In this document: positions 1 through 64,000 of the stretch, piece by piece
How the letters are laid out: each line of letters starts with the position of its first letter
Position numbering within the stretch: position 1 is the first letter of the stretch
NCBI GenBank assembly: GCA_937872925.1
Contig: CALMUT010000149.1
Location: 1 to 64,000, forward strand
Direction of reading: 5' to 3'
Source: an uncultured Myxococcales bacterium
GTDB lineage: Bacteria > Myxococcota_A > Polyangia > Polyangiales > Polyangiaceae
Length of the DNA stretch: 64,000 nucleotides
Notes under the pieces: model-generated
Told to the model about the DNA's origin: nothing
Seen by the model: the letters and a program-made list of their open reading frames with translations, nothing else
Database searches by the model: none
Translations under genes and position numbers: made by a program

Positions 1-36
1 GGGGTTCGACGCCGCGTGGTCGTGAGGCCGGAGTGA
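1..36 (+). CDS. C-terminal end of an upstream gene (partial)
   Basis: The first reading frame is open from the window edge and ends in TGA at 34-36, giving a short basic tail (VRRRVVVRPE). The stop overlaps the GTG start of the next gene in a GTGA arrangement, the usual sign of translational coupling. Nothing about function can be said from eleven codons, and the frame could be chance. Confidence 0.4.
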   Translation, partial: GVRRRVVVRPE

Positions 37-1583
37 CCAATCGCCACTACGACGTCGTGGTCCTGGGACGCTCGTTGGGCGCCTTGGCTGCTGCCGCGCT
101 GTTGGCGCGCCGGGATTTTCGGGTCTTGGTGCTTGGCCAAGGGCAGCGACCCACCCGCTACCGCTACGATCGATTCACCCTCGTACGACGCGCGTTCTCG
201 CTACTTTCGGCCTCATCCCCGGTGATGAAGCGGCTGCTGCAGGAGCTGGCTCAGAGTCCGCGCTTTGCCCGCCGAACCCGCGAACTCGACCCGATGTTCA
301 CCATCCTGATGCCAGACCGACGCATCGAAGTTGCGCCGGATATGGAGCTCTTTAGCCGTGAGGTGGAGCGCGAGTTTCCAGAGGTGCGGCAGATCGTCGA
401 CGAGCTCTACGCGACCTTTGCTCAAGTCAACTCCGCCGTGGACATTGCCTTCGAACGCGACGCCGTTTGGCCGCCCGAGGGTTTTTGGGAACGCTTGGAG
501 ACCGGGCGCATCGCCAATCAGATCCCGCTTGCGGGCGGCACAGCGCCTCGAGACGTGCTCGGAAAGTTCCCCGTCGGCCATGTTTATCGTGACGTCGTGC
601 TGCTGCCCGCCGTGTTTGCAACGGACCTGGCGGTGCCGGCGGAACAGCTCCCGGCCCTCGCCACGGCGCGGCTTCATGGCGCATGGACGCGCGGGGTCTC
701 CGCGATGGAACAAGGCGAAGACGAGCTCGCTGAGTTCCTCATCGAGCGCATCGAAGCCCACGGTGGCGAGTGCCGCCTCGATCGCTCCGCGACGCGCATC
801 CTCGTCGATCGCGGGCGGGTCGCTGCTGTGGTCGAAGACGGCGAAGACGACCCCACCGGAGCCGACAGCGTCATTGCGGACTCTTCTGGCGAGATCGTCG
901 CGGACCTGGCTCGGGGCGATGGCATCACCAAACGCGCCCTCACTGACTGGCCTCGATTGAGTGCCACCGTTGGAAGGTTCGTCGTGGCGATGGCCGTCAA
1001 GCGCTCAGGCCTACCCGATGCGCTGGGACAGGAATCCTTCGTGCTTCCACTTTCCGGTGCAAAGCAAAACCCACGACATCCCGTGGTGCACCTGCAACGG
1101 CTCGACGCCATGGCGGAAGCTCCGGATGAGAGTGTTCTTGCGGCAGAGATGCTGCTGTCCACCCGCGGGCCGCTCACCTTGATCGAGGCTCGCAACGCGG
1201 TGATGACGACGATTGGCGAGCACTTTCCGTTTCTGGCCCGCCACCTGCTTGTCGTGGATTCGCCGCACGACGGTCTGCCGCTTTCCGACTTCAGCGGCGG
1301 CAGCGAGCGCAGCATCGATCGGATCCATTTGGCCGAAAGCGCCCCCGGCGCGGAGCCCATGCGTTGGCAGTGGAGCGTGGAGCCCCCGGGCTACCTAGAC
1401 ATCGCCGGCGAGCCCATCCGTGGGCCCATCCCCGGAAGCTTCCTGGTCGGCCCGACCGTGCTGCCCGGCTTGGGCCAAGAGGGGCAACTGCTGGCGGCCT
1501 GGGGGGCGGCCCGCATCGTGACGCGTGGTGATCGGCGGCGGCAGCGCATGCGCCGGCAGATGTGGACGAAGATCGAGACCTAG
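33..1583 (+). CDS. FAD/NAD(P)-binding oxidoreductase, phytoene-desaturase-like
   Basis: A 516-residue protein starting with GTG. The N-terminus has a beta strand and a glycine-rich turn (VVVLGRSLGALAAAALLARR, about residues 8-27), the dinucleotide-binding fold of FAD amine-oxidase and phytoene-desaturase type enzymes. A C-terminal GxGxEGQ-like segment (VLPGLGQEGQLLAAWGAARI, about 477-496) is where these enzymes close over the flavin. The first glycine motif is slightly degenerate (GRSLG rather than GAGxxG). The central part is not recognisable, so the substrate is unknown. The GTGA overlap with a preceding frame suggests it is the second gene of an operon. Family assignment is reasonable; carotenoid specificity is not shown. 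Confidence 0.7.
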   Translation: MTNRHYDVVVLGRSLGALAAAALLARRDFRVLVLGQGQRPTRYRYDRFTLVRRAFSLLSASSPVMKRLLQELAQSPRFARRTRELDPMFTILMPDRRIEVAPDMELFSREVEREFPEVRQIVDELYATFAQVNSAVDIAFERDAVWPPEGFWERLETGRIANQIPLAGGTAPRDVLGKFPVGHVYRDVVLLPAVFATDLAVPAEQLPALATARLHGAWTRGVSAMEQGEDELAEFLIERIEAHGGECRLDRSATRILVDRGRVAAVVEDGEDDPTGADSVIADSSGEIVADLARGDGITKRALTDWPRLSATVGRFVVAMAVKRSGLPDALGQESFVLPLSGAKQNPRHPVVHLQRLDAMAEAPDESVLAAEMLLSTRGPLTLIEARNAVMTTIGEHFPFLARHLLVVDSPHDGLPLSDFSGGSERSIDRIHLAESAPGAEPMRWQWSVEPPGYLDIAGEPIRGPIPGSFLVGPTVLPGLGQEGQLLAAWGAARIVTRGDRRRQRMRRQMWTKIET

Positions 1584-1653
1584 GCCGCTCTGAACCCTGC
1601 GACATTACAAGAAAATCGCCGCGCTCTGGGGAAGGGTGTATCCTTGGAGCGTG

Positions 1654-2817
1654 ATGCGACGAATCGTCCCGACCCTCCTGCTTTCGGCGGCGTGCATGCT
1701 GGCGCCCCAGGCCGTGTACGCGGAAACACCAACCTCATCCATTCAGGTCCTTGCCGTCTCGAGTGACAAGAACTTCGAGCACGCGCAAGCACTCACCATC
1801 GCCTTGAAACGCGCCGTTACGCGCGCAGAAGGCTGGGCCCTAGCCAAGGGCGACTACTCGCTGGAAGTCATCTCGCTCGCCATCGGTTGCGACATTCCAC
1901 CCAGCCCAGACTGCCAGAAGAAGATCGCCGGCAAAGCGGGCGCCAATCGCTACATCTGGGGCACGCTGGCGGTGCAGAAAAAGGAAGCCGTCGCGGAGCT
2001 GCATCTGTTCGAGAACGGCGCGGAAGCTCGTTCGACAACCATACGCTACGCATCGAATCTCACGGATCCGTCTGACGATACTCTGATGGAGGTTGCCGCG
2101 GGCGGCTTTGCCGAGCTGATGGGCGCCACCCAAGGCGTGCTCGTTGTCATCGCTGGCAACGTCACCGGCGAGGTCTTCGTCGATGGCGAAAAGGTCGGGC
2201 TCATCAGCGAAGGTCGCACAGAGCTGACCGTCGCACCGGGTGAGCACAAGGTGCTGGTGCGCGCCCCCGGCTACAATGACGCAGTCGGAACCGTCACGGT
2301 TCGGCCTGGAGACAGCGCGGAAGTTCGGCTGACGCCCAGCGCGAAAGACGCCGGCGGCGGCTCGGATCCGGCGAAAGACTCCGGCGGCGGGATGAGCAGC
2401 AACAAGATGCTCGGCTACGGCGGACTAGCCGTTGGTGGCATCGTCGCGGCGGCTGGCGGCTATTTTTGGGTGCGCTCGGCCCTCGACAATTCCAACTCGG
2501 ATTGGGACGAGTTCAAAAGCAAGGTCCGCGAGAACGACGACCCCTGCGACGTGGCCGCCAACGGTGGCGTCGACATCAATGGCAACGCGATCCAGCGCAA
2601 CGCCAAGATCAACGACCACTGCGACACCAACAAGTCCAACAAGACCCTCGCAACCATCTTGACCCCAGTCGGGTTGGTCATTGCGGGTGTCGGCGCCTAT
2701 TTTCTACTGACGGACGACAGCGACGAAAAGTCCGCGAAGAAGCGCCCGCCGCGAGTGCAACCCATCGTTGGGCTCGGCCCACGGGGTGGCGAAGTGCGTT
2801 TGCACGTCACCTTTTGA
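1654..2817 (+). CDS. PEGA-domain exported membrane protein
   Basis: The start is placed at ATG 1654, five bases after TTGGAG, rather than at GTG 1636; this exposes a clean signal peptide (MRRIVPTLLLSAACMLAPQA, cleavage near VYA). A PEGA domain follows at about residues 170-225: a strand ending in a Gly-Glu-(Val/His) turn, FVDGEKVG, and an APGEHKVLVRAPGY core. Two hydrophobic segments come later (near LAVGGIVAAAGGYFWV and PVGLVIAGVGAYFLL), separated by an acidic loop with two cysteines. PEGA domains are surface-exposed beta modules common in myxobacterial envelope proteins. rsmD follows 10 bases later and may be co-transcribed. Confidence 0.75.
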   Translation: MRRIVPTLLLSAACMLAPQAVYAETPTSSIQVLAVSSDKNFEHAQALTIALKRAVTRAEGWALAKGDYSLEVISLAIGCDIPPSPDCQKKIAGKAGANRYIWGTLAVQKKEAVAELHLFENGAEARSTTIRYASNLTDPSDDTLMEVAAGGFAELMGATQGVLVVIAGNVTGEVFVDGEKVGLISEGRTELTVAPGEHKVLVRAPGYNDAVGTVTVRPGDSAEVRLTPSAKDAGGGSDPAKDSGGGMSSNKMLGYGGLAVGGIVAAAGGYFWVRSALDNSNSDWDEFKSKVRENDDPCDVAANGGVDINGNAIQRNAKINDHCDTNKSNKTLATILTPVGLVIAGVGAYFLLTDDSDEKSAKKRPPRVQPIVGLGPRGGEVRLHVTF

Positions 2818-2827
2818 TCGTTCCAGC

Positions 2828-3391
2828 ATGCGCGTGATCGCCGGCGCACTTGGCGGCCGACGGCTGCTCGCTCCGGCCGGTCGCAGCACACGTCCAACCT
2901 CCGACCGCGCGCGGGAAGCGATGTTCTCCATCCTGGGCGATCTAGAAGGGCACTGCGTGCTCGATTTGTACGCGGGTAGTGGGGCCTTGGGCATTGAAGC
3001 ACTCTCGCGCGGAGCGTCGTTTGCCGTCTTCGTGGAGGAGTCGCGACCTGCGTTGCAGGCAATGCGCAGCAACCTGCGCGCGCTGCAGCTGGAAGCGCAG
3101 AGCACCGTCGTCGCCATGGCTGTGGAGCGCCTGACCCCGCGACAGCTGGAACGGGGGCCCTTCGACTTGATCCTCTGTGACCCACCCTGGGCAAAACTGG
3201 AAGCTGCGGTGGCTGCCCTGGGCCGCGTTGCCGTCGGTCAACTGAGCTCCGAAGGGCAGCTGGTGCTCGAGCATGCAGCGGCGGACGCGCCCGTGCTGCC
3301 GGCTGCGCTGGGTCTCTCCCTGGCTCAACGCCGGCGCTGGGGCGACACAGGAGCGTCGTTTTTCGCGCGAATCGACGCTGTGAGCCCCTGA
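2828..3391 (+). CDS. rsmD: 16S rRNA (guanine966-N2)-methyltransferase RsmD
   Basis: A 187-residue protein, the normal length for RsmD, which methylates G966 of 16S rRNA in the small ribosomal subunit using S-adenosylmethionine. The start is ATG 2828, because the family begins with M-R-V-I-A-G-x-x-G-G-R-x-L; the longer frame upstream overlaps the PEGA gene. Visible motifs are the SAM-binding VLDLYAGSGALGIEALSRG, the acidic ribose-binding strand (FVEES) and the catalytic ILCDPPW, where the family usually has DPPY or DPPF. It is likely read from the promoter of the preceding gene. Confidence 0.92.
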   Translation: MRVIAGALGGRRLLAPAGRSTRPTSDRAREAMFSILGDLEGHCVLDLYAGSGALGIEALSRGASFAVFVEESRPALQAMRSNLRALQLEAQSTVVAMAVERLTPRQLERGPFDLILCDPPWAKLEAAVAALGRVAVGQLSSEGQLVLEHAAADAPVLPAALGLSLAQRRRWGDTGASFFARIDAVSP

Positions 3392-3469
3392 ACGGACGGC
3401 GCTGTTTCGGAGCTTGCTTGTTCCACTATAGTCCTGCCGAGTATTGTCGTAGATCCATGGACACACGGA

Positions 3470-4054
3470 ATGGCTGAATCAACTGCACCACCACCCCCCA
3501 AGACCGGAAGCGGCGGCTTCATTGCTGCTATCGTGGTGATGCTGCTGCTTGGCGGTGGGCTCATTTTTTGGAAGATGAGCGGCAAGGAGAAGCAGGTCGC
3601 CGAAGCGCCCCCTCCCCCTCCGCCGAAGACCGCTGAGCCGGTGCTCGAGGCCCCGCCCCCGCCCCCGCCCCCTGTCGAAGAGGACGCCGGGGACAAAAAA
3701 GCGGCCACGGATCCGAAGCGAGTCGTGGGCGGTGGAGGTGGCGGCTGCGGCGGCGACTGCAAGGGCACTGCCACTCCCCAACTGCAGTCCGCCTTGCGCG
3801 GGCGCGCCGGTCAATCCCGGGGCTGCTACGAGCGTGGTTTGCGACAAAACTCGCTGCTTCAGGGCAAGATCACCATCGCCGTGCGCATCGGCCCGGCCGG
3901 TCAGGTTTGCAGTGCCAACATAGCCAGCAACAGCGTCGGGGACCCCGGGGTTGCTTCCTGTGTGCTCGGAATGTTTCGTTCTGGGACCTTCCCGGCCCCC
4001 AAAGGGGGTTGCGTTGACGCCGCAGTTCCTATGAACTTCGTACCGAAGTCGTAA
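3470..4054 (+). CDS. AgmX/PglI C-terminal-type TonB-like protein
   Basis: A 194-residue inner-membrane anchored protein. After a short cytoplasmic head there is one transmembrane segment (IAAIVVMLLLGGGLIFW, about 18-34), then two polyproline stretches, a polyglycine turn with cysteines, and a C-terminal domain of about 90 residues. That domain has the CYE motif and the pattern G-K-I-T-I-A-V-R-I-G-P-A-G-Q-V, typical of the AgmX/PglI C-terminal family, which is TonB-like and found in gliding-motility and envelope proteins of myxobacteria. A second member lies at 47552-48274. The architecture suggests coupling between the inner membrane and a periplasmic or outer-membrane partner; the partner is not identifiable here. 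Confidence 0.75.
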   Translation: MAESTAPPPPKTGSGGFIAAIVVMLLLGGGLIFWKMSGKEKQVAEAPPPPPPKTAEPVLEAPPPPPPPVEEDAGDKKAATDPKRVVGGGGGGCGGDCKGTATPQLQSALRGRAGQSRGCYERGLRQNSLLQGKITIAVRIGPAGQVCSANIASNSVGDPGVASCVLGMFRSGTFPAPKGGCVDAAVPMNFVPKS

Positions 4055-4068
4055 AGCGGAGGACTGAC

Positions 4069-4311
4069 GTGCGGCATTGGTTCTGGATTTTTCTCGTGTT
4101 CCCCATCGCCGTAGCTGCGTGCGGCGAGGACGACGGCCAGACACCGAACTGTCCGGACCTTCCGCTCTACGACGTAAAGAACCCGACAAACGACGAGATC
4201 GCTGCGCGAAAAGCTGCCGAAGCCGCGGGCTGTCTGACCCAGCCGGGCGCCGTACCCACGTCCACGGCGCCTGCACCGGACTCGGGTTCCGCGGACGCAG
4301 CCGCGGACTGA
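4069..4311 (+). CDS. Small lipoprotein
   Basis: An 80-residue protein with a GTG start placed seven bases after a strong GGAGG (4058-4062). It has a hydrophobic N-terminus and a lipobox (VAAC, Cys18), then a low-complexity Ala/Pro/Asp-rich tail with two further cysteines. It follows the TonB-like gene by 14 bases, so the two are probably co-transcribed and may act together at the envelope. No domain is recognised. Confidence 0.7.
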   Translation: MRHWFWIFLVFPIAVAACGEDDGQTPNCPDLPLYDVKNPTNDEIAARKAAEAAGCLTQPGAVPTSTAPAPDSGSADAAAD

Positions 4312-4359
4312 GAGCGGGCCGCCCCGCATGCGTCGCCCACGCGCCGCGGAGGATCTGCG

Positions 4360-5154
4360 TTGAACGAGCATACGCACGGTGTGCTGCTGACGCTTGCCTA
4401 CGATGGCGCCAACTACTCGGGCTTTGCGCGTCAGACCAACGCCCGAAGCATTGGCGGCGAGGTCGAAGGCGCGATCCGCTGCATCGATCCCCGCGCCAGC
4501 CACCTGCGGGCGGTGAGCCGGACGGACGCCGGCGTGCACGCGCGCGGGCAGATCGCCTCTTTCGACACCACGAAGGACATCGATCCGCGCGGCTGGGTTC
4601 TCGCGCTCGTCCAACAACTGCCCAAAGAAATCGCAGTCGTGCGCGCGGCGCGGGTGCCCGTTGCTTTCGACCCGCGGGGCTTTGCCGTGCGCAAGATGTA
4701 CCGCTACTCCGTGCTGTCGAGCCTGACGCACGATCCGTTTTGGCACGAGCGCGCATGGCGCGTGTACGAGAGGTTGAACCACTCGGCGATCGTGACCGAG
4801 GCAAAGAGCCTGCTGGGCACGCACGACTTTCGAGCTTTCCGAAGTGCGCAGGACAAACGCGACAACACGGTGCGAACCATGCTGCGCGCCGACGTGAGCA
4901 TCTCGAAAAGCGATGCGCGCGTGATCGAGATTGAAGTGGAAGGGGACCGTTTCATGCACAGAATGATGCGCATCATTTGCGGAACGCTGGTGGACGTGGC
5001 ACGCGACCGGCTGGCGAGCGGCGCCATTGAACGCGCCATCACCAGTGGCCGCAGGGAAGATCTGGGCATTACGGCGCCGCCCGGGGGGCTGTGTTTGGAG
5101 AAAATCGTCCTGAGCGAGAGCGGGTCGGACCCGTGGCCTGCGCCCCCGCATTGA
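4360..5154 (+). CDS. truA: tRNA pseudouridine synthase A
   Basis: A 264-residue protein of normal TruA length; the enzyme isomerises U38-40 in the tRNA anticodon stem-loop. The start is TTG 4360, eight bases after CGGAGG (4347-4352). The catalytic aspartate is Asp56 in SRTDAGVHARGQ. Other hallmarks are AYDGANYSGFARQ near the N-terminus, FDPRGFAVRKMYRY in the middle and FMHRMMRIICGTLVDV in the C-terminal half. It lies close behind the small lipoprotein gene but has its own ribosome site. Assignment is secure. Confidence 0.95.
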   Translation: MNEHTHGVLLTLAYDGANYSGFARQTNARSIGGEVEGAIRCIDPRASHLRAVSRTDAGVHARGQIASFDTTKDIDPRGWVLALVQQLPKEIAVVRAARVPVAFDPRGFAVRKMYRYSVLSSLTHDPFWHERAWRVYERLNHSAIVTEAKSLLGTHDFRAFRSAQDKRDNTVRTMLRADVSISKSDARVIEIEVEGDRFMHRMMRIICGTLVDVARDRLASGAIERAITSGRREDLGITAPPGGLCLEKIVLSESGSDPWPAPPH

Positions 5155-5295
5155 CTGGGATGCCCCCCTCGCGTAGCTTCCCCGGCGCAAGAATTGGCAT
5201 CTTTGCCGGGACCTCGCGCCACATTGCGCGCGCCGGCACAAGAGCAATCCACCGAAGATTTGTCGCGACCCGAGCGCGCGCCCAGGAAAAAGACG

Positions 5296-6831
5296 ATGAG
5301 CCTCAAGGAACGCTTCTCCGAGAGCGGGAAAAAGATCCTTCAGAATCCAGCTGTTTTGCGCTGGATGAGTGACGACCGGGTCATGAAAGCCGCCGAAGGC
5401 TTGATGGATGCACCCGGGCGCATGAAGGCGGCGTGGCGGATCCTGCTGAGCGGACACGACCTGCCAAACATCGACCCGGCTCTGGATGAGAGCATGGGCG
5501 AAGTCGCAGACAGCTCCACGAGCCCGAACAAGTCAGCACCCGCGAAGAAGAACGGCGTCAGCCCGAGCATGCAGGGTTCCGACGACATGAAGCAGTCGTT
5601 GGCCGAGCGCAGCAGCCTGTCCGGTATTGGCGGGAAAGACGTCTTTGAGAAGTGCTACCAGTTCAAGGCCGCGGACAACGCTCGCAAAATGGGGATCTAC
5701 CCCTACTTCAAGCCCCTGGATTTTAACGACGGTCCAGAAGCGCAGATGGACGGCAAGCGCGTGACCATGTTCGGGTCGAACAACTACCTCGGTCTCACCA
5801 CGCATCCCAAGGTGCGCGACGCCGCGAAGAGCGCCATCGACCGCTTTGGTACCAGCATGACCGGTTCGCGGTTGGTCAACGGCAGCATGAAGCTCCATGA
5901 GGAGTTCGAGGAAAAGCTCGCCGCCTGGTTCGGCAAAGAAGCGGCTCTCGTCTTCACGACCGGCTACCAAGTGAACATCGCGACGCTTTCGGCGCTACTG
6001 AGCAATAAAAAGAGCGTGGCCGTCATCGATCGCAACGTGCACGCATCGCTGTACGACGGCGTGCGCTTGGGCCAAGCCGCCGGGGCGCGCCTGGTCCGCT
6101 ACAAACACAACGACGCGGGCGCCCTCGATCGCGCGCTCGAGAAGGTGGAAGACGCAGAAGGCGCCATCGTCATTACGGACGGCGTTTTCAGCGCCGAAGG
6201 CGAAATCGCCCACCTCGACCAGTTGGTGCCGATTGTGAAGAAACACGGCGCGCGGCTATTTGTGGACGACGCCCACGCCTTGGGCGTCATCGGCCCCGAA
6301 GGCCGCGGCACGGCCCACCATTTCGGCCTATCCGACCAGGTGGACTTGATTGGCGGCACCTTCAGCAAGAGCTTCGCGAGCATCGGCGGCTGGCTGGTCG
6401 GCGAGCGCAAAGTCCTGGACTACGTGCGACACTTCGCGCCGAGCTTCATGTTCGCCGCGAGCGCAGCGCCACCCAGCGTGGCGGCCGCGATGGCGGCCTT
6501 CGACGTGATGCGTGAGGAGCTGTGGCGGATCGAGAAGCTGCGCGAGAACTACACCTACATGCGTGATGAGCTCCGGAAGCTCGGTTTTGAGCTGGGGCAC
6601 ACCGAAACGGCCGTTATCCCCATCTACATTCGCCAAGACCTGCGCACCATCATGATGTGGCGAGATCTGTTGGAAGATTACGGCATCTACACCAACCCGT
6701 TCATCTCTCCAGGCGTACCGCCCAAGAGCGCCATGCTGCGCACCAGCTACATGGCCACGCACGAAAGAGTGCATCTGGACCGCGGTCTCGAAGCCTTCGA
6801 GAAGGTTGGCAAGAAGTACGGCGTCATTTAG
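5296..6831 (+). CDS. spt: Serine palmitoyltransferase-like alpha-oxoamine synthase
   Basis: A 511-residue PLP enzyme of the alpha-oxoamine synthase family (SPT, KBL, BioF), which condense an amino acid with an acyl-CoA. ATG 5296 is chosen over the longer frame because sequence before it has no family likeness. The first 110 residues are a non-family extension, then the core begins. Motifs are FGSNNYLGLT, TGSRLVNGSMKLHEEFEE, VDDAHALGVIGPEGRG and GTFSKSFASIGGWLVG, with Lys358 as the PLP lysine. The SxxSFASIGG pattern is closer to bacterial serine palmitoyltransferases than to BioF, and no biotin genes are near. With the acyltransferase and reductase at 12652-14767 this would form sphingoid base, then ceramide. 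Substrate is inferred, not shown. Confidence 0.72.
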   Translation: MSLKERFSESGKKILQNPAVLRWMSDDRVMKAAEGLMDAPGRMKAAWRILLSGHDLPNIDPALDESMGEVADSSTSPNKSAPAKKNGVSPSMQGSDDMKQSLAERSSLSGIGGKDVFEKCYQFKAADNARKMGIYPYFKPLDFNDGPEAQMDGKRVTMFGSNNYLGLTTHPKVRDAAKSAIDRFGTSMTGSRLVNGSMKLHEEFEEKLAAWFGKEAALVFTTGYQVNIATLSALLSNKKSVAVIDRNVHASLYDGVRLGQAAGARLVRYKHNDAGALDRALEKVEDAEGAIVITDGVFSAEGEIAHLDQLVPIVKKHGARLFVDDAHALGVIGPEGRGTAHHFGLSDQVDLIGGTFSKSFASIGGWLVGERKVLDYVRHFAPSFMFAASAAPPSVAAAMAAFDVMREELWRIEKLRENYTYMRDELRKLGFELGHTETAVIPIYIRQDLRTIMMWRDLLEDYGIYTNPFISPGVPPKSAMLRTSYMATHERVHLDRGLEAFEKVGKKYGVI

Positions 6832-6832
6832 G

Positions 6833-6850
6833 GGCGTCACCCCGGACGCC
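6833..6850. terminator. Hairpin between convergent genes
   Basis: GGCGTC and GACGCC form a six-base-pair inverted repeat around a six-base loop, directly after the stop of the SPT-like gene and before the stop of the convergent VCBS gene. There is no U-run, so it is at most a weak bidirectional terminator. Confidence 0.4.
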
Positions 6851-6857
6851 AGCCCGG

Positions 6858-8660
6858 TCAGTTTCCGTTGGGTTGGCCCATGCGCAGCGGTCCACCGCGC
6901 GCTGTGGACCACAACATGCAGTTTTCGCTCGAGCCCGGGACGGTGAAAATGTCCATGCCGTGTTCGAAGGTCTGGACCAAGATCTCCAACTGGCCATCGC
7001 CGTCGACATCACCAATCGCAGGAGCTGCCGGCGCGCCGTTTCCGTTCCCGTTCTTGCCCGGGTTGGGCAGGGGGATGTCATGCAATAGCGAGCCGTCCGC
7101 GCCCAAAATCACCAGGTGACCGGAATCTAGAACGTCCGGGTCACCGTAGGTCGCGAAGATGACCTCAGGGGATCCGTCCTGATTCAAGTCGACGACGGTT
7201 GCCTCTGTCGCATACATGATCGTCTTGCCGAAGCGATGATCGAAACGCCACAGCTGCTTGGCGCTGGCGTCGAAGGCGTACATATGCCCGTCGTTCAAGG
7301 GCACGATGATCTCCGGCTTGGCGTCGCCTTGTAGATTCACCGTGGTGGGCGCGGGAACACCTCCCGGCGGATAGTAGCCACTGACATTGATCGGCGCGTT
7401 GCCCCGCGGAAGCGTTTCCCATCCGGCCTTGCGCATTGCGGAACGACTGCCGTCGCCATGCGCTCCCTCCAGCGCCATGACGGCGTAGGCCTGGGTCTCG
7501 TAGGGTTCGTGCATTTCGACGTTTGGCACGCCGACGACTTCATTTTTGCCGTCACCGTCAAGGTCTACGACGTTGGGAGGGGACGCCGTCCACTGTAGCC
7601 ACTCTGCCCATTTCGGATGCGGCCACTCGCCGGTGTGTTTGTTGTAGTGGTCTCCCTCCACCTTGGGATCCGCCCAACGAATGAACTGGCCCCAGGTCAG
7701 CGGCTGATCCGTGAACTTGCTGTCCCGATTCTTGAAATAGGGCGCAGCGTCGATGGCGACGCCATCGTGTTTGAAGGCCTGGATGTGGTGGTTGTCGTAG
7801 GTCGCCAGCACTTCCAGATCCGGATCGTCGTCTATGTTGCCGATGCCGACGTTGAGCCCGTAGCAACCGTAGCCGTTGTGGCCTTGTCCGTTGCGGTCCG
7901 CGTCGTTGCCCGTTCCCGTCTGGTTGTTGTAGCGCGGCCATGCGGTCCAGGAGATCCCGGCAGGTTGGTGCAACTGTCCGTTGGCGGAGTACACGAAGAC
8001 CTGCGCGCCGCCTTTCTCGGTGCTGGCCGTCTGGGTCGTGGTGGCCACGATCTCCAGGGTGCCGTTGCCGTCTAGATCCCCCGCCGCAAGTCCTCGGACC
8101 TCGGGCGCATTGCCCGCCGTCGTGGTGTCGACGGGAAAGCCGGCCTTGGTCGCCAGTGCACCGTTCTTCCATTCGTAGGCAAATACCTTGGAGTCGTTAC
8201 CGAATACGATCTCCGTCGTGCCGTCGCCTTCCAAGTCGGCCACGACGTGGGGCGCGTAGATGCGTCCGTCACCGTCTTCCGCCTTGTCCAGCACGGCTCC
8301 GCTCGCGTCCAGAACGTAGAGCGAATAGTAGGCCGCGATGATCTCGCGTTTCCCGTCACCATCTAGGTCGTAGATGATGGGCGAGGCGAACCAACTCGTC
8401 TGTCCCTTCACATTGCGCACGAAGGTCGGCGCTTGGACTTCCCCTGCACTGGTGCCCTTGTCGCAGGTCGGGTTCCTGTTGCCACCCGTGGTGCTGCCTC
8501 CTCCCGTGCCATTCGCCCCACCACCACCGCTGCCGCTTCCTCCGCTGCCCGAAGCGCCCCCGCCACTGCCTCCGCCACCGCCGTCGTCGCCCCCACAAGA
8601 GACGAATAACAGGCTGAGGAAAAGTACACTGCCTACTCCAAGAATCCTTAGCTGCCGCAT
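6858..8660 (-). CDS. VCBS/FG-GAP repeat lipoprotein
   Basis: A 600-residue protein. The signal peptide ends in a lipobox (FVSC) followed by a long Gly/Ser/Asn linker to about residue 60. The rest is a run of VCBS/FG-GAP-type repeats, recognisable by the calcium-binding core D-x-D-G-D-G-x-x-E-I/V (YDLDGDGKREI, ADLEGDGTTEI, GDLDGNGTLEI, VDLDGDGKNEV, GDVDGDGQLEI). Such repeats fold into an integrin-like beta propeller. The protein is therefore a cell-surface, calcium-stabilised propeller on a flexible tether, likely for adhesion or sensing. It is read alone and converges on the SPT-like gene. Confidence 0.8.
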   Translation of the reverse strand: MRQLRILGVGSVLFLSLLFVSCGGDDGGGGGSGGGASGSGGSGSGGGGANGTGGGSTTGGNRNPTCDKGTSAGEVQAPTFVRNVKGQTSWFASPIIYDLDGDGKREIIAAYYSLYVLDASGAVLDKAEDGDGRIYAPHVVADLEGDGTTEIVFGNDSKVFAYEWKNGALATKAGFPVDTTTAGNAPEVRGLAAGDLDGNGTLEIVATTTQTASTEKGGAQVFVYSANGQLHQPAGISWTAWPRYNNQTGTGNDADRNGQGHNGYGCYGLNVGIGNIDDDPDLEVLATYDNHHIQAFKHDGVAIDAAPYFKNRDSKFTDQPLTWGQFIRWADPKVEGDHYNKHTGEWPHPKWAEWLQWTASPPNVVDLDGDGKNEVVGVPNVEMHEPYETQAYAVMALEGAHGDGSRSAMRKAGWETLPRGNAPINVSGYYPPGGVPAPTTVNLQGDAKPEIIVPLNDGHMYAFDASAKQLWRFDHRFGKTIMYATEATVVDLNQDGSPEVIFATYGDPDVLDSGHLVILGADGSLLHDIPLPNPGKNGNGNGAPAAPAIGDVDGDGQLEILVQTFEHGMDIFTVPGSSENCMLWSTARGGPLRMGQPNGN

Positions 8661-8705
8661 CGAAGCCCTCCAAAAGCTGCCCCAATGATAGCAGGCCCAA
8701 GAGGC

Positions 8706-9476
8706 TCAGTTCGCCAGTAACAGGAGCGCTCCAAAAACTAAGTACCACTCAGGCTCGAAGTATCCGAGCAACGCCCAGATGCCGATGTGCATCGACACGA
8801 TCGCCGCGGCGACATACAGCCGCGCGCCGGGAACAATGAACAAAGCGGCTGCAATTTCCACAAAAAGCCCGACCACACCCACCACGGTGCCGACGCGTTT
8901 CGAACGCGCAACTACATGCCGCGCGTTTCGGATGAAACGTGGGCCAGTGTAGGCACGCTCTGCGATGAGCAGTGCGTGGTGATGAGAGCGCATCCAGTCC
9001 CAACCCGTGAGTCGAAGCTTTGCGATCGCCGACAGCACGTACGCCCCACCCAGGACGCCACAGCCCGCGTGCCAACCCAACGCTTCCGCGCGCGGCGCAG
9101 GTTCGCCGAGCCAAAGGGCGATCTGCGACGCGACAAGCCACGCCGACAGTGCCGCGCCAGCGGGGACGTATTTGCCCAGGCGCACGACGATGTCACCGGG
9201 CCAATCCGCGACTTCCACGCGTCGTATGAGCATCAGTGCGGCCACGATCGCGAGCGCGGTCCAGCGCTGTGCATGCCCTAAGCCGTATAGAAGCACACAC
9301 ACACCAAAGGGCGCAGTTGCCGCCGCGAGCCACACGAGCCGTTTTTTGCGCGTGGCCTGTTGGACGTTCTTGAGGCTCATGCCATACACGGGGCGGTCGG
9401 ACCATGCGATGTGCATCGCAGAGCTCGACCACGAAAGCAGCAGTGCGAGGCAGAGCAGGAGCAGGCCAGCGCTCAT
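8706..9476 (-). CDS. Polytopic membrane protein, possibly HTTM-like
   Basis: A 256-residue hydrophobic protein with about six to seven predicted membrane spans (for example AGLLLLCLALLLSW at the N-terminus and VGLFVEIAAALFIVPGARLY near the C-terminus). The start is ATG 9476, which overlaps the stop of the upstream gene in an ATGA; the long frame further upstream is only a shadow. A charged stretch (MRSHHHALLIAERAYTGPRF) sits between spans. The general plan recalls HTTM/vitamin-K-carboxylase-like membrane proteins, but I see no decisive motif, so function is unknown. Confidence 0.6.
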   Translation of the reverse strand: MSAGLLLLCLALLLSWSSSAMHIAWSDRPVYGMSLKNVQQATRKKRLVWLAAATAPFGVCVLLYGLGHAQRWTALAIVAALMLIRRVEVADWPGDIVVRLGKYVPAGAALSAWLVASQIALWLGEPAPRAEALGWHAGCGVLGGAYVLSAIAKLRLTGWDWMRSHHHALLIAERAYTGPRFIRNARHVVARSKRVGTVVGVVGLFVEIAAALFIVPGARLYVAAAIVSMHIGIWALLGYFEPEWYLVFGALLLLAN

Positions 9477-9883
9477 GATGCGACCAGGGCGCTCCCCCTC
9501 GTGATCGGGCGCAGCTTCTCGTGCACCTGACCGCTTTTGTCGACGCGCAGCATGCGGTAGCCCACTTCCAGAGGCATGCTTCCCTCCGGCGGCCGGTCTG
9601 CAGCACGGGCCCGGAGCAACCGCTGCACTTCGTACACAATCCACTGCTGGGAACACGGGACGCGCTTGGGGTCGAGCGCGTCCACGTCGAGTCCGAAAAC
9701 GGATTGCAGATCCTGAGGTTCCAGAAAGCGATCCCCAGCGCGCAGGTATAGGACCGCACCTTCGTCGCGATCTTTGAGAGCGGCGTACATGATGTATCGC
9801 GAGAAGGGAAAGCGATCCCCAACCAATAGCGACACCACCACGTAGACGAGCAGCGCGACGCCGGCGTACACAATCTCCTGCAT
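9473..9883 (-). CDS. Single-span membrane protein, partner of downstream gene
   Basis: A 136-residue protein starting at ATG 9883. One transmembrane helix (VYAGVALLVYVVVSLLVG) is followed by an FPFSRYIMYA segment and a soluble domain. The ATGA overlap with the downstream polytopic protein (9476) shows translational coupling, so the two probably form a membrane complex. A longer frame upstream overlaps the divergent kinase gene and is not used. Family not recognised. Confidence 0.6.
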   Translation of the reverse strand: MQEIVYAGVALLVYVVVSLLVGDRFPFSRYIMYAALKDRDEGAVLYLRAGDRFLEPQDLQSVFGLDVDALDPKRVPCSQQWIVYEVQRLLRARAADRPPEGSMPLEVGYRMLRVDKSGQVHEKLRPITRGSALVAS

Positions 9884-9970
9884 CAGCGGCAGTATGCCCG
9901 CTTGCCCGCGCTGGGCCCAGCCACGGGACGGGACGCGTCCAACGGTATCGGCTATTGTCTCAGGGTCGTG

Positions 9971-11557
9971 ATGGAGCTGACCGGCGCCGTGCTCGGCGGA
10001 GACTTCCGTATCGAGCGCCCCCTCGCAGAAGGCGGCATGGGTGGCGTGTATGTCGCCCAACAGCTTTCCACAGGTCTACCGCGGGCGCTCAAGGTCATGC
10101 ACCCAACCCTTGTCGCAGACCCGTCGATGCGTGAACGCTTCGCGCAAGAAGCCCGCATTGGTGGCCGAGTTGCCAGTGAACATGTAGTGCAAGTCATTGC
10201 GGCGGGGGTGGATACGAGTCTCGGAGTGCCCTGGCTTGCCATGGAGCTGCTTGACGGCGAGGACTTGGGTTCGCTCTGCGCTCGGCGCGGCGCGCTACCC
10301 CTTTCCGAAGTAGTTCCGATATTTCGGCAACTGTGTCACGCCCTCGGCGCGGCGCATTCCGCCAGCATCGTGCATCGGGACGTGAAGCCGGAAAACGTCT
10401 TCCTCGCGAACGTGAAGAGCTCTTCTTCGACCTGGGTGCTCAAGGTCTTGGATTTCGGCATTGCGAAGCTGGCGGCGGACGCTCAGCAAAGTGCGACCCG
10501 GGGTGTGGGTACGCCGCTCTGGATGGCGCCCGAGCAAACCGAATCCCAAACGCCTTCGCCCGCTACGGACGTGTGGTCGCTGGGGCTCTTGGCGTTCTTC
10601 CTACTTACGGGACACCACTATTGGCGCACCGCGAGCGCCGGCGGTTTGAGCGCCTTGATGCGAGAAGTCCTGGTGGACCCTTTGGCACCTGCGAGCGTGC
10701 GCGCCAACGAGCTGGGTGTGACACTGCCCGCAGGGTTTGACGTTTGGTTTTCGCGCTGCGTCGCGCGGGAACCGCATCATCGCTACGGCGATGCGCACCA
10801 AGCCTTCAGCGCCCTCGAAATGCTGGCCGCAGGAGCTGTTCCTTCCGCCGTCGGCGCGGCCAGCGTTTCACCCGTCGCCGGCTCAGTCAGGAGCGTGCCG
10901 CCCGGCCCCGGCAAGAAGTCGCGCGCGCCGCTGCTGATCGGCTTGGGCCTCGCCGCCATCGGGATCGGCGGCGGCGTCCTGGCGCTGGGCGCCTTCGCAT
11001 TTCTGTATCAGGACGAGATCGGCGACCTCGCCGGCTCGAGTACCGTGCGTCCGGCGGCAAGTTCGCCGGCGGCCACGGACTCGCCCACCGCAGCTGCGAC
11101 GCCCGGGGCGGATCCAGCGGGTGCTCCCCCTGGGACTGCGGAGCCAACATCACCGGCGGCGAAGACTCAGACACAAGCTCACACCCAGCGTGGCGCAAGC
11201 GACCCGAAAACCGCTGCGACCGCCGCCGCGACGGCGCCCGCTGAGCCGGCGACGGAAGAGAAGAGCAGTTCGGGGCTCCGACCCATCGACCGCGCATCCG
11301 TGCAGGCCAAGGTGGACGCCGCCGCCGCAGGCGCTGCCGCGGCCTGCGCCAAGGACAAGGCCGCCGACGCTTCTGTCGAGACCTACAGCGGGACTTGCGG
11401 GTATCGGCCAGACGGCACCACCACCCAGTTCTTCCAGGGTGCTGGCGGTGCGCGCAATTGCGTGCGTGCGCGCGTTTGCGCCGTTACAGTAGGCAAATAC
11501 GAACATGCCCAGGAGTGGCACGTGGAGGCATTCAAGTGGTCCGTCAGCGTGAAATGA
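9971..11557 (+). CDS. Receptor-type Ser/Thr protein kinase
   Basis: A 528-residue protein; GTG 9968 immediately before is an equal alternative start. The kinase domain spans about residues 12-275: Gly-loop AEGGMGGVY, invariant Lys41 (ALKVM), HRDVKPEN with Asp137, DFGIAK with Asp161, WMAPEQ and DVWSLG. All catalytic residues are present, so it should be active. A single transmembrane helix (about 340-365) leads to a Pro/Ala/Thr-rich linker and a small Cys-containing periplasmic domain. The stop overlaps the ATG of a golvesin-like exported protein, so kinase and surface protein are co-expressed. The signal sensed is unknown. Confidence 0.9.
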   Translation: MELTGAVLGGDFRIERPLAEGGMGGVYVAQQLSTGLPRALKVMHPTLVADPSMRERFAQEARIGGRVASEHVVQVIAAGVDTSLGVPWLAMELLDGEDLGSLCARRGALPLSEVVPIFRQLCHALGAAHSASIVHRDVKPENVFLANVKSSSSTWVLKVLDFGIAKLAADAQQSATRGVGTPLWMAPEQTESQTPSPATDVWSLGLLAFFLLTGHHYWRTASAGGLSALMREVLVDPLAPASVRANELGVTLPAGFDVWFSRCVAREPHHRYGDAHQAFSALEMLAAGAVPSAVGAASVSPVAGSVRSVPPGPGKKSRAPLLIGLGLAAIGIGGGVLALGAFAFLYQDEIGDLAGSSTVRPAASSPAATDSPTAAATPGADPAGAPPGTAEPTSPAAKTQTQAHTQRGASDPKTAATAAATAPAEPATEEKSSSGLRPIDRASVQAKVDAAAAGAAAACAKDKAADASVETYSGTCGYRPDGTTTQFFQGAGGARNCVRARVCAVTVGKYEHAQEWHVEAFKWSVSVK

Positions 11558-12615
11558 AGGTCTGCGTCGGAATCCTTGGCGCATTGCTCTGCCTGGTGGG
11601 AAGCGCGCAAGCGGCCTGCCCGGTGGGCGCCACGATCACGGTCGACAACGACGTGCCCGGCAGCGGCTACTCCGAAGACAAGCCACAGAATTGGCTATCG
11701 AACAACGTCAGCGCCTGTCAGGGCACCTATCGCTACCTTTCCCACACCGTGGGGGACGGCACGCGCAAGGACAAGGCGACGTGGAAACCGAAGATCACTG
11801 ACGCCGGGTACTATGAAGTCACCACCAGCTTCCGCGCGACGGAGAACCGAACCACCGACGCCGACTACGTGCTGTACGACGACAAGGGCGGTTCGACGAA
11901 GAAGGTCGTCAACCAGCAGATCGGAAGCGGCTGCACCAAGGTCGTAGTCGGAACCGCGTACTGCGCCCCCGGAGGCAACTGCCGGCTGGTGCTGGACGGG
12001 ACGGACGACGGGCAAAGCGATTCCACCGACGTGACCACGTTCAAACTGGTGAGCTGCGACGGCACCGCCGACGCGGGCCCCCCGACCAACCCGTGCACGG
12101 GGATCCAGCAGAATCCCAGCTACGAACTTTGCGATTCCACGCCGACCACCTGCGCCGGAGTGTTCACGGATGGCTCCGGCTGCTCCCAGTTTTGCGCGGC
12201 CGCTGGAATGACATGCGTGGCGCGATTCGGCGGCGAGCCCGGCTGCCAAAAAGAAGCGAACACACCCATTGCGTGCGGCGCAAACAACGGCCACGGCTCG
12301 GACTACTGCGAGTGCGCCGGCCCACCGCAGCCAGATGCGGGCGCCGGCGGAGTCGGCGGCAGCGCACAGGCCGGTGCCGGCGGCCAGGGTGCGGGCGGAA
12401 GCGCGGCGGTTGGCGGCACCGGCGCTGGTATCGGCTTCGCGGGTGCGGGCGCCACCTTGGCTTCGGGCGGGACGGCGGGGGCGAGTGGCACACCTCGCGG
12501 GGACACCGTATCCGACGAGGGCGGCTGCGGCTGTCGACTGGCGACGCCGCGAGGCAACGAAGCCTGGATCGCGCTGGCGCTGGCAGGATTCTTCTGGCTC
12601 CGACGGCGGAGTTGA
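11554..12615 (+). CDS. Golvesin-like exported protein with MYXO-CTERM tail
   Basis: A 353-residue protein starting at ATG 11554 inside the kinase stop (ATGA). It has a signal peptide (VCVGILGALLCLVGSAQA). Residues 22-165 resemble the golvesin/Xly carbohydrate-binding-like beta domain: TITVDND, KATWKPKITDAGYYEV, VNQQIGSG. A Cys-rich segment with many conserved-looking Cys pairs follows, then a Gly/Ala-rich linker and a C-terminal GCGCRL motif, hydrophobic helix and Arg tail (WLRRRS). The tail fits MYXO-CTERM, the myxobacterial sorting signal that attaches proteins to the cell surface. Role may be adhesion or matrix binding. Confidence 0.75.
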   Translation: MKVCVGILGALLCLVGSAQAACPVGATITVDNDVPGSGYSEDKPQNWLSNNVSACQGTYRYLSHTVGDGTRKDKATWKPKITDAGYYEVTTSFRATENRTTDADYVLYDDKGGSTKKVVNQQIGSGCTKVVVGTAYCAPGGNCRLVLDGTDDGQSDSTDVTTFKLVSCDGTADAGPPTNPCTGIQQNPSYELCDSTPTTCAGVFTDGSGCSQFCAAAGMTCVARFGGEPGCQKEANTPIACGANNGHGSDYCECAGPPQPDAGAGGVGGSAQAGAGGQGAGGSAAVGGTGAGIGFAGAGATLASGGTAGASGTPRGDTVSDEGGCGCRLATPRGNEAWIALALAGFFWLRRRS

Positions 12616-12651
12616 CAGGGGCGCCAGGGCCGGCCTTCACTCGCGGCCGTC

Positions 12652-13779
12652 ATGGCAGTCGAAATCCGCGAAATCCCCATCGGTGGCAAGCTAAAGGACT
12701 TCTTGAATGTGGTGGACCCGATCTACCGGGACGATCCGAACTACGTCCGCCCCTTGAACTTCGAAGTCGGCCAGCGGCTGTCGAAGAAGAACCCGTTTTT
12801 CGAGCACGGAGAGGGCACTGCCTTCGTGGCCTATCGGCTCGGTTGGCCCGTCGGCCGCATCACGGCACAAATCGACAAGAGCCACCTCGAACGCTACAAA
12901 GATGACGTCGGCTTCTTCGGCTTCTTGGACACCGTGGATGACCCGGAAGTCGCAAAAGCGCTGATTGATGCCGCCAGTGATTGGCTAAAGGACCGCGGCA
13001 TGAAACGCATCCGCGGACCGCTTTCGCTGAACATCAATGAAGAGATGGGGTGCCTGATCGACGGCTTCGACACACCGCCGATGATCATGATGCCGCACCA
13101 CCGTCCGTACCAAGGCGGGCTGATCGAGCAAGCGGGTTTGAAAAAGCTCAAGGACGTCTACGCCTGGCGCTACACCATTGGAGACGTCTCCAAACGGGCG
13201 CAGAAAGCTCACGACGACGTAGCGAAGCTGCCGGAACTGACGCTGCGCCACGTCGACAAGAAGCACATCGAGCGAGATGTTCGCATCATCATGGACGTCT
13301 TCAACGACGCATGGAGCGACAACTGGGGCTTCGTGCCACTGTCGGAAGCGGAGCTTTCGAAGATGGCCGAAGACATGAAGCTCATTCTGATCCCAGAACT
13401 GACGTACATCGCAGAAGTCGATGGCGAAGCCGTTGCGGTTGCACTGGCGCTGCCCAATCTAAACGAGATGACTCAAGACTTCGGCGGGCGCTTGACGCCC
13501 GTCAACGTCGGTAAGCTGCTCTATCGCCTGAAGGTGAAGGGACCGACGACGGCACGCCTGGTCATTCTCGGTATCCGTCGCAAGCTGCGCGGTGTGAAGA
13601 AATATGCCGGTCTCAGCACGTATTTGTATACAAAGATGCACCGAGCGGCCGAACGCGTCGGGGTGCGCTGGGGTGAGCTGTCTTGGACTCTGGAAGACAA
13701 CGCACCCGTAAACGTGGGGATCAAGCTCATGGGCGGCAAGATCTACAAGACCTACCGCCTCTACGAGAAGGAACTGTGA
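12652..13779 (+). CDS. GNAT-like acyltransferase, candidate bacterial ceramide synthase
   Basis: A 375-residue protein of a family usually annotated as hypothetical or GNAT-like. Recognisable blocks are VDPIYRDDPNYVRPL, KKNPFFEHGEG, VGRITAQID, FFGFLDTVDDPEVAKAL, RIRGPLSLNINEEMGCLIDG and MMPHHRPYQGGLIEQ. As I recall, the bacterial ceramide synthase of Caulobacter (bCerS), which acylates 3-ketosphinganine, belongs to this GNAT-fold group; I cannot align them here. The reductase gene begins two bases after this stop and an SPT-like gene lies 6 kb upstream, which makes the ceramide role the best reading. Without that context it would be an acyltransferase of unknown substrate. Confidence 0.62.
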   Translation: MAVEIREIPIGGKLKDFLNVVDPIYRDDPNYVRPLNFEVGQRLSKKNPFFEHGEGTAFVAYRLGWPVGRITAQIDKSHLERYKDDVGFFGFLDTVDDPEVAKALIDAASDWLKDRGMKRIRGPLSLNINEEMGCLIDGFDTPPMIMMPHHRPYQGGLIEQAGLKKLKDVYAWRYTIGDVSKRAQKAHDDVAKLPELTLRHVDKKHIERDVRIIMDVFNDAWSDNWGFVPLSEAELSKMAEDMKLILIPELTYIAEVDGEAVAVALALPNLNEMTQDFGGRLTPVNVGKLLYRLKVKGPTTARLVILGIRRKLRGVKKYAGLSTYLYTKMHRAAERVGVRWGELSWTLEDNAPVNVGIKLMGGKIYKTYRLYEKEL

Positions 13780-13780
13780 G

Positions 13781-14767
13781 ATGACGATCCTACTGACAGG
13801 TGGCTCGGGCTTTCTGGGCTCCCACATCGCCGAGCAACTCTCAAAAGCCGGCCGCAAAGTGCGCGCCCTCGTGCGCAAGACCAGCGATACGCGCTTCCTT
13901 GAAACCTTGGAGAACGTAGAGCTTACCGAAGGCGCCGTGGGCGACGTCGATAGCGTCCTGGCTGCAGCCAAAGGTGTAACGGCGATCGTGCACTCCGCGG
14001 GTCTGGTCAAAGCCCGCACTCCGGAGGAGTTCCACAAGGTCAATGCCGGCGGCACGGAAACGATGCTCGCGGCTGCGCTTCAGGAGAAGGGCACGCTCAA
14101 GCGCTTCGTGTTGGTGTCCAGCCTCGCAGCAGCAGGGCCCAGCGACGCACAAGGCACACCAGTGAGCATCGACGCCGCACCGCAGCCCGTGACCCACTAT
14201 GGACGCAGCAAGCTGGCCGCAGAGCGCGCGACCCTCGCGAAGAAAGGCGACGTGCCCGTCACCATCATCCGACCGCCGGCCATCTACGGCCCCCGGGACC
14301 GCGAGATCCTGGCGTTCTTCAAAGCGCTGAACGCGCGGATCCTGCCGTATATGGGCTCCACAGCAAACAAGCTGAGCATGATCCACGGTGCGGATTGCGC
14401 CCGGGCATGCATTGCGGCGATCGATGCGGACGTCGCAAGCGGTTCCACCTTCTTCGTGGACGACGGCAACGTATATACTTTCGATGATCTCGTGAAGAAC
14501 GCCGAAGCAGCCCTGGGGCGCAAGGCGTGGTTGCGCTTCCCCGTCCCCAAACCCGTGATCCGCACGGCTGCGTTTGCAAGCGAGACCTACGGCAGGCTCA
14601 CGAATACAGCGGTCATGCTCACCCGGGACAAGTGCAACGAACTCTTCGATCAGTGGGTGTGTGACGGCAGCATCGCCCGTGAACAGCTTGCCTGGAAACC
14701 CGAACACAACTTCCGGGACGGAGCGAAATCCACGGTCGCCTGGTACAAGAACGAAGGCTGGCTATGA
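13781..14767 (+). CDS. NAD-dependent epimerase/dehydratase, candidate ceramide reductase
   Basis: A 328-residue extended short-chain dehydrogenase. The nucleotide fold is clear at the N-terminus (LLTGGSGFLGSHIAEQL), with the catalytic serine region VLVSSLAAAG and the YGRSK active-site Tyr-x-x-x-Lys. The IRPPAIYGPRD block is typical of the extended group. It begins one base after the stop of the GNAT-like gene, so the two are one operon. In Caulobacter a protein of this class (CerR) reduces 3-oxoceramide after the synthase step; by position this is the same pair. The enzyme class is firm, the substrate is inference. Confidence 0.68.
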   Translation: MTILLTGGSGFLGSHIAEQLSKAGRKVRALVRKTSDTRFLETLENVELTEGAVGDVDSVLAAAKGVTAIVHSAGLVKARTPEEFHKVNAGGTETMLAAALQEKGTLKRFVLVSSLAAAGPSDAQGTPVSIDAAPQPVTHYGRSKLAAERATLAKKGDVPVTIIRPPAIYGPRDREILAFFKALNARILPYMGSTANKLSMIHGADCARACIAAIDADVASGSTFFVDDGNVYTFDDLVKNAEAALGRKAWLRFPVPKPVIRTAAFASETYGRLTNTAVMLTRDKCNELFDQWVCDGSIAREQLAWKPEHNFRDGAKSTVAWYKNEGWL

Positions 14768-14801
14768 TGAGCCTCTGCTTGCCTCGCTCGACGAACCGAA
14801 A

Positions 14802-16139
14802 ATGAAGGCAAAGCGTCCCTCCGGGCCCCGGGGCGCACCGCTGATTGGGCATGCCCTGGAGTTTGCTCGCGATTCCTTGGAGCTGATGACCCGTGCTGCA
14901 CGCGAGCACGGCCCAGTTGCGCGCTTGCGCATGTTCGACCGCGAGTTGCTCCTGCTTACAGATCCCGCGGACATCGAGCAAGTGTTGGTCCGAGACAGCG
15001 GAAGCTACATCAAGGACAAGTTCACGCACGATCTATCCCGCGCTTTGGGCAACGGTTTGGTGACCAGCGAAGGTGCCCACTGGAAGCGCCAGCGCAAGCT
15101 GATGGCCTTCGCTTTCACGCCCAAGAAGATCGCGGCCTATGCGAGCACCATGGCGCAAGTCGCGGCCCACGAATGTGCCTCATGGGCGCCGGGTCAGGTC
15201 GTCAATCTACACCAGGAAATGAGCCGGATCACCCTGGAGATCGTGGCCAAAGTGCTGTTCCAGGCGGACATCGAGGCGGACGCGCGCGTTGTCGAACACT
15301 CCATGGCGGTGCTCAATCATTTCTTCGCTGAAAGCGTGGAGGCCGCCGTGCGGCTGCCACCCTGGATCCCGACGCCGGCAAACGTGCGTCTCAACCGAGC
15401 GGTTCGCCGCATCGATGACATTCTGTTCCAGATCATCAAGCAGCGGCGCAAGCAGGCAGAGTCCGGTGACGACCTGCTTGGTACCATGCTGACGGCAAAG
15501 GACGACTCGGGTAAGGGCATGAGCGATCAGGAACTGCGTGATGAGTGCATCACGCTGTTCATCGCGGGACACGAAACCACGGCATTGGCCTTGACCCACT
15601 GCTTGTACCTGCTGGCCCAACATCGCCACGTACGTGAACAGTTTCACGCGGAGCTCGGCGCAGTCCTGGCTGGGCGCTTACCCACCGCCGAAGACGCCAA
15701 GGCGCTGCACGTCACAGAACGCATCATCAAAGAGTCCATGCGAGTGTACCCACCCGTGTGGGTCATCGGCCGTGAAGCGACTCGCGAGGTGGAGCTTGGC
15801 GGGTTCGCCATCAAGCCCGGCACCCAGTTGATCCTGCCGCAGTGGGTCGTGCACCGGGACCCGCGCTTCTTTCCCGATCCCGAGGAATTCGACCCAGATC
15901 GCTTCTTGCCGGAGCGTTGCAAGGCGTGGCCCCGCTTCGCCTATTTCCCCTTTGGCGGCGGCCCCCGCGTGTGTGTCGGCAATCACTTCGCCATGATGGA
16001 AGCGACGCTATTGCTGGCGCTATTCGGTCAGCGCTTTCACTTTGAGCTGATGCCTGGAGAGCGCCTGGAGTTCCGCCCCTCTGTCACGCTGCGCCCGAAA
16101 GGCGACGGCGTGCGCGCGAAGTTGCTCGTGCGCAACTGA
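14802..16139 (+). CDS. Cytochrome P450
   Basis: A 445-residue soluble P450. Diagnostic residues are the I-helix oxygen-binding AGHETT, the ExxR pair in KESMRVYPP, the FDPDRFLPER block and the heme-binding FGGGPRVCVG with Cys391 as thiolate ligand. ATG 14802 is the only good start after the reductase stop, 34 bases downstream, so it is probably in the same operon. The sequence looks like the fatty-acid or terpene hydroxylating bacterial P450s rather than the camphor type. Given its neighbours, hydroxylation of the fatty acyl or sphingoid chain of ceramide is a fair hypothesis; electron-transfer partners are not in the window. Confidence 0.9.
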   Translation: MKAKRPSGPRGAPLIGHALEFARDSLELMTRAAREHGPVARLRMFDRELLLLTDPADIEQVLVRDSGSYIKDKFTHDLSRALGNGLVTSEGAHWKRQRKLMAFAFTPKKIAAYASTMAQVAAHECASWAPGQVVNLHQEMSRITLEIVAKVLFQADIEADARVVEHSMAVLNHFFAESVEAAVRLPPWIPTPANVRLNRAVRRIDDILFQIIKQRRKQAESGDDLLGTMLTAKDDSGKGMSDQELRDECITLFIAGHETTALALTHCLYLLAQHRHVREQFHAELGAVLAGRLPTAEDAKALHVTERIIKESMRVYPPVWVIGREATREVELGGFAIKPGTQLILPQWVVHRDPRFFPDPEEFDPDRFLPERCKAWPRFAYFPFGGGPRVCVGNHFAMMEATLLLALFGQRFHFELMPGERLEFRPSVTLRPKGDGVRAKLLVRN

Positions 16140-16160
16140 CGCGCCCTGGGCGCCACGCGC

Positions 16161-16991
16161 TCAACCCGAGATCACCGGCAGCGCGCGGGCATGGGGTCGC
16201 GACGCTGCTTTCGGAGTGCGCTTGGGCCGCGGAGACTGCGCGCACAGTTCCGCCAGGTCTGTGTCGAGCAGATGCGACGCCGACACGTTGCCCAAGGCGT
16301 TCAGCATGACCGCTCGCAGATTCGGGTGCTTCGACTCCAAGTTGGTCAGCAGTTCGGCCATCGCCTCACGTTGGAGGCCCTCCTGGGAGCCGCACAGATT
16401 GCAGGGCAGGATCGGAAAGCCCTGCTCAGTGGCGTACTCCGCGATGTCTGCTTCCGCGCACTCGATCAACGGTCGAATCACTTCGAAGCGGCTATCGTCC
16501 GTCGTGTACTTCGCGGGCAGCGCCTGCAGCCGCCCGGCGTGGAAGAGGTTCATCAGGAAGGTCTCGAGGGCGTCGTCCCGATGGTGCCCCAGGGCGATCT
16601 TATTGCAACCGAGCCGCTCCGCGGCCGTATACAAGATCCCGCGCCGAAGCCGAGAACACAGCGAGCAGTACGTCTGGTTTGCGCTGAGCTTTTCGGTCAC
16701 GACAGAATAGGTATCTTCCTGAATGATCTCGAACCGGGTGGACCGCCCTCGCAAATGGTCGAGCAATGGCGCACCGTCGTATCCAGGTTGCACCTGATCC
16801 AGATGCACGGCGATCAGCTCCGCACCTTCGAATCCTTGAATGAACGTCTCCAGCAGCGCCAGCATGGTCCAGCTGTCTTTGCCTCCGCTGATCGCAACGA
16901 GCACTCGATCCCCGGGGGCAAGTAAGGAAAACTTGGCAAGGGTGCGCTGAACTGTCCGGCGCAACCGAAGCGCAGTCCGGGATTTTCGCAT
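16161..16991 (-). CDS. ttcA: tRNA-cytidine(32) 2-sulfurtransferase TtcA
   Basis: A 276-residue protein that thiolates C32 of tRNA using ATP and an iron-sulfur cluster. The PP-loop SGGKDS is at residues 35-40. The two CxxC pairs that hold the cluster are Cys109/Cys112 (CSLC) and Cys197/Cys200 (CNLC, followed by GSQ), both at the family positions. LGHHRDD is also typical. The start is ATG 16991; the frame continues upstream but would run into the next lipoprotein gene. The C-terminal 35 residues are basic and not family-specific. It converges on the P450 gene. Confidence 0.9.
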   Translation of the reverse strand: MRKSRTALRLRRTVQRTLAKFSLLAPGDRVLVAISGGKDSWTMLALLETFIQGFEGAELIAVHLDQVQPGYDGAPLLDHLRGRSTRFEIIQEDTYSVVTEKLSANQTYCSLCSRLRRGILYTAAERLGCNKIALGHHRDDALETFLMNLFHAGRLQALPAKYTTDDSRFEVIRPLIECAEADIAEYATEQGFPILPCNLCGSQEGLQREAMAELLTNLESKHPNLRAVMLNALGNVSASHLLDTDLAELCAQSPRPKRTPKAASRPHARALPVISG

Positions 16992-17044
16992 GTCGAAGCG
17001 TAACGAAATCCCCGGGGCGAAGAAAGGGCCGCGCGCAGTCAGCG

Positions 17045-17407
17045 CTACTGATCCCGCGGTTCTTCGCAAGGACCCCAACCGCCGTCCGCGCAGTACTGCT
17101 TTCCAACGAAGCAATTGATCACGCCTCCATGCGAGGGCAGGACCACTTTGCACTCCTTTTCCGCGTCGGGCGCGCAAGAACCCGCGTCGCTTGTGGCATC
17201 CGATGCCGCATCCACCTGCGCATCTGGCAAGGCATCGGCCTGTGCATCTGCCTGTGCGTCTGGCGGACTGCTGCTGTCGGCGCTGGCGTCGGGCACCGGG
17301 GCGGGCGGCGCGGCGCGCTCTTCACTACCGCAAGCCCACAGCCACAGCCCACAGGCACACAGCGCCCAGCATGGGCGGAAGGCTGGAAGAAACGGGAGCT
17401 TGGGCAT
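17045..17407 (-). CDS. Short lipoprotein with Asp/Ala-rich tether
   Basis: A 120-residue protein starting at ATG 17407. A hydrophobic signal ends in a lipobox (LWAC), followed by a repeated DAQADAQADA-type acidic linker and a C-terminal cysteine-containing module (ECKV, NCFV, YCADGGWGPCEE). The last part resembles the small GxWGPC segments seen in MopE-repeat proteins. It is 53 bases upstream of ttcA on the same strand. Function unknown, location the outer surface or periplasm. Confidence 0.65.
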   Translation of the reverse strand: MPKLPFLPAFRPCWALCACGLWLWACGSEERAAPPAPVPDASADSSSPPDAQADAQADALPDAQVDAASDATSDAGSCAPDAEKECKVVLPSHGGVINCFVGKQYCADGGWGPCEEPRDQ

Positions 17408-17483
17408 GGGTCCAAGCTCAGGATACCACTTCGCCGGGAGACGATCCGAGGGGGGTACGCAAAGGCTGGCAGCGGGGCAGCCA

Positions 17484-19199
17484 ATGACGTATCGACACCG
17501 AGTGGCGAGGGAAACGAGAGACCAGCGACCGGGCGCACGCGGTTCCCAGCCTGCGGGCCAGTCTTCGGGCCGGCCTTCGGGCCGGGCCCCGGGCAAGCGC
17601 TCTCGACGCGGGCGCCGCCCCGGGCGCGCCCCGGCGTCGCCCGCGGCGGGGATCGTTCAAGCCAAGCCGGTCGACACCTCCAAACCCGCCGACGTGCCCC
17701 TCGATCCCACGGAAGTGGCCGAGATGCGCGAGCACTTCAAGTTCCTGCGCGACAACCGCAAGATGCTGCAGCTTCGGCTCAACGCCGCGGAGGACCTGCT
17801 GCTCAACGGCGCACGCGAACCGACGCATCGCGGCGTGTGCCAGCACTTATTAGGTAAAGTCGATCGCGCGCGCGTGGAACTGGCAGCGCAGCGCCTCGAT
17901 CCGGCGGCGCGCAGTCGCCTGCTCGCCGGCATGGTGCGCATGTCACCGGACGTTGCCTACCTCTTGCTGTACTTGGAGAGCGTCAAAGAAAGCGCCTCCC
18001 AAGAAGACGCCACGGCAGCTCTTTCGCGCGCGTTGCGCCAGATCGACTTCTCGCAAATCTCCTCAGCGCAAATGCGCAGGCTACTGGACCTGATTGCCGA
18101 GCTCTTCGATGAACGGGACCGCCCGCAGCTGCTATTCGGTCTGCTGCAGAGTCCAACCTTTCGTGACGCTTTCGACAGCTCCGCAGAGCAGCTCCCCACC
18201 AGCCTGGGCGACACTTTCGTTCCGCTTCGTGCTGCGCACGCGGTGGTGCTGCAGAATAAGAAGAACCCCTTCGACGGCGAGGCACTGTCGAGCGGCGTGC
18301 GCATGTTGCTTTCAGCTCGGGACAAAGTACTGCGCGCGCACCAGCCGACGGCGCAGCGGCGGCTATTCGAGCTGGGGGTGGCCCTTGGGGGGAGCGCCCT
18401 GGGCGAGGTCGGCCCAGGACTACGCGTGCTTGCTTCGGCGCTTTCCGATGAACGGGAGCGCTCAGACGCCATGATGGAGCTTGCGGGGCTGTACCTCGCA
18501 GCAGAACGCGACGCGGACGCCAAGAAGATCTTGGAACGCCTGTGCAAAGACGCGCCAGGCTTCCGCCGACCCATGCGTTGGCTCGACGCCCTGGCCGGCC
18601 CTCGCTTCGGTCGATTCGCAGTCCCGCAGTCCGATGCAAAACCGCGACGGGGCGGTTCCCGCTTTCAGATCGCGTTTTCCCTCGACCGGCGAAAACCGGT
18701 TTGGCTGCGCACGGGCACAGTGGACGAAGCAGAGGCGTACCAAGCTGCCGCAGCCTTGAGCGCCGAGCTCCTGTTCCCTGGTGTGCTGCATCCGGTTGGA
18801 TCCGGGACCAGCGCCGACGGCATGCCCTACTTCGCAGTGCCGCTGCGCGGGCGAGGCGCGTTTGAGAGCCTGAAGAAGGACGGCGGCGTCGAAGTCCGAG
18901 ACGCGCGACTTCTGTGCGAAGATGCCATCTTGCTCTGCGCTGCGCTGAGCAACGCAAGCGTGGCGCTTCCGGACGCGCGCCTCGACCGATTCGCGATCGA
19001 CGCAGGGCCGAGACTTTGGCTTCGGGACCTGCTGGGTGCGGAGCGCTGCCCGCAGACGGACGCAGAGCCTGCGAACCTAGGTCACGCAAAAGAACTCTGC
19101 GCGCTGATCCTGGCTCCGCACCCGGCGGCCAGCGTGCTCTGCGCAGAGCTGCAAGAGGCGCCGACCTTTCCACGCCTGCTCGAACTTGCTCAGAGCTAG
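17484..19199 (+). CDS. Large protein with basic head, helical middle and kinase-like degenerate tail
   Basis: A 571-residue protein starting at ATG 17484. The first 65 residues are very basic and Gly/Pro/Arg-rich. A helical central part (about 80-420) reads like TPR or HEAT-type repeats (for example SDERERSDAMMELAGLYLA). The last 170 residues echo a protein kinase without its catalytic residues: GSGTSADGMPYFAVPLRG resembles the hinge region and DARLDRFAIDAGPRLWLRDL the catalytic-loop and metal-binding region. The HRD and DFG residues are absent. That likeness is by eye only. There is no membrane segment, so it is cytoplasmic; function unknown. Confidence 0.6.
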   Translation: MTYRHRVARETRDQRPGARGSQPAGQSSGRPSGRAPGKRSRRGRRPGRAPASPAAGIVQAKPVDTSKPADVPLDPTEVAEMREHFKFLRDNRKMLQLRLNAAEDLLLNGAREPTHRGVCQHLLGKVDRARVELAAQRLDPAARSRLLAGMVRMSPDVAYLLLYLESVKESASQEDATAALSRALRQIDFSQISSAQMRRLLDLIAELFDERDRPQLLFGLLQSPTFRDAFDSSAEQLPTSLGDTFVPLRAAHAVVLQNKKNPFDGEALSSGVRMLLSARDKVLRAHQPTAQRRLFELGVALGGSALGEVGPGLRVLASALSDERERSDAMMELAGLYLAAERDADAKKILERLCKDAPGFRRPMRWLDALAGPRFGRFAVPQSDAKPRRGGSRFQIAFSLDRRKPVWLRTGTVDEAEAYQAAAALSAELLFPGVLHPVGSGTSADGMPYFAVPLRGRGAFESLKKDGGVEVRDARLLCEDAILLCAALSNASVALPDARLDRFAIDAGPRLWLRDLLGAERCPQTDAEPANLGHAKELCALILAPHPAASVLCAELQEAPTFPRLLELAQS

Positions 19200-19296
19200 A
19201 ACGTCGCCGTTCGAATCACGGTGCCTTCGGCGATGTAAACAAGAATTCCCGCAGTTTTTTTGGAACCCTGCGCGCTTTCTGATGTCCTGACCCGTC

Positions 19297-21468
19297 ATGC
19301 GACAAAAGCTCGTGCTTGGTTCCCTTCTTGTTACCGCCCTATTCGGCTGCGCTTCTGCCGGCAATCACGACGCGAACTCCCCCGCGGGAGTGCTGCCCTT
19401 GAAGCGTCTAAGACTGTACGAAACCGGCGTCGGTTACTTCGAACGCAGTGGGCGCATGGGTGGAGCCGACGTGTCTCTGCCGATCCCCGCCGCACACGTG
19501 GACGACGCGCTCAAAACCCTTGTCGTAGTCGGCGAAGATGGTCGAGCCAGCGTGAGTGCAATCGAATTCGAGAGCGTCGTCAGCAAAGGCATGGCACGGG
19601 CGCTTGCGGGCCTACCCCAAGACGCCGAGCAGCCCGTGGATTTCCGCGGTGTGCTCGGGGGCATGAAGGGCGCGTGGGTAGAAGTGCGCACGGAGGACGA
19701 AACCTTCAAAGCCCGCGTGCTGGACGTGTTCGACGCGCCGCTGGTTGAGAAGCACAAGAAGCGGTCCAAAGAGGAGAAGAAGAACACCGACGAAGACGAA
19801 GACGACGACGGCGCGCCGCCCCAGGCTGCCAACGATCCATGGCTGCTGCTGCAGTCAGACAGCGGGGAGATCCGACGTCTGCACGGATCGGAACTGCGTG
19901 GTCTCAAGCCTGTGGACTCGGCGCTTGCAGATCGCATCGACGACGCTGCGCAGACTCTAAGTGTGCGCGCAGCACGGGCGCAACGCACGCTGCGCGTGCT
20001 AGCTTCCAGTGAGCGACCCGTCACCCTCGGCTACATCGCGGAAGTGCCCGTGTGGCGTACATCGTACCGCTTGATCGTCGACGCGAAGACCGACCAGGCG
20101 ATCCTGCAAGGCTGGGCGTTGATCCATAACGATTCCGACGAAGCTTGGAACAAGGTTGAAGTCGAGCTCGTCAGCGGACGCCCAGACTCGTTCCTGTTCC
20201 CACTGGCGGCTCCGCGCTACTCGCGTCGGCAGTTGGCGGAACCCGCCGAGCAGCTTTCCACGGTGCCACAGCTCGTAGACCGCACCCCGGATCAGATCTG
20301 GGGCGACAACCTGGGAACGGTGGGTCACGGATCCGGCACCGGCACCGGACAGGGCTACGGTTCCGGTCACGGCCGCATATCGCGTGCTCCGCGGGTGCGC
20401 ATGGGACGCACTGCGGTAAGCGGCCGTGTCAGCGCCAGCAACGAGCTGGCGATCGGCAACTTGGCGGCGATCGCGCCGGCTTCTGGCGTGGAGAGCGGCG
20501 CGCTGTTCAGCTACGGCCTGCCCCAGCCCGTGGAACTGCGAGCACACGGTTCCGCCTTGGTGCCGCTATTCGCACAGCGCGTGCCGATCCGGCGAATGAC
20601 ATGGTTTTCAGCTCCGGGCGAGACCGGGCGCAGTGCAATGCGCTTGACCAACGGCACCCGACAAACCATGCCGGCGGGCACGGTAAGCGTCTACGAAAGC
20701 AAAGCCTTCGCTGGCGAATCCGGTCTCGATCGCATGAAGCCGACCGAACGCGCCTTCTTCGAGTTCGGGGTAGATCTGGATGTGGAGCTCGACGCGAAGA
20801 AGTTCAAGCAGACCGAAGAAACCAAGCGCTTGAAGCTGGAGAAGGGGCAGTTGATCGAGCACTTCGTGCGGCACCACGTGCGCAACTACGCCATCGAGAA
20901 CCGCAGCATCCAAGCGCGCTTGGTCGCGCTCAAACTGGACGTCGTGAACAACGCGGAAGCCAAAGGCGCCGACGAACTGGACTATGACGCGCGCAACAGT
21001 CGCCCCATCGCAGTGTTTCGTGTGCCAGCGCGGTCCAAGTCGGATCGCACGCTGCACATCGACGAAGCACTGCAGCGTGACTTCGACGTCACCAGTCTGG
21101 ACGTCGACGACCTAACCCGCATGCACGACGCCCCCGCCGTGCTGAGCGCTGACAAGGCGCGTTTGCAGGCGGCTATTAAGGTGCTCGAAGCCGCAGAACG
21201 TGTGGAAGAGCAAAAGAGCGAAGCAGAGGCAGACCGCGCGACGACGGAGTCGGACTTGGAACGCCTGCGGGACCACCTCAAGGCCATGGGCGACAAAGGC
21301 GGGGCAGCCGCGGGCGCGAACCCCATCGTCACACGCATCCTCGCAGCCGAAGACAAGCTGACGGATCTGCGCAAGCAGATCAAGAGCTTGGACACCAAGT
21401 ACAAGGCCGAGATCGAACGGCTCAAAGCGGAGCTAGCTCCCCTGGGTGCCGGCACGGACGCGCCGTAG
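19297..21468 (+). CDS. DUF4139-type lipoprotein
   Basis: A 723-residue protein with a lipobox near the N-terminus (LFGC, Cys18). From about residue 245 it carries the block LGYIAEVPVWRTSYRLIVD, followed by ILQGWALIHNDSDEAWNKVE, the hallmark of DUF4139, a beta-rich domain found in mucoidy-inhibitor-like proteins. A charged Lys/Glu/Asp run (about 148-168) and a Gly-rich spacer split the protein. The C-terminal 120 residues form a long coiled coil. It is probably a periplasm- or surface-facing structural lipoprotein. The gene stands alone between the kinase-like protein and the convergent zinc-ribbon pair. Confidence 0.7.
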   Translation: MRQKLVLGSLLVTALFGCASAGNHDANSPAGVLPLKRLRLYETGVGYFERSGRMGGADVSLPIPAAHVDDALKTLVVVGEDGRASVSAIEFESVVSKGMARALAGLPQDAEQPVDFRGVLGGMKGAWVEVRTEDETFKARVLDVFDAPLVEKHKKRSKEEKKNTDEDEDDDGAPPQAANDPWLLLQSDSGEIRRLHGSELRGLKPVDSALADRIDDAAQTLSVRAARAQRTLRVLASSERPVTLGYIAEVPVWRTSYRLIVDAKTDQAILQGWALIHNDSDEAWNKVEVELVSGRPDSFLFPLAAPRYSRRQLAEPAEQLSTVPQLVDRTPDQIWGDNLGTVGHGSGTGTGQGYGSGHGRISRAPRVRMGRTAVSGRVSASNELAIGNLAAIAPASGVESGALFSYGLPQPVELRAHGSALVPLFAQRVPIRRMTWFSAPGETGRSAMRLTNGTRQTMPAGTVSVYESKAFAGESGLDRMKPTERAFFEFGVDLDVELDAKKFKQTEETKRLKLEKGQLIEHFVRHHVRNYAIENRSIQARLVALKLDVVNNAEAKGADELDYDARNSRPIAVFRVPARSKSDRTLHIDEALQRDFDVTSLDVDDLTRMHDAPAVLSADKARLQAAIKVLEAAERVEEQKSEAEADRATTESDLERLRDHLKAMGDKGGAAAGANPIVTRILAAEDKLTDLRKQIKSLDTKYKAEIERLKAELAPLGAGTDAP

Positions 21469-21565
21469 GGCGGTCATTCGTGAGGGTTCTGGACGAACCG
21501 GCCACCCCTTGTCGAGATTAGCGAGCCAGCGCTTCGCTGCGCGCCACGACCCAATAACCCAATGC

Positions 21566-22951
21566 TCAGCCCAGGACTTCTAGAGCGTAGTCGTGGGGGT
21601 TGTTCTTGCTGACCCGCGCGATCAGCAGTTTTCCGACTTCGAAGTTCCCCGCCATGACCCCGATGATGCCCGTCTCGATGCTGGAATAGTAGGCGGGTGC
21701 GTCGTCGGGGGTGATCAGCAAGGACAGCTTGATGTGCATGCTTTCGCCCATGCCCTGGGATGGCAGGCGCTCGTTTTTGAGCACGTAGGCGGCGTAGGCC
21801 TTCCCGCGAGTGCGCTGCTTCGTGCGGCCTCGAGCGGCGAGCAGCGACAGTAGCCCGATGGGCGTGAGCAGCACCCCCAGGGCGCCCCCCGCAAACAGAG
21901 ATATGACGAACCCTTGCACGTCCGGGTCCAGCTCTAGCATTGCCAGGCCCAGTGGCGCGACCACGGCACTGCCAGCCCAAAGCAGCGAGTACACTCCCAT
22001 ACCGAACACCAAGAGCCCTCCGAGGGTGCCGCCCTCCATGGGCAGCGTGTCAAGATCGTACATCCGGCGCTCGGCTTCTGCTTCGCTCCGCGCACACAGC
22101 TGCCACGTTGCGTGCGCAGCGATGAAGCGCGTGGTGCGCCGGCGCGCCAGCGGTCCGAGTTCACGCTTGACGGACGTGAGCGCGTCTACAGCGACCGCCA
22201 GCTGGTCCGAGCGCTCCCAGGCGTTGGCGCACAGCACGGCGCACTCCGGCGCGTAGGCGTGGCTGAGAGGCACGTCAGCACCAACACCGAGCACGCTGAT
22301 GACACCGCGATAGTCCTGCCGAGCCGTGGCAATGTATGCCCGAGCGAAGCGATAGGCCGTGTCCGCAAGCAGGTCCTCGGAGCGCGGATCACAGGTCGCG
22401 AGCCACGCGTCGGCAGCGGCGATATCCCCTGCTTTCAGGGCACTGCGCGCGAGCTGGGCGCGCATGACTTGGCCGTGCCGCGCCTCGGTCGTCACCGCGA
22501 GGGCACTGTCGATGAGGGCGCGCTGTCCAAGTAGGTCACCACGGTCAAAAAGCAGCTCTGCCAGACCAATCGTCAGCACCACCAGGGCCTCTGCGGCTGC
22601 TGGGTCCGGCGTGTGCCGCAGCTGTGCGCGCAGGTTCTGCCAATGGGCGCGGGCTTGCACTTCCGAAGACGGGCCGATGCGTTCGCCAACGAATAGTGGC
22701 GCGAGATCTGGCGGTGGCAGGTAGCGGCGCTCTTGGGCGGCGAGGATCGCGATGCGCTCCGCTTCGTTCTTCGCACGGGGCGGCACGGCTACGGCTTCGG
22801 CACGCATGCGCACCTGCAGCGGCGCACGGCAATAGCCGCAATTGCTCGTGGCGGCGCCCTGGGGCACTTCGGCGGGTGCGCCGCATTGATCGCAGAGCAG
22901 ATAACGCCGTTGCTGCGCGTAAGCCTGGTGTGCTGTGGGCGCCGCGCTCAT
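21566..22951 (-). CDS. Zinc-ribbon, TPR-like membrane protein (copy 2)
   Basis: A 461-residue protein starting at ATG 22951, two bases after the stop of its paralogue. The N-terminus has a zinc ribbon (LLCDQCGAP then NCGYCRAP). A helical repeat domain (about 110-300) contains the phrase LATCDPRSEDLLADTAYRFA, which matches LALCDPASGELMADTAYRLG in the upstream paralogue. Two transmembrane helices and a C-terminal soluble domain follow. The two genes are a tandem duplication that has diverged, mainly after the membrane part. Function unknown; a membrane sensor or scaffold is possible. Confidence 0.65.
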   Translation of the reverse strand: MSAAPTAHQAYAQQRRYLLCDQCGAPAEVPQGAATSNCGYCRAPLQVRMRAEAVAVPPRAKNEAERIAILAAQERRYLPPPDLAPLFVGERIGPSSEVQARAHWQNLRAQLRHTPDPAAAEALVVLTIGLAELLFDRGDLLGQRALIDSALAVTTEARHGQVMRAQLARSALKAGDIAAADAWLATCDPRSEDLLADTAYRFARAYIATARQDYRGVISVLGVGADVPLSHAYAPECAVLCANAWERSDQLAVAVDALTSVKRELGPLARRRTTRFIAAHATWQLCARSEAEAERRMYDLDTLPMEGGTLGGLLVFGMGVYSLLWAGSAVVAPLGLAMLELDPDVQGFVISLFAGGALGVLLTPIGLLSLLAARGRTKQRTRGKAYAAYVLKNERLPSQGMGESMHIKLSLLITPDDAPAYYSSIETGIIGVMAGNFEVGKLLIARVSKNNPHDYALEVLG

Positions 22952-22953
22952 GA

Positions 22954-24300
22954 TCAGTCCAGCTCGATCTGTACAGAACCGCGCCGCTCTGGATCCATGC
23001 GCACGACCACCAGTGCACCAGGCGTGAAGCGCGCCCGGTCCGAAGCGTCTGCGTGGAACATGCTGTGCGCCAGGAATGGAGCACCCTCGCGAGGGAGCAC
23101 CAGGACGCGATACAGCAGTTGTGGCACGCCCATCGTATGCAGGCCGGTGCCGCGCGCATGAACGATTCTCGCCGCTGCGGGAACGCCACTGCTGCGCAGA
23201 CGCCGTGCGTGCGCGCTCTTGCGATAGTCCACGACGCCGATGGTGCCAAACACGCAGCCCAGCAACCCCCCGAGCCCCACCGAAAAGTGACCAGCGCCGA
23301 AGAGACCGAAGAGCGCCAGGATCGCGCCGACTCCCAGGCCCAACCCGAAGGAAACGATGGTCGAGACCAGGGCGAAACCCGCCGCGCCCGCTGTCTTTCC
23401 AGCCACGCGAATGCCGCGCGCGCGCTGCAGTGCGTCCGCCTGGGGTGCACTCTGCGCACACAGCTGGGATGCGGCGTTCTGAGAAAGATACTGAGCGCAC
23501 AACAAGCGGTCGAACGCCGAACTGTTCTGGTTGAATGCGTCCAACACAGAAACGGCAAGATCCACTCGCCCCAATTTTTCGAAGGCGTTGGCTTGAAGCG
23601 CCGCGCAGACGCCTTCGTACTCGTTGTAGAAGGGCACGCTGCCCGGCGCATTGCCGAGCACGCCTAATACGGCGTCGTAGCGCTTGTAGGCCGTATCGAT
23701 TGTGGCGCGTCCCAGGCGATATGCCGTGTCCGCCATCAGCTCGCCAGATGCCGGGTCGCATAGCGCGAGCCACGACTCCGCAGCACGCAGATCGCCTACG
23801 GCACAGGCACACCGGCACAGCGCACCACACAGCATCTGGCGAAATACCGCCTCCCTCGTGGCGTCGAGAGCAGCTTCGAGCAGGCTCCTGGCACGCAGCG
23901 CGTCCCCCTCGGTCGTGAAGTGATCCGCGAGCGCCACGCTCAAGCGGTGCAGCAACCGTTCAGTCTGATAATCCCCACCCGCACTTGCCGCGGCGCGTGT
24001 GGTTTTCCAAGTCGCCAAGGCGGCGCCCATCTTCCAGGGCAAAAGTTCGAGCCCTGCGAACATGTCCTCCACGGCTTTGGGCGGTCGCACGCTGCCGCGA
24101 TCCGCGCGCCGCAACCCCTCGAGGCGTTCAGGCTCGGGCACCGGCGGTGAGCGAGTCACAGCGCGACTGCCGGCTTCCGTCTGTTGGGCGCCGCCGCAAT
24201 GCCCGCAGTCGAGCCGCCCGCCCGCCTCGCCGACGGCGATGGGCGCACCACAGCTGTTGCAAGTGACGACGCGGATCTCGAATGTAAAAGCCGTCTTCAT
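22954..24300 (-). CDS. Zinc-ribbon, TPR-like membrane protein (copy 1)
   Basis: A 448-residue protein with the zinc ribbon near the N-terminus (VTCNSCGAP then DCGHCGGA), a helical TPR-like middle, two adjacent transmembrane helices (about 300-355, Gly-rich) and a C-terminal beta-like domain. It is first in a two-gene operon with its paralogue at 21566-22951. A third zinc-ribbon membrane protein of different layout lies at 62256-63572. No enzyme motif is visible. Confidence 0.65.
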   Translation of the reverse strand: MKTAFTFEIRVVTCNSCGAPIAVGEAGGRLDCGHCGGAQQTEAGSRAVTRSPPVPEPERLEGLRRADRGSVRPPKAVEDMFAGLELLPWKMGAALATWKTTRAAASAGGDYQTERLLHRLSVALADHFTTEGDALRARSLLEAALDATREAVFRQMLCGALCRCACAVGDLRAAESWLALCDPASGELMADTAYRLGRATIDTAYKRYDAVLGVLGNAPGSVPFYNEYEGVCAALQANAFEKLGRVDLAVSVLDAFNQNSSAFDRLLCAQYLSQNAASQLCAQSAPQADALQRARGIRVAGKTAGAAGFALVSTIVSFGLGLGVGAILALFGLFGAGHFSVGLGGLLGCVFGTIGVVDYRKSAHARRLRSSGVPAAARIVHARGTGLHTMGVPQLLYRVLVLPREGAPFLAHSMFHADASDRARFTPGALVVVRMDPERRGSVQIELD

Positions 24301-24461
24301 CTGCAGCCCAGAGCACCGACGCTAACGCACCTGCTGCGCGTGCAGAACCCTGGCGAGCCGCGCGCCGGGGCCGAATCAACCCGAATTGTCGTTCGTGGCG
24401 CGCGCTTGCTCGGGCCTCTGGCGTATGCCATGACTGCGTACACCTTACTTTGGAGGGCGAA

Positions 24462-25151
24462 ATGAACGTGCGTCACGTTGCAGGGGGGCTTTTCATCGCA
24501 GCCATCGCGCTGTACGGCTGCGGCGGCTCGTCGACCTCGGACGGTACGGGTGGCAGCGGCGCACAGGCGGGAACGGGCGCCTTCGGCGGCAACGGCGCCA
24601 ATGGCGGCAGCGGCGCGGGCGCAGGCAACGGCGGCAACGGCGCCTTCGCTGGTTCCGGCGGTGGCAGCGCGGCGGGTGGCGGCAGCGGCGGCGGTTCCAT
24701 TCCAACCAAAGAGATCGAAACCGCTTGCGCGCAGATCGAAAAACTCCCGTGCAACGTGGACAACTGCATCGCTGAGGCGACGGGAAGCGCGGCAGAGGCC
24801 CTGAAAGAAGGCTGCGCCGCAGAGTTCAAAGCGCTTTTGGTGTGCGCTATCTCCAATCCTTGGCACTGCGTCGCCGGCGAAGACGGCCCGCAGCTGGACG
24901 CCGCCTGCACGGGCGCCGTCGAGGCCTACGGCGCGTGCCAGCCAAATTGCGAAGGCGGCGGCAGCAGCAGCGGCGAATGCAGCATCTACTGCGGCGGCAA
25001 GCGTCCCTTCGGCGCGGAGTGCCAACCGGCGCCCAACGTCGCGCTCGATTGCCGTTGCACCGATGGGCCAAACGCTGGGAAGGCGTTCAAGGTCAACGGC
25101 AGTTGTGATTCGGACTGGGTGGACGACGCGCAAACCCAGTGCGCGCAGTAG
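24462..25151 (+). CDS. Lipoprotein with Gly-rich linker and Cys-rich domain
   Basis: A 229-residue protein whose ATG follows GGAGGG by four bases. The lipobox is LYGC. A linker of about 65 residues consists almost only of Gly, Ala, Ser and Asn. The C-terminal domain (about 90-229) has some sixteen cysteines, spaced for many disulfides (for example CNVDNC and CSIYC). It is probably a disulfide-rich surface domain held away from the membrane by the linker. Not recognised as a named family. Confidence 0.7.
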   Translation: MNVRHVAGGLFIAAIALYGCGGSSTSDGTGGSGAQAGTGAFGGNGANGGSGAGAGNGGNGAFAGSGGGSAAGGGSGGGSIPTKEIETACAQIEKLPCNVDNCIAEATGSAAEALKEGCAAEFKALLVCAISNPWHCVAGEDGPQLDAACTGAVEAYGACQPNCEGGGSSSGECSIYCGGKRPFGAECQPAPNVALDCRCTDGPNAGKAFKVNGSCDSDWVDDAQTQCAQ

Positions 25152-25208
25152 CGCTCGTGAAGCGCCGGCTTGCAGTAATATCAGTGACGGACGACACTGC
25201 GGCCACTC

Positions 25209-25559
25209 ATGCCTGCTCAGCTCTTTGATCGCTCGTTGCCCCACGACGCGCGGGAGGCGCTCTTCGGTGGCAAAGCCACCGTGCGCGTCTGGAACCTAGG
25301 CGCCGCGCCGCTGCCGCCGTTTACCGCCACGCTCGGATGCGAGCTCGACCCGGGGGGCAGCGTGGGCACTCACGTGCAGCAAGAATTCGCAGAGATCGTG
25401 GTGGGGATCTCCGGCGATGGCCGTGCCACAGTCAGCGGCGACGAGCAGCTGCTTCAAGGTGGCAGCGTGGTGCAGCTGCCCTTGGGTGCAACCTTGGCGA
25501 TCGAGAACGCCTCGGCGTCCGAACCTTTGCGCTATCTGATCATCAAAGCGCGCGGCTAG
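25209..25559 (+). CDS. Cupin-domain protein
   Basis: A 116-residue single-domain cupin. The first cupin motif is partial: G-S-V-G-T-H-V-Q-Q-E-F-A-E-I-V-V-G keeps the His and Glu, followed by a GxG turn and the second motif around LPLGATLAIENAS, which lacks the usual His. It may therefore bind metal weakly or not at all. The gene is short and 57 bases after the preceding lipoprotein; a shared transcript is possible. Substrate unknown. Confidence 0.6.
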   Translation: MPAQLFDRSLPHDAREALFGGKATVRVWNLGAAPLPPFTATLGCELDPGGSVGTHVQQEFAEIVVGISGDGRATVSGDEQLLQGGSVVQLPLGATLAIENASASEPLRYLIIKARG

Positions 25560-25598
25560 CCAGCACTCGCCAAGACCCGTCGCGCCTCAGCGCGGGCG

Positions 25599-26159
25599 CT
25601 ACTTCCCCAGGCGATAGAAGGTCGCGCCGGATGCATTGAGCGGCGTGGGCGCGTTCTTCAAGGCGCGGCCCATGGCTTCCACGGCCTCGGTGTCCACGTA
25701 CAGCCCGGGTCCCCAGCCGTCGAGTTCTTCGTCCCGACGCGACGCGGCGTCGGCGTAGAGCGCCTTGCGCAAAGGCTCACTGGCGTGGCCGATGCGCACG
25801 AGGCCGCCCTTATCGAATGGGTCGAGCTCGACAATGCCGTCCTCTTCGTCTGTCCAGCGCCCGCCGTAAGTCAAGATCGCCGCGGTTTGGAAGTTGCGCC
25901 CCGTCATGCGCGCGCGAGTCATCTTCAGCCAGACGATCGGGTCTTCTTCTTCACTACCGTCTGCCATCTCCACGTACACGGCGTGCCCCAGATCGACGGC
26001 GTGCAGGTCCGTGCCCAGGGGAAAGGACCGCACACAGTCACGCAGCAAGCTAGAAAACTCGCTCAAGCGCTCCACAAAGGCTTCTCGCTCCAGGGCGTAC
26101 TCGTCATTTTCGATGTCGTAGTAACTGAGCCAAAGGCCGTAGGCGTTTTCGTCGATCAT
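25599..26159 (-). CDS. Acidic hypothetical protein
   Basis: A 186-residue soluble, acidic protein with no signal peptide or membrane segment and no motif I recognise. It contains aromatic and acidic stretches (YYDIENDEYALERE) and an internal EEEDPIVWLKM. The coding frame is clean, the ATG is reasonable and both neighbours face other directions, so it is likely real. Possibly an immunity-like or SMI1-like small protein, but that is only an impression. Confidence 0.55.
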   Translation of the reverse strand: MIDENAYGLWLSYYDIENDEYALEREAFVERLSEFSSLLRDCVRSFPLGTDLHAVDLGHAVYVEMADGSEEEDPIVWLKMTRARMTGRNFQTAAILTYGGRWTDEEDGIVELDPFDKGGLVRIGHASEPLRKALYADAASRRDEELDGWGPGLYVDTEAVEAMGRALKNAPTPLNASGATFYRLGK

Positions 26160-26343
26160 CGGACAGCGCCGGGCACTTTACACGACTCGAGGTTCCGTCT
26201 GTGCCACTGCGTGCCAAGCTGGGCATTTGCGATCCCTGGGCCACCCGGGTGCTGAGCCAACTCCTGCTCTTTGCCGAGAAAACCGCCTTGGCACGTTCAA
26301 TGCGATGCGGACATTGGCGCCAAAGCCACGGAGGCCCGATCCC

Positions 26344-27954
26344 ATGAAGAACAGCGCAATCTTTGCTAGTGCCATCGCCATCGCCGTCGCATTGAGCGGC
26401 ATCGCCGCCTGTGGGAGTTCAAACGACGCGGGCTCTGCCGCCCTCGAAGGCAGCGGCGGCAACCAAAGTGGCGGCAGCGGAGGGAGCCTGGGCATGGACA
26501 GCGGTGTCGCCGGGTACTGGGGCGGAGCGGGCACTGGCTACGGTGGCTCCGGCGCGGGCAACTACGGCGGCGAGGGCAATCGCCCCGGCGAGGGCGCGCC
26601 AGATGCCGGCCCGGACGCGCAAGCCGACGCCGGAGACGCCGGCGACGCGCCCGACGCTTGTGCTGCACTAGACGACAGCAAAGACGCCGTCTTCTTCGTG
26701 TCCGCGGACGACTCGAACTCCATGGCGTCCCCCGCCATCGCCCGGGACCTGATCCAGCGTGGGCAACAAGTTCCGGGTGGCCTGATCCGTACCTACGAGT
26801 TCTTGAACTACTACAACGTTGGCTACGCCCCAGCTGAGGCAGGCAGCCTAGGGATCGTCCCGGAGATGAAAAAGAGCGACAGCGATGGTAGCTTCGAGCT
26901 GACCATCGGTGTCGCCTCGCAGGCAGCGCCCGCTTCGCGGCGTCCCATGGTGCTCACCTTCGTGCTGGACACATCGGGGTCCATGGGCGGCAGCCCGATC
27001 CAGCTCGAACGCGAGGTCGTGCAGGTGCTCGCAGGCGAACTGCAGCAAGGCGACAACGTCAGCATGGTCACCTGGAGCACCTCACAAACCGTACTGCTCG
27101 ACTCCTACGTGGTCACCGGTCCTAACGACGCGAAGCTGCTGGGGATCGCCAACAGCCTATCCGCGAACGGCGGCACGGACCTGTCCGCCGGTCTGAACAA
27201 GGGCTACGCCTTGGCCCAGAAAAACTTCGAATCCACCAAGCTCAATCGGGTCATCGTGATCAGTGACGGCGTGGCCAACGTCGGGCAGACCGACGAAAAA
27301 ATCATCGGTCAAGGCGCGCTGCTCAACGACGGCGACGGGATCTACCTGGTCGGCGTCGGCGTCGGCGAGGGCGTGAACGATATGATGATGGACACAGTGA
27401 CCGATGCTGGACGGGGCGCCTATGTATTCGTGGACAGCAGCGCTGAGGCCAAGCGCATGTTCGACACACGCTTCGACGAGGTGATGGACGTTGCCGCCCG
27501 CGGCGTACAAGTCGAGCTACGCCTGCCCTGGTACATGGGCATCGAGAAATTCTACGGCGAGGAGTACTCGACGAACCCCAAGGAAATCGAGCCGCAACAC
27601 CTGGCGCCTGGTGACGCCATGGTCTTCAGTCAAGTCGTCCGCGCTTGCAGCAGCACCGAGTACTCGTCCGCCGATCCCATCGAAGTCATCGCCCGCTGGC
27701 AAACGCCCGTGTCGCACCTCGAAAAAGAAGTCTCCGTGCAGTCCACCTTCGGCGCACTGCTCGCCACGCAAACCAAGTACCAGGACAAGGCCGCGGCCAT
27801 CATCGCCTACGCGGAGGCCTTGAAAGACCCGCTCACGGCGAAGGACCAGCTGACCGCCACGCTCGCCAAGATCGCCGCGGTTGACCCGGCGGGCACCGAT
27901 CCGGAGTTGTCCGAGATCAAAGGCCTGATCCAGAAGGCGCTCACGCTCTACTAA
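26344..27954 (+). CDS. von Willebrand factor A lipoprotein
   Basis: A 536-residue protein; the ATG lies nine bases after GGAGG (26330-26334). The lipobox is IAAC. A Gly-rich, then Asp/Ala-rich linker runs to about residue 105. A segment typical of secreted vWA proteins of this group follows, with MASPAIARDLIQ and YEFLNYYN. The vWA domain (about 205-400) has an intact metal site: DTSGSMGGSP, a conserved Thr in NGGTDLSAGL and Asp in VISDGVANVG. The C-terminus is a beta-rich plus helical tail. It probably binds a protein partner on the cell surface in a metal-dependent way. Confidence 0.85.
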   Translation: MKNSAIFASAIAIAVALSGIAACGSSNDAGSAALEGSGGNQSGGSGGSLGMDSGVAGYWGGAGTGYGGSGAGNYGGEGNRPGEGAPDAGPDAQADAGDAGDAPDACAALDDSKDAVFFVSADDSNSMASPAIARDLIQRGQQVPGGLIRTYEFLNYYNVGYAPAEAGSLGIVPEMKKSDSDGSFELTIGVASQAAPASRRPMVLTFVLDTSGSMGGSPIQLEREVVQVLAGELQQGDNVSMVTWSTSQTVLLDSYVVTGPNDAKLLGIANSLSANGGTDLSAGLNKGYALAQKNFESTKLNRVIVISDGVANVGQTDEKIIGQGALLNDGDGIYLVGVGVGEGVNDMMMDTVTDAGRGAYVFVDSSAEAKRMFDTRFDEVMDVAARGVQVELRLPWYMGIEKFYGEEYSTNPKEIEPQHLAPGDAMVFSQVVRACSSTEYSSADPIEVIARWQTPVSHLEKEVSVQSTFGALLATQTKYQDKAAAIIAYAEALKDPLTAKDQLTATLAKIAAVDPAGTDPELSEIKGLIQKALTLY

Positions 27955-28033
27955 CGGCTGACCCAGCTGCGTCGTCCGCAGCCGCGCGCGCGCCGGCTTC
28001 CGCTCGGCTCGGCGTGGTGATAGGGCTCTGGCC

Positions 28034-29092
28034 GTGGAACTGAGCAAAGCGGAGCGCCTTCGGGTTTCGGTGATGAAACGCGCGCTGCGCGTGCTGTTGC
28101 GCAGCCCAACGACCCGCGATGCCCTGGCCAAGAACCGCGGAGCCCGTGCGGCGCAGGTAGAACCCGAGACCGCAGCGATGCTGCGCTTGGACGACTTGAG
28201 CGGCGACTCAGTGCTCAACGGTCGCACTGCGGATCAAGCGCGGCGAGCGATGTGCATCAACATCGCCGTGACCGATTTGCCCGCGCCTGACGACGTGTCG
28301 ATCACTCCGCTGACCCTAGAGACGGATTCGGGCCCTTTGCCAGCGCGCCTGTACCACGCCCGGGGAGTGCCCCAGGGCGCTCCGGGCATCGTCTTCTACC
28401 ATGGCGGCGGTTTCGTGACGGGCGATCTGGATACCCACGAGGGTTTGTGCGCGCGCATGTCGCAGCTGGCGCGAGTCCGCGTGATCTCCGTCGAGTATCG
28501 TTTGGCGCCCGAGCACCCCTTCCCTGCCGCGCCCGAAGACTGCGTCGCCGCATTCCGCGCGATCACGAAGATCGCTGAAGCGCACGGCGTCGATTCCAAA
28601 CGACTCGCGGTCATGGGCGACAGTGCCGGCGGCAACCTCTCCGCTGTCGTCGCCCTCAAGACCCGTGGCGACGCCATCCAGCCAGCGCTGCAAGTGCTCG
28701 TGTACCCGGGCCTAGACATGCGACGTTCGCTGCCCTCTCACGCGCAGCTCGGCGTGGGCTGGTTCTTGACCACTGACATGATCAATTGGTTCTACGACCA
28801 CTACTCGGGCAAGGACGAAGCGGTAGCCCTGAATCCCGACGCTTCCCCGCTGCTGGCGCCGGATGTCAGCGGCGTGTGCCCGGCGTTGGTGTACGTGGCC
28901 GGCCTTGACCCCCTGCGCGACGAAGGGCTGGCCTATGCCGCGCGCCTTTCCGAGGCCGGCGTCGACGTACAGACCAAGGATTTCACGCACTTAATCCACG
29001 GTTTTTTGCTGATGACCGCCGCCAGTCCGGGCTCCGCGGAGGCCGTGGTGCACATCGCGAAAGACGTCGCGCAAGCCCTCAAAGCGCGCTGA
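28034..29092 (+). CDS. Alpha/beta hydrolase, hormone-sensitive-lipase type esterase
   Basis: A 352-residue enzyme starting with GTG. It has the oxyanion motif HGGGF, the nucleophile elbow GDSAGG and, near the C-terminus, the acid and base in GLDPLRDEG and HLIHGF, the full HSL-family triad. YRLAPEHPFPAAPED is also typical of this group. The first 70 residues are an extra helical cap. It likely hydrolyses short acyl esters in the cytoplasm; there is no signal peptide. The true substrate is unknown. A small membrane-protein gene follows. Confidence 0.88.
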   Translation: MELSKAERLRVSVMKRALRVLLRSPTTRDALAKNRGARAAQVEPETAAMLRLDDLSGDSVLNGRTADQARRAMCINIAVTDLPAPDDVSITPLTLETDSGPLPARLYHARGVPQGAPGIVFYHGGGFVTGDLDTHEGLCARMSQLARVRVISVEYRLAPEHPFPAAPEDCVAAFRAITKIAEAHGVDSKRLAVMGDSAGGNLSAVVALKTRGDAIQPALQVLVYPGLDMRRSLPSHAQLGVGWFLTTDMINWFYDHYSGKDEAVALNPDASPLLAPDVSGVCPALVYVAGLDPLRDEGLAYAARLSEAGVDVQTKDFTHLIHGFLLMTAASPGSAEAVVHIAKDVAQALKAR

Positions 29093-29153
29093 GTGGCGCT
29101 GAAACGTCGCTGAAACGAGGGTGGGGTTGCCAGGCAGGCCGCGGCGAGTCAGG

Positions 29154-29429
29154 ATGCGCGCCGCCATGGGTCTGCTCCCCCTCGTCATCGCCTTTGCCGT
29201 CGCTAGCGCTGTGTGTTTGCTGGTTGTGGTGTGGCAGATGGCGCGTCACGAAGACGTCGGCAAAGCGTTCCTCGGTCTAGTGACTGTTGCGTACGCTTTT
29301 CTGTGGGGTTGGCAGAACTCCGATCGTGTCCGCTTCAAGACCTATAGCTTGGGCGCGGTCATGACCCTGTGGAGCTGGTGTATGGGCACGGCGTTCGCGC
29401 TCTACGCCATCATGGGGGACAAGCTTTAA
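29154..29429 (+). CDS. Small three-span membrane protein
   Basis: A 91-residue protein with three hydrophobic helices (LLPLVIAFAVASAVCLLVVV, a middle one ending in WGWQN, and a last one near MTLWSWCMGTAFALYAIM). ATG 29154 or 29166 are both possible starts. It is 61 bases after the esterase gene. No family recognised. Confidence 0.55.
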   Translation: MRAAMGLLPLVIAFAVASAVCLLVVVWQMARHEDVGKAFLGLVTVAYAFLWGWQNSDRVRFKTYSLGAVMTLWSWCMGTAFALYAIMGDKL

Positions 29430-29430
29430 C

Positions 29431-29485
29431 CGCGTCCTGTCGGGACGCAGGGCCAGCGCAACGCTGGTCCGCCAATTCATTTTTC
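29431..29485 (+). terminator. Double-hairpin terminator-like sequence
   Basis: Just after the stop at 29429 there are two inverted repeats: GCGTCC/GGACGC with a five-base loop (29432-29448) and CCAGCG/CGCTGG with a three-base loop (29453-29467), followed by a T-rich stretch with TTTTT. This fits a rho-independent type terminator for the esterase and membrane-protein genes. Confidence 0.45.
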
Positions 29486-29511
29486 CATTTCACCAAGCTT
29501 AGGTGGTTCCG

Positions 29512-30303
29512 ATGACATTTCGAGGTCTTGCTGCATTGTCCGTTTTCGCCCTGGCCGCGCTGCCCCTGGGCTGCTCCGCGTCATCCGATGACAACGTTGG
29601 CGGCGGTGGCAGTGGGAACTTCGGCGGCGGCAACACCGGCGGCTTCGGCGCGTTCGGCACGGGTGGCAACACCGGCGGCACGGGCACGGGCGGCTTCGGC
29701 GCGATCGGCACGGGCGGTGGCAACACCGGCGGCTTTGGAGCGACCGCAGGCGCGGGCGGATCCGCTGGCGCGGGCGGATCGGCTGGCGCGACAGGCGGCG
29801 CCGCAGGCTCGAGTGGCACCGGCGCCTTCAGCGGAACGGGCGGAACCGGGGGCGCAACGGGCGGAACCGGCGGCGCAACGGGCGGAACCGGCGGCGCAAC
29901 GGGCGGAACCGGCGGCGGCGGCTCACTCGGCTGCACCGGCACGTCCGTAGCGGGCAAAGACATCGGCGGCACTTGCTATTTCATGGCCAACAAGACCGGC
30001 CTGCAGCACGGCGCCGCAAAGAGCGCCTGCACCAGCCTCGGTGCGGGTTGGGATCTGTGCACCTCCGCAAAGCTCTGCAACCCAGCCGTGTACACCTACC
30101 TGGGCACCGCCGGCTGCAACTGCAACGGCGGCAACGCGGCCTGCGCCTGCGGCACCACCAACAATCTGTATATCCACGTCACGGACAATCCCTCCGCGCC
30201 GTACTACATTCGCACCTCCAACGTGCCGAACTGCGACTGGGCCTCAGACGCCTGCACGAATTCCGTTTCGGAAACCTGCGGCGCCGCGCTCTGCTGCCGG
30301 TGA
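29512..30303 (+). CDS. Lipoprotein with Gly/Thr repeat linker and Cys-rich domain
   Basis: A 263-residue protein starting at ATG 29512 (GTG 29503 is in frame). The lipobox is PLGC. Residues 25-140 are a Gly/Thr/Asn/Phe/Ala linker that includes four copies of a seven-residue Gly-Gly-Ala-Thr-Gly-Gly-Thr unit encoded by a 21-base DNA repeat. The C-terminal 120 residues form a Cys-rich domain (GGTCYFM, CTSLGAGWDLCTSAKLC, CGAALCCR) that recalls a small disulfide-rich lectin-like module. It is likely displayed on the cell surface. Confidence 0.7.
   Translation: MTFRGLAALSVFALAALPLGCSASSDDNVGGGGSGNFGGGNTGGFGAFGTGGNTGGTGTGGFGAIGTGGGNTGGFGATAGAGGSAGAGGSAGATGGAAGSSGTGAFSGTGGTGGATGGTGGATGGTGGATGGTGGGGSLGCTGTSVAGKDIGGTCYFMANKTGLQHGAAKSACTSLGAGWDLCTSAKLCNPAVYTYLGTAGCNCNGGNAACACGTTNNLYIHVTDNPSAPYYIRTSNVPNCDWASDACTNSVSETCGAALCCR
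29835..29918. repeat. 21-base tandem repeat, four copies, inside a coding linker
   Basis: Four consecutive units beginning AACGGGCGGAACC, at 29835, 29856, 29877 and 29898. Only the first differs slightly (GGGGGC for GGCGGC) and the last is cut by one base change. The period is a multiple of three, so changes in copy number keep the reading frame and alter only linker length. Confidence 0.85.
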
Positions 30304-30651
30304 TCCGAGCAGCTGGTTCCAGGAACTGAACGTCCACATCGCTGGTATTCGGATTCCATCAGCATCGGTTTTCCGACCATCGCTTGATGCCGGCTGCCAA
30401 TGCGGCGGCGATGGCGCATGAATTTTTCACAGTCAGCCGGAAGGGCCGGAAGATTCGGATTGCTGGAACAGACGGAAATCACGGCTCTACGCCGAATCAC
30501 CCCCAAGCATCCTTCCTGGCCGTCCGCCTTTCTATGAGTGCCTCGGTGACGTCCCCGCCGGTACTCTGAAGTTTGGTTTGAGCGGGTGAGCGCACCGACC
30601 TGAGAGAAAGATTCATAAACTGCCCTCGCTCGGCGCACTCATGGGCAGAAC
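30304..30651. other. Intergenic stretch without a recognised gene
   Basis: This 348-base stretch between two lipoprotein genes holds short open frames on both strands, but none has a good ribosome site or a recognisable protein. Composition is less GC-rich than the neighbours. I see no repeat, hairpin run or RNA motif I can name. Confidence 0.5.
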
Positions 30652-33087
30652 ATGCGAGCTTGGCTGCTTTTTTCGGCGCTTTTGTTGGGTTGTGGGGGCG
30701 GAGGTTCGGGCGCAGGGGCGCCCGACGGCGGCACCACCGACGCCGCCACAGGTGGTTTCGGAGGCTTTGGCGCCTTCGGCGGAAGCTCCGGGGCGGGCGC
30801 GGGGGGCACCGGCGCCCTGGGCGGCAGTGATGCCGGAACGGGCGGTTCCGCTGGGCCAACGCGTTACTGGCATCGCAGCACGCCACCCGACGGCCAGTCC
30901 TTCACGCGCCTGCACGGCCTGAGTGCCACCGACGTCTGGGCCGTCGGAACCCACGGTCTAGCCGCCCATTTCGACGGCACCAGCTGGCAAGACGTGAGTC
31001 TCGGCCAGGACCTGCCCATCAAAGCTGTCGTCTCGACCTCCGCGGCAGATACCTGGATCGCCACGGATTACCCGGGCACGATCTATCGCCGCACCGGCGC
31101 TAGCTGGCAGAAAGATCCGCACTTCTTTTCGGTCACATCGGTGTACGAGCTTTGGGCAACCAGCGCTTCGGATCTTTGGTTCGGCACCCAGTCAAACTTC
31201 ACCGCCGGACCGGCCTACCACTTCAACGGCAGCGCTTGGACGCAGAAGCCGACCGGGGGCAGCAGCGGCATCCATTCGATCTGGGGCACTGGTCCGAGCA
31301 ACGTGTGGGCGATCAGCTCCGGGGCGCTGCTGTATCACGACGGCACTGCCTGGAGTACAGTTCTCAACACCAGCGGGCTGGTCGACCTGTGGGGCGCGGG
31401 CCCCGCAGACGTGTGGGCGGTCGGCTCTGAGCTGCGGCACTACGACGGCAGCGTTTGGTCGTCGCAACCGATGCCGGCCGGGCAGCCCTTTAGCTCCGTG
31501 TGGGGAAGCGCCAGCAACGACGTGTGGGCGGTCGGATCGGGCGCGGGGATTTGGAACTACAACGGCGTGAGCTGGGCTCAGCCAAGCGATTCGGGAATGC
31601 CCGCAAACGCCTCCCAGGTGTGGGTGGCGTCGCCCGCGGACGTCTTCGTGATCCAAAACGGAGCGCTGTACTACTCGACAGCGACGGATTGCGCGGCCAA
31701 GAGCAAATGCGATTCCGTGTGCGTCGACACTTTGAGCGACGACGAGCATTGCGGCAGCTGCAACAACGACTGCGGCGCCGCAGACTGCAAAGCCGGCACT
31801 TGCGTCTGCGACAGCGGCGCCACGTTCTGCAGCGGGTCGTGTGTGGATACGCAGACCGACGCCGCACACTGCGGAGCCTGTGGGAACGCCTGTCCCAGCG
31901 GGGCGACGTGCACGGCCGGCGCTTGCGCGTGCCCTGCGTCCGCAACCCAGTGCGGCAACGCTTGCGTCAATACGAGCAGCTCGAGTCAACATTGCGGCGG
32001 CTGCAACCTTGCTTGCTCCAGCGACCGGACCTGCGTGTCGAGCTCCTGCGCGTGCCTCTCGTCCCTGACAGAATGTGCCGGCGCATGTGTCGATCCGAAG
32101 AGCGACCCGAACCACTGTGGAAGCTGTGGCAAAGTCTGCGCGGTCGCGTGCGACGCTTCGACTTGCATCACCGCCGTTGAGGTCAGCGCGGGCACCCTGC
32201 ACACCTGCGCGCGCATGTCCGACGCTAGCGTGCGCTGCTGGGGTCGTAAGTCGAACGGCACGGCGATCACCGAGCCCTCGAAGCTGTCGGGTGTGAGCGG
32301 AGCCTTTTCCATCGATGCCGGCGGCTCGGAGTACTACCCGCACCTGCAGGGCATGTGTGCGGGCGTCGACACGGGCAGCGTGCGCTGCACGAACTATCTG
32401 CTCAGCACAACCAGCGTGGTGCCGAACCTTTCAGATGCGGTCCAGGTCTCCGTTGGGTTCGACGGTCATTGGGACTTTCGCTGTGCGCTGCGGGCCAATA
32501 AGAGTGTCGCCTGCTGGGGTGACAACAACCAGTCCCTGGGCGACGGCGCCACGATGTCGAGCAGCACGCCCATCACGCCAACGGGCCTACCCAGCGTCGA
32601 ACAAATCAGCGTCGGCGACTACGGCGCCTGCGCGCGCACAACCGCCGGCGGCGTATGGTGTTGGGGCTACTCTTCCGGGAGCTTTTCCAAGACAACGCCC
32701 AAAGACTTCGGAGTGACGGGCGCTGTGGACATCAGCGTCGGAGGCGCTTACGTCGCGGTCGTGCTAGCCGACGGCACGGTGCGCATTGTGAATAAATACA
32801 CGAACGACGCGCTGGCCGGCGCTGCCAACGTTACCCAGGTCGACTACGGCGACAACTACCGAGGCTGTGTGATCCACAGCGACAAATCCGTTTCCTGTTG
32901 GACGCTCGGCACGCCGCTCACCAAAGTCGCGGGACTATCGAACGTCGTACAAGTCAGCAGCGGCAGTCAGCACAACTGCGCCCTGACTCAAGCCGGCCAA
33001 GTCTACTGCTGGGGCAAGAACAACGTAGGCCAGCTCGGAACCGGCGACACTCTGGACAAGACCGCGCCCACATTGGTGAAGTGGTAG
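30652..33087 (+). CDS. Lipoprotein with DVWAVG, Cys-rich and RCC1-like repeats
   Basis: An 811-residue protein in four parts. The signal ends in a lipobox (LLGC) and Gly-rich linker to about residue 68. Then come about nine short repeats around the phrase S-x-x-D-V-W-A-V-G (ATDVWAVG, SNVWAIS, NDVWAVG), a propeller-like repeat. Next are four Cys-rich units with the core HCGxCxxxC (DEHCGSCNNDC, AAHCGACGNAC, SQHCGGCNLAC, NHCGSCGKVC). The last 300 residues are RCC1-type repeats (SVACWGDN, GVWCWGYS, QVYCWGKNNVGQLG). It is a large multi-module surface protein, probably for binding. Confidence 0.8.
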   Translation: MRAWLLFSALLLGCGGGGSGAGAPDGGTTDAATGGFGGFGAFGGSSGAGAGGTGALGGSDAGTGGSAGPTRYWHRSTPPDGQSFTRLHGLSATDVWAVGTHGLAAHFDGTSWQDVSLGQDLPIKAVVSTSAADTWIATDYPGTIYRRTGASWQKDPHFFSVTSVYELWATSASDLWFGTQSNFTAGPAYHFNGSAWTQKPTGGSSGIHSIWGTGPSNVWAISSGALLYHDGTAWSTVLNTSGLVDLWGAGPADVWAVGSELRHYDGSVWSSQPMPAGQPFSSVWGSASNDVWAVGSGAGIWNYNGVSWAQPSDSGMPANASQVWVASPADVFVIQNGALYYSTATDCAAKSKCDSVCVDTLSDDEHCGSCNNDCGAADCKAGTCVCDSGATFCSGSCVDTQTDAAHCGACGNACPSGATCTAGACACPASATQCGNACVNTSSSSQHCGGCNLACSSDRTCVSSSCACLSSLTECAGACVDPKSDPNHCGSCGKVCAVACDASTCITAVEVSAGTLHTCARMSDASVRCWGRKSNGTAITEPSKLSGVSGAFSIDAGGSEYYPHLQGMCAGVDTGSVRCTNYLLSTTSVVPNLSDAVQVSVGFDGHWDFRCALRANKSVACWGDNNQSLGDGATMSSSTPITPTGLPSVEQISVGDYGACARTTAGGVWCWGYSSGSFSKTTPKDFGVTGAVDISVGGAYVAVVLADGTVRIVNKYTNDALAGAANVTQVDYGDNYRGCVIHSDKSVSCWTLGTPLTKVAGLSNVVQVSSGSQHNCALTQAGQVYCWGKNNVGQLGTGDTLDKTAPTLVKW

Positions 33088-33185
33088 CCGGCGACGACAA
33101 GACGAAGAGCGCTTTTTGGCGCAAGCACTTCGGCTCGCACGAGTAGCGGCGTCGCGCGCAGCGGCAGTGGCGCGGGGCTCGGCCG

Positions 33186-34223
33186 CTACGGCACCCAGAC
33201 CGTTGGGTCGCCGTGGAGTTCGGCGGGCACGCGCCCGTGCTCGGTGCCGGTGAGGCCATCGACAGCCAGAGTGCCAATGCCATCTGAAACCAACAGAGTA
33301 TCGCCCTTGATGCCGAGTGCCGGGATGATCGAATCCGGCATAGTCCAAACCGAGGACGCCGTGCCGCTGGCCTTGTCGACCGCTAGGATCACGCCAGTGT
33401 CGTCGCCCGGGTCCCGGTTAGCGATGTAGACGCGCGTGTCACCGACGACCATGTTCATGTTCTTTGAATCCGCTGCCGGCAGGATCAACGCGTTGAGGTC
33501 CACGGTCTGTGTGATCGATAGGTCGGCCTTGGCGATCTTGTGCAGCTTGTAGACGCTCGTATCGAAGACCCAAACGAAGCCGCTGCCCACGCCAAGCTCA
33601 CCGTTTCCGGCAAACGCCCCCCGCGGCCCGGTGGGGTCGGCGGGGTTTTCCCCTAGAGCAACGCCGAGCTCGCGTGCGCGCGTCGCGCGTGAATATTTCA
33701 CCAAGCCGAAGGAAATGCCGTGGAGCACATAGACGGAGCTGTCATCGGAATCGATCCCGTCAAAGCTACCGCCAAAGTCCGGATCCGGGGGCAGATCGGC
33801 CGCTGTTTCGGCGACCGTGTCGAATACCACGGGCCCCGAATTGCTTCCGGAGTTGGCAAACCACACTTCGGTTCCCGCGATGGTCGCAAAGTCGAGGCCC
33901 ACGCTGGAAGCCGGTACATCAAAGGGTCCGCGCAGATTGCTGCCGTCGGTGTTCATGCCGTAGATCTTTGGAGTCGACGTCGCCATCCACACTCCGCTCG
34001 CGTCGGCGTCGAAGGCAGCGCTGTCGTCAGCGAAGCTCGCCATGATCGGAGTTGAGCCATCGCCATCGAGGGGCCAACCGACCTTCCCGCCTTCCGTGAA
34101 GACCACTCCGGTGAAACTGGCGCTGCTGCCACCTGTTCCGGAGCCACCGCCGCCACCCCCCGAACACGCCGCGGACGTTGCTGACACCAAGACCGAAAGT
34201 AAAAGTACAACGCTGCGCTTCAT
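33186..34223 (-). CDS. Lipoprotein with beta-propeller-like repeats
   Basis: A 345-residue protein starting at ATG 34223, preceded by AGGAGAG. The lipobox is SAAC with a short Gly/Ser linker. The rest has evenly spaced beta strands with turns such as DSDDSSVYVLHG, GSGFVWVFDTS and VGDTRVYIANRD, which fit a six- or seven-bladed propeller. There is no enzyme motif. It is read alone away from the repeat-rich intergenic region at 34224-34756. Confidence 0.65.
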   Translation of the reverse strand: MKRSVVLLLSVLVSATSAACSGGGGGGSGTGGSSASFTGVVFTEGGKVGWPLDGDGSTPIMASFADDSAAFDADASGVWMATSTPKIYGMNTDGSNLRGPFDVPASSVGLDFATIAGTEVWFANSGSNSGPVVFDTVAETAADLPPDPDFGGSFDGIDSDDSSVYVLHGISFGLVKYSRATRARELGVALGENPADPTGPRGAFAGNGELGVGSGFVWVFDTSVYKLHKIAKADLSITQTVDLNALILPAADSKNMNMVVGDTRVYIANRDPGDDTGVILAVDKASGTASSVWTMPDSIIPALGIKGDTLLVSDGIGTLAVDGLTGTEHGRVPAELHGDPTVWVP

Positions 34224-34392
34224 GCGGCTCTCCTCGCTATTGGGCCCCCACCTCGCGGGCCAGCACTCCCCGAATGGTCCACATGTTGAGATGTCCAATC
34301 GAGACACCAACCGTAGAAGCTCTTGGCGCACGTTGCAAACACGCTCCATTTCATAGCCAACGTCGCTCGGAAGTCGGACCAATGCATCGAAA

Positions 34393-34420
34393 GGCAAGCG
34401 CATGCAGGCAAGCGCATGCT
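34393..34420. repeat. 14-base direct tandem duplication
   Basis: GGCAAGCGCATGC occurs twice in a row with one terminal difference. It is one of three separate tandem duplications in the same intergenic region. Confidence 0.8.
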
Positions 34421-34487
34421 GCCTGATCAGGATGGGCGTCCGATGGCCACCACCGGCACGCCTGCCCTTCGCGCATGAACCTCGGGG

Positions 34488-34511
34488 TCGCGCGCTACGT
34501 CGCGCGCTACG
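34488..34511. repeat. 12-base direct tandem duplication
   Basis: TCGCGCGCTACG occurs twice without a gap. It is second of the three tandem duplications in this intergenic region. Confidence 0.8.
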
Positions 34512-34525
34512 AGGGGCTAGCGGGT

Positions 34526-34560
34526 CGTAAAAATACTTAGCATACATATCGATATTCTTG
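34526..34560. promoter_or_regulatory. AT-rich island, possible promoter
   Basis: A short stretch of strongly lower GC content (AAAAATACTTAGCATACATA and on) in a very GC-rich background, upstream of the minus-strand lipoprotein and just beside the 19-base repeat array. No clear -35/-10 pair can be fixed, so this is only a candidate promoter or binding region. Confidence 0.25.
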
Positions 34561-34580
34561 CGAGCGTGCCCCCTCACGAA

Positions 34581-34712
34581 TCCTAGCGCCGAAACCGATC
34601 CCTAGCGCCGAAACCGATCCCTAGCGTCGACACCGATCCCTAGCGTCGACACCGATCCCTAGCGTCGACACCGATTCCTAGCGTCGAAACCGATTCCTAG
34701 CGCCGAAACCGA
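34581..34712. repeat. 19-base tandem repeat array, seven copies
   Basis: Seven head-to-tail units of the form TYCCTAGCGYCGAMACCGA, the first one base short. Copies fall into two variants (GCCGAAACC and GTCGACACC), the middle three identical. There is no unique spacer between units, so this is not CRISPR. Position just downstream of the TetR gene stop (34757) and upstream of the lipoprotein start leaves a role as binding-site array or neutral satellite open. Confidence 0.9.
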
Positions 34713-34756
34713 TGGCGTTCGGTGGCGACGTTCCGGCACCGGCGCTGTGCGCGCGG

Positions 34757-35416
34757 CTAACAACGCTGTCGCGCGAGTTGCTGTAGGAGTGCGTCGGCGA
34801 CCCAATGCACGTGGGCGCGGCGCTCGCGTCGCGACGCGGTGCTCAGGGGGTCACTGCGCCACATGGGGCCCAGTGCACCGGCGTACAGCGCGTAGGTGTT
34901 GACGATGCCCGAGAAGCTGATGAAGAAGTGCTTCGCAGAGAGCGCGCCATCGCTGGGCACGTGGTCGCCCAAGATCTCTTCGACCAATTGTGACAGCTTG
35001 CGTAGACCCTGGCTGATCAGGGGCAGCGCGGGCCCGGAGCTGGCCACTTCTATGTGCACCAGGCGCACATAGCGACTGTGGTCCTCCATGAAGTCCATGT
35101 AGGCGTCGAGCAGCACATGCATGCGTTCGTCCACGCTGCCGCTGCACAGCCGGCCCTTTTGCAGGGCCGCGGCGTGCGCTGCGTAGTAGCGGTCGAGCAC
35201 GCCCTCGAAGAGCTTTTCCTTGGTGCCAAAGTGGTAGAAAACCGACGCCTTCTTCACGCCGGCGCGTTCGGCGATGTCACGAATGCTGACCGCTTCGTAG
35301 CCCCGGGCACAAAACAGCGCGTCTGCGGCGTCCGCGATGCGATCCGCGGACGGATCTGCGCTTTCCGGGGCCCCGGCTGCGGCGGAAGCGGGACTGACCG
35401 TACGGTCAGCGTCCAT
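34757..35416 (-). CDS. TetR-family transcriptional regulator
   Basis: A 219-residue protein if ATG 35416 is used; ATG 35466 and TTG 35497 are in frame, and ribosome sites are poor for all. The N-terminal helix-turn-helix is clear: ALFCARGYEAVSIRDIAERA, then GVKKASVFYHFGTKEKLFEG. The C-terminal ligand domain is divergent, as usual. The gene is divergent from the thiamine-diphosphate enzyme operon. Two identical-core palindromes lie in the shared region, one overlapping codons 3-8 of this gene, so it probably represses both itself and the operon. Ligand unknown. Confidence 0.88.
   Translation of the reverse strand: MDADRTVSPASAAAGAPESADPSADRIADAADALFCARGYEAVSIRDIAERAGVKKASVFYHFGTKEKLFEGVLDRYYAAHAAALQKGRLCSGSVDERMHVLLDAYMDFMEDHSRYVRLVHIEVASSGPALPLISQGLRKLSQLVEEILGDHVPSDGALSAKHFFISFSGIVNTYALYAGALGPMWRSDPLSTASRRERRAHVHWVADALLQQLARQRC
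35395..35408. promoter_or_regulatory. TetR operator candidate, inner copy
   Basis: Perfect 14-base palindrome TGACCGTACGGTCA. It shares the half-site TGACCG with the palindrome at 35481-35498, differing only in the two central bases. It overlaps codons 3-8 of the regulator if that gene starts at 35416, so binding here could block its transcription. Confidence 0.7.
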
Positions 35417-35480
35417 GGCCGCACACCCGTGCACGTGTCGATTTGTCCTTGCGCATTGCTGGATCATAGCGTAGATCCAA

Positions 35481-35498
35481 CTTGACCGATCGGTCAAG
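35481..35498. promoter_or_regulatory. TetR operator candidate, outer copy
   Basis: Perfect 18-base palindrome CTTGACCGATCGGTCAAG, 42 bases before the ATG of the thiamine-diphosphate enzyme. TGACCG-NN-CGGTCA is a typical operator shape for this regulator family. Its centre is 88 bases from that of the inner copy. Confidence 0.78.
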
Positions 35499-35539
35499 TG
35501 CTGAAAACAGCACCGAATAGGGCATCAGGGAGGCACATC

Positions 35540-37291
35540 ATGCAGCAGGTAGTCGGTGGCGAGGTTGTGGCAGCAATGCTGGCCCGCGAAGGGGTGAAGA
35601 AGGTCTTTGGCATCGTGGACGGCACCTACATGGGCCTGTACGCGAGCTTCTCGAAGTACGGCATTGAGCTGGTGTCACCGCGGCACGAGACAAGCGCCGC
35701 GCACATGGCCGGCGCCTACGCACGCCTGACGGGTGAGCTGGGCGTCTGCATCGCCAGCAACGGGCCTGGGGTGGCCAACATGCTCTCGGGCATTGCGGTC
35801 GAAAACGGCGAGGGTAACCGAGTGCTGTGCATCACGAGTTGCCGGCGGCAGGGCATCGCGTATCCGGATCGCGGAGGCACGTTCCAATACTTTGATCAGG
35901 TGGCCGTCACGCGCCCGATGACGAAGTGGAGCGGCGCCGTACCGAGCTTCGATCGCATTCCGGAGATGCTGCGACGCGCGCTGCGCGTTTCGCACAAAGG
36001 TCGCCCCGGCGTCGTGCACGTCGACATTCCCGAGAACGTGATCAACGGCAGCTTCGAGATCGCCGACGACTATTTGAGGGATCCGCACGAGTACCGCCGC
36101 AGCTCGAAGCTGGTGCCCGCGCCGGCGGATGTGAAGCGCGTCGCCGAGCTGATGACCCGGGCAGAGCGCCCCTTGCTACACGTCGGCAGCGGCGTCGTGC
36201 ACGCACAAGCGTTTGCAGAGCTGCAGCAGGTCGCGGAGCTGTGCCACGTGTCCGTGAGCACCAGCTGGGGCGCCCGAGGCGCCCTGCCGGAAACTCACGA
36301 ACTGTCCCTGCCCACCAGCGCTCTGAGTGCATTGGACGAAGCGCGTAAGTCCGCGGACTTGGTGCTCGTGGTGGGTTCGCGCCTGGGCGAGACGGATTTC
36401 TGGGGCAAAGCGCCGTACTGGGGTCGCCCCGGTGAGCAGCGCCTGATCCAGGTCGACAGCGACGAAGACATCTTGGGCCTCAATCGCAAGACGGAGCTGG
36501 CGATCTTGGCGGACGCCAAGGAGTTCCTCTCGGCCCTGGCGCTGGAGCTGAAGAGCGCAGGGCTCAGCGCGTCGATGAAGAAGGCGCGAGAGCAGCGCGC
36601 TGCGAAGCTGGCGGAGCTGAAGACCGCCGCGCGCAAGGAGCTGGACGAGGCCCTCGGAAACGACGCGACGCCGATGCACTCGGCGCACGTGCCCACTACG
36701 GTTCGCAAACTGATGGGCGATGCGGACGTGCTCGTTGTCGACGGCGGCAACACGGCGGTGTGGTCGCAGTTCTATTTCGATCTGCGCACTCCCAACACGC
36801 TGCTTGCCACCTTCAAGCTGGGCATGCTGGGTGCGGGCGTGGGCCAGGCCCTCGGCGCGCAAGTGGCGCACCCAGACAAGAAGGTCGTGTGCATCTTGGG
36901 GGACGGCGCCATGGGTTTCCACATGCAGGAGATCGAGACTGCCGTGCGCAACAAGCTGCCCGTCACCTTCGTGGTGCTGTGTGACAAGCAGTGGGGCATG
37001 GTCAAGTTGACGCAGCAGTTTGCCATGAGCACCGTGCGTGAAGTCATCGGTAGCAAGGACGAGGGCACCATCAACGCCGACTTCGCCGAAACCAAGTTCG
37101 ACGACCTGGCGCGCTCCATGGGCGCGCTGGGCAGCCGCGTTTCGTCGCCGAAAGAACTGGAGGGCGTGCTGCGGGCAGCCATCGACTCGGACCAGCCCGC
37201 GGTGGTGCACGTGGATGTGGACCCGATGCTGCACTTGTGGGCACCGGGGCTGCAGACCTTCAAAGAGATGCACCAGGAGCCCGCGGGGTGA
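35540..37291 (+). CDS. Thiamine-diphosphate-dependent enzyme, acetolactate-synthase-like
   Basis: A 583-residue protein; ATG 35540 follows GGGAGG by six bases. It has the three-domain layout of the ThDP decarboxylase/acetolactate synthase superfamily. The N-terminal domain holds the cofactor-activating Glu in PRHETSAAHMAGAYARLTG. The C-terminal domain has the metal motif GDG (454-456). The second metal ligand, 27 residues later, is Asp482 (VLCDKQWGM) where most members have Asn. It heads an operon with two short-chain dehydrogenases, controlled by TetR. It likely makes or breaks an alpha-hydroxyketone or 2-oxoacid; the substrate is not predictable. Confidence 0.85.
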   Translation: MQQVVGGEVVAAMLAREGVKKVFGIVDGTYMGLYASFSKYGIELVSPRHETSAAHMAGAYARLTGELGVCIASNGPGVANMLSGIAVENGEGNRVLCITSCRRQGIAYPDRGGTFQYFDQVAVTRPMTKWSGAVPSFDRIPEMLRRALRVSHKGRPGVVHVDIPENVINGSFEIADDYLRDPHEYRRSSKLVPAPADVKRVAELMTRAERPLLHVGSGVVHAQAFAELQQVAELCHVSVSTSWGARGALPETHELSLPTSALSALDEARKSADLVLVVGSRLGETDFWGKAPYWGRPGEQRLIQVDSDEDILGLNRKTELAILADAKEFLSALALELKSAGLSASMKKAREQRAAKLAELKTAARKELDEALGNDATPMHSAHVPTTVRKLMGDADVLVVDGGNTAVWSQFYFDLRTPNTLLATFKLGMLGAGVGQALGAQVAHPDKKVVCILGDGAMGFHMQEIETAVRNKLPVTFVVLCDKQWGMVKLTQQFAMSTVREVIGSKDEGTINADFAETKFDDLARSMGALGSRVSSPKELEGVLRAAIDSDQPAVVHVDVDPMLHLWAPGLQTFKEMHQEPAG

Positions 37292-38373
37292 GCCGCGAAG
37301 ATCCCACAGCGACCGGTGGTGCTTCCGCGGACGACACCAGCCGCAGCCGCGCTCGGACGCATCGCGTCCTGGTGACGGGTGCGGCCGGTTATGTGGGCCG
37401 GCTTCTGGTCGCAGCCCTGGCGGCTCGCGAGGATGTGGAGCGCGTCGTCGCCTTGGACGTGACCCCCGTGGCGGATACGCCCTGGGGTCCGTCCTCATCC
37501 CGGGTGCCCGCGAGCAGCGAGGACCAGCACGAGGACGAAGACGAACGCGACGCGGACGTGACGTACGTGCAGCTCAGCGTGTGCGATCCGGGCGTCTCCG
37601 ACTTGGTGCGCGACAGTGCCATCACCTGCGTCGTGCACATGGCGTCCGTGGTGCGCCCGCCAAAACACGGCGGAGATGACCTAGCGTATCGCGTTGACGT
37701 TGAGGGCACCCAGAACGTGCTGGACGCCTGCCTGGCCCACGGGGTGAAGAAGCTGATCGTGACCAGCAGTGGGGCCGCCTACGGCTACCACGCCGATAGC
37801 CCGGGCTGGCTTAGTGAAGACGACCCCGTGCGTGGCAACCAGGAGTTCGCATATTCGTATCACAAGCGCTTGATCGAGGAGATGCTGGCGCGCGCCCGCA
37901 CGGAGCACCCGGAGCTCAAGCAGCTCATCTTCCGACCGGGCACGGTGCTCGGCGAAAGCGTGCACAGCCCGGTGACGGACCTTTTCGAAAAACCGGTGAT
38001 GCTCGGCGTGCGGGGCTACCCCTCACCCTTCGTCTTCATCTGGGACGAAGACGTGGTGGAGTGCCTCGTGCGCGGCGTCGTCGGCAGCCACACGGGCGTG
38101 TACAATTTGGCCGGCGATGGCGCGATGACACCCCAAGAGATCGCGAAGACTCTGGGCAAGCGGTTCGTGCCCGTGCCCGCGGCGCTGCTGTCTACGGCGC
38201 TGTTCGTGCTCAAGAAGCTCGGCAAGTCCCCGTATGGGCCCGAGCAACTCAAGTTCCTGCAGTACCGGCCGGTGCTCAGCAACGCGCGCTTGAAGCAGGA
38301 ATTCGGCTACACACCGCGGCTGTCGTCCCGGGAGGCCTTCGAGCGGTATGCTCGCGCACAGAAACATGCCTAA
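37288..38373 (+). CDS. NAD-dependent epimerase/dehydratase
   Basis: A 361-residue extended SDR, starting at GTG 37288, which overlaps the stop of the upstream gene (GTGA). The first 28 residues are a polar lead, then the nucleotide-binding VLVTGAAGYVGRLLVAAL. An acidic insert (EDQHEDEDERD) follows the third strand. The active site is VTSSGAAYG and YSYHK (Tyr-x-x-x-Lys). IFRPGTVLGE is the family block. It is the second gene of the TetR-controlled operon; its substrate may be the product of the ThDP enzyme. Confidence 0.85.
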   Translation: MSREDPTATGGASADDTSRSRARTHRVLVTGAAGYVGRLLVAALAAREDVERVVALDVTPVADTPWGPSSSRVPASSEDQHEDEDERDADVTYVQLSVCDPGVSDLVRDSAITCVVHMASVVRPPKHGGDDLAYRVDVEGTQNVLDACLAHGVKKLIVTSSGAAYGYHADSPGWLSEDDPVRGNQEFAYSYHKRLIEEMLARARTEHPELKQLIFRPGTVLGESVHSPVTDLFEKPVMLGVRGYPSPFVFIWDEDVVECLVRGVVGSHTGVYNLAGDGAMTPQEIAKTLGKRFVPVPAALLSTALFVLKKLGKSPYGPEQLKFLQYRPVLSNARLKQEFGYTPRLSSREAFERYARAQKHA

Positions 38374-39175
38374 CCGAGACTTCAACGGCAAAGTGGTGGT
38401 CATCACCGGCGGCGGGGGCGGGATTGGCCGCGCGCTGGCGCATCGCTTCGCCCGCGACGGCGCGCGCGTCGCATTGCTGGATCTGAACGAGCAGCTGTTA
38501 GGCGACGCAGAGCAAGACCTCGTGCAGGCAGGCATCGAGCCGCTCTGCGTGCGCTGCGACGTGACCGACCTCAACGATTGTGAGCGCGCGATCGACGAAG
38601 TCACGCGCAAGCTTGGAAGCGTGGACGTGCTCGTCAACAACGCCGGCCTGGTGCACCGCAGCGGCTTCGCAGATACCAGCGTGGAAGTGCTGCGCCGGGT
38701 GATGGAAGTGAATTTCTTCGGCTCCCTCAACTGCACCAAAGCGGCCCTCGACATGCTGCTGGCACGGCAGGGCATGGTGATCGTGATCTCCAGCATTGCG
38801 GGCCTGACACCGCTGTACGGTCGCAGCGGCTACTCTGCGAGCAAACATGCTCTGCACGGCCTATTCGAAACACTACGCAGCGAGCTCGGCGAGCGCGTGC
38901 ACGTGATGATGGTGTGCCCGTCCTTCACCCGCACCGGCTTCGAGCAGCGCGCCCTCGACGCCGACGGCGGCCACGTGCAGCGCGGACGCACCAAGGTGGG
39001 CAATGAAGCCAGCGCGGAAAGCGTCGCAGACGCCATCGTGGTTGGCGCGCGCAAGGGGCGCCACAGCTTGGTGCTCTCGCCCGTGGGCAAGCTGGCCGTC
39101 TGGCTATCGCGCTTGGCGCCCGCCGCCTACGACCGCGTGATGCTGCGCAGGTTTGCCCGCGAGCTGCAGAGCTGA
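38366..39175 (+). CDS. Classical short-chain dehydrogenase/reductase
   Basis: A 269-residue classical SDR starting at ATG 38366, inside the end of the previous gene (8-base overlap). Motifs: ITGGGGGIGRALAHRFA (cofactor), VNNAG, catalytic Ser in ISSIAGL and YSASK. RCDVTD suggests NAD(P) adenine contact. It is third in the operon and completes a set of one C-C bond enzyme and two oxidoreductases, a combination expected for a small catabolic or detoxification pathway that a TetR repressor switches on. Confidence 0.9.
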   Translation: MPNRDFNGKVVVITGGGGGIGRALAHRFARDGARVALLDLNEQLLGDAEQDLVQAGIEPLCVRCDVTDLNDCERAIDEVTRKLGSVDVLVNNAGLVHRSGFADTSVEVLRRVMEVNFFGSLNCTKAALDMLLARQGMVIVISSIAGLTPLYGRSGYSASKHALHGLFETLRSELGERVHVMMVCPSFTRTGFEQRALDADGGHVQRGRTKVGNEASAESVADAIVVGARKGRHSLVLSPVGKLAVWLSRLAPAAYDRVMLRRFARELQS

Positions 39176-39312
39176 GGGAACGCGCACTGCAACTCTTGGC
39201 TGCGGCGCTGGGGCCACGCGCCCGCGCAAATCGCAACACACACATACAAGCGGCAAAGCTCCGGATGCGTTTGAGCTATCCGCAGAGTCACCTGGAGAAC
39301 CTCGCAGTACGC

Positions 39313-39738
39313 CTACAGCTTGTGCGGATTGCGATTGGGGCAAGTCTTGTCGCTGCAGCGATCGGGAATCGTTCTTGTGCCGGCGACCATCAGCGCACCG
39401 CACGCCTTGCCGCGCCGCTTGTAGCTGCACTTCTTCCCCGTGGGCTTCGTCTCGAGCTTGAACTTGCACATCGGCCGGACGTCCGCGTTGCAGCGCCACT
39501 CGGCGCCAAAGCGGCCGCGCTTGGGAACGATCACTCCGTTGCCGCAGAGCGGGCACTTCACCGTCGTCGGTGCAAAGTAGCCCTCGCCGTAAATGTCGTC
39601 GTGCTTGCGCATGATCTCTTTCATGCGGGCCGACATTGGGCCGTGCTGGGTGGCAACGGCCTTCTTCGTGGACATCTTCTTAGCGCTTTTGGTCGCTATC
39701 TTCTTTGCCTTCTTGGCGGTCTTCTTCTTGGTGGCCAC
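39313..39738 (-). CDS. Lys/Ala-rich histone H1-like protein with zinc ribbons
   Basis: A 141-residue protein. GTG 39738 is chosen because GAGGAGGG stands five bases before it. Residues 2-30 are lysine, alanine and threonine-rich (KKKTAKKAKKIATKSAKK), like bacterial histone H1-type tails. The rest carries cysteine pairs: VKCPLCGNG, then RCNADVRPMC, KKCSYKRRGKACGAL and DRCSDKTC, which look like topoisomerase-type zinc ribbons. It is expected to bind DNA or RNA in the nucleoid. It faces away from the DUF455/ATP-grasp gene; no partner is evident. Confidence 0.7.
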   Translation of the reverse strand: MATKKKTAKKAKKIATKSAKKMSTKKAVATQHGPMSARMKEIMRKHDDIYGEGYFAPTTVKCPLCGNGVIVPKRGRFGAEWRCNADVRPMCKFKLETKPTGKKCSYKRRGKACGALMVAGTRTIPDRCSDKTCPNRNPHKL

Positions 39739-39859
39739 TCTGCCCTCCTCGCGTCCCGGCATTGTCCACCGTCATCCAGTTCATCACAATCAGGTTTGCG
39801 CGAGGCGTCCACGAAAGGCGGATGCCGGGTCTTCTGCCTCGCGCACACGTAGAGTATCC

Positions 39860-42064
39860 ATGACCTCGATGGATCTGCGAACCTATTGCGAACGCATCGT
39901 GTTCGGCACGGAGCTCCGTGACAAACTGCTCGATGGCCGCGCAGTGCAGGTTCCTCACGGCGCTGGGGACCCGGAGCCGCCCGTCATTCCGGCCATGGCT
40001 CGGAGCGTGGATGCACCGGGGCGCCCACCCGGCGCTGGTCTGACGCATGGCGGCGGCGCGCCGTTTCCCTCAGAACGGGAACTCGAGACGGATGAAGGGG
40101 AGGCGCGGGCTCTGCACTGTTTCGCTAATCATGAGCTCATGGCTCTCGAACTGATGGCGCTGGCACTGCTTCGGTTCCCGGCGCTGGAGCCGGCGTTCGT
40201 CGCCGGCGTGCTGCGCACCATCGGCGACGAGCAGCGCCACTTTTCTCTCTACTGCGCTCGCATGGAGGCTCTCGGCCTGTCCTTTGGGGACCTGCCCGTC
40301 AGCGATTACTTTTGGCGCTGCGCGCCCGATCTCAACAGCCCAAGCCAATTCTGCGCCGCCATTGCCCTCACCTTGGAACAGGCCAACCTCGATTTTGCGG
40401 CGCACTATGGCGAGCTCTTCCGCAGACAGGGGCAAAAGCAGACGGCTCGGATCATGCAGCAAGTCCGCGACGATGAGATCCGGCACGTGGCCCATGGGCT
40501 GCAGTGGTTCCGTCGCTGGTCCGCGATCGAGAAGGACACCGATTTGTTCCGCGCTCACAGCAACGCGTTGGTGCGGCCACTCAATCTTGCGCGAGCGCGT
40601 GGCTTGTCGTTTTCTCGAACGCTTCGACAGGCGGCGGGCTTCCCGGATGTGTACATCGACGCGCTGGAGGCCCATTCCGGTTCCAAAGGCCGCCCGCCCG
40701 CGGTGCATTTGTTCAATCCGGGCTGTGAGCAAGAGGTTCTGGGCCAGGAAGAGGTTTCCGAAGGCATGCAACGGGTTCGCCGGGACCTGGAACTGCTTCC
40801 GGCCTGGATGGCCGCGGCGGAAGACATCGTGCTCCTCGAGCGAGCGCCCCGGCCGGAGTTCATCGCCGATCTGCGCCGGCACGGATGTCCCCTGGCGGAC
40901 CTGCGCTGGCCTAGCGAAAGCGAGACAACGCCCCCCGCGGGCAGCTTGGGCTCGCGCTGGCGCCGGGCCGTTGCCGACGTGCCCAGGTTCGGAGAACTGA
41001 GACCCTGGGGCTGGAGCCCTTGGAGTCATCAGATCTTGTCTCCACTTCTGAGTGGCCAGGGCGGAGCGTCCCACTTCTATGACGGACCCTGGCGGGACGA
41101 ACTTGCTCAGCTGCACGGAAAGTCTTGGGCCGTGCCCTTGCTCGCAGACGTGCTTGCCGGCGTCGCCGAAACAGAGACCGCCCACCTTGATTTGCCGCGA
41201 CTGACCGAGCTGTGCATGGCTGGCCAGGTCTGTAGCGAGCGCGAGCAGGTGTGGGCGTGCGTGTCCGAGCAACACGCACGCCACGGCGTGGATGTGGTGA
41301 TCAAGGCTGAATACTCCGCCAGTGGTCGAAACGCGATCCGCGTGAAGGCCGGGACCGCAACGCCGGATCAGCAACGGTGGTTGGACCGAATTCTCGGGCG
41401 CCATCCCTGTGTGCAGGTGCAGCCGTGGCTCGACCGCGTGTGTGACATCTCGCTCAGACTGCGAGTGGTTGCGCCTGGGGAAGTGCGTCGCGTCGGTTGG
41501 GGGCGGAGCCGGGTGGATCTCCGCGGCCAGTACCTGGGCGGCTACGTTTGTCGCACCATGGCCTCGATCCCCCGGCCGGTGGCCAGGTTCCTGGCGGGCG
41601 AAGGCACGGACGCCAACTGGCTCGACCGCGTGTTTCTGCAGGTGGCACGGGCTGTCGCAGACAGGCTCGCGCCCGCAGCGTACCTAGGACCAGTTGGCGT
41701 GGATGGATTCGTCTACCGCAACGGTCGCGGCGCGCTGCAGTTGCAGCCTTTGGTCGAGATGAATGTGCGCAGCACGATGGGCCATGTTTGCAGCGCACTG
41801 GAGCGCCATGTGGGCCGAAGCTCCATGGGCAATTGGTCTCTGGTCCACGTCAACACCCTGCAGCGGCGCTGGGGCATGTCTGCAGTGGAATTCGCTCGTG
41901 CCGTTGCAGAACGCCACCCCAGAGTCTGGGCCGACGATGCTGGGGGTGGGCGCCTTGCCGCCGGAGTGCTGTTCACCACCGACCCGGAGCAGTGCGAGGA
42001 CTTCGTGTCCTATCTTCATGTGGGTCGATCCTTCCGCGAGCTGGAAGCCGGGCTGCAGCTCTAG
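39860..42064 (+). CDS. Fusion of ferritin-like DUF455 domain with ATP-grasp-like domain
   Basis: A 734-residue protein (ATG 39869 is an alternative). The N-terminal half matches the DUF455 ferritin-like family: a helical bundle with HELMALE, GDEQRHF, TLEQANLDF and DDEIRHV, that is two ExxH-type pairs and extra Glu residues, a full di-iron ligand set. The C-terminal half, from about 340, looks ATP-grasp-like: VVIKAEYSASGRNAIRV with the phosphate-binding Lys, VQPWLDRVCDIS, and EMNVRSTMGH at the metal site. This pairs an oxidase fold with an ATP-dependent ligase fold in one chain. Product unknown. It stands between unrelated genes. Confidence 0.72.
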   Translation: MTSMDLRTYCERIVFGTELRDKLLDGRAVQVPHGAGDPEPPVIPAMARSVDAPGRPPGAGLTHGGGAPFPSERELETDEGEARALHCFANHELMALELMALALLRFPALEPAFVAGVLRTIGDEQRHFSLYCARMEALGLSFGDLPVSDYFWRCAPDLNSPSQFCAAIALTLEQANLDFAAHYGELFRRQGQKQTARIMQQVRDDEIRHVAHGLQWFRRWSAIEKDTDLFRAHSNALVRPLNLARARGLSFSRTLRQAAGFPDVYIDALEAHSGSKGRPPAVHLFNPGCEQEVLGQEEVSEGMQRVRRDLELLPAWMAAAEDIVLLERAPRPEFIADLRRHGCPLADLRWPSESETTPPAGSLGSRWRRAVADVPRFGELRPWGWSPWSHQILSPLLSGQGGASHFYDGPWRDELAQLHGKSWAVPLLADVLAGVAETETAHLDLPRLTELCMAGQVCSEREQVWACVSEQHARHGVDVVIKAEYSASGRNAIRVKAGTATPDQQRWLDRILGRHPCVQVQPWLDRVCDISLRLRVVAPGEVRRVGWGRSRVDLRGQYLGGYVCRTMASIPRPVARFLAGEGTDANWLDRVFLQVARAVADRLAPAAYLGPVGVDGFVYRNGRGALQLQPLVEMNVRSTMGHVCSALERHVGRSSMGNWSLVHVNTLQRRWGMSAVEFARAVAERHPRVWADDAGGGRLAAGVLFTTDPEQCEDFVSYLHVGRSFRELEAGLQL

Positions 42065-42118
42065 CGCGCGCTCTCCTGCCGTTGGGACGTGCCCATCGCC
42101 CTTGCCTTGGCCGCAACT

Positions 42119-43843
42119 TCAACGCGACAGCCAGCGCGCGGTCCAGTAGGCCACGCGGAAGTCGCTACCCGGCAGCAACACGTCGCCGCTGCCCTCGCCG
42201 TTGACGGCGTAGGGGTTCGAACGCCAGTGGTAGTTGCTGTAGGGGCGCACGCGCATGGGCACGGGCTCTTCACTCACCAACTCGTCCCCGCGACCGACGT
42301 AACCCAGCAAGGTGAGCGGCGTGCCGTCTTCTGCGATGCATTTTCCGGACGCGATCTCCGCGTCGTCGCAGTTGACGCGCGCGCGGTCCCAATACGGTGG
42401 CTTGGGGAATTCGCGCAGGCTCTGCAGGGCGCGGTCGAGCGCAGACTCATCGATGCTCGCACTGGGTCCCTGCCAGGCGTTCTGGCGCGAACCAGCCGCA
42501 ACCGCGACGATGTCGTACAGGCTCTGCTTCTGCTCCACAGGCTGTCGAGTCTTGCCCGGTGGATCGTAGAGCGTCACGACAACGGCGTCGCTTACAACGT
42601 CCCGGGCCCGCTCATTGCACAGGTATCGGCTGGCCATGTAGCCGCCACCAAAGGCCATGTTGTAGCCGGAGAAGTTCGTCTTCACGCCGACGTCCAGCAG
42701 GTCCATCTCGTCGCGCGCCATCAAGTCCAGCTTGCGCTTTGCGAGCAGCTCTTCTTCCAGGTAGCGGATCAAGTCCGGCTCTTCTGAAACATAGGTCAAC
42801 GCGGAGACGATACCGAGGGCAAGCAGCGCGTTGAAAGCGTTGTGCACAGCGGGGAAGTACACGCGATCGATGGAATTCTCGTGCAAAATGCCGTGGAAGG
42901 TGCGGCGACCATCGGCGTCGCGGATCTCCAAGTCGTAGCCTTCTTCGCCCACTTGCATCAGCGAGCGGCCTATGGCCGTGGCGTCAGCTCTAAGGCGCGA
43001 CTTCAAGTCTTTCGGGATGGTGTCGTCGTCGCGGATCACTTCCCAGAGCGCAGCGTAGCCGAAGGCCCAGCCCGCGAGCATGTCGCGGCTGCAGGAGTCC
43101 TCCCAGACGTACTCGGGATACAGTCCGCCGGAATTATCCGCGCGCCAGGTGCCGTTGTCTTTGACAGCGGGCAGCGGCGCGCCGTCTGCGTCGAACAGCG
43201 GCGTGGGGGTGACGTCCTGCCCTGCCCCGGGCAGATCTGCGCGGGCGAAGCCTCGTGCAACCACCCCGGGCACGCCGGTGATGGCCGAAGCCAGGTGCAG
43301 CGCGTCCAGATCCGCGACCACGAAGGCGCGCGCCTGCTCCACCTCCGCACAGTCGGCGCCTTGATCACGCAGCGTGCCGTAGCGATACGCGTCCGCGGCA
43401 ATGCTGACGCCGCCGTAGGCGCCCGCCACCTTGTGGAAGCGCTCGATCACGGACGGCACGGCTTGCCCCGAGAACGCTTCAAAATCCCATTCTCCAGGCG
43501 CAGCAAGAAAGTCCGTGACCAGCGCGCGCTTGGCAGTCTCCGCGCTGCTCAGGGAGACCTCCGCGCTGACGTGCACGCCGAAAGCGTTGAAGCCGTGGAA
43601 TTGACGCTCCAGCAGGGTTGCTTGCGCCGCCAAGGCTGCGTCGTGACCCGCTTCGCCGGGACCAGCAAGCAGCGCGCTCCGGTCCCCGGCGCCACTGCCG
43701 CACGCAGGCGGCGTGCGCGGGGGTGCTTTGCAGCTCAGCCCTGTAGGCTCAGCCTCGGCGGGTTCGCTATCGCCACACGCAACACACATCGCGGTGGCAA
43801 ACACCGCGGCCGCGACCGGTGCAGCCGTCTTGCCTACTGGCAC
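42119..43843 (-). CDS. Secreted lipoprotein, large helical domain of unknown function
   Basis: A 574-residue protein with GTG start 43843, overlapping the end of the upstream lipoprotein by ten bases. The signal ends with a lipobox (MCVAC). The long mature part is helix-rich, with phrases such as WEDSCSRDMLAGWAFGYAAL and YFPAVHNAFNALLALGIVSA. Spacing suggests an alpha/alpha-barrel, as in some six-hairpin sugar-binding proteins, but no catalytic motif stands out. It likely works with the small lipoprotein it overlaps. Confidence 0.65.
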   Translation of the reverse strand: MPVGKTAAPVAAAVFATAMCVACGDSEPAEAEPTGLSCKAPPRTPPACGSGAGDRSALLAGPGEAGHDAALAAQATLLERQFHGFNAFGVHVSAEVSLSSAETAKRALVTDFLAAPGEWDFEAFSGQAVPSVIERFHKVAGAYGGVSIAADAYRYGTLRDQGADCAEVEQARAFVVADLDALHLASAITGVPGVVARGFARADLPGAGQDVTPTPLFDADGAPLPAVKDNGTWRADNSGGLYPEYVWEDSCSRDMLAGWAFGYAALWEVIRDDDTIPKDLKSRLRADATAIGRSLMQVGEEGYDLEIRDADGRRTFHGILHENSIDRVYFPAVHNAFNALLALGIVSALTYVSEEPDLIRYLEEELLAKRKLDLMARDEMDLLDVGVKTNFSGYNMAFGGGYMASRYLCNERARDVVSDAVVVTLYDPPGKTRQPVEQKQSLYDIVAVAAGSRQNAWQGPSASIDESALDRALQSLREFPKPPYWDRARVNCDDAEIASGKCIAEDGTPLTLLGYVGRGDELVSEEPVPMRVRPYSNYHWRSNPYAVNGEGSGDVLLPGSDFRVAYWTARWLSR

Positions 43844-44286
43844 TTCGCCAAGCAGTTTGCGTTCAAGCACGCGGAAACTGTGGCCCACTTCGTCAGCCCG
43901 TTGGGATTGTCCGCGATGCACTGGTCTGCCGTCTTTGACCCACAGGCGGAGGCACAATCGAAGATCGCACCGCAGTCCGTGTCGGTCTTGCATGCCGTGA
44001 TTTCACTAGCGCAGGAGCTCTGCACGCACGCGACGCAGGCTTGGCAATTCGGACCACTGCCCGCACTGCCACCACCACCAGCGGTGCCCGCGCCGCCGGC
44101 CGTGCCTGCGCTGCCACCGGTCGCGCCGCCCGCGCTGCCACCGCTTGCTGCAGTGCCGCCGCTGCCGCCGCTTGCCGCAGTGCCGCCGGCACCACCGGAT
44201 CCGGACGAATCGTCACTGCCACATCCGAAACTAAATGCAGCGACGGAACACAGGCAGACGAAGCAGGCGACAGTGGTGCGTTTCAT
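43834..44286 (-). CDS. Small lipoprotein with Gly-rich linker and Cys-rich domain
   Basis: A 150-residue protein with lipobox FGC followed by a linker of Gly, Ala and Ser repeats, and a C-terminal domain with about a dozen cysteines in helix-like spacing (CQACVACVQSSC, CKTDTDC, CLNANCLAKC). Similar short Cys-domains are common in myxobacterial lipoproteins. It is first of a two-gene unit with the 574-residue lipoprotein. Confidence 0.7.
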   Translation of the reverse strand: MKRTTVACFVCLCSVAAFSFGCGSDDSSGSGGAGGTAASGGSGGTAASGGSAGGATGGSAGTAGGAGTAGGGGSAGSGPNCQACVACVQSSCASEITACKTDTDCGAIFDCASACGSKTADQCIADNPNGLTKWATVSACLNANCLAKCQ

Positions 44287-44380
44287 GACGTAAATCTAGT
44301 CGCGGGCGCGACCGGGGGTCAACATGGCGCGGCGGAGGCGGGGCACCGCAAGCTTTGCGAGCCACGCGCTGTGGCAGCGA

Positions 44381-45223
44381 TCAATCCGCTGCGAAGCAGT
44401 AGATGCGACCGTTGCCGCCTCGCGCCTTCAGCCCGTTTTCGGAACACGACTGCGCCTCGTGTGCGGAGTTCCAGGACGGACTGAAACTAACCGTCGTCGG
44501 CGTGTCGCTGTGGCCGACCTGTGCAACACGATTGTTGGCGGCAGAGGTCCAGTCGTCACAGGTGGCGCCCGTCTTCACGGTGCCATCCGCAGCGGTGCCC
44601 GTGAGAATGTCGTGCACGCCGGACGGAACCGTGGCCCCCGTCTCGTCCATGAACAGCGCGTCCGCGGGCTTTGCAAGAATGTACCCGGGGCGATCGACGG
44701 CCGGGTCAATCGTCGGGTGGAGTGCCGTTAGGTTCGGCGAAAAGACCTCGAGCTTCTGGTTGTACCAAGGCCCGGTACCGATGCGATCCTTCGCGTGTAC
44801 CGGCGAACCAGTGCCGCCGTCTTCAACGCTCAGGTACGCGACCCACTTGGTCTTCGTGGAACCCACGGCCTGCGCCAGCTTAAGGCAATGCGCGTCGGCG
44901 CCAGCCAGGCCGCCGAGATTGCCGGTCTTGGTCACGGGCGTGCTGCTGACAAAGAAGCTCATCGCTGCCGATCCGCCGCCGCTGCCCGCGCTGCCGCTGG
45001 CCCCCGCGCTACCACTCGCGCCGCCGCTGCCGCTCGCAGCCGCGCTTCCGCCCGTCGCGCCGGCCCCCGCCGAACCACTGCTGCCGGAGCTGCCACCCGT
45101 CGCGCCGCTTCCGCCCGTCGCGCCGCTTCCGCCAGCGCCGCCGGAACCCCCGCTGTCGTCGTCTCCAGAACACGCCAACAGAGAGAAGACACACAGCCCA
45201 GCCACGAAGGATAATTTGTTCAT
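44381..45223 (-). CDS. Lipoprotein with lectin-like (endostatin/C-type-like) domain
   Basis: A 280-residue protein starting at ATG 45223. The lipobox is LLAC and a Gly/Ser/Ala linker extends to about residue 90. The C-terminal domain begins KTGNLGGLAGADAHCLKLA, then KWVAYLS, and ends with CDDWTS, SFSPSWNSAHEAQSC and GRIYCFA. This pattern is that of bacterial lectin-like domains related to endostatin/C-type lectin folds, often annotated DUF1554-like. It may bind sugar or matrix polymers at the cell surface. Confidence 0.72.
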   Translation of the reverse strand: MNKLSFVAGLCVFSLLACSGDDDSGGSGGAGGSGATGGSGATGGSSGSSGSAGAGATGGSAAASGSGGASGSAGASGSAGSGGGSAAMSFFVSSTPVTKTGNLGGLAGADAHCLKLAQAVGSTKTKWVAYLSVEDGGTGSPVHAKDRIGTGPWYNQKLEVFSPNLTALHPTIDPAVDRPGYILAKPADALFMDETGATVPSGVHDILTGTAADGTVKTGATCDDWTSAANNRVAQVGHSDTPTTVSFSPSWNSAHEAQSCSENGLKARGGNGRIYCFAAD

Positions 45224-45299
45224 GGCTCGAAGTGCAGCATGACGGCAGGCGTGTCGCAAGGCGAGGGCGCCACTATTGCGACAGACTACCGCGCTTTTC

Positions 45300-46118
45300 C
45301 TAGAGCTGGCCTTGGGTGTGTGCCGTTGCCAGCATCTGCACCGCCAAGTCCACTTCCGCGCTATTGGTAGTTGTCACGGTGCCCGGTACGGTTCCGCTTG
45401 AAACGACCAGTTTGCTCGCCAGACGATTCTGTTTCATCAGGCGTGCGTCATGCAGCGCCTGCGCTGCATGTTGCTTCAGCATGGCCAGCAAGGTTTGAAA
45501 ATTCTGATGCGCGGCGGGCGCGCGGCGATCTCCAAGACCGCCGTATCGCAATTGCGAGCTAACCAGAAGCCAAGCGCCACTGCCGCGACCGTTCAGTAGG
45601 TACGCCACGGACTCCCGTTCGTCATGGCTACGACGTTCCGTCTTGGTCACCTTCTTGCTCATGGAAAGACCTCCGGTCAACGCCGCGCGGCCCAGACTGA
45701 ACTGCTTGTGGGATGTTTCGACGCTACTCGTCTCGCTGCGGAGACGCGCAGCCGCGATCACGGCGACCAGGTCCGTCCAAGCCAGTTCGGCCCGTGAGGA
45801 CGAATTCACTTCGCCCACTAGACCGTGCGGACCGAAAACAAAGTCGCGCGGCGCAAACATCTCGTCGCCGCGCTCGACGTGCGATTCGTCGCACAGCACG
45901 GCACCGTAGCCACGCCCGCGCAACACATCCACCCATGCGGAAGCAGCTTCATGAGTCGCATTCCGTGCCAGCACTACTGGCACCGCTCCGCCAAGCGCCA
46001 CCCGCAGTTCGTACGCCCCAGCGCCGAGGAGCGGAGCCAAGGCCGCAGCCTCCGGTCCGCGCGTGGCTTCCGAAACGGCGCCCGGAGCCAGGCGGGTAAT
46101 GGCGACCGCGAACGCCAT
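45300..46118 (-). CDS. Hypothetical protein upstream-linked to OmpA gene
   Basis: A 272-residue soluble protein without a signal peptide. Residues 1-80 look like a small alpha/beta domain (AYELRVALGGAVPVVLARN). The middle has FAPRDFVFGPHGLVGEV, and the C-terminal half is helical. It starts four bases after the OmpA-family stop, so it shares a transcript with that gene. I know similar proteins from myxobacterial genomes but not a function. Confidence 0.6.
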   Translation of the reverse strand: MAFAVAITRLAPGAVSEATRGPEAAALAPLLGAGAYELRVALGGAVPVVLARNATHEAASAWVDVLRGRGYGAVLCDESHVERGDEMFAPRDFVFGPHGLVGEVNSSSRAELAWTDLVAVIAAARLRSETSSVETSHKQFSLGRAALTGGLSMSKKVTKTERRSHDERESVAYLLNGRGSGAWLLVSSQLRYGGLGDRRAPAAHQNFQTLLAMLKQHAAQALHDARLMKQNRLASKLVVSSGTVPGTVTTTNSAEVDLAVQMLATAHTQGQL

Positions 46119-46122
46119 GCCC

Positions 46123-46935
46123 TTAGATCAGCGACTTCAGATCGAGCATCTCTTCCACGTTGGGCATCAGCACCAACTCCACGCGGCGGTTCTTGCCGCG
46201 GCCCGGCTTGCTGGTGTTTTCGCTTACAGGATCTGTGTCGCCGTATCCGGACGCGCTCCAGTGTTTTGGGTCCAAACCGCCTCCACCGTTCTTGTCATCG
46301 GTTGATGCGATCAAGAACACGAGCACTTCTCGGGCGCGCATCAGCGACAGTCCCCAGTTGTCTTTGAAGGTCTCGGCTGCACGGCGCAGAGGCTGGTTAT
46401 CCGTGTGCCCCGCCACCTGGTACTGACGGTCTTTGAGGGCTTCGTCGCCGCGGATGACTTCAGCGACCTGCAGCAAGATCTTCTGACCGTCTTTTTTCAA
46501 GGCGTCGCTGCCAGAAGCGAACAGCACGTCCCCGGGCAGTGAGATGACCATGCGATTGTTGCGGATCTGCACGTTCAGTCCCAAGTTCGTGAGCTTCTCC
46601 AGCTTTTTGCGCAGCGCTTCGAAGCGCGCCTTGATGCGTTCCAGAGTCTGCGCGCGCGCCCGGTACTCTTCGAGGGCGCTCTTCATCTGTTCCAGGTTCT
46701 GGGACAATTGATCCTTAGCGCTGCCCTCGGCACTGAGCTTGACGCCCATCTTCTCGAGCTCTTCGTTCAGCTTGCGCACGCGGTCACGCTCTGCCGCCAG
46801 CTCCGCCTCCACGCCGCTGTGTTGCTTGGCCAGCGCATCGTACTTGGCAAGCTGCGCTTGCCACTCGTCTTCGGAATAGCCACAGCCCGCCACGAGGCCC
46901 AGACACACCAGAATCGTTGCGCGTTTCATCAACAT
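46123..46935 (-). CDS. OmpA-family lipoprotein with coiled coil
   Basis: A 270-residue protein; ATG 46935 or 46929. The lipobox is VAGC. A long coiled coil (about 30-125) is followed by the peptidoglycan-binding OmpA/MotB domain: LFASGSDALKKDGQ, VAGHTDNQPL, LSLMRAREV and GRGKNRRVEL. It tethers the outer membrane to peptidoglycan or couples to a motor-type complex. An acidic/Gly insert (TDDKNGGGGLDPKHW) lies within the domain. It is followed by the hypothetical at 45300. Confidence 0.88.
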   Translation of the reverse strand: MLMKRATILVCLGLVAGCGYSEDEWQAQLAKYDALAKQHSGVEAELAAERDRVRKLNEELEKMGVKLSAEGSAKDQLSQNLEQMKSALEEYRARAQTLERIKARFEALRKKLEKLTNLGLNVQIRNNRMVISLPGDVLFASGSDALKKDGQKILLQVAEVIRGDEALKDRQYQVAGHTDNQPLRRAAETFKDNWGLSLMRAREVLVFLIASTDDKNGGGGLDPKHWSASGYGDTDPVSENTSKPGRGKNRRVELVLMPNVEEMLDLKSLI

Positions 46936-46993
46936 CAGCAGACTCCCTTTCAGCTGCGCGCAGGATAGTTAAGAACCCGATTGATCGCGAGGG

Positions 46994-47464
46994 TCATGTG
47001 CCAGCGTCGCTTCGCTGTAGGACTAGCGGTGGTTTGCCCGCTCGCGCGCGGATCTTGTTCAGCGTCGACAGCACGCTGGGCCGGGACACGAGTCGGCGTT
47101 GTAGGGCGCGTTTGCCGCGAAACTCGATCAAGCCCAAGGCCACGATAATGGTCAGCAGCCCTTGTCCCGGCAGCACCAACATCGCCACACCGGCAAACAA
47201 GAGCAGAACGCCCAGCGCATTCCTGAGCAAACGCGAAGCGGTCACGGCGCCTGGCCGCTGCAAGATCGCCGAGGGCGGGTCGTCATCGTGCACGAAATAG
47301 TCTTCGGGCAGACGCGCAACCAGCCAAGGCAAAGCAAGGATACTGCCCACAAAGAACGCCAGGGAAACGCCACTGGCCCAGGCGAGCACCGGAGGCGAAA
47401 GCGCCCAGTTGAGCGCCGGGCGCACTGACTCAGGGACCCAAGGCGGCATTGCGGCGACAAGCAT
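46994..47464 (-). CDS. PGPGW-type membrane protein
   Basis: A 156-residue protein starting at ATG 47464 (47449 is an alternative). Two hydrophobic regions are clear; the second (LLLFAGVAMLVLPGQGLLTI) holds the PGQG turn of the putative PGPGW transmembrane family, followed by a basic segment (FRGKRALQRRL). Function is unknown in the family. It is divergent from the TonB-like gene at 47552. Confidence 0.65.
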   Translation of the reverse strand: MLVAAMPPWVPESVRPALNWALSPPVLAWASGVSLAFFVGSILALPWLVARLPEDYFVHDDDPPSAILQRPGAVTASRLLRNALGVLLLFAGVAMLVLPGQGLLTIIVALGLIEFRGKRALQRRLVSRPSVLSTLNKIRARAGKPPLVLQRSDAGT

Positions 47465-47551
47465 GCAGCGGCTCTGGCCTAAGCGGTAGGCCACAGCCGC
47501 GTAGCCGCCAGCCCTTGCGTTCGACTCGCGGCGCGTGTCTCATCATATCCG

Positions 47552-48274
47552 ATGTCAAAAGGCGGAGTGCCCGAGTGGTTCGGTAAGGACGAAAAACCCG
47601 GCGCCAAGCGGCGTTCGCCAATTTCGACGGAGCCCGAGGCGCCCACGGGCGGCCCGGGGCGCGGTGCGGCGTCGGCGGGGGGCAAGCCACCCCCCAGGCA
47701 ACAAGCGTTGGTGGGCGCAGCGGTGGCCGTCCTGGCAATCTCCGGAGCGGGGGTTTTCTTTGCAATGCGGACCCAACAAGGCGTCCGCGACGACGCGGCA
47801 CGCGAGGTGGCCGATCGCGCCCAGCGGGAGCGGCTGCTTGAAGCGATGAAGCAGTCGGCCGCGGAGCCCGCAGAAGAAGTGCCGGATCCGAGCGAACTTC
47901 CCTCCATCGATGAAGTGATTGCGGAAGACGAGGCCGAGGCGGACGAAGCCGACGACGCCGACGGGACGGAAGCCGCGGACGCCGCCCTCCAGGCACGCGA
48001 CAGTGCCTCTGTGCTTCAGATCACGCGCGCCCTGAACCCGGAGTTCCGGCGTTGCTACGAACAGGAGCTCAGGCTGAAGCCGAACGCCAAAGGCCGGGCA
48101 GACGTGACCCTCACGATCGCACCCGCGGGAAGCGTGACCAAGATTGTCGTTAAGCTGCAAGGCGATCTATCGGACAGCGTGAGCAGCTGCGTCAGCGGCG
48201 CCTTCAAAAAGGCGCAGTTCGAACCTGCCGCGGAAGAGGCGACCGTAAAGCTGCCGATCTTGTTGCAGCCCTGA
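47552..48274 (+). CDS. AgmX/PglI C-terminal-type TonB-like protein, second copy
   Basis: A 240-residue protein. It has a polar head of about 50 residues, one transmembrane helix (LVGAAVAVLAISGAGVFF), a strongly acidic linker (EDEAEADEADDAD), then the C-terminal domain with CYEQELRLKPNAKGR and VTLTIAPAGSV, the same motifs as the protein at 3470-4054. The linker here is acidic instead of proline-rich, so the two copies probably serve different partners. Confidence 0.75.
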   Translation: MSKGGVPEWFGKDEKPGAKRRSPISTEPEAPTGGPGRGAASAGGKPPPRQQALVGAAVAVLAISGAGVFFAMRTQQGVRDDAAREVADRAQRERLLEAMKQSAAEPAEEVPDPSELPSIDEVIAEDEAEADEADDADGTEAADAALQARDSASVLQITRALNPEFRRCYEQELRLKPNAKGRADVTLTIAPAGSVTKIVVKLQGDLSDSVSSCVSGAFKKAQFEPAAEEATVKLPILLQP

Positions 48275-48375
48275 TATTTGCAGCGCGGTTGGCGTACTGG
48301 CTCGTCGCACAAAGATCTGCAACCGATCCTGCCGCAGCGCGGCAAGTATTCTGGTTCGGGGCACCGCGGAGCGGT

Positions 48376-49092
48376 CTAGGGCGCTACTTCGAACTTGGCC
48401 CCCGCCAGCGCAGCGTCGCGCAGCGCTACGTTGGCTTCTGCGCAGTAGTCGATCATGACGTTGACTCGACAAGTAGACGAAAGATTGCGTGTGGAATGCG
48501 GACGCATGTTGTCGATTTCGTACACCCCTCCGGTCTGCATGAAGAACGTTTCGTCTCCGATGCTGAATTCGCAAAGTTCTGCCTCGGTCAGCGGGACGTG
48601 CAAGTGGTGACTGAAACGCTTCCAGTCCCGATTGTGTCCCATGTCTTTGTGGCGCGGCACACTGCCACCGGGCGCCAAGATAGCCAGGACCAGTAGATGA
48701 AGAAGCCCTGGGCCGTAGTGGGCCCGGCAAGCCTCTGTGATGCACTCCAACTCTGCGCGCAGTTCGCGCTCACGATCCAACCCCGCGGGCAACGGCAGGG
48801 CCCAGGGCGAAGCCGGAGACTCCGCGTTCACGATACCAAGTTGCAGATACCCGGTCGGGCGCATCTTGCGATATGCAATGTCCGGCGGGCGCTCTTCGCA
48901 GTCAATGTACTCGCTTCGCCGCCGCACCTCGCGCCACAGCGAGCTGTCCAGATCGTCTATCAGAGGACCAAGGTCCTGACGGACAATCTCCGCAAGCGTG
49001 TCGACACGGAGCGAAGCGATGCGCAGGTGACTGTGCTCGAGACGCATGTGTTTCCACGTACCATAGCAGATCCAAGCGTCGCTCGGTTTCAC
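48376..49092 (-). CDS. Aspartyl/asparaginyl beta-hydroxylase family Fe(II)/2-oxoglutarate enzyme
   Basis: A 238-residue protein with GTG start that overlaps the stop of the upstream gene (GTGA). It carries the family ligand set: His148 and Asp150 in PRHKDMGHN, His199 in NMRPHSTRN, with the 2-oxoglutarate Arg209 in CRVNVMIDY. Members hydroxylate Asp or Asn beta-carbons in proteins or amino acids. It ends the eight-gene minus-strand array. The Asp/Asn/Cys-rich repeats of the lipoprotein two genes upstream are a possible substrate, as eukaryotic AspH acts on EGF-like repeats; this is inference. Confidence 0.82.
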   Translation of the reverse strand: MKPSDAWICYGTWKHMRLEHSHLRIASLRVDTLAEIVRQDLGPLIDDLDSSLWREVRRRSEYIDCEERPPDIAYRKMRPTGYLQLGIVNAESPASPWALPLPAGLDRERELRAELECITEACRAHYGPGLLHLLVLAILAPGGSVPRHKDMGHNRDWKRFSHHLHVPLTEAELCEFSIGDETFFMQTGGVYEIDNMRPHSTRNLSSTCRVNVMIDYCAEANVALRDAALAGAKFEVAP

Positions 49093-50321
49093 GGGGGCCG
49101 ACGGCTCGGCCCGAGGATCCCAGCGCCGGAAATCTGAAACGGCCGCTCGAGCGTCGCGCTGTCGACCAGCCGACCGCGAACGAAGCGCAGCATAAGAGTC
49201 ACGTTGCGGTAGCAGCGACTCGTCGCGCGCTGGTAGGTGAAAAGCGCGACGTCTTTGCCAAGCGCGACAAGACTCAGCACGCGACGTATGCCAGTAAACG
49301 TAGTGTGCATCTGCGCAAGGACGTTGCGACCAAGTTGCTGCCGATTCAAAGCGTGGCGCGAATGCGACGCCACGGTGGACGTCAGAAACCCAAAGGACGT
49401 GACCAGGTAGGACGCAGCGCCCGCATCAATCGGGTCGACAAACACGTCCCAATGGTGAAATGCTTGCCGTTCTAGTGCTTCAAAGTAGGTGGCTGCTTCT
49501 GCGTCAGTTTGCCAGCGCGTTTGCGCCACCTGCGTGGGCGCACCTGGCGGGTCGGCCACCTGAAAGCGTCGAATGCCCACGGCCTTGGCGTGGGTCGGCG
49601 GGTGCAAGTCGAGGCTGGTCAGAGAACACCGCAAGAGCCGCGCGAGATCGGGCGTCCCGAAGCCTCCACCCAGATCGAAGCGTGCCTCCGCGTCGCGAGG
49701 CAGCCGCGCGAGACCGCTCTCAGGCACTTCTGCCAACCAATCGTACATGCCAATGACGGTGTTGGTCATACCGCCAAGGGCCTTGAGCAGCACGCCGGCG
49801 TCGAGTTTTCGCCGTGCCCACCCCAGCAGGCGAGCGTCAGCGCCGAAGAGACTCCGCAGACGCTGCTCCAGCTGCGCCCGCGAGTGCAAGCTGCTTGGCG
49901 CGTCGGGCTCGAGATCGAAAAGCGCGTGCTGAACGAACACCCGCAAGTACGGGATCCGCGGCTCTTGGGCGTTGAGCATGTGTAGGGTGCGCCGTGTGCT
50001 GCCGAAGTCGCGTTCATACAGCTCGAACACGATTTCCATCACAGCGTCGAAGTCACGCAACCATGAGCCGCCCATGGGGCCGGTCGGCGCCTCGGCCGTG
50101 ATGTAGTCCTGCCAGGCCGAAGGCCCAAGTTGCAGCCGCGGCACCGCCCAGGGCTGCCGCGTGGCAAGCTCGCTGACCAACTCGGTCGCCTGTGCCAAGC
50201 TCACATCGTCGTCGATGACGAGCGCCGAGAGCTCCTGCAGAATCTGTCGATTGGGCCGTTTGCTGCCCCGTGCCATCGCCTCGAGGATCTCTACGAGGCG
50301 ATCCCTCGAAGCTGTGGTCAC
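49089..50321 (-). CDS. Methyltransferase-like protein
   Basis: A 410-residue soluble protein with GTG start 50321 overlapping the previous stop (GTGA). The N-terminal 220 residues are helical without known motif. Then RFDLGGGFGTPDLARLL is followed by SLDLHPP, which reads like motifs I and II of class I S-adenosylmethionine methyltransferases. Downstream DVFVDPIDAGAASYLV occupies the post-I region. No substrate motif is seen. It sits between the MopE-repeat lipoprotein and the beta-hydroxylase-type gene and is translationally coupled to both. Confidence 0.55.
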   Translation of the reverse strand: MTTASRDRLVEILEAMARGSKRPNRQILQELSALVIDDDVSLAQATELVSELATRQPWAVPRLQLGPSAWQDYITAEAPTGPMGGSWLRDFDAVMEIVFELYERDFGSTRRTLHMLNAQEPRIPYLRVFVQHALFDLEPDAPSSLHSRAQLEQRLRSLFGADARLLGWARRKLDAGVLLKALGGMTNTVIGMYDWLAEVPESGLARLPRDAEARFDLGGGFGTPDLARLLRCSLTSLDLHPPTHAKAVGIRRFQVADPPGAPTQVAQTRWQTDAEAATYFEALERQAFHHWDVFVDPIDAGAASYLVTSFGFLTSTVASHSRHALNRQQLGRNVLAQMHTTFTGIRRVLSLVALGKDVALFTYQRATSRCYRNVTLMLRFVRGRLVDSATLERPFQISGAGILGPSRRPP

Positions 50322-52909
50322 GCCGCGCGCTTCGAGCGCCAGCGCAGTTCGGCAGCTTGCCCCCACGCCTTGTCACGCGGACCGTAGGAGCGCGTGTTGT
50401 ACTCCGCCAAGTAGCGCATGTGCGCCGCATCTTGCGGGTAGCGTCCTTCCGCGCCATTGCCGTAGCGCGCCATGCCGTGGAACGGCAGCGGCCCCACTTG
50501 AGACGTGAGATCCGTCGCCGCAGCTCCCGGGAGCGTGCGCGGTTTGAACACGAGGTCCGTGTGCAAGAACAAGGAGCGTTGCAGTCCAGCGCCCGGCGCA
50601 CGGATCCCGTCGAACTCGAGCACAACAGCGTCGCCGCGACGCATGACCACAAAGCGGTCATCGGACTGCCCAAGCAACGGCGTCACGTCGCCGTAGCGGG
50701 TAAACCTGCCGTAGGTGCGCTGCTCTTGCCTGATCTCTCCGCGGCCGTCGTCGATGGCCATTCGGGGCCGCGCCGGATCCCCTGCGTAGGGCAGAGTCGG
50801 GGCTCCCGAGAAGTTCAACTCGGCGTCCCCTGCACTGACGTCGTAGCGATCGAACTCCAGTGCTGGCGCTTCGCAGAGACGCACACGGTCGATGAACCAC
50901 ATGGTCTGCCCATCACCGGGCGCGCCGGTGTGGAGCCGAAGCTCCCACCGACCCGTCGGGGTCTCTACCTGGGACAGGTCGAAGACCAAACCTTTGCGGT
51001 CACCGCGGGGCGCACCGAGCGGCATCACTTCGCGCCAGCTGCCGTCGCGCTGTTTGACCTCCAGCCGCGCCTTCTGTCCTGCGCCAACGCTGTCGCCCCG
51101 ATTCAGACGCAAGCGCCAGCCCTCGATCACGAGCCTGGCGTGCTGCCTCGATCGAACTGCGCCAAAATCCAGCTCGTAGAAGTTGTCCTGGGCAACCTCG
51201 TGGCGCACGGCGCGGTCGTCTTGGCGCGAGATCTCGTCCCGCACATCGTGGCGCCCCATCCAGCTGGCATGCTCAGGCGCGCGCAGCGCCGCACTCGGCA
51301 GCACGACGAAGTCCCACTCGGGGGCGTCCTCGAAACTGCGAAGTGAAATCGCGCTCGAAGAAAACACCTCCGACCCTTCGGCATGTTCCACGACCGTCAG
51401 ATGCGCCTCGTCCAGGTACACAATCTCGTCCTCCGCAGCCAGCAGCTTGGCCCGGGCACGTCCGGCATCGACTCGCGCTTGGTCCAGCCGCACCCACATG
51501 GGCATGAAGTCCACGCGTTTGCCGAGGGCGCCGGGGTCTAGGTGTTTCTTGCGCCCCACCAAGGCCACACCACCAACGGTGCTCTCGTAGCGGAAACAAG
51601 TACCGTCGTCGGACAGCACGTAGGGGCAGCATGCCGGCCACTCATCGATCTGGCCGTTGCAGTTGTCATCCTTGCCGTTGCAAAGCTCGCCGGTGGGGAA
51701 CTTGGTCTGGAGGCACTTCAGGGAACCACCCGAGCAACTCAGGTTACTCTTAGCGCACTCTCCGAGCTTGCCCGCGACGGTGCACGCTGCCCCACCGCCG
51801 GGATTGCCCTCGTCGATGGAGTTGTTGCAATTATCGTCCTTGCCGTTGCAGACCTCGGTCTTGGGGAACACCGTTTGCGTGCACGACAGGCTGCCGTTGG
51901 TGCAATTCAATACGCCGGTGCGGCACTCACCGAAGAGCGACGTATTGGTACAACCCGCGCCGCCACCAGGGTTACCTTCGTCCGTAGACCCGTTGCAGTT
52001 GTCGTCCTTGTTATTGCAGATCTCGGTCTTCGAGAAGACCGTCTGCTGGCAGGAGATAGAGCCGCTGACACATTTCTGTATGCCGTTCGAACACTCCCCC
52101 TGCATGCCCGTGTTGCAATTGGCACCGCCGCCGGGATCACCGTCATCTACGGTGCCGTCGCAGTCGTCGTCGATGTTGTTGCACTGCTCGGACTTTGGCT
52201 GCTGGTTTTGCACGCATACGATCGCGCCGTTCTGACATGTGTCGGTACCGGTTGCGCAAATGCCTTGCTTACCCGTGCTGCAAGTGCCGCCACCGTCCGG
52301 GTTGCCGTTGTCCTTCAGCCCATCGCAGTCGTCGTCGATGTTGTTGCACGCTTCGGTCTGCGGCGTGACCTCACCGGCGCAGGTACTGCCCCAGGTTCCG
52401 TTTTCGCAGGTTTGGGTGCCACCCTTGCAGATACCGGTGTTCTCGGTGCCTTTGGCTCCGCCGTAGCAGGGGCGCGTCTCGTCGTTGGTACACGCACAAC
52501 CCTCGTCTGCCGTGCCGTTGCAGTTGTTGTCCAGGGTGTCGCATAGCTCCGTGCTGCCAGGCAGCGTCTCGCCGGTACACGGCGTCCACTTGCCTCCGCT
52601 GCACGTCGTCGTGCCGTCCTTGCACTCACCAATGCCCTGGGTCGCAGGTGGCCCAGTGTAGCAGGCCTGGGTCTCGTTCTCCGTGCAGCCGGTGGGTGCG
52701 TCCGGGCCCGCGTCGCCAACGCTCCCCCCGGTACCGGCGCCGCCCGTTCCGCCGCCGTTTCCGCTTCCGCCCGAGCCAGCACTCGCTCCGCTGCCGGAAG
52801 TGCCCCCGGGCCCACCGCCATCTTCACCGCTGCCGCCGCAACCGTACATGACAACGAAGCCAGAAATGGAAAGCACGCCCAGACGTATCAAGCTCGTGAT
52901 GCAACGCAT
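50318..52909 (-). CDS. MopE-repeat lipoprotein with ASPIC/UnbV-protein-like C-terminal region
   Basis: An 863-residue protein starting at ATG 52909. The lipobox is MYGC, followed by a Gly/Ser linker. Residues 75-390 contain about seven MopE-type metal-binding repeats, each with C-N-x-x-D-D-x-C-N/D-G and often DEGNPGGG (CNNIDDDCDG, CNGKDDNCNG). The C-terminal 470 residues lack such repeats; DDRFVVMRRGDAVVLEFDG and PLPFHGMARYGNG resemble the region that follows ASPIC/UnbV domains in other secreted proteins. It is probably a metal-binding surface protein. It is coupled by GTGA to the methyltransferase-like gene, and lies 209 bases after the cupin gene. Confidence 0.78.
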   Translation of the reverse strand: MRCITSLIRLGVLSISGFVVMYGCGGSGEDGGGPGGTSGSGASAGSGGSGNGGGTGGAGTGGSVGDAGPDAPTGCTENETQACYTGPPATQGIGECKDGTTTCSGGKWTPCTGETLPGSTELCDTLDNNCNGTADEGCACTNDETRPCYGGAKGTENTGICKGGTQTCENGTWGSTCAGEVTPQTEACNNIDDDCDGLKDNGNPDGGGTCSTGKQGICATGTDTCQNGAIVCVQNQQPKSEQCNNIDDDCDGTVDDGDPGGGANCNTGMQGECSNGIQKCVSGSISCQQTVFSKTEICNNKDDNCNGSTDEGNPGGGAGCTNTSLFGECRTGVLNCTNGSLSCTQTVFPKTEVCNGKDDNCNNSIDEGNPGGGAACTVAGKLGECAKSNLSCSGGSLKCLQTKFPTGELCNGKDDNCNGQIDEWPACCPYVLSDDGTCFRYESTVGGVALVGRKKHLDPGALGKRVDFMPMWVRLDQARVDAGRARAKLLAAEDEIVYLDEAHLTVVEHAEGSEVFSSSAISLRSFEDAPEWDFVVLPSAALRAPEHASWMGRHDVRDEISRQDDRAVRHEVAQDNFYELDFGAVRSRQHARLVIEGWRLRLNRGDSVGAGQKARLEVKQRDGSWREVMPLGAPRGDRKGLVFDLSQVETPTGRWELRLHTGAPGDGQTMWFIDRVRLCEAPALEFDRYDVSAGDAELNFSGAPTLPYAGDPARPRMAIDDGRGEIRQEQRTYGRFTRYGDVTPLLGQSDDRFVVMRRGDAVVLEFDGIRAPGAGLQRSLFLHTDLVFKPRTLPGAAATDLTSQVGPLPFHGMARYGNGAEGRYPQDAAHMRYLAEYNTRSYGPRDKAWGQAAELRWRSKRAA

Positions 52910-53087
52910 GAAGGAGGTCTCCCTGTTCGGAAGTGTTCCACGCGGCAACCAACTCGTAAATTGATCTAAGACGAAACTACACCGCTCACCTTTACCCACA
53001 TTGGTGGCGGAGGGCGTGACGCCGACGAGGGTAGTGAACTGTTCGGCCGCGCTCGTATCAGCCGCGCAAGCATCGGCCGCGCACGCC

Positions 53088-53147
53088 GGTGCGGTTCAAC
53101 CCCGCACGTAGGTGCGATTCAACCCCGCACGTAGGTGCGGTTCAACA
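53088..53147. repeat. 23-base tandem duplication over the cupin gene end
   Basis: GGTGCGGTTCAACCCCGCAC plus GTA is present at 53088-53110, again at 53111-53133 with one change, and in part at 53134-53147. The second and third copies encode the last residues and the stop of the cupin gene; the first lies beyond the stop. It looks like a recent slippage duplication of a gene end. Confidence 0.8.
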
Positions 53148-53781
53148 TCGGGTGCACGCCGTCCGTCGGCCCCCAGTCAGAATCCGGGTGGTAGGCGATG
53201 ACGTTCATGACGTCCGCCGCAGTGCGAAAGGCGTGGAACTCGTGGCTTTCCAGTAGAAAGACGCAGGCGGATTCCAGAGGCTCCTCCCAGGCCGTGCCCG
53301 CCCCGGGCCCGTAGGCAACGCCCCGGCCGCTGGACACCACACCCAGGCGAATGCTGGGGTGGGAGTGCACGCTTTGGGTGATGCCGGCGGGGAAGTGGAG
53401 GTGGTTGAGCACAGGGTCCCCAAGCCGCGGCGGCATCACGAGCACACTATCCGTGCACCCGTCGATGTAGCTCAAGCGACCCGCGCTTTCGATCCGCCCG
53501 GCCGCGGCCATCGCTAAGAAGCCGAGTCGCTCGATCACCACGACGCGTCCGGTTGCGTCGAGCTCCAGGCCGCCGGGTATGCAGAAGAACGCGCCCGCAC
53601 TCGCCTCCAGGTTGAGCCCAGCGCCGCCGACGCGCGCGCGCCCCTCCACCACGAAGCCGTAGTGCGTCGAAGTGGAGCTTTCGAATCGCTTCGCACCCAC
53701 CACAACTTCGAGACGCGACGGATACATCGTCGTCGTCGCGTCCAGTGTTGCGCCTGCCTCCGGATCTCGTATCAGCTTCAT
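53119..53781 (-). CDS. Cupin-family protein
   Basis: A 220-residue protein with two cupin-like halves. The second half keeps the metal-binding histidines in HLHFPAGITQSVHSHPSIRL and the following Gly-rich turn; the final HEFHAFRT and YHPDSDWGPTDGVHP add more histidines. The first half (about 20-95) has the fold but not the ligands. Cupins of this kind are isomerases, dioxygenases or sugar-modifying enzymes. It follows the unknown 246-residue gene by eight bases. Confidence 0.7.
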   Translation of the reverse strand: MKLIRDPEAGATLDATTTMYPSRLEVVVGAKRFESSTSTHYGFVVEGRARVGGAGLNLEASAGAFFCIPGGLELDATGRVVVIERLGFLAMAAAGRIESAGRLSYIDGCTDSVLVMPPRLGDPVLNHLHFPAGITQSVHSHPSIRLGVVSSGRGVAYGPGAGTAWEEPLESACVFLLESHEFHAFRTAADVMNVIAYHPDSDWGPTDGVHPMLNRTYVRG

Positions 53782-53789
53782 GACTCTCT

Positions 53790-54530
53790 CTACCCGAACC
53801 CTGCGTCTTCGGCCTGGTCGCCGATCATCTCATACACCCAGCGCAAGAGCGGCCCAGCCGCCAGCGCGGACAACTCCAGATAGCAGCCTTTCGCCAGCAA
53901 GGAGCGATCCCGTTGTGGAACGTTCTCACCGAACTTCTGTGCTGCACCCCTGCGCAAACTCAAGCGTAGCCGAAAGCCCCAGGACAGGGTCATGCCCAGA
54001 TCGACGATCTCCGCGCCCTCCGGCGGCAGCGCTTGCTGCACTTGATCCGCCAGGCCATAGCCGGCGGCCGATGCGTCGCGTACCAACAAGAACCGCGTCT
54101 CGAAGCCAGAGTTGACCTGGCGCAAGAGTGCGGACCACACGTGGTCGGGATAGCCGACGGTGACCGGGGCGACCTCGATCTTGCGATGGAAACCGTTGAG
54201 CACGAAGGCTTGGCACAGCTCCCGATCCGCGAAGACGAGCGCGCGGGGTACGGAGTACTCCGAAACATCCGCGGGGATCGCCGACAGATCTGCATGCGTT
54301 GGTAGTTGCTCGGGGCGCACCATGCCCGGGATGGGTTGGTGTCTTTCCTCCCACCGCCCCAGTTCGGCGATCAACTCCGAGCGTGCCGAAACAGGATCGC
54401 CTGCAGCGGGCAGCAGCCCGGCTCGCTCGAGCTCGTACAACAGCTGCGCGCGAGTGAAGACAAAGCGCCCACCCTCCGACACGTCATCCACGGCGCGTTC
54501 CATGTCGCTGGCTGCAATGTCGCCAATCAT
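53790..54530 (-). CDS. Unknown protein linked to asparagine-synthetase-like gene
   Basis: A 246-residue soluble protein starting at ATG 54530, overlapping the previous stop (ATGA). It has helix-rich N-terminal and C-terminal parts and a central alpha/beta segment (SVPRALVFADRELCQAF, TRFLLVRDASAAGYGLADQV). No signal peptide, no known motif. The overlap suggests a complex with the synthetase-like enzyme, possibly as substrate carrier or partner. I do not recognise a family. Confidence 0.6.
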   Translation of the reverse strand: MIGDIAASDMERAVDDVSEGGRFVFTRAQLLYELERAGLLPAAGDPVSARSELIAELGRWEERHQPIPGMVRPEQLPTHADLSAIPADVSEYSVPRALVFADRELCQAFVLNGFHRKIEVAPVTVGYPDHVWSALLRQVNSGFETRFLLVRDASAAGYGLADQVQQALPPEGAEIVDLGMTLSWGFRLRLSLRRGAAQKFGENVPQRDRSLLAKGCYLELSALAAGPLLRWVYEMIGDQAEDAGFG

Positions 54531-56290
54531 GTGGGATGCGCTCCGTCCACGTAGACGCGGTGCCACAGCTCCACCGCCAGGATCATCCACAGCAGCTCCC
54601 CAGTGCGATCCCGCCCGATGTGCCCGAGCGGCAGCTCGCCCGCCAGCAGGTTGTCGACGAATGCTTGTTGGAACAAGCCGCGCTCCCGCGCCCGCGCGCT
54701 GCCGAGTATCTCGCGAGCGTAGCGGCGCAGCGGTGTCTTGCGGAACCAGTGATTGAGCGGCACGCCCATGCCGGCCTTCTTCCGATACACCACTGGGTGT
54801 GGCAGCAGATCGTCCACCGCCCGCTTGAACAAGTACTTTTCCACGTCGCCTTTGCGCTTCAGCCCCGCGGGCACCGTGAACGAGTGCTCGGCCAAGCGGC
54901 GGTCGAACAGTGGCGACTGCGCCTCCACGCCGTTGGGCGTCAACATCTTGTCGACCTTCACCAGGATGTTCTGCCCGCCCTTGAGGCGGATGTTCACGTG
55001 CATCAGCCGGTTCAAGTAACTGTCGAAGCGCGACGACTCCAGGGTCTCGCGCACGTGCTCAGTCAGCGCGCTAACGCCACCACTCGACTCCAAAAACTCC
55101 GGTGTATACAGGTCGCCGATGTAGTCGAAAAACTTGTGATACGAGGCCAAGTACGCCGTGGTGCGGTCGTAGTTGCCCAAGTATCCGTACCACTCGCCCA
55201 AGATCATGAACTTGTTCTTGGGGCCGCCAAAGAGCGGGTCGCCGCCTTCGCCATTGAAGACGACGCTGCTGTGCCGCGAGGCTTCCCGCGCAAGCAAGTA
55301 GTTCGGCACCGTGATGCAATCACACAGCGGGTCGTCCAACGCCCACATGATTCGCGGCAGTTCGTCGAGGAACTGCTCCGGATGCACATCAAAGACCTGA
55401 TGCTCGAGCTCATGCTCCACGCTCACCATGGTGGCGTACAGCAGCTCGTTGGGCTGACCATAACCGAAGCTGCAGGACAGACACAGCGGAGGGCGTCCAA
55501 GCTCGGACATGATGGCGACGACGGCGCTGGAATCCACGCCACCGGAAAGAAACGCCGTGACGGGACCTTCAGCGGGCAAGCGACGCTTCACCGCCTCGAA
55601 GAGCAACGTGCGCATTTGCTCGCGCAGCTCGTCTTCGCTCGCATCGGAAATGCGCTCGCTAAGCTCCCAATAGCGAACGACCCGTGGCTCGGTCTCGCCC
55701 GCCCGAAGCTCTAAGCGGCAGCCCGGCTCCAGCTCCTGCACACCCCGAAAGGCCGTGCGCCGACCGGGGATGAACGAATACACCAACAGTCGGCTCAGCG
55801 CGCTTGGATCGGCTTCGACGACGAACGCTGGATGCGCGAGGAACGCTTTGATCTCGCTGGCGAAGAGCAGCGTGCCGGCAATGCTTGGCGCAAAGTACAA
55901 AGGCTTTTCCCCGAGCGGATCGCGGACGACATGCAACGTGTCGTCCACGATGGCCGCGAGACCGAAGGCGCCGTCCAAGCGCTCGAAGATCTCGGATCCG
56001 TGCCTGGCAAGCAGCTCTGCCACCAGCGCGGCGTCGGATGCACCGGCAGGAGCGTCCGAGAGCAGCCCGCGGATCTCGTCGCGGTTGAACAAGTGCCCGT
56101 CCATGACGCAAAGCACCCGGCCGTCTGCGCTGCACGCAACGGCCGATCCCGCTGTGCGCCGTCGCTCGGCCAGCGCAAACGCGCCGCGCGTGTCTCTAGC
56201 CTCGAACTCGCCGCGGTGTTTCAGTCGCGCGGAAAGCTCCTGAATCAACTCAGGCGACGCTGGCCCCGCATGCCCAGCGATGCCGCCCAC
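54527..56290 (-). CDS. Asparagine-synthetase-like ATP-dependent enzyme lacking the glutaminase cysteine
   Basis: A 587-residue homologue of AsnB. The start is GTG 56290, nine bases after GGGAGG; an in-frame TAG one codon upstream rules out a longer N-terminus. The protein starts M-G-G-I where active class II amidotransferases have M-C-G-I, so the nucleophile is absent. The glutamine-binding NGEIYN block is also changed (DGHLFN). The synthetase domain is intact: ATP pyrophosphatase loop SGGVDSS at 249-255, and GEGGDPLFGG later. This is the pattern of beta-lactam synthetase and lasso-peptide cyclase, which adenylate a carboxylate and use an amine instead of glutamine-derived ammonia. Coupled to the next gene by ATGA. 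Confidence 0.85.
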   Translation of the reverse strand: MGGIAGHAGPASPELIQELSARLKHRGEFEARDTRGAFALAERRRTAGSAVACSADGRVLCVMDGHLFNRDEIRGLLSDAPAGASDAALVAELLARHGSEIFERLDGAFGLAAIVDDTLHVVRDPLGEKPLYFAPSIAGTLLFASEIKAFLAHPAFVVEADPSALSRLLVYSFIPGRRTAFRGVQELEPGCRLELRAGETEPRVVRYWELSERISDASEDELREQMRTLLFEAVKRRLPAEGPVTAFLSGGVDSSAVVAIMSELGRPPLCLSCSFGYGQPNELLYATMVSVEHELEHQVFDVHPEQFLDELPRIMWALDDPLCDCITVPNYLLAREASRHSSVVFNGEGGDPLFGGPKNKFMILGEWYGYLGNYDRTTAYLASYHKFFDYIGDLYTPEFLESSGGVSALTEHVRETLESSRFDSYLNRLMHVNIRLKGGQNILVKVDKMLTPNGVEAQSPLFDRRLAEHSFTVPAGLKRKGDVEKYLFKRAVDDLLPHPVVYRKKAGMGVPLNHWFRKTPLRRYAREILGSARARERGLFQQAFVDNLLAGELPLGHIGRDRTGELLWMILAVELWHRVYVDGAHPT

Positions 56291-56293
56291 GGA

Positions 56294-57280
56294 CTAGAAC
56301 CTCCCGCTGACGACCACGTTGGCACCACCCAAGGTCGGGCTGACGAAGGCTTCGGTCTTGGGCGGCGCTTTCTTCTTCGAGCCGCCGAACAAGAGCAACG
56401 CCGCACCGGTGGCGAGGCCCACGCCGCCCACTACCAGACCAACGTTCGCGATCGTGTCGAGCTGTCGCCCGCCGTCGATGTCGTCGCGCTTTTCTTCCGG
56501 GCAAGGTCCACCCTTGCAGTCGTCTTCTAAAGACTTGAAGCGCTGGTCAGCCAAGTAGCCGGCAACACCGAAGGTCGCGAGCCCCGCCGCACCCACACCC
56601 AAAGCAACGTACGCCAGAACCGGTGGTCCGGCGGTGGCGCCGTCGTCGGCGGTAGCGTCCGTGTTCGGCTCGGTGGAAGTGTCCACGGCCGCGGCGCTGC
56701 CTTTCGTGCCCGCCTCCAAGCTGACCGCGACAGTAGACAAGGAGCCGCCCGCGACCTCCAGGGTGCGCGCAAAGTCCTTGTGACCTGGCGCGGACGCATG
56801 CACCTCGACGCTACCCGGCTGCACCGCGACGGGCTCCCCGATGCGTGCGGGCTGCAGTTCCAATGTGCCGAGCCGGACCTGGAGTCCCTCAGGCGGATCC
56901 GCGACGGCGACCACGATACGAGCAACCTTGGACTCCAATGCGGCGCGCTCCGCCGCCGCGGCACTGCGCGTTTCGGCATAGCGCTCGTCTTCTTTGGCTT
57001 TGGCGTCTGCGATGCGGATCGCGGACGAAAACGCCTCGTAGGATTCCGGCAGGCGATCGAGCTTGCGTAGACAGCGCGCCACGTACAGCTGGGCGTTTGG
57101 GCTCTCTGTAGCCTGCGCGAGTTTCTCGAACTTTGGCAGGGCATCTGCGCAGCGATTGGCTTGATACAGCTCCTGCGCCTCTTTGAATACCGTGCGGGCT
57201 TCGCCCGGACTCATTTTCTGAGCCGCCGCCGTGGGCGCAACGACAAGCGCCGCTAGCAGTGCAACAACGCAGACGCGCAT
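56294..57280 (-). CDS. TPR/PEGA-like exported membrane protein
   Basis: A 328-residue protein with a signal peptide (VVALLAALVVAPTAAAQ), a TPR-like helical part (FKEAQELYQANRCADALPKF, then AQLYVARCLRKLDRLPES), a charged coiled segment, a PEGA-like beta domain (about 120-195) and two transmembrane helices near the C-terminus. It begins nine bases after the stop of the kinase gene and ends three bases before the AsnB-like start, in the same frame as that gene with a single TAG between. It may relay the kinase signal or act as scaffold. Confidence 0.68.
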   Translation of the reverse strand: MRVCVVALLAALVVAPTAAAQKMSPGEARTVFKEAQELYQANRCADALPKFEKLAQATESPNAQLYVARCLRKLDRLPESYEAFSSAIRIADAKAKEDERYAETRSAAAAERAALESKVARIVVAVADPPEGLQVRLGTLELQPARIGEPVAVQPGSVEVHASAPGHKDFARTLEVAGGSLSTVAVSLEAGTKGSAAAVDTSTEPNTDATADDGATAGPPVLAYVALGVGAAGLATFGVAGYLADQRFKSLEDDCKGGPCPEEKRDDIDGGRQLDTIANVGLVVGGVGLATGAALLLFGGSKKKAPPKTEAFVSPTLGGANVVVSGRF

Positions 57281-57289
57281 AGCAACCGT

Positions 57290-58876
57290 TTATAGCCGAT
57301 CTGGCTCGAACTCGCCGCCAGACTTGGGCTTCGGCGTTGGCTTCGCGGTTGGCTTCGCGGCTGGCGGCCGTGGAGCTGGGGGCTTGCGCGTCCAGGTTGG
57401 CTTGTTTGCGGCGGTAGTCTGCTTGGTAGTTGCCGGCGCCTCGGTAGCCGCATCCGGAGCGGTGGCCAGTGGCGCGGCGCTATCTTCGGGCGCGACCATT
57501 GGCTCTGCGCTCTCCTCTGGCGTCGGCTCCGTGGTTGGCTCAGGCGCGGGCGACGGCGTCGCGGCGGCCGTAGGCGCTGCGGCGGCGGGCTCCGATAATG
57601 CTGGCTGCCGCCACACGACGGCCCACACCGCAATGGACGCCAAGATGAGCAGGAACAAACCGCCGCCAACCGCCGCGCCAACCCCAATGGCTGAAGTGCG
57701 CCGCGGCGCGGTGGGCGTGGCCACTGGGCCGACCGCACTGGCGCCGGTACCCGTGGAAACGGGCATGGCGTTGATCAGCGATCCAACCCCGCTCGAGACA
57801 TCGCGCGCCACCGTGGGCGCTTGGTCATCCTCGAAGCCCGCGGGGGGCAGCACCGGATCCGAATGTACGCCCGAAGGCGGCTGGGCGGCGTGGGGCGAGC
57901 TGGCGAAGTCCGCGGGGACCGAACCGGCGCCACCGTGCTCTTCGGGCACGATCAACAGCCCGTGTCGACGCAGAGTCTCCTCCACGAAGCGTCCAACCGC
58001 ACGCGGACTCGCCGGATGCACGCCGGATTTTTCAGCGGCCTCCTCCAGCGCGTCGGCAAACGCCGCCGCGGTTTGAAAACGACTGCGGCTGTCACGCAGC
58101 GCCTGAGCGCACACCGCATCAATGGCAGACGGGATGTTCGGATCGACCTGCGCCGGGGTTGCGCGCGGTCCTGCCATCACCGCTGCAACGAGCGCGCCGT
58201 CGCTGGGCGCTTTGAACAGACGCTGCCCAGTGAGCAGCTCCCACAGCACGACGCCAATGGCGTACACGTCGCTGCGCCGGTCCAGCTCTTCGGCACGCAG
58301 TTGCTCCGGCGACATGTACGGCACTTTGCCCTTCACTTGGCTGCCGCGCGTGCTGGAGATCCGCGCCTCGGCGCGAGCCACGCCAAAGTCCGTGATCCGA
58401 CTCACGCCGTCGATCCCCACTAGGATGTTCTGCGGGGACACGTCGCGATGGACCAAACCAAGCGAGCGACCGTCGGAACCGCGTAGCTCGTGGGCCGCGT
58501 GCAAACCGGCAAGGGCGTCCAGGACGATGCGTAGCGTGACCTGCATCGGCAGCCGCACCTTGTCCTTTAGCGACGCCTTCATCAGGATGTTGGCCGCGCT
58601 GCCCTCGATGTATTCCATCACCAGGGCCAGGCCGTCTTGGCTCTGCTGGATGTCAATGGTCGCCACCACGTTGGGATGGCGAATGCCCGCGGCCAGGCGA
58701 GCCTCGTCCAAGAACATGTTGACGAAATCGGGATCCGCCGCGATGTGCGGGTGCATCACCTTGATCGCAACTAGGCGCTGGAATCCACCTGCACCGACGA
58801 CCCGCCCCAGGTGCACAGTGGCCATGCCTCCCGATGCGATCGGGCAGATGAGCTCGTAACGGCCAAATTGCTGCAT
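57290..58876 (-). CDS. Receptor-type Ser/Thr protein kinase
   Basis: A 528-residue protein starting at ATG 58876. Kinase motifs are complete: Gly-loop ASGGMATVHLG, Lys39, HRDVSPQN with Asp145, ITDFGVA with Asp163, YMSPEQ and DVYAIGVVLWELL. A transmembrane helix lies at about 405-430 (GGGLFLLILASIAVWAVVW), then a Pro/Ala/Thr/Lys-rich tail that would be periplasmic. It is first in the eight-gene array, so it probably responds to an outside cue and modifies a product of the array or its regulator. Confidence 0.9.
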   Translation of the reverse strand: MQQFGRYELICPIASGGMATVHLGRVVGAGGFQRLVAIKVMHPHIAADPDFVNMFLDEARLAAGIRHPNVVATIDIQQSQDGLALVMEYIEGSAANILMKASLKDKVRLPMQVTLRIVLDALAGLHAAHELRGSDGRSLGLVHRDVSPQNILVGIDGVSRITDFGVARAEARISSTRGSQVKGKVPYMSPEQLRAEELDRRSDVYAIGVVLWELLTGQRLFKAPSDGALVAAVMAGPRATPAQVDPNIPSAIDAVCAQALRDSRSRFQTAAAFADALEEAAEKSGVHPASPRAVGRFVEETLRRHGLLIVPEEHGGAGSVPADFASSPHAAQPPSGVHSDPVLPPAGFEDDQAPTVARDVSSGVGSLINAMPVSTGTGASAVGPVATPTAPRRTSAIGVGAAVGGGLFLLILASIAVWAVVWRQPALSEPAAAAPTAAATPSPAPEPTTEPTPEESAEPMVAPEDSAAPLATAPDAATEAPATTKQTTAANKPTWTRKPPAPRPPAAKPTAKPTPKPKSGGEFEPDRL

Positions 58877-58987
58877 TGCGCTGCTCGTGGGATCCGCTGA
58901 GAAGGATACACGCTGCGTGTGAAGCGGGCCACGGAACGCCAGAGCAGCGATGACGCAGCGCAGTGTGCTAGGCTCGCCGAACGAGTG

Positions 58988-59875
58988 ATGCTGCGAAGCC
59001 TGCTCTTTGCGCTGCTGGCCGTGGGAATGACGGCCGGGTGCAGCCACGATTGGGACAAGCTCTCACCCGCTGAGGGCGGCGACGCATCCCCAGGCGGCGC
59101 GGGCGCCGGTGGATCCGGGGGCAGCGGTGGCGCTTCAGGCAGTGGTGGCGCCGCGGGCCAGGCTGGGGATTCGGGCACGGGCGGCACGGCGTCCTGTTCC
59201 GATCCGTCGATGATTGCGGTGCCTGGCAGCACGGGCGGCTTCTATTGCGTGGATCGCACGGAAGTGACGAACACCGCCTACGAAGGCTTTCTGGCCGGGA
59301 CGCCGGATCTCACGGGCCAACCGGCAGAATGTGCATGGAACACAGACCTGACGCCATCCGGTGGCTGGCCGCCGGCCGTGGGCACCGGGGATCGACCCGT
59401 GAGCTTCGTGGACTTCTGCGACGCGACGGTGTTTTGCGCCACGGCCGGCAAACGCCTGTGCGGAGCGGTGGGCGGCGGCGCCCTGGGCTTCGGCTCCTTC
59501 GCCGATGCGGCAGCCAGCGAGTGGTACAACGCCTGCAGTGAGAACGGAAAGCGCGCGTACCCCTACGGCCAGACCTATGACGGCACGGCCTGCAACGGCA
59601 CGGACTACGGCGTGACCGGTCCGGTCAAGACGGGCAGCGCGCCCAAATGCGAAGGCGGCTTCAGCGGGCTTCTAGACTTGAGCGGCAACGTATTCGAGTG
59701 GGAAAACTCCTGCGCGGACACGGCCGGTGCTACGGATAAATGCCGCATCCGCGGCGGCGGCTACAACAGCAACAGTGCCAATCTCAAATGCGATGTTGCC
59801 GCGGACGCAGAGCGATCCACGGCGACAGTCACCATCGGATTCCGCTGCTGTGCAGACGCAGTGATTTCCAACTAG
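58988..59875 (+). CDS. Lipoprotein with formylglycine-generating-enzyme-like (SUMF1) domain
   Basis: A 295-residue protein; ATG 58988 follows a GTG in frame. The lipobox is TAGC and a Gly/Ser linker leads to the domain at about 75. FGE-sulfatase features are FYCVDRTEVTNTAYEGFLAG, ATAGKRLCG, ASEWYNACS, LLDLSGNVFEWENSC, RGGGY and GFRCC. These are typical of secreted SUMF1-fold proteins that bind or modify proteins; whether it is a true formylglycine-generating enzyme is unclear. It is divergent from the kinase array. Confidence 0.85.
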   Translation: MLRSLLFALLAVGMTAGCSHDWDKLSPAEGGDASPGGAGAGGSGGSGGASGSGGAAGQAGDSGTGGTASCSDPSMIAVPGSTGGFYCVDRTEVTNTAYEGFLAGTPDLTGQPAECAWNTDLTPSGGWPPAVGTGDRPVSFVDFCDATVFCATAGKRLCGAVGGGALGFGSFADAAASEWYNACSENGKRAYPYGQTYDGTACNGTDYGVTGPVKTGSAPKCEGGFSGLLDLSGNVFEWENSCADTAGATDKCRIRGGGYNSNSANLKCDVAADAERSTATVTIGFRCCADAVISN

Positions 59876-59882
59876 AGGCTTC

Positions 59883-60938
59883 ATGTTCCGACCCAGCGCT
59901 TGTCTTTTTGCCTTGGCCACTCTGAGCTTGCCCGCGACGGCTTTTGGCCTAGCCCAGAGCAAACACAAATCCCTGAGCTACCAAGCCTGCCGCTCCGCGG
60001 GCCTTCCCATGGACTTCTGCGACGAGGTGGGCGCCGCGGCATACAACGTGGACCGCCACGAATGGGACGACTTGGCCGCCCATGCACAGCCTGAGGTGGG
60101 GCAGAGCCACTGCGAAGCTGCTTTGGCGGTGACTGGCCGGGTGCACACCTTGGCCGGAGAGCTGCGCACATTGCTGACAGCGCCTGGCGCGACGCAGACG
60201 CGGGAATCCATCGAAGACATCGCCAAAGCCTTCGGGCGTACGCTCCACACGCTTCAGGACAACTGCGCGCACAGCGGCGTGCCCAACGCGCAGCACGCTT
60301 GGCTCTCGCTGTCCGACTCCTGCCTCGACACGGAGTCGAGCCCCGACGTGCAGCCCGCCGCCGTCGAGTGCGCCACCGCGCAGACGACCCTCGCCGTGAA
60401 CGCTTTCGTGAGCGCGTACGAAGGTGCCTCGCTGAAGCCCAGCTCCTTCAAGATGTACAAGGAAGACAACGAGCAGATCGCACTCTTCTGGCCACCGCGC
60501 GGTGGCGTGTGTGACTTCTTGAAGAGCGCGGATACTTGGAACGGGCAGGACTACCGCTGGAACAACGACATCGTCGTACCGGCACTCGAAACGCAGTTCT
60601 ACACCAACCTCGTGGTCGACCCGGCCGCGCCGGCAGCGGATCTCTGCGCTGGAAATCCCGACGCCATCGTCACCGCAGCGGCCCCGGCAGTGGACGTGAG
60701 CCAGAAGATCGAATGGTGCACCTCGATCAAGCTGTACTGCGCCGGCAAAGCCGACGGCACCGAAGCGTCCCCACCCTGGGACCCCGAGGCGCCCAGTACG
60801 CCGCCTACGACGGCGCAGGGCGGCGGCGAGAGCGGCGGTTGCAACCTTCCCAAGCACTCGTCTTCCAACTGGCCCAGTCTGCTTTTGGGCGCACTCGGCA
60901 TGAGCATCGGGTGGCGGCGACGGCGACGGCAGCGCTAA
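59883..60938 (+). CDS. Exported protein with MYXO-CTERM-like tail
   Basis: A 351-residue protein, with a signal peptide (ACLFALATLSLPATAFG). The middle contains LHTLQDNCAHSGVPNAQH, a His/Asp/Asn pattern seen in zinc-dependent phospholipase-C-like folds, but the rest of that family is not evident. The end is GGCNLP, a hydrophobic helix (WPSLLLGALGMSIGW) and RRRRRQR, which fits MYXO-CTERM sorting. It follows the SUMF1-like gene by seven bases; the two are likely an operon for surface proteins. Confidence 0.65.
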   Translation: MFRPSACLFALATLSLPATAFGLAQSKHKSLSYQACRSAGLPMDFCDEVGAAAYNVDRHEWDDLAAHAQPEVGQSHCEAALAVTGRVHTLAGELRTLLTAPGATQTRESIEDIAKAFGRTLHTLQDNCAHSGVPNAQHAWLSLSDSCLDTESSPDVQPAAVECATAQTTLAVNAFVSAYEGASLKPSSFKMYKEDNEQIALFWPPRGGVCDFLKSADTWNGQDYRWNNDIVVPALETQFYTNLVVDPAAPAADLCAGNPDAIVTAAAPAVDVSQKIEWCTSIKLYCAGKADGTEASPPWDPEAPSTPPTTAQGGGESGGCNLPKHSSSNWPSLLLGALGMSIGWRRRRRQR

Positions 60939-60966
60939 CCACGGCGCGACGCGCCCAAGGAAATTC

Positions 60967-61386
60967 ATGACAGCCCAACAACTTTTTGCAGTCTTCGGCA
61001 CGGTCGTCGCGTTGCACTGCGTGGTGATGGCCGGTTTGACCGGCACGCTGCGCGTCATGCGCAAACAGTGGATCAATCCCGAAGACGCCAAGATGAACAA
61101 GGGCGAGCAGGTGGAGCAAGACCACCCCGACGTCGCCCGCGCCAAGCGCGCGCACTACAACTTGTTAGAAAACGCCGTGCCGTTCTTTCTCGTCGGCTAC
61201 CTCTACGCCGCCGTCGCGCCCAACGCGACCGCCGCACTGGTCTACTACGCGACCTTCGCCGGCACGCGCATCCTGCACAGCGTGTTTTACCTCTGGGGTC
61301 GCCAGCCGTTTCGCACGGCGATGTTCGCCATCGGCGTGATGTGCATCGTCGGCATGGCCACACAAGTCATCCGCACGGCGGTGTGA
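60967..61386 (+). CDS. MAPEG-family membrane protein
   Basis: A 139-residue protein with four transmembrane spans. The family core is RAKRAHYNLLENAVPFFLVGYLY, here seen as RAHYNLLENAVPFF, the glutathione-binding Glu/Asn/Arg stretch of microsomal glutathione transferases and prostaglandin-E-synthase-like proteins. Two more family-like segments are FAGTRILHSVFYL and the last helix. It may conjugate glutathione or act on lipid peroxides in the membrane. Confidence 0.8.
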   Translation: MTAQQLFAVFGTVVALHCVVMAGLTGTLRVMRKQWINPEDAKMNKGEQVEQDHPDVARAKRAHYNLLENAVPFFLVGYLYAAVAPNATAALVYYATFAGTRILHSVFYLWGRQPFRTAMFAIGVMCIVGMATQVIRTAV

Positions 61387-61481
61387 GCGGTGTGAGCGGG
61401 CGCAGGCGGGCGCAGGCGGGCCCTGGGGCAGCTCGCGCAGGAAGATCCGGGGTTGCGCCCACGCTATCCTTCTATCTGCCA

Positions 61482-62048
61482 ATGACTTCGCCCCAGCGCC
61501 ACCACCGCTACAGCTACGAGGAGTACCTCGCCTACGAGCAGGACTCCGGGCTCAAGCATGGTTTCGAGGACGGGGAGATCTTCGCGATGCCTGGCGGATC
61601 GCGGCGTCACAACGCGCTCGCTTTGCGGGTAGGAGCCGCAGTGGACGCGGGCCGACGCCCGGGATGCATTGCCTTTCAGTCGGACCAAAAGGTGCGGGTA
61701 CTGGCCACCGGCAAGGCCACGTATCCCGACGTGTCGCTGGTCTGCGCTCCCATCGAGGGTGACCCGGCCGATCCTTCCGGGAACACGGTCACCAATCCGA
61801 CGTTGCTGGTCGAGGTGTTGTCGCCGTCCACCGAAGAGGAGGACCGCGGCAACAAGTGGCGGCACTACCAACTCATCCCGTCGCTGCAGGAATACGTGCT
61901 CGTGAGCCAGGGGCCACCGCGTGTGGAGTACTTCCGCCGCCTGCCGACTGGCGGGTGGGAATATCACGACTTCTCAGAAGGCACAGTACGCCTCGAGAGC
62001 GGCGGCACGCTGGATCTCAGCGCCTTGTACGCCGACCTACCGGTGTGA
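61482..62048 (+). CDS. Uma2-family PD-(D/E)xK nuclease-fold protein
   Basis: A 188-residue protein beginning at ATG 61482, shorter than the raw open frame. It has the Uma2/DUF820 features: YSYEEYLAYEQDSGLKHGF, the active-site Asp in YPDVSLVC, the Glu in LLVEVLSPST, and the RGNKWRHYQLIPSLQEYVLV block. Members are a widespread set of putative endonucleases of unclear biology. It stands alone. Confidence 0.88.
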   Translation: MTSPQRHHRYSYEEYLAYEQDSGLKHGFEDGEIFAMPGGSRRHNALALRVGAAVDAGRRPGCIAFQSDQKVRVLATGKATYPDVSLVCAPIEGDPADPSGNTVTNPTLLVEVLSPSTEEEDRGNKWRHYQLIPSLQEYVLVSQGPPRVEYFRRLPTGGWEYHDFSEGTVRLESGGTLDLSALYADLPV

Positions 62049-62255
62049 ACGGCAACGTTGAGAGCTTGCCTGCCACCATTCGCGGTGCGTCGACGGTGGC
62101 TGCGCGCTCAGGGTCTGCCTGGATGCGTACCGCAGAACGCAACGCGTCGAATGCCGGCACCAAACACCGGTAGCGTTGCACGCATCCCCTTCAAGACGCC
62201 TGTTTGAGGGCGCCGCGTCGGCCCCGAGTGGCTTGCCAACGCGTCTCTTCTCAAC

Positions 62256-63572
62256 TCAGCGCGGGACAGTCATCTCCGCAAGCTCGTAGGCGCAGCGCGC
62301 CTGGGCAGAGAGGCTCTCAAGTGCCAGTTGCTTCTTCTCGGGCTTGGTGGATTGCAGCGTCACGCCGGCGCCATCAATCGTTACTTCGAAGCCGAGGGCA
62401 TTGGCGTGGCGCGCCGCGTGGGATCCGAGTGCCGCGGTGATCGCATTCGGGTGGCGCGGAGCAGGACGCGCAAGCAGCACGGTCAAGGAGCGCACGTACT
62501 GGTCCGACCAACCGGTGCGCACGGTGATCAAGACCGGGCGGTCGTGGAAAATGGCCTCCGTGTTCCAGCGACTCTGCGACGGCTGATGCGAGGTGAGCGC
62601 GTGCGGGGTTGTGCCCAACCAATAGGCGTCAAGCCAGGCGAAGGTCTCCTTCGGTCCGGCGCTGAACTCGCCACGGAGCGCAGCCGCCAGCTCCAGCATG
62701 GCCTGCTCGACACTGGGGATCACTGTTCGGAGCAGATACGCCGCGAGCAGGACCGGGATCGCCGGAATCACGAGGGCGCCCCACCTTGCGTACGCCTTTA
62801 AAGGCGACGCCGACCGGCTCACGGACAGCGCGGCGAGCAACTGTCGGCGCGCGGCGCGCTCGCGTTCGAGTTGCTGTTGCTGGACCTGACTCAAGGCAAG
62901 CTGGATCAGCTGACCCTTGTGACTCTGCGTCGCCACGACCACGTTGCGACAGTGACCACACGTGACAGCCGCTTCGCCGACTTGGAACTCCAGTGGCCCG
63001 CCACAGCTTCCGCACATGGCCGGGAGGAAGGCCTGGCTTCCATCGAACCAGTCTTGTCCGGACCGGGCGGCATTGCGTCGGCTGTGCCGCGTCACCACGC
63101 GGTAGCAGGCAAAAACTGCCGCGCCGGCCATCGCCACACCAAACAACGTCAGCACCGTCGCCGCGCCAACAACGCCAAGGTACACCGGCCAAGACAGCTC
63201 GTAGTCGTCCGACACGGACTGCGTGATCCCCTGAATCACCGACAGCGCGATGAGCGGCACGCAGAAAATGATGCCAAGCCCAATCACAAGCTTGATGCCC
63301 AGCGCGATCAGTTCTTGCCGGCGCGCCGCCCGCCGTCGGTATTCGGCGTCCTGTGCATGCGCGGCTTCCGCGCGTTTCGCCGACCAGATCGCTTCCGCAT
63401 AGGCACGCGCCTGCTGCCACCACTCGTGGGGCACCGGCCGCCACGCCGGGCAATATCCGCAATAGGTGTGTGGCGTGGTTGGATCGATGGGCAGTGCCGC
63501 GCCGCAACCCGCGCACGGCAACGAGGGAGCTTCATGCACCCGTGGCTGATTGTTATGGATTGCGCCGTGCAT
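62256..63572 (-). CDS. Zinc-ribbon membrane protein (third type)
   Basis: A 438-residue protein with two zinc-ribbon-like motifs: LPCAGCGAAL with YCGYC near the N-terminus and AMCGSCGGP with TCGHC near 190-210. Two pairs of transmembrane helices lie between and after these. The C-terminal 150 residues are soluble. The second ribbon resembles those of the paralogous pair at 21566-24300, but the helical repeat domain is missing. Function unknown. Confidence 0.62.
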   Translation of the reverse strand: MHGAIHNNQPRVHEAPSLPCAGCGAALPIDPTTPHTYCGYCPAWRPVPHEWWQQARAYAEAIWSAKRAEAAHAQDAEYRRRAARRQELIALGIKLVIGLGIIFCVPLIALSVIQGITQSVSDDYELSWPVYLGVVGAATVLTLFGVAMAGAAVFACYRVVTRHSRRNAARSGQDWFDGSQAFLPAMCGSCGGPLEFQVGEAAVTCGHCRNVVVATQSHKGQLIQLALSQVQQQQLERERAARRQLLAALSVSRSASPLKAYARWGALVIPAIPVLLAAYLLRTVIPSVEQAMLELAAALRGEFSAGPKETFAWLDAYWLGTTPHALTSHQPSQSRWNTEAIFHDRPVLITVRTGWSDQYVRSLTVLLARPAPRHPNAITAALGSHAARHANALGFEVTIDGAGVTLQSTKPEKKQLALESLSAQARCAYELAEMTVPR

Positions 63573-63648
63573 GCGTCAGACCGCCGTCAGTCCGATGATA
63601 GCGGGCTTAGCACTCTTTTCGAACCTACGCGCCACCGCCGCTCCGGCC

Positions 63649-63936
63649 TCAGCTGGGGCGGCTACGGTAGCGCGCGCTGGCGAAGTAGCCCGCGAAGAAG
63701 TCGATCAGCGCGCGCACGCGCGGCTCGTGGCGGAGCTTCTCGGTCGTGAGCAGGCAGATGTCGGCCTCGAACTTGATCGGTTGTGAAAAGCAACGGACCA
63801 GTGTCTCGTCCGCCGAGGCCACAAGATCGGACATCAGCGCGACGCCGGCGCCGCTGCGAAGGCCTGCGGTGCAGAGCGCGCTCGTCGACGCCGGCGTGGT
63901 CGGCGAGCCGGCGTGCCTGACGCGCCCGGGGACAGG
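63649..63936 (-). pseudogene. Remnant of a LysR-family regulator, C-terminal part
   Basis: The frame encodes about 96 residues ending in LRHEPRVRALIDFFAGYF, with AGLRSGAGVALMSDLV before it; these are the effector-domain end of LysR-type regulators. There is a TGA in frame at 63937-63939, and no other LysR sequence is visible in the 60 bases left in the window. Either the N-terminal part is lost or the gene is broken by a frameshift. A short internal ATG (63834) could express only the tail. Confidence 0.5.
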
Positions 63937-64000
63937 TCAAACCCCTCTATCCGTTGTTTGCGCTAGATCCCCCGCCGCCCAACATCGCGAGGGCCACGCC

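Follow-up and report, generated by a model that had tools for sequence, protein, structure and literature searches.

The window analysed here, a stretch of 64,000 nucleotides from a contig of an uncultured bacterium of the Polyangiaceae, contains an array of eight open reading frames on the minus strand, all of which are present as the initial annotation had described them (Table 1). The seven junctions it listed, namely a 9-base gap, a 3-base gap, an ATGA overlap, an 8-base gap, a 209-base gap and two GTGA overlaps, are confirmed exactly. Its "sensor kinase" is indeed a kinase, but a Hanks-type protein kinase (PF00069) rather than a classical sensor kinase, and the description of the AsnB-type enzyme as lacking a glutaminase is borne out by the protein start MGGIAG, in which the nucleophile Cys2 is absent. 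The 246-residue protein, hereafter U, and the methyltransferase-like protein have no matches in Pfam or NCBIfam, and a search of the window against Rfam gave none either.

Table 1. Genes and features of the array, listed in the direction of transcription.
Feature	Positions	Strand	Remarks
Ser/Thr protein kinase	57290-58876	minus	PF00069, 2.6e-32; C-terminal hydrophobic segment; flank, not kept with core
TPR-type protein	56294-57280	minus	Very large paralogous family; flank, not kept with core
AsnB-like ATP-dependent amide synthetase, type P	54527-56290	minus	MGGIAG start; FLSGGVDSS loop; substrate loop NGEGGDPLFGGPKN
U, 246-residue pseudo-Toprim (topoisomerase VI A/Spo11-type) partner protein	53790-54530	minus	Flexible C-terminus ...EDAGFG
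Phe-Gly codons at the C-terminus of U	53793-53798	minus	Stop codon at 53790-53792
Module cupin	53119-53781	minus	Weak cupin match, 1e-4; YIDGC(T/S)D, HxHPS and H.F.T residues kept
Cupin/lipoprotein gap, 209 bases	52910-53118	minus	Shorter gaps in the same gene pair elsewhere
MopE-repeat lipoprotein-like protein	50318-52909	minus	Cu-binding_MopE, 3e-25; six repeats
SAM-methyltransferase-like protein	49089-50321	minus	No family match; accessory
Asp/Asn beta-hydroxylase (PF05118)	48376-49092	minus	Asp_Arg_Hydrox, 2e-7; accessory

Relatives of U were sought first in 145 genomes of the order, after which a profile was run over 331 Myxococcota genomes. In a genome of the same genus (G064) the genes for AsnB, U, the cupin and the MopE lipoprotein are consecutive, and those for the kinase, the TPR protein, the methyltransferase-like protein and the hydroxylase are absent from the locus. 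This four-gene block occurs in five genomes (that of the window, G064, Nannocystaceae G229, Ga0077550 and Enhygromyxa salina SWB007), and a sixth, G405, has both halves of the block on separate contigs. Genes in the related loci were called mechanically, with some starts uncertain; the loci numbered with L come from metagenome assemblies, in which breaks are possible (G405, L129), and some of them share one genome (G229 and L054; G405, L055 and L145). Orthologues of the kinase (65%) and of the TPR protein (56%) in G064 are paired on a contig other than that of the core, and relatives of the TPR protein are present in all 98 of the 98 family genomes, often with about 20 per genome. G064 lacks the methyltransferase-like gene. 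This gene co-occurs with the block in G229, G405, Ga0077550 and E. salina, but in Nannocystaceae it is located elsewhere and adjoins lepA in at least two genomes, a shared locus which suggests that the co-occurrence is possibly due to plain descent. The beta-hydroxylase has no close relative in 189 genomes, the best matches having about 30% identity, and neither of these two genes adjoins the core in any other locus seen. Gene order in the relatives therefore resolves the array into a four-gene core and two flanking pairs. The earlier claim that the genes belong together stands for AsnB, U, the cupin and the MopE lipoprotein, which the homologue check proposed with it, once run in Myxococcota, finds together; it does not find all eight together, and a full eight-gene unit is largely refuted by this gene order. 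The conserved unit is asnB-U-cupin, joined in Myxococcota by the MopE-repeat lipoprotein.

The cupin was used as bait across 84,980 species genomes, and the best 80 loci were examined. Many of these possess AsnB, U and the cupin together, in Myxococcota, Planctomycetota, Verrucomicrobiota, Lentisphaerota, Bacteroidota (Saprospiraceae), Acidobacteriota and Methylococcales, so that within the best 80 cupin loci the association spans seven bacterial phyla. Three arrangements are found: asnB-U-cupin-lipoprotein with a short U (I, that of the window and among the loci seen restricted to Myxococcota), cupin-U-asnB with a longer U that carries a zinc ribbon and hydrophobic segments (II), and two asnB genes of different type flanking U, asnB(Q)-U-asnB(P), with a cupin (III). 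An apparent cupin-U fusion in L129 was left out of the counts because its reading frame crosses a run of N. Phages gave no matches to the cupin, and plasmids a single distant, unannotated one. Of the 331 Myxococcota genomes, 14 have the cupin, 23 have U and 13 have both (hypergeometric P 2e-16, or 4e-14 with this genus left out), a count that includes genomes with both genes on different contigs and P values that overstate independence, since related sequences are non-independent trials. Members of the cupin-like family are also found beside a short ATP-PPase where U is absent, which counts against the explanation that we favour below.

The window AsnB matches Asn_synthase (PF00733, 6e-70), together with GATase_7, and its start without the Cys2 nucleophile indicates that glutaminase activity is absent. 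The same loss (of MCG) is seen in module AsnBs wherever the N-terminus is clear. The SGGxDS loop of the ATP-PPase is intact in the window and kept in nearly all module AsnBs, whereas the canonical loop GEGxDE..GGY is swapped in nearly all of them for NGEGGDPxFGGPKN (type P, as in the window) or GEGGDQLFG(G/S)W (type Q). A single supported branch (97/81) separates the two types in a tree of 70 AsnB sequences, in which the window enzyme clusters with the other myxobacterial enzymes of arrangement I (100/100). An ordinary asparagine synthase can be dismissed, given the missing Cys2 and a score of 256.7 bits against TIGR01536 (glutamine-dependent asparagine synthase), below the curated cut-off of 267.1; a lasso peptide system was likewise rejected, with 116.9 bits against a cut-off of 525 for the lasso cyclase model NF033535. 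The Glu and Tyr that bind the substrate probably lie in the substrate loop, judging by a mapping from PesC, in which a Glu-Tyr pair of this loop is reported to be important (PMC13060819). On that mapping the pair appears to be replaced in module AsnBs (E..GGY by P..GGP or Q..GGW), and their substrate may thus differ from that of PesC, a point against the explanation that we favour below.

U ranges from 246 to 380 amino acids in length. An AlphaFold2 model of the window protein, built from a 29-sequence alignment, is confident (pLDDT 90.4, pTM 0.87) except for the last three residues, which are disordered. Residues 92-240 are modelled as a Toprim domain, closest to topoisomerase VI A (1d3y, Z 9.5 over 142 residues) and followed by Spo11 (6.9) and JetD (6.0); the same fold is indicated by 2zbk in a profile search (E 2e-4) and by weak Pfam matches. 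The Glu and DxD of Toprim catalytic sites are not retained (alignment columns 101 and 152-154): almost every U protein has another residue where DxD has its second Asp, and the first-strand acid is not conserved. Near-invariant positions are instead Asn112, His115, Pro128, Asp177 and Gly179. The most fitting view of U is that of a non-catalytic scaffold, a pseudo-topoisomerase.

A further character of U is its end. We found 42 distinct U proteins that terminate in Phe-Gly, or in Tyr-Gly in Methylococcales, although the tails preceding these two residues cannot be aligned. The terminal Gly is encoded by GGC (15), GGA (10), GGT (9) and GGG (8), both Phe codons, both Tyr codons and all three stop codons are in use, and the stop codon lies in an ATGA overlap in only 6 of the 42. 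This diversity points to selection on the amino acids and on the chain end itself, and rules out a cause at the nucleotide level such as a ribosome site or a gene overlap. The end is present in 40 of 47 U proteins encoded near an AsnB, compared to two of eight elsewhere (Fisher p 0.001). Of these two, one lies on a contig that ends beyond U, and the genome of the other (G124) has a type-P AsnB on another contig. As a background, 49 of 1484 called genes end in this manner, most of them evidently U proteins themselves, and the C-termini of the cupin and of AsnB show no comparable conservation. Seven U proteins near an AsnB do not end in Phe/Tyr-Gly, which counts against the explanation proposed below: two in Methylococcales, which are second copies beside a copy ending in Tyr-Gly; three tandem copies in L087, which end in GF or YM plus extra residues; one in L117; and one of the two U proteins of Enhygromyxa, which adjoins a complete module of the Phe-Gly type. 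In six genomes with an untailed U, the AsnB-like matches found include no type-P AsnB (other AsnB-type proteins or none). The near-constant Phe/Tyr-Gly end suggests that AsnB acts on it.

The conserved residues of the cupin would form a probable three-His metal site. Directly after the cupin gene, in five of five intact myxobacterial blocks, lies the gene for the lipoprotein-like protein, which in addition to its MopE-type repeats has a conserved C-terminal domain of about 430 amino acids; this domain has weak beta-sandwich or CBM32-like matches with Z of about 8, which is near background (model pLDDT 76). The lipoprotein may have a part in the module.

Taken together, these observations lead us to propose, at a probability of roughly 0.4, that the tail of U is the substrate of AsnB. 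U would be a ribosomally made scaffold, a catalytically degenerate Toprim protein of the topoisomerase VI A type, whose disordered Phe/Tyr-Gly end offers a free carboxylate as the working site of AsnB. The glutaminase-dead AsnB would adenylate this C-terminal Gly carboxylate (or dock there), an amide would then be formed with an amine from a source other than a glutaminase of its own, and the cupin, as a probable metal enzyme, would contribute a metal-dependent step before or after amide formation. Adenylation of a carboxylate, followed by its transfer to an amine, is the established chemistry of the AsnB fold in asparagine synthetase, beta-lactam synthetase and lasso cyclase, and the regular neighbourhood of a glutaminase-dead member and a fixed, free C-terminal Gly suggests that this carboxylate becomes activated. 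The tail is disordered where the rest of the model is confident, which also speaks for an action of AsnB upon it, and the asparagine synthetase-like PesC, TsrC and ScdTA, which work on peptide C-termini (PMC13060819), provide a precedent. On the other hand, a dedicated protease or exporter, which a ribosomally synthesized and modified peptide would need, does not recur near the module, and with 246-380 amino acids U would be unusual in size as the precursor of such a product.

The conservation of the tail can have other explanations. The main alternative is that the Phe-Gly end is a docking or plug peptide, by which U, itself unmodified, recruits or gates AsnB, for example with the tail entering the vacated glutaminase site, and that AsnB and the cupin make a diffusible small molecule. 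Short C-terminal motifs often serve as docking signals, the confidently folded domain of U, to which its longer relatives add a zinc ribbon and hydrophobic segments, would suit a scaffold, and the substrate loop of AsnB differs from the canonical one. However, docking motifs usually allow residues downstream, whereas in 42 U proteins the stop follows directly after Gly, and in the loci read the recurrent neighbours of the module include no recognised gene for a carrier protein, an exporter or NRPS/PKS; we consider this docking role possible, with more doubt than confidence.

It is also conceivable that the cupin, which retains histidines able to bind a metal, oxidatively cleaves the C-terminal Gly to leave a Phe- or Tyr-amide in the manner of peptidylglycine amidating enzymes; AsnB would then act at another site of U or on a different partner. 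An end in -Phe-Gly is typical of the substrates of peptide amidation in animals, but we know of no cupin with a Gly-cleaving amidation activity, and in two genomes (G081 and G042) U ends in Phe-Gly where the cupin was not found, so that amidation by the cupin appears improbable. Even less can be said for a U that works on DNA, as a nuclease, topoisomerase or defence protein regulated by AsnB and the cupin: its fold matches topoisomerase VI A, Spo11, JetD and a C. glutamicum nuclease, yet hardly any member retains the second Asp of DxD, the first-strand acid varies, and six window proteins and two longer U proteins have no match among the defence models of PADLOC-DB 2.0.0. A single signalling and modification pathway of all eight genes is similarly very hard to sustain; the common strand and the very short junctions would favour it, but the kinase-TPR pair lies on another contig within the same genus, and none of the related loci seen has the methyltransferase-like or the hydroxylase gene next to the core.

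If AsnB does act on the tail of U, the module would represent a widespread bacterial activation of a protein C-terminus by the asparagine-synthetase fold, in which a retired topoisomerase serves as the carrier. Should the two terminal residues instead be a docking motif, their conservation across seven phyla, in a tail that otherwise cannot be aligned, would still provide a precise and testable handle on an uncharacterised system, whose hosts are bacteria with large genomes such as myxobacteria, planctomycetes, Saprospiraceae and Methylococcales. More broadly, and with greater reserve than for the substrate reading itself, we suggest that a folded pseudo-topoisomerase, an AsnB-type ligase and a cupin may constitute an ATP-dependent system for the ligation or tailoring of protein C-termini in at least seven phyla, unrelated to ubiquitin-like, Pup and lasso systems.

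The initial annotation knew of no described system with such a composition, and this holds true for the open-access literature, PADLOC and NCBIfam: we found no open-access paper on a combination of AsnB and cupin, of AsnB and Toprim/Spo11, or of AsnB, cupin and Planctomycetes, and U and the module cupin have no entry in NCBIfam or PADLOC. The novelty of the module rests on this composition and on proteins that fall outside the limits of known families; its chemistry we infer. U shares the Toprim fold with topoisomerase VI A, Spo11 and JetD-MksG, but differs from them in its degenerate catalytic acids, its AsnB and cupin neighbours, its Phe-Gly tail and, in longer forms, the zinc ribbon and hydrophobic segments. 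With lasso cyclases (McjC type, NF033535) the module has in common an AsnB homologue that forms an amide on a ribosomal product, as we propose; however, PqqD/RRE and transglutaminase-type protease are unmatched among the eight genes of the window, and there is no short precursor. The likeness to Pup and ubiquitin-like conjugation, where a small protein is activated at a constant C-terminal residue, is an analogy only, since fold and enzymes are unrelated and conjugation would be hypothetical for U. PesC (nitrilobacillin), TsrC and ScdTA likewise combine an adenylating enzyme of the AsnB fold with a gene-encoded substrate that has a conserved C-terminus. PesC uses glutamine or ammonia and a short precursor ending in R(V/T)DN, whereas the module has lost the glutaminase Cys and features a folded, Toprim-like partner of 246-380 amino acids ending in (F/Y)G, a cupin companion and a different substrate loop.

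Proteins related to U, the pseudo-Toprim partner of the AsnB-like enzyme, occur without the C-terminal Phe-Gly or Tyr-Gly (FG/YG). A Verrucomicrobia MAG encodes three U proteins in tandem whose ends read GF-M/GY-M plus extra residues rather than FG, and in Enhygromyxa salina, where a type III asnB-U-asnB set immediately adjoins the type I block, the U of the type III set likewise lacks the FG end. Ser/Thr kinases adjoin tailless U-like proteins without AsnB at L147, L148 and L149, which belong to one myxobacterial family.

The six lipoproteins belonging to the myxobacterial block (in the window and at L053-L057) all end in Ala-Ala and otherwise differ in their tails, the reading frame used for that of L053 being possibly wrong. 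Tandem copies of 23 bases (n = 3) duplicate the cupin gene's 3' terminus and extend into the 209-base gap. Nannocystaceae relatives (40%) of the methyltransferase-like protein are encoded near lepA, possibly a housekeeping location.

Features discussed, with coordinates (window unless a locus is named)
Feature	Coordinates	Remark
Lipoprotein	50318-52909	
23-base tandem copies	53077-53146	
FGE (sulfatase-modifying-factor) domain protein	58919-59875	neighbour of kinase gene, divergent
MAPEG protein	60967-61386	beyond FGE-domain gene from kinase
Uma2-family protein	61068-62048	beyond FGE-domain gene from kinase
Tandem U copies	L087:2953-6099	
Type III set, E. salina	L057:12187-16768	
Methyltransferase-like relatives	L204:7439-8671; L206:5716-6936	

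The module's cupin family is also paired, without U, with a short ATP-PPase (~357 aa, motif SGG(I/L)DST) in Saprospiraceae/Lewinella, Duganella, Paraburkholderia and others (L059, L070, L073, L074, L089, L090, L094, L095, L104, L106). This pair is probably a second system in which a cupin is combined with AsnB-like chemistry.
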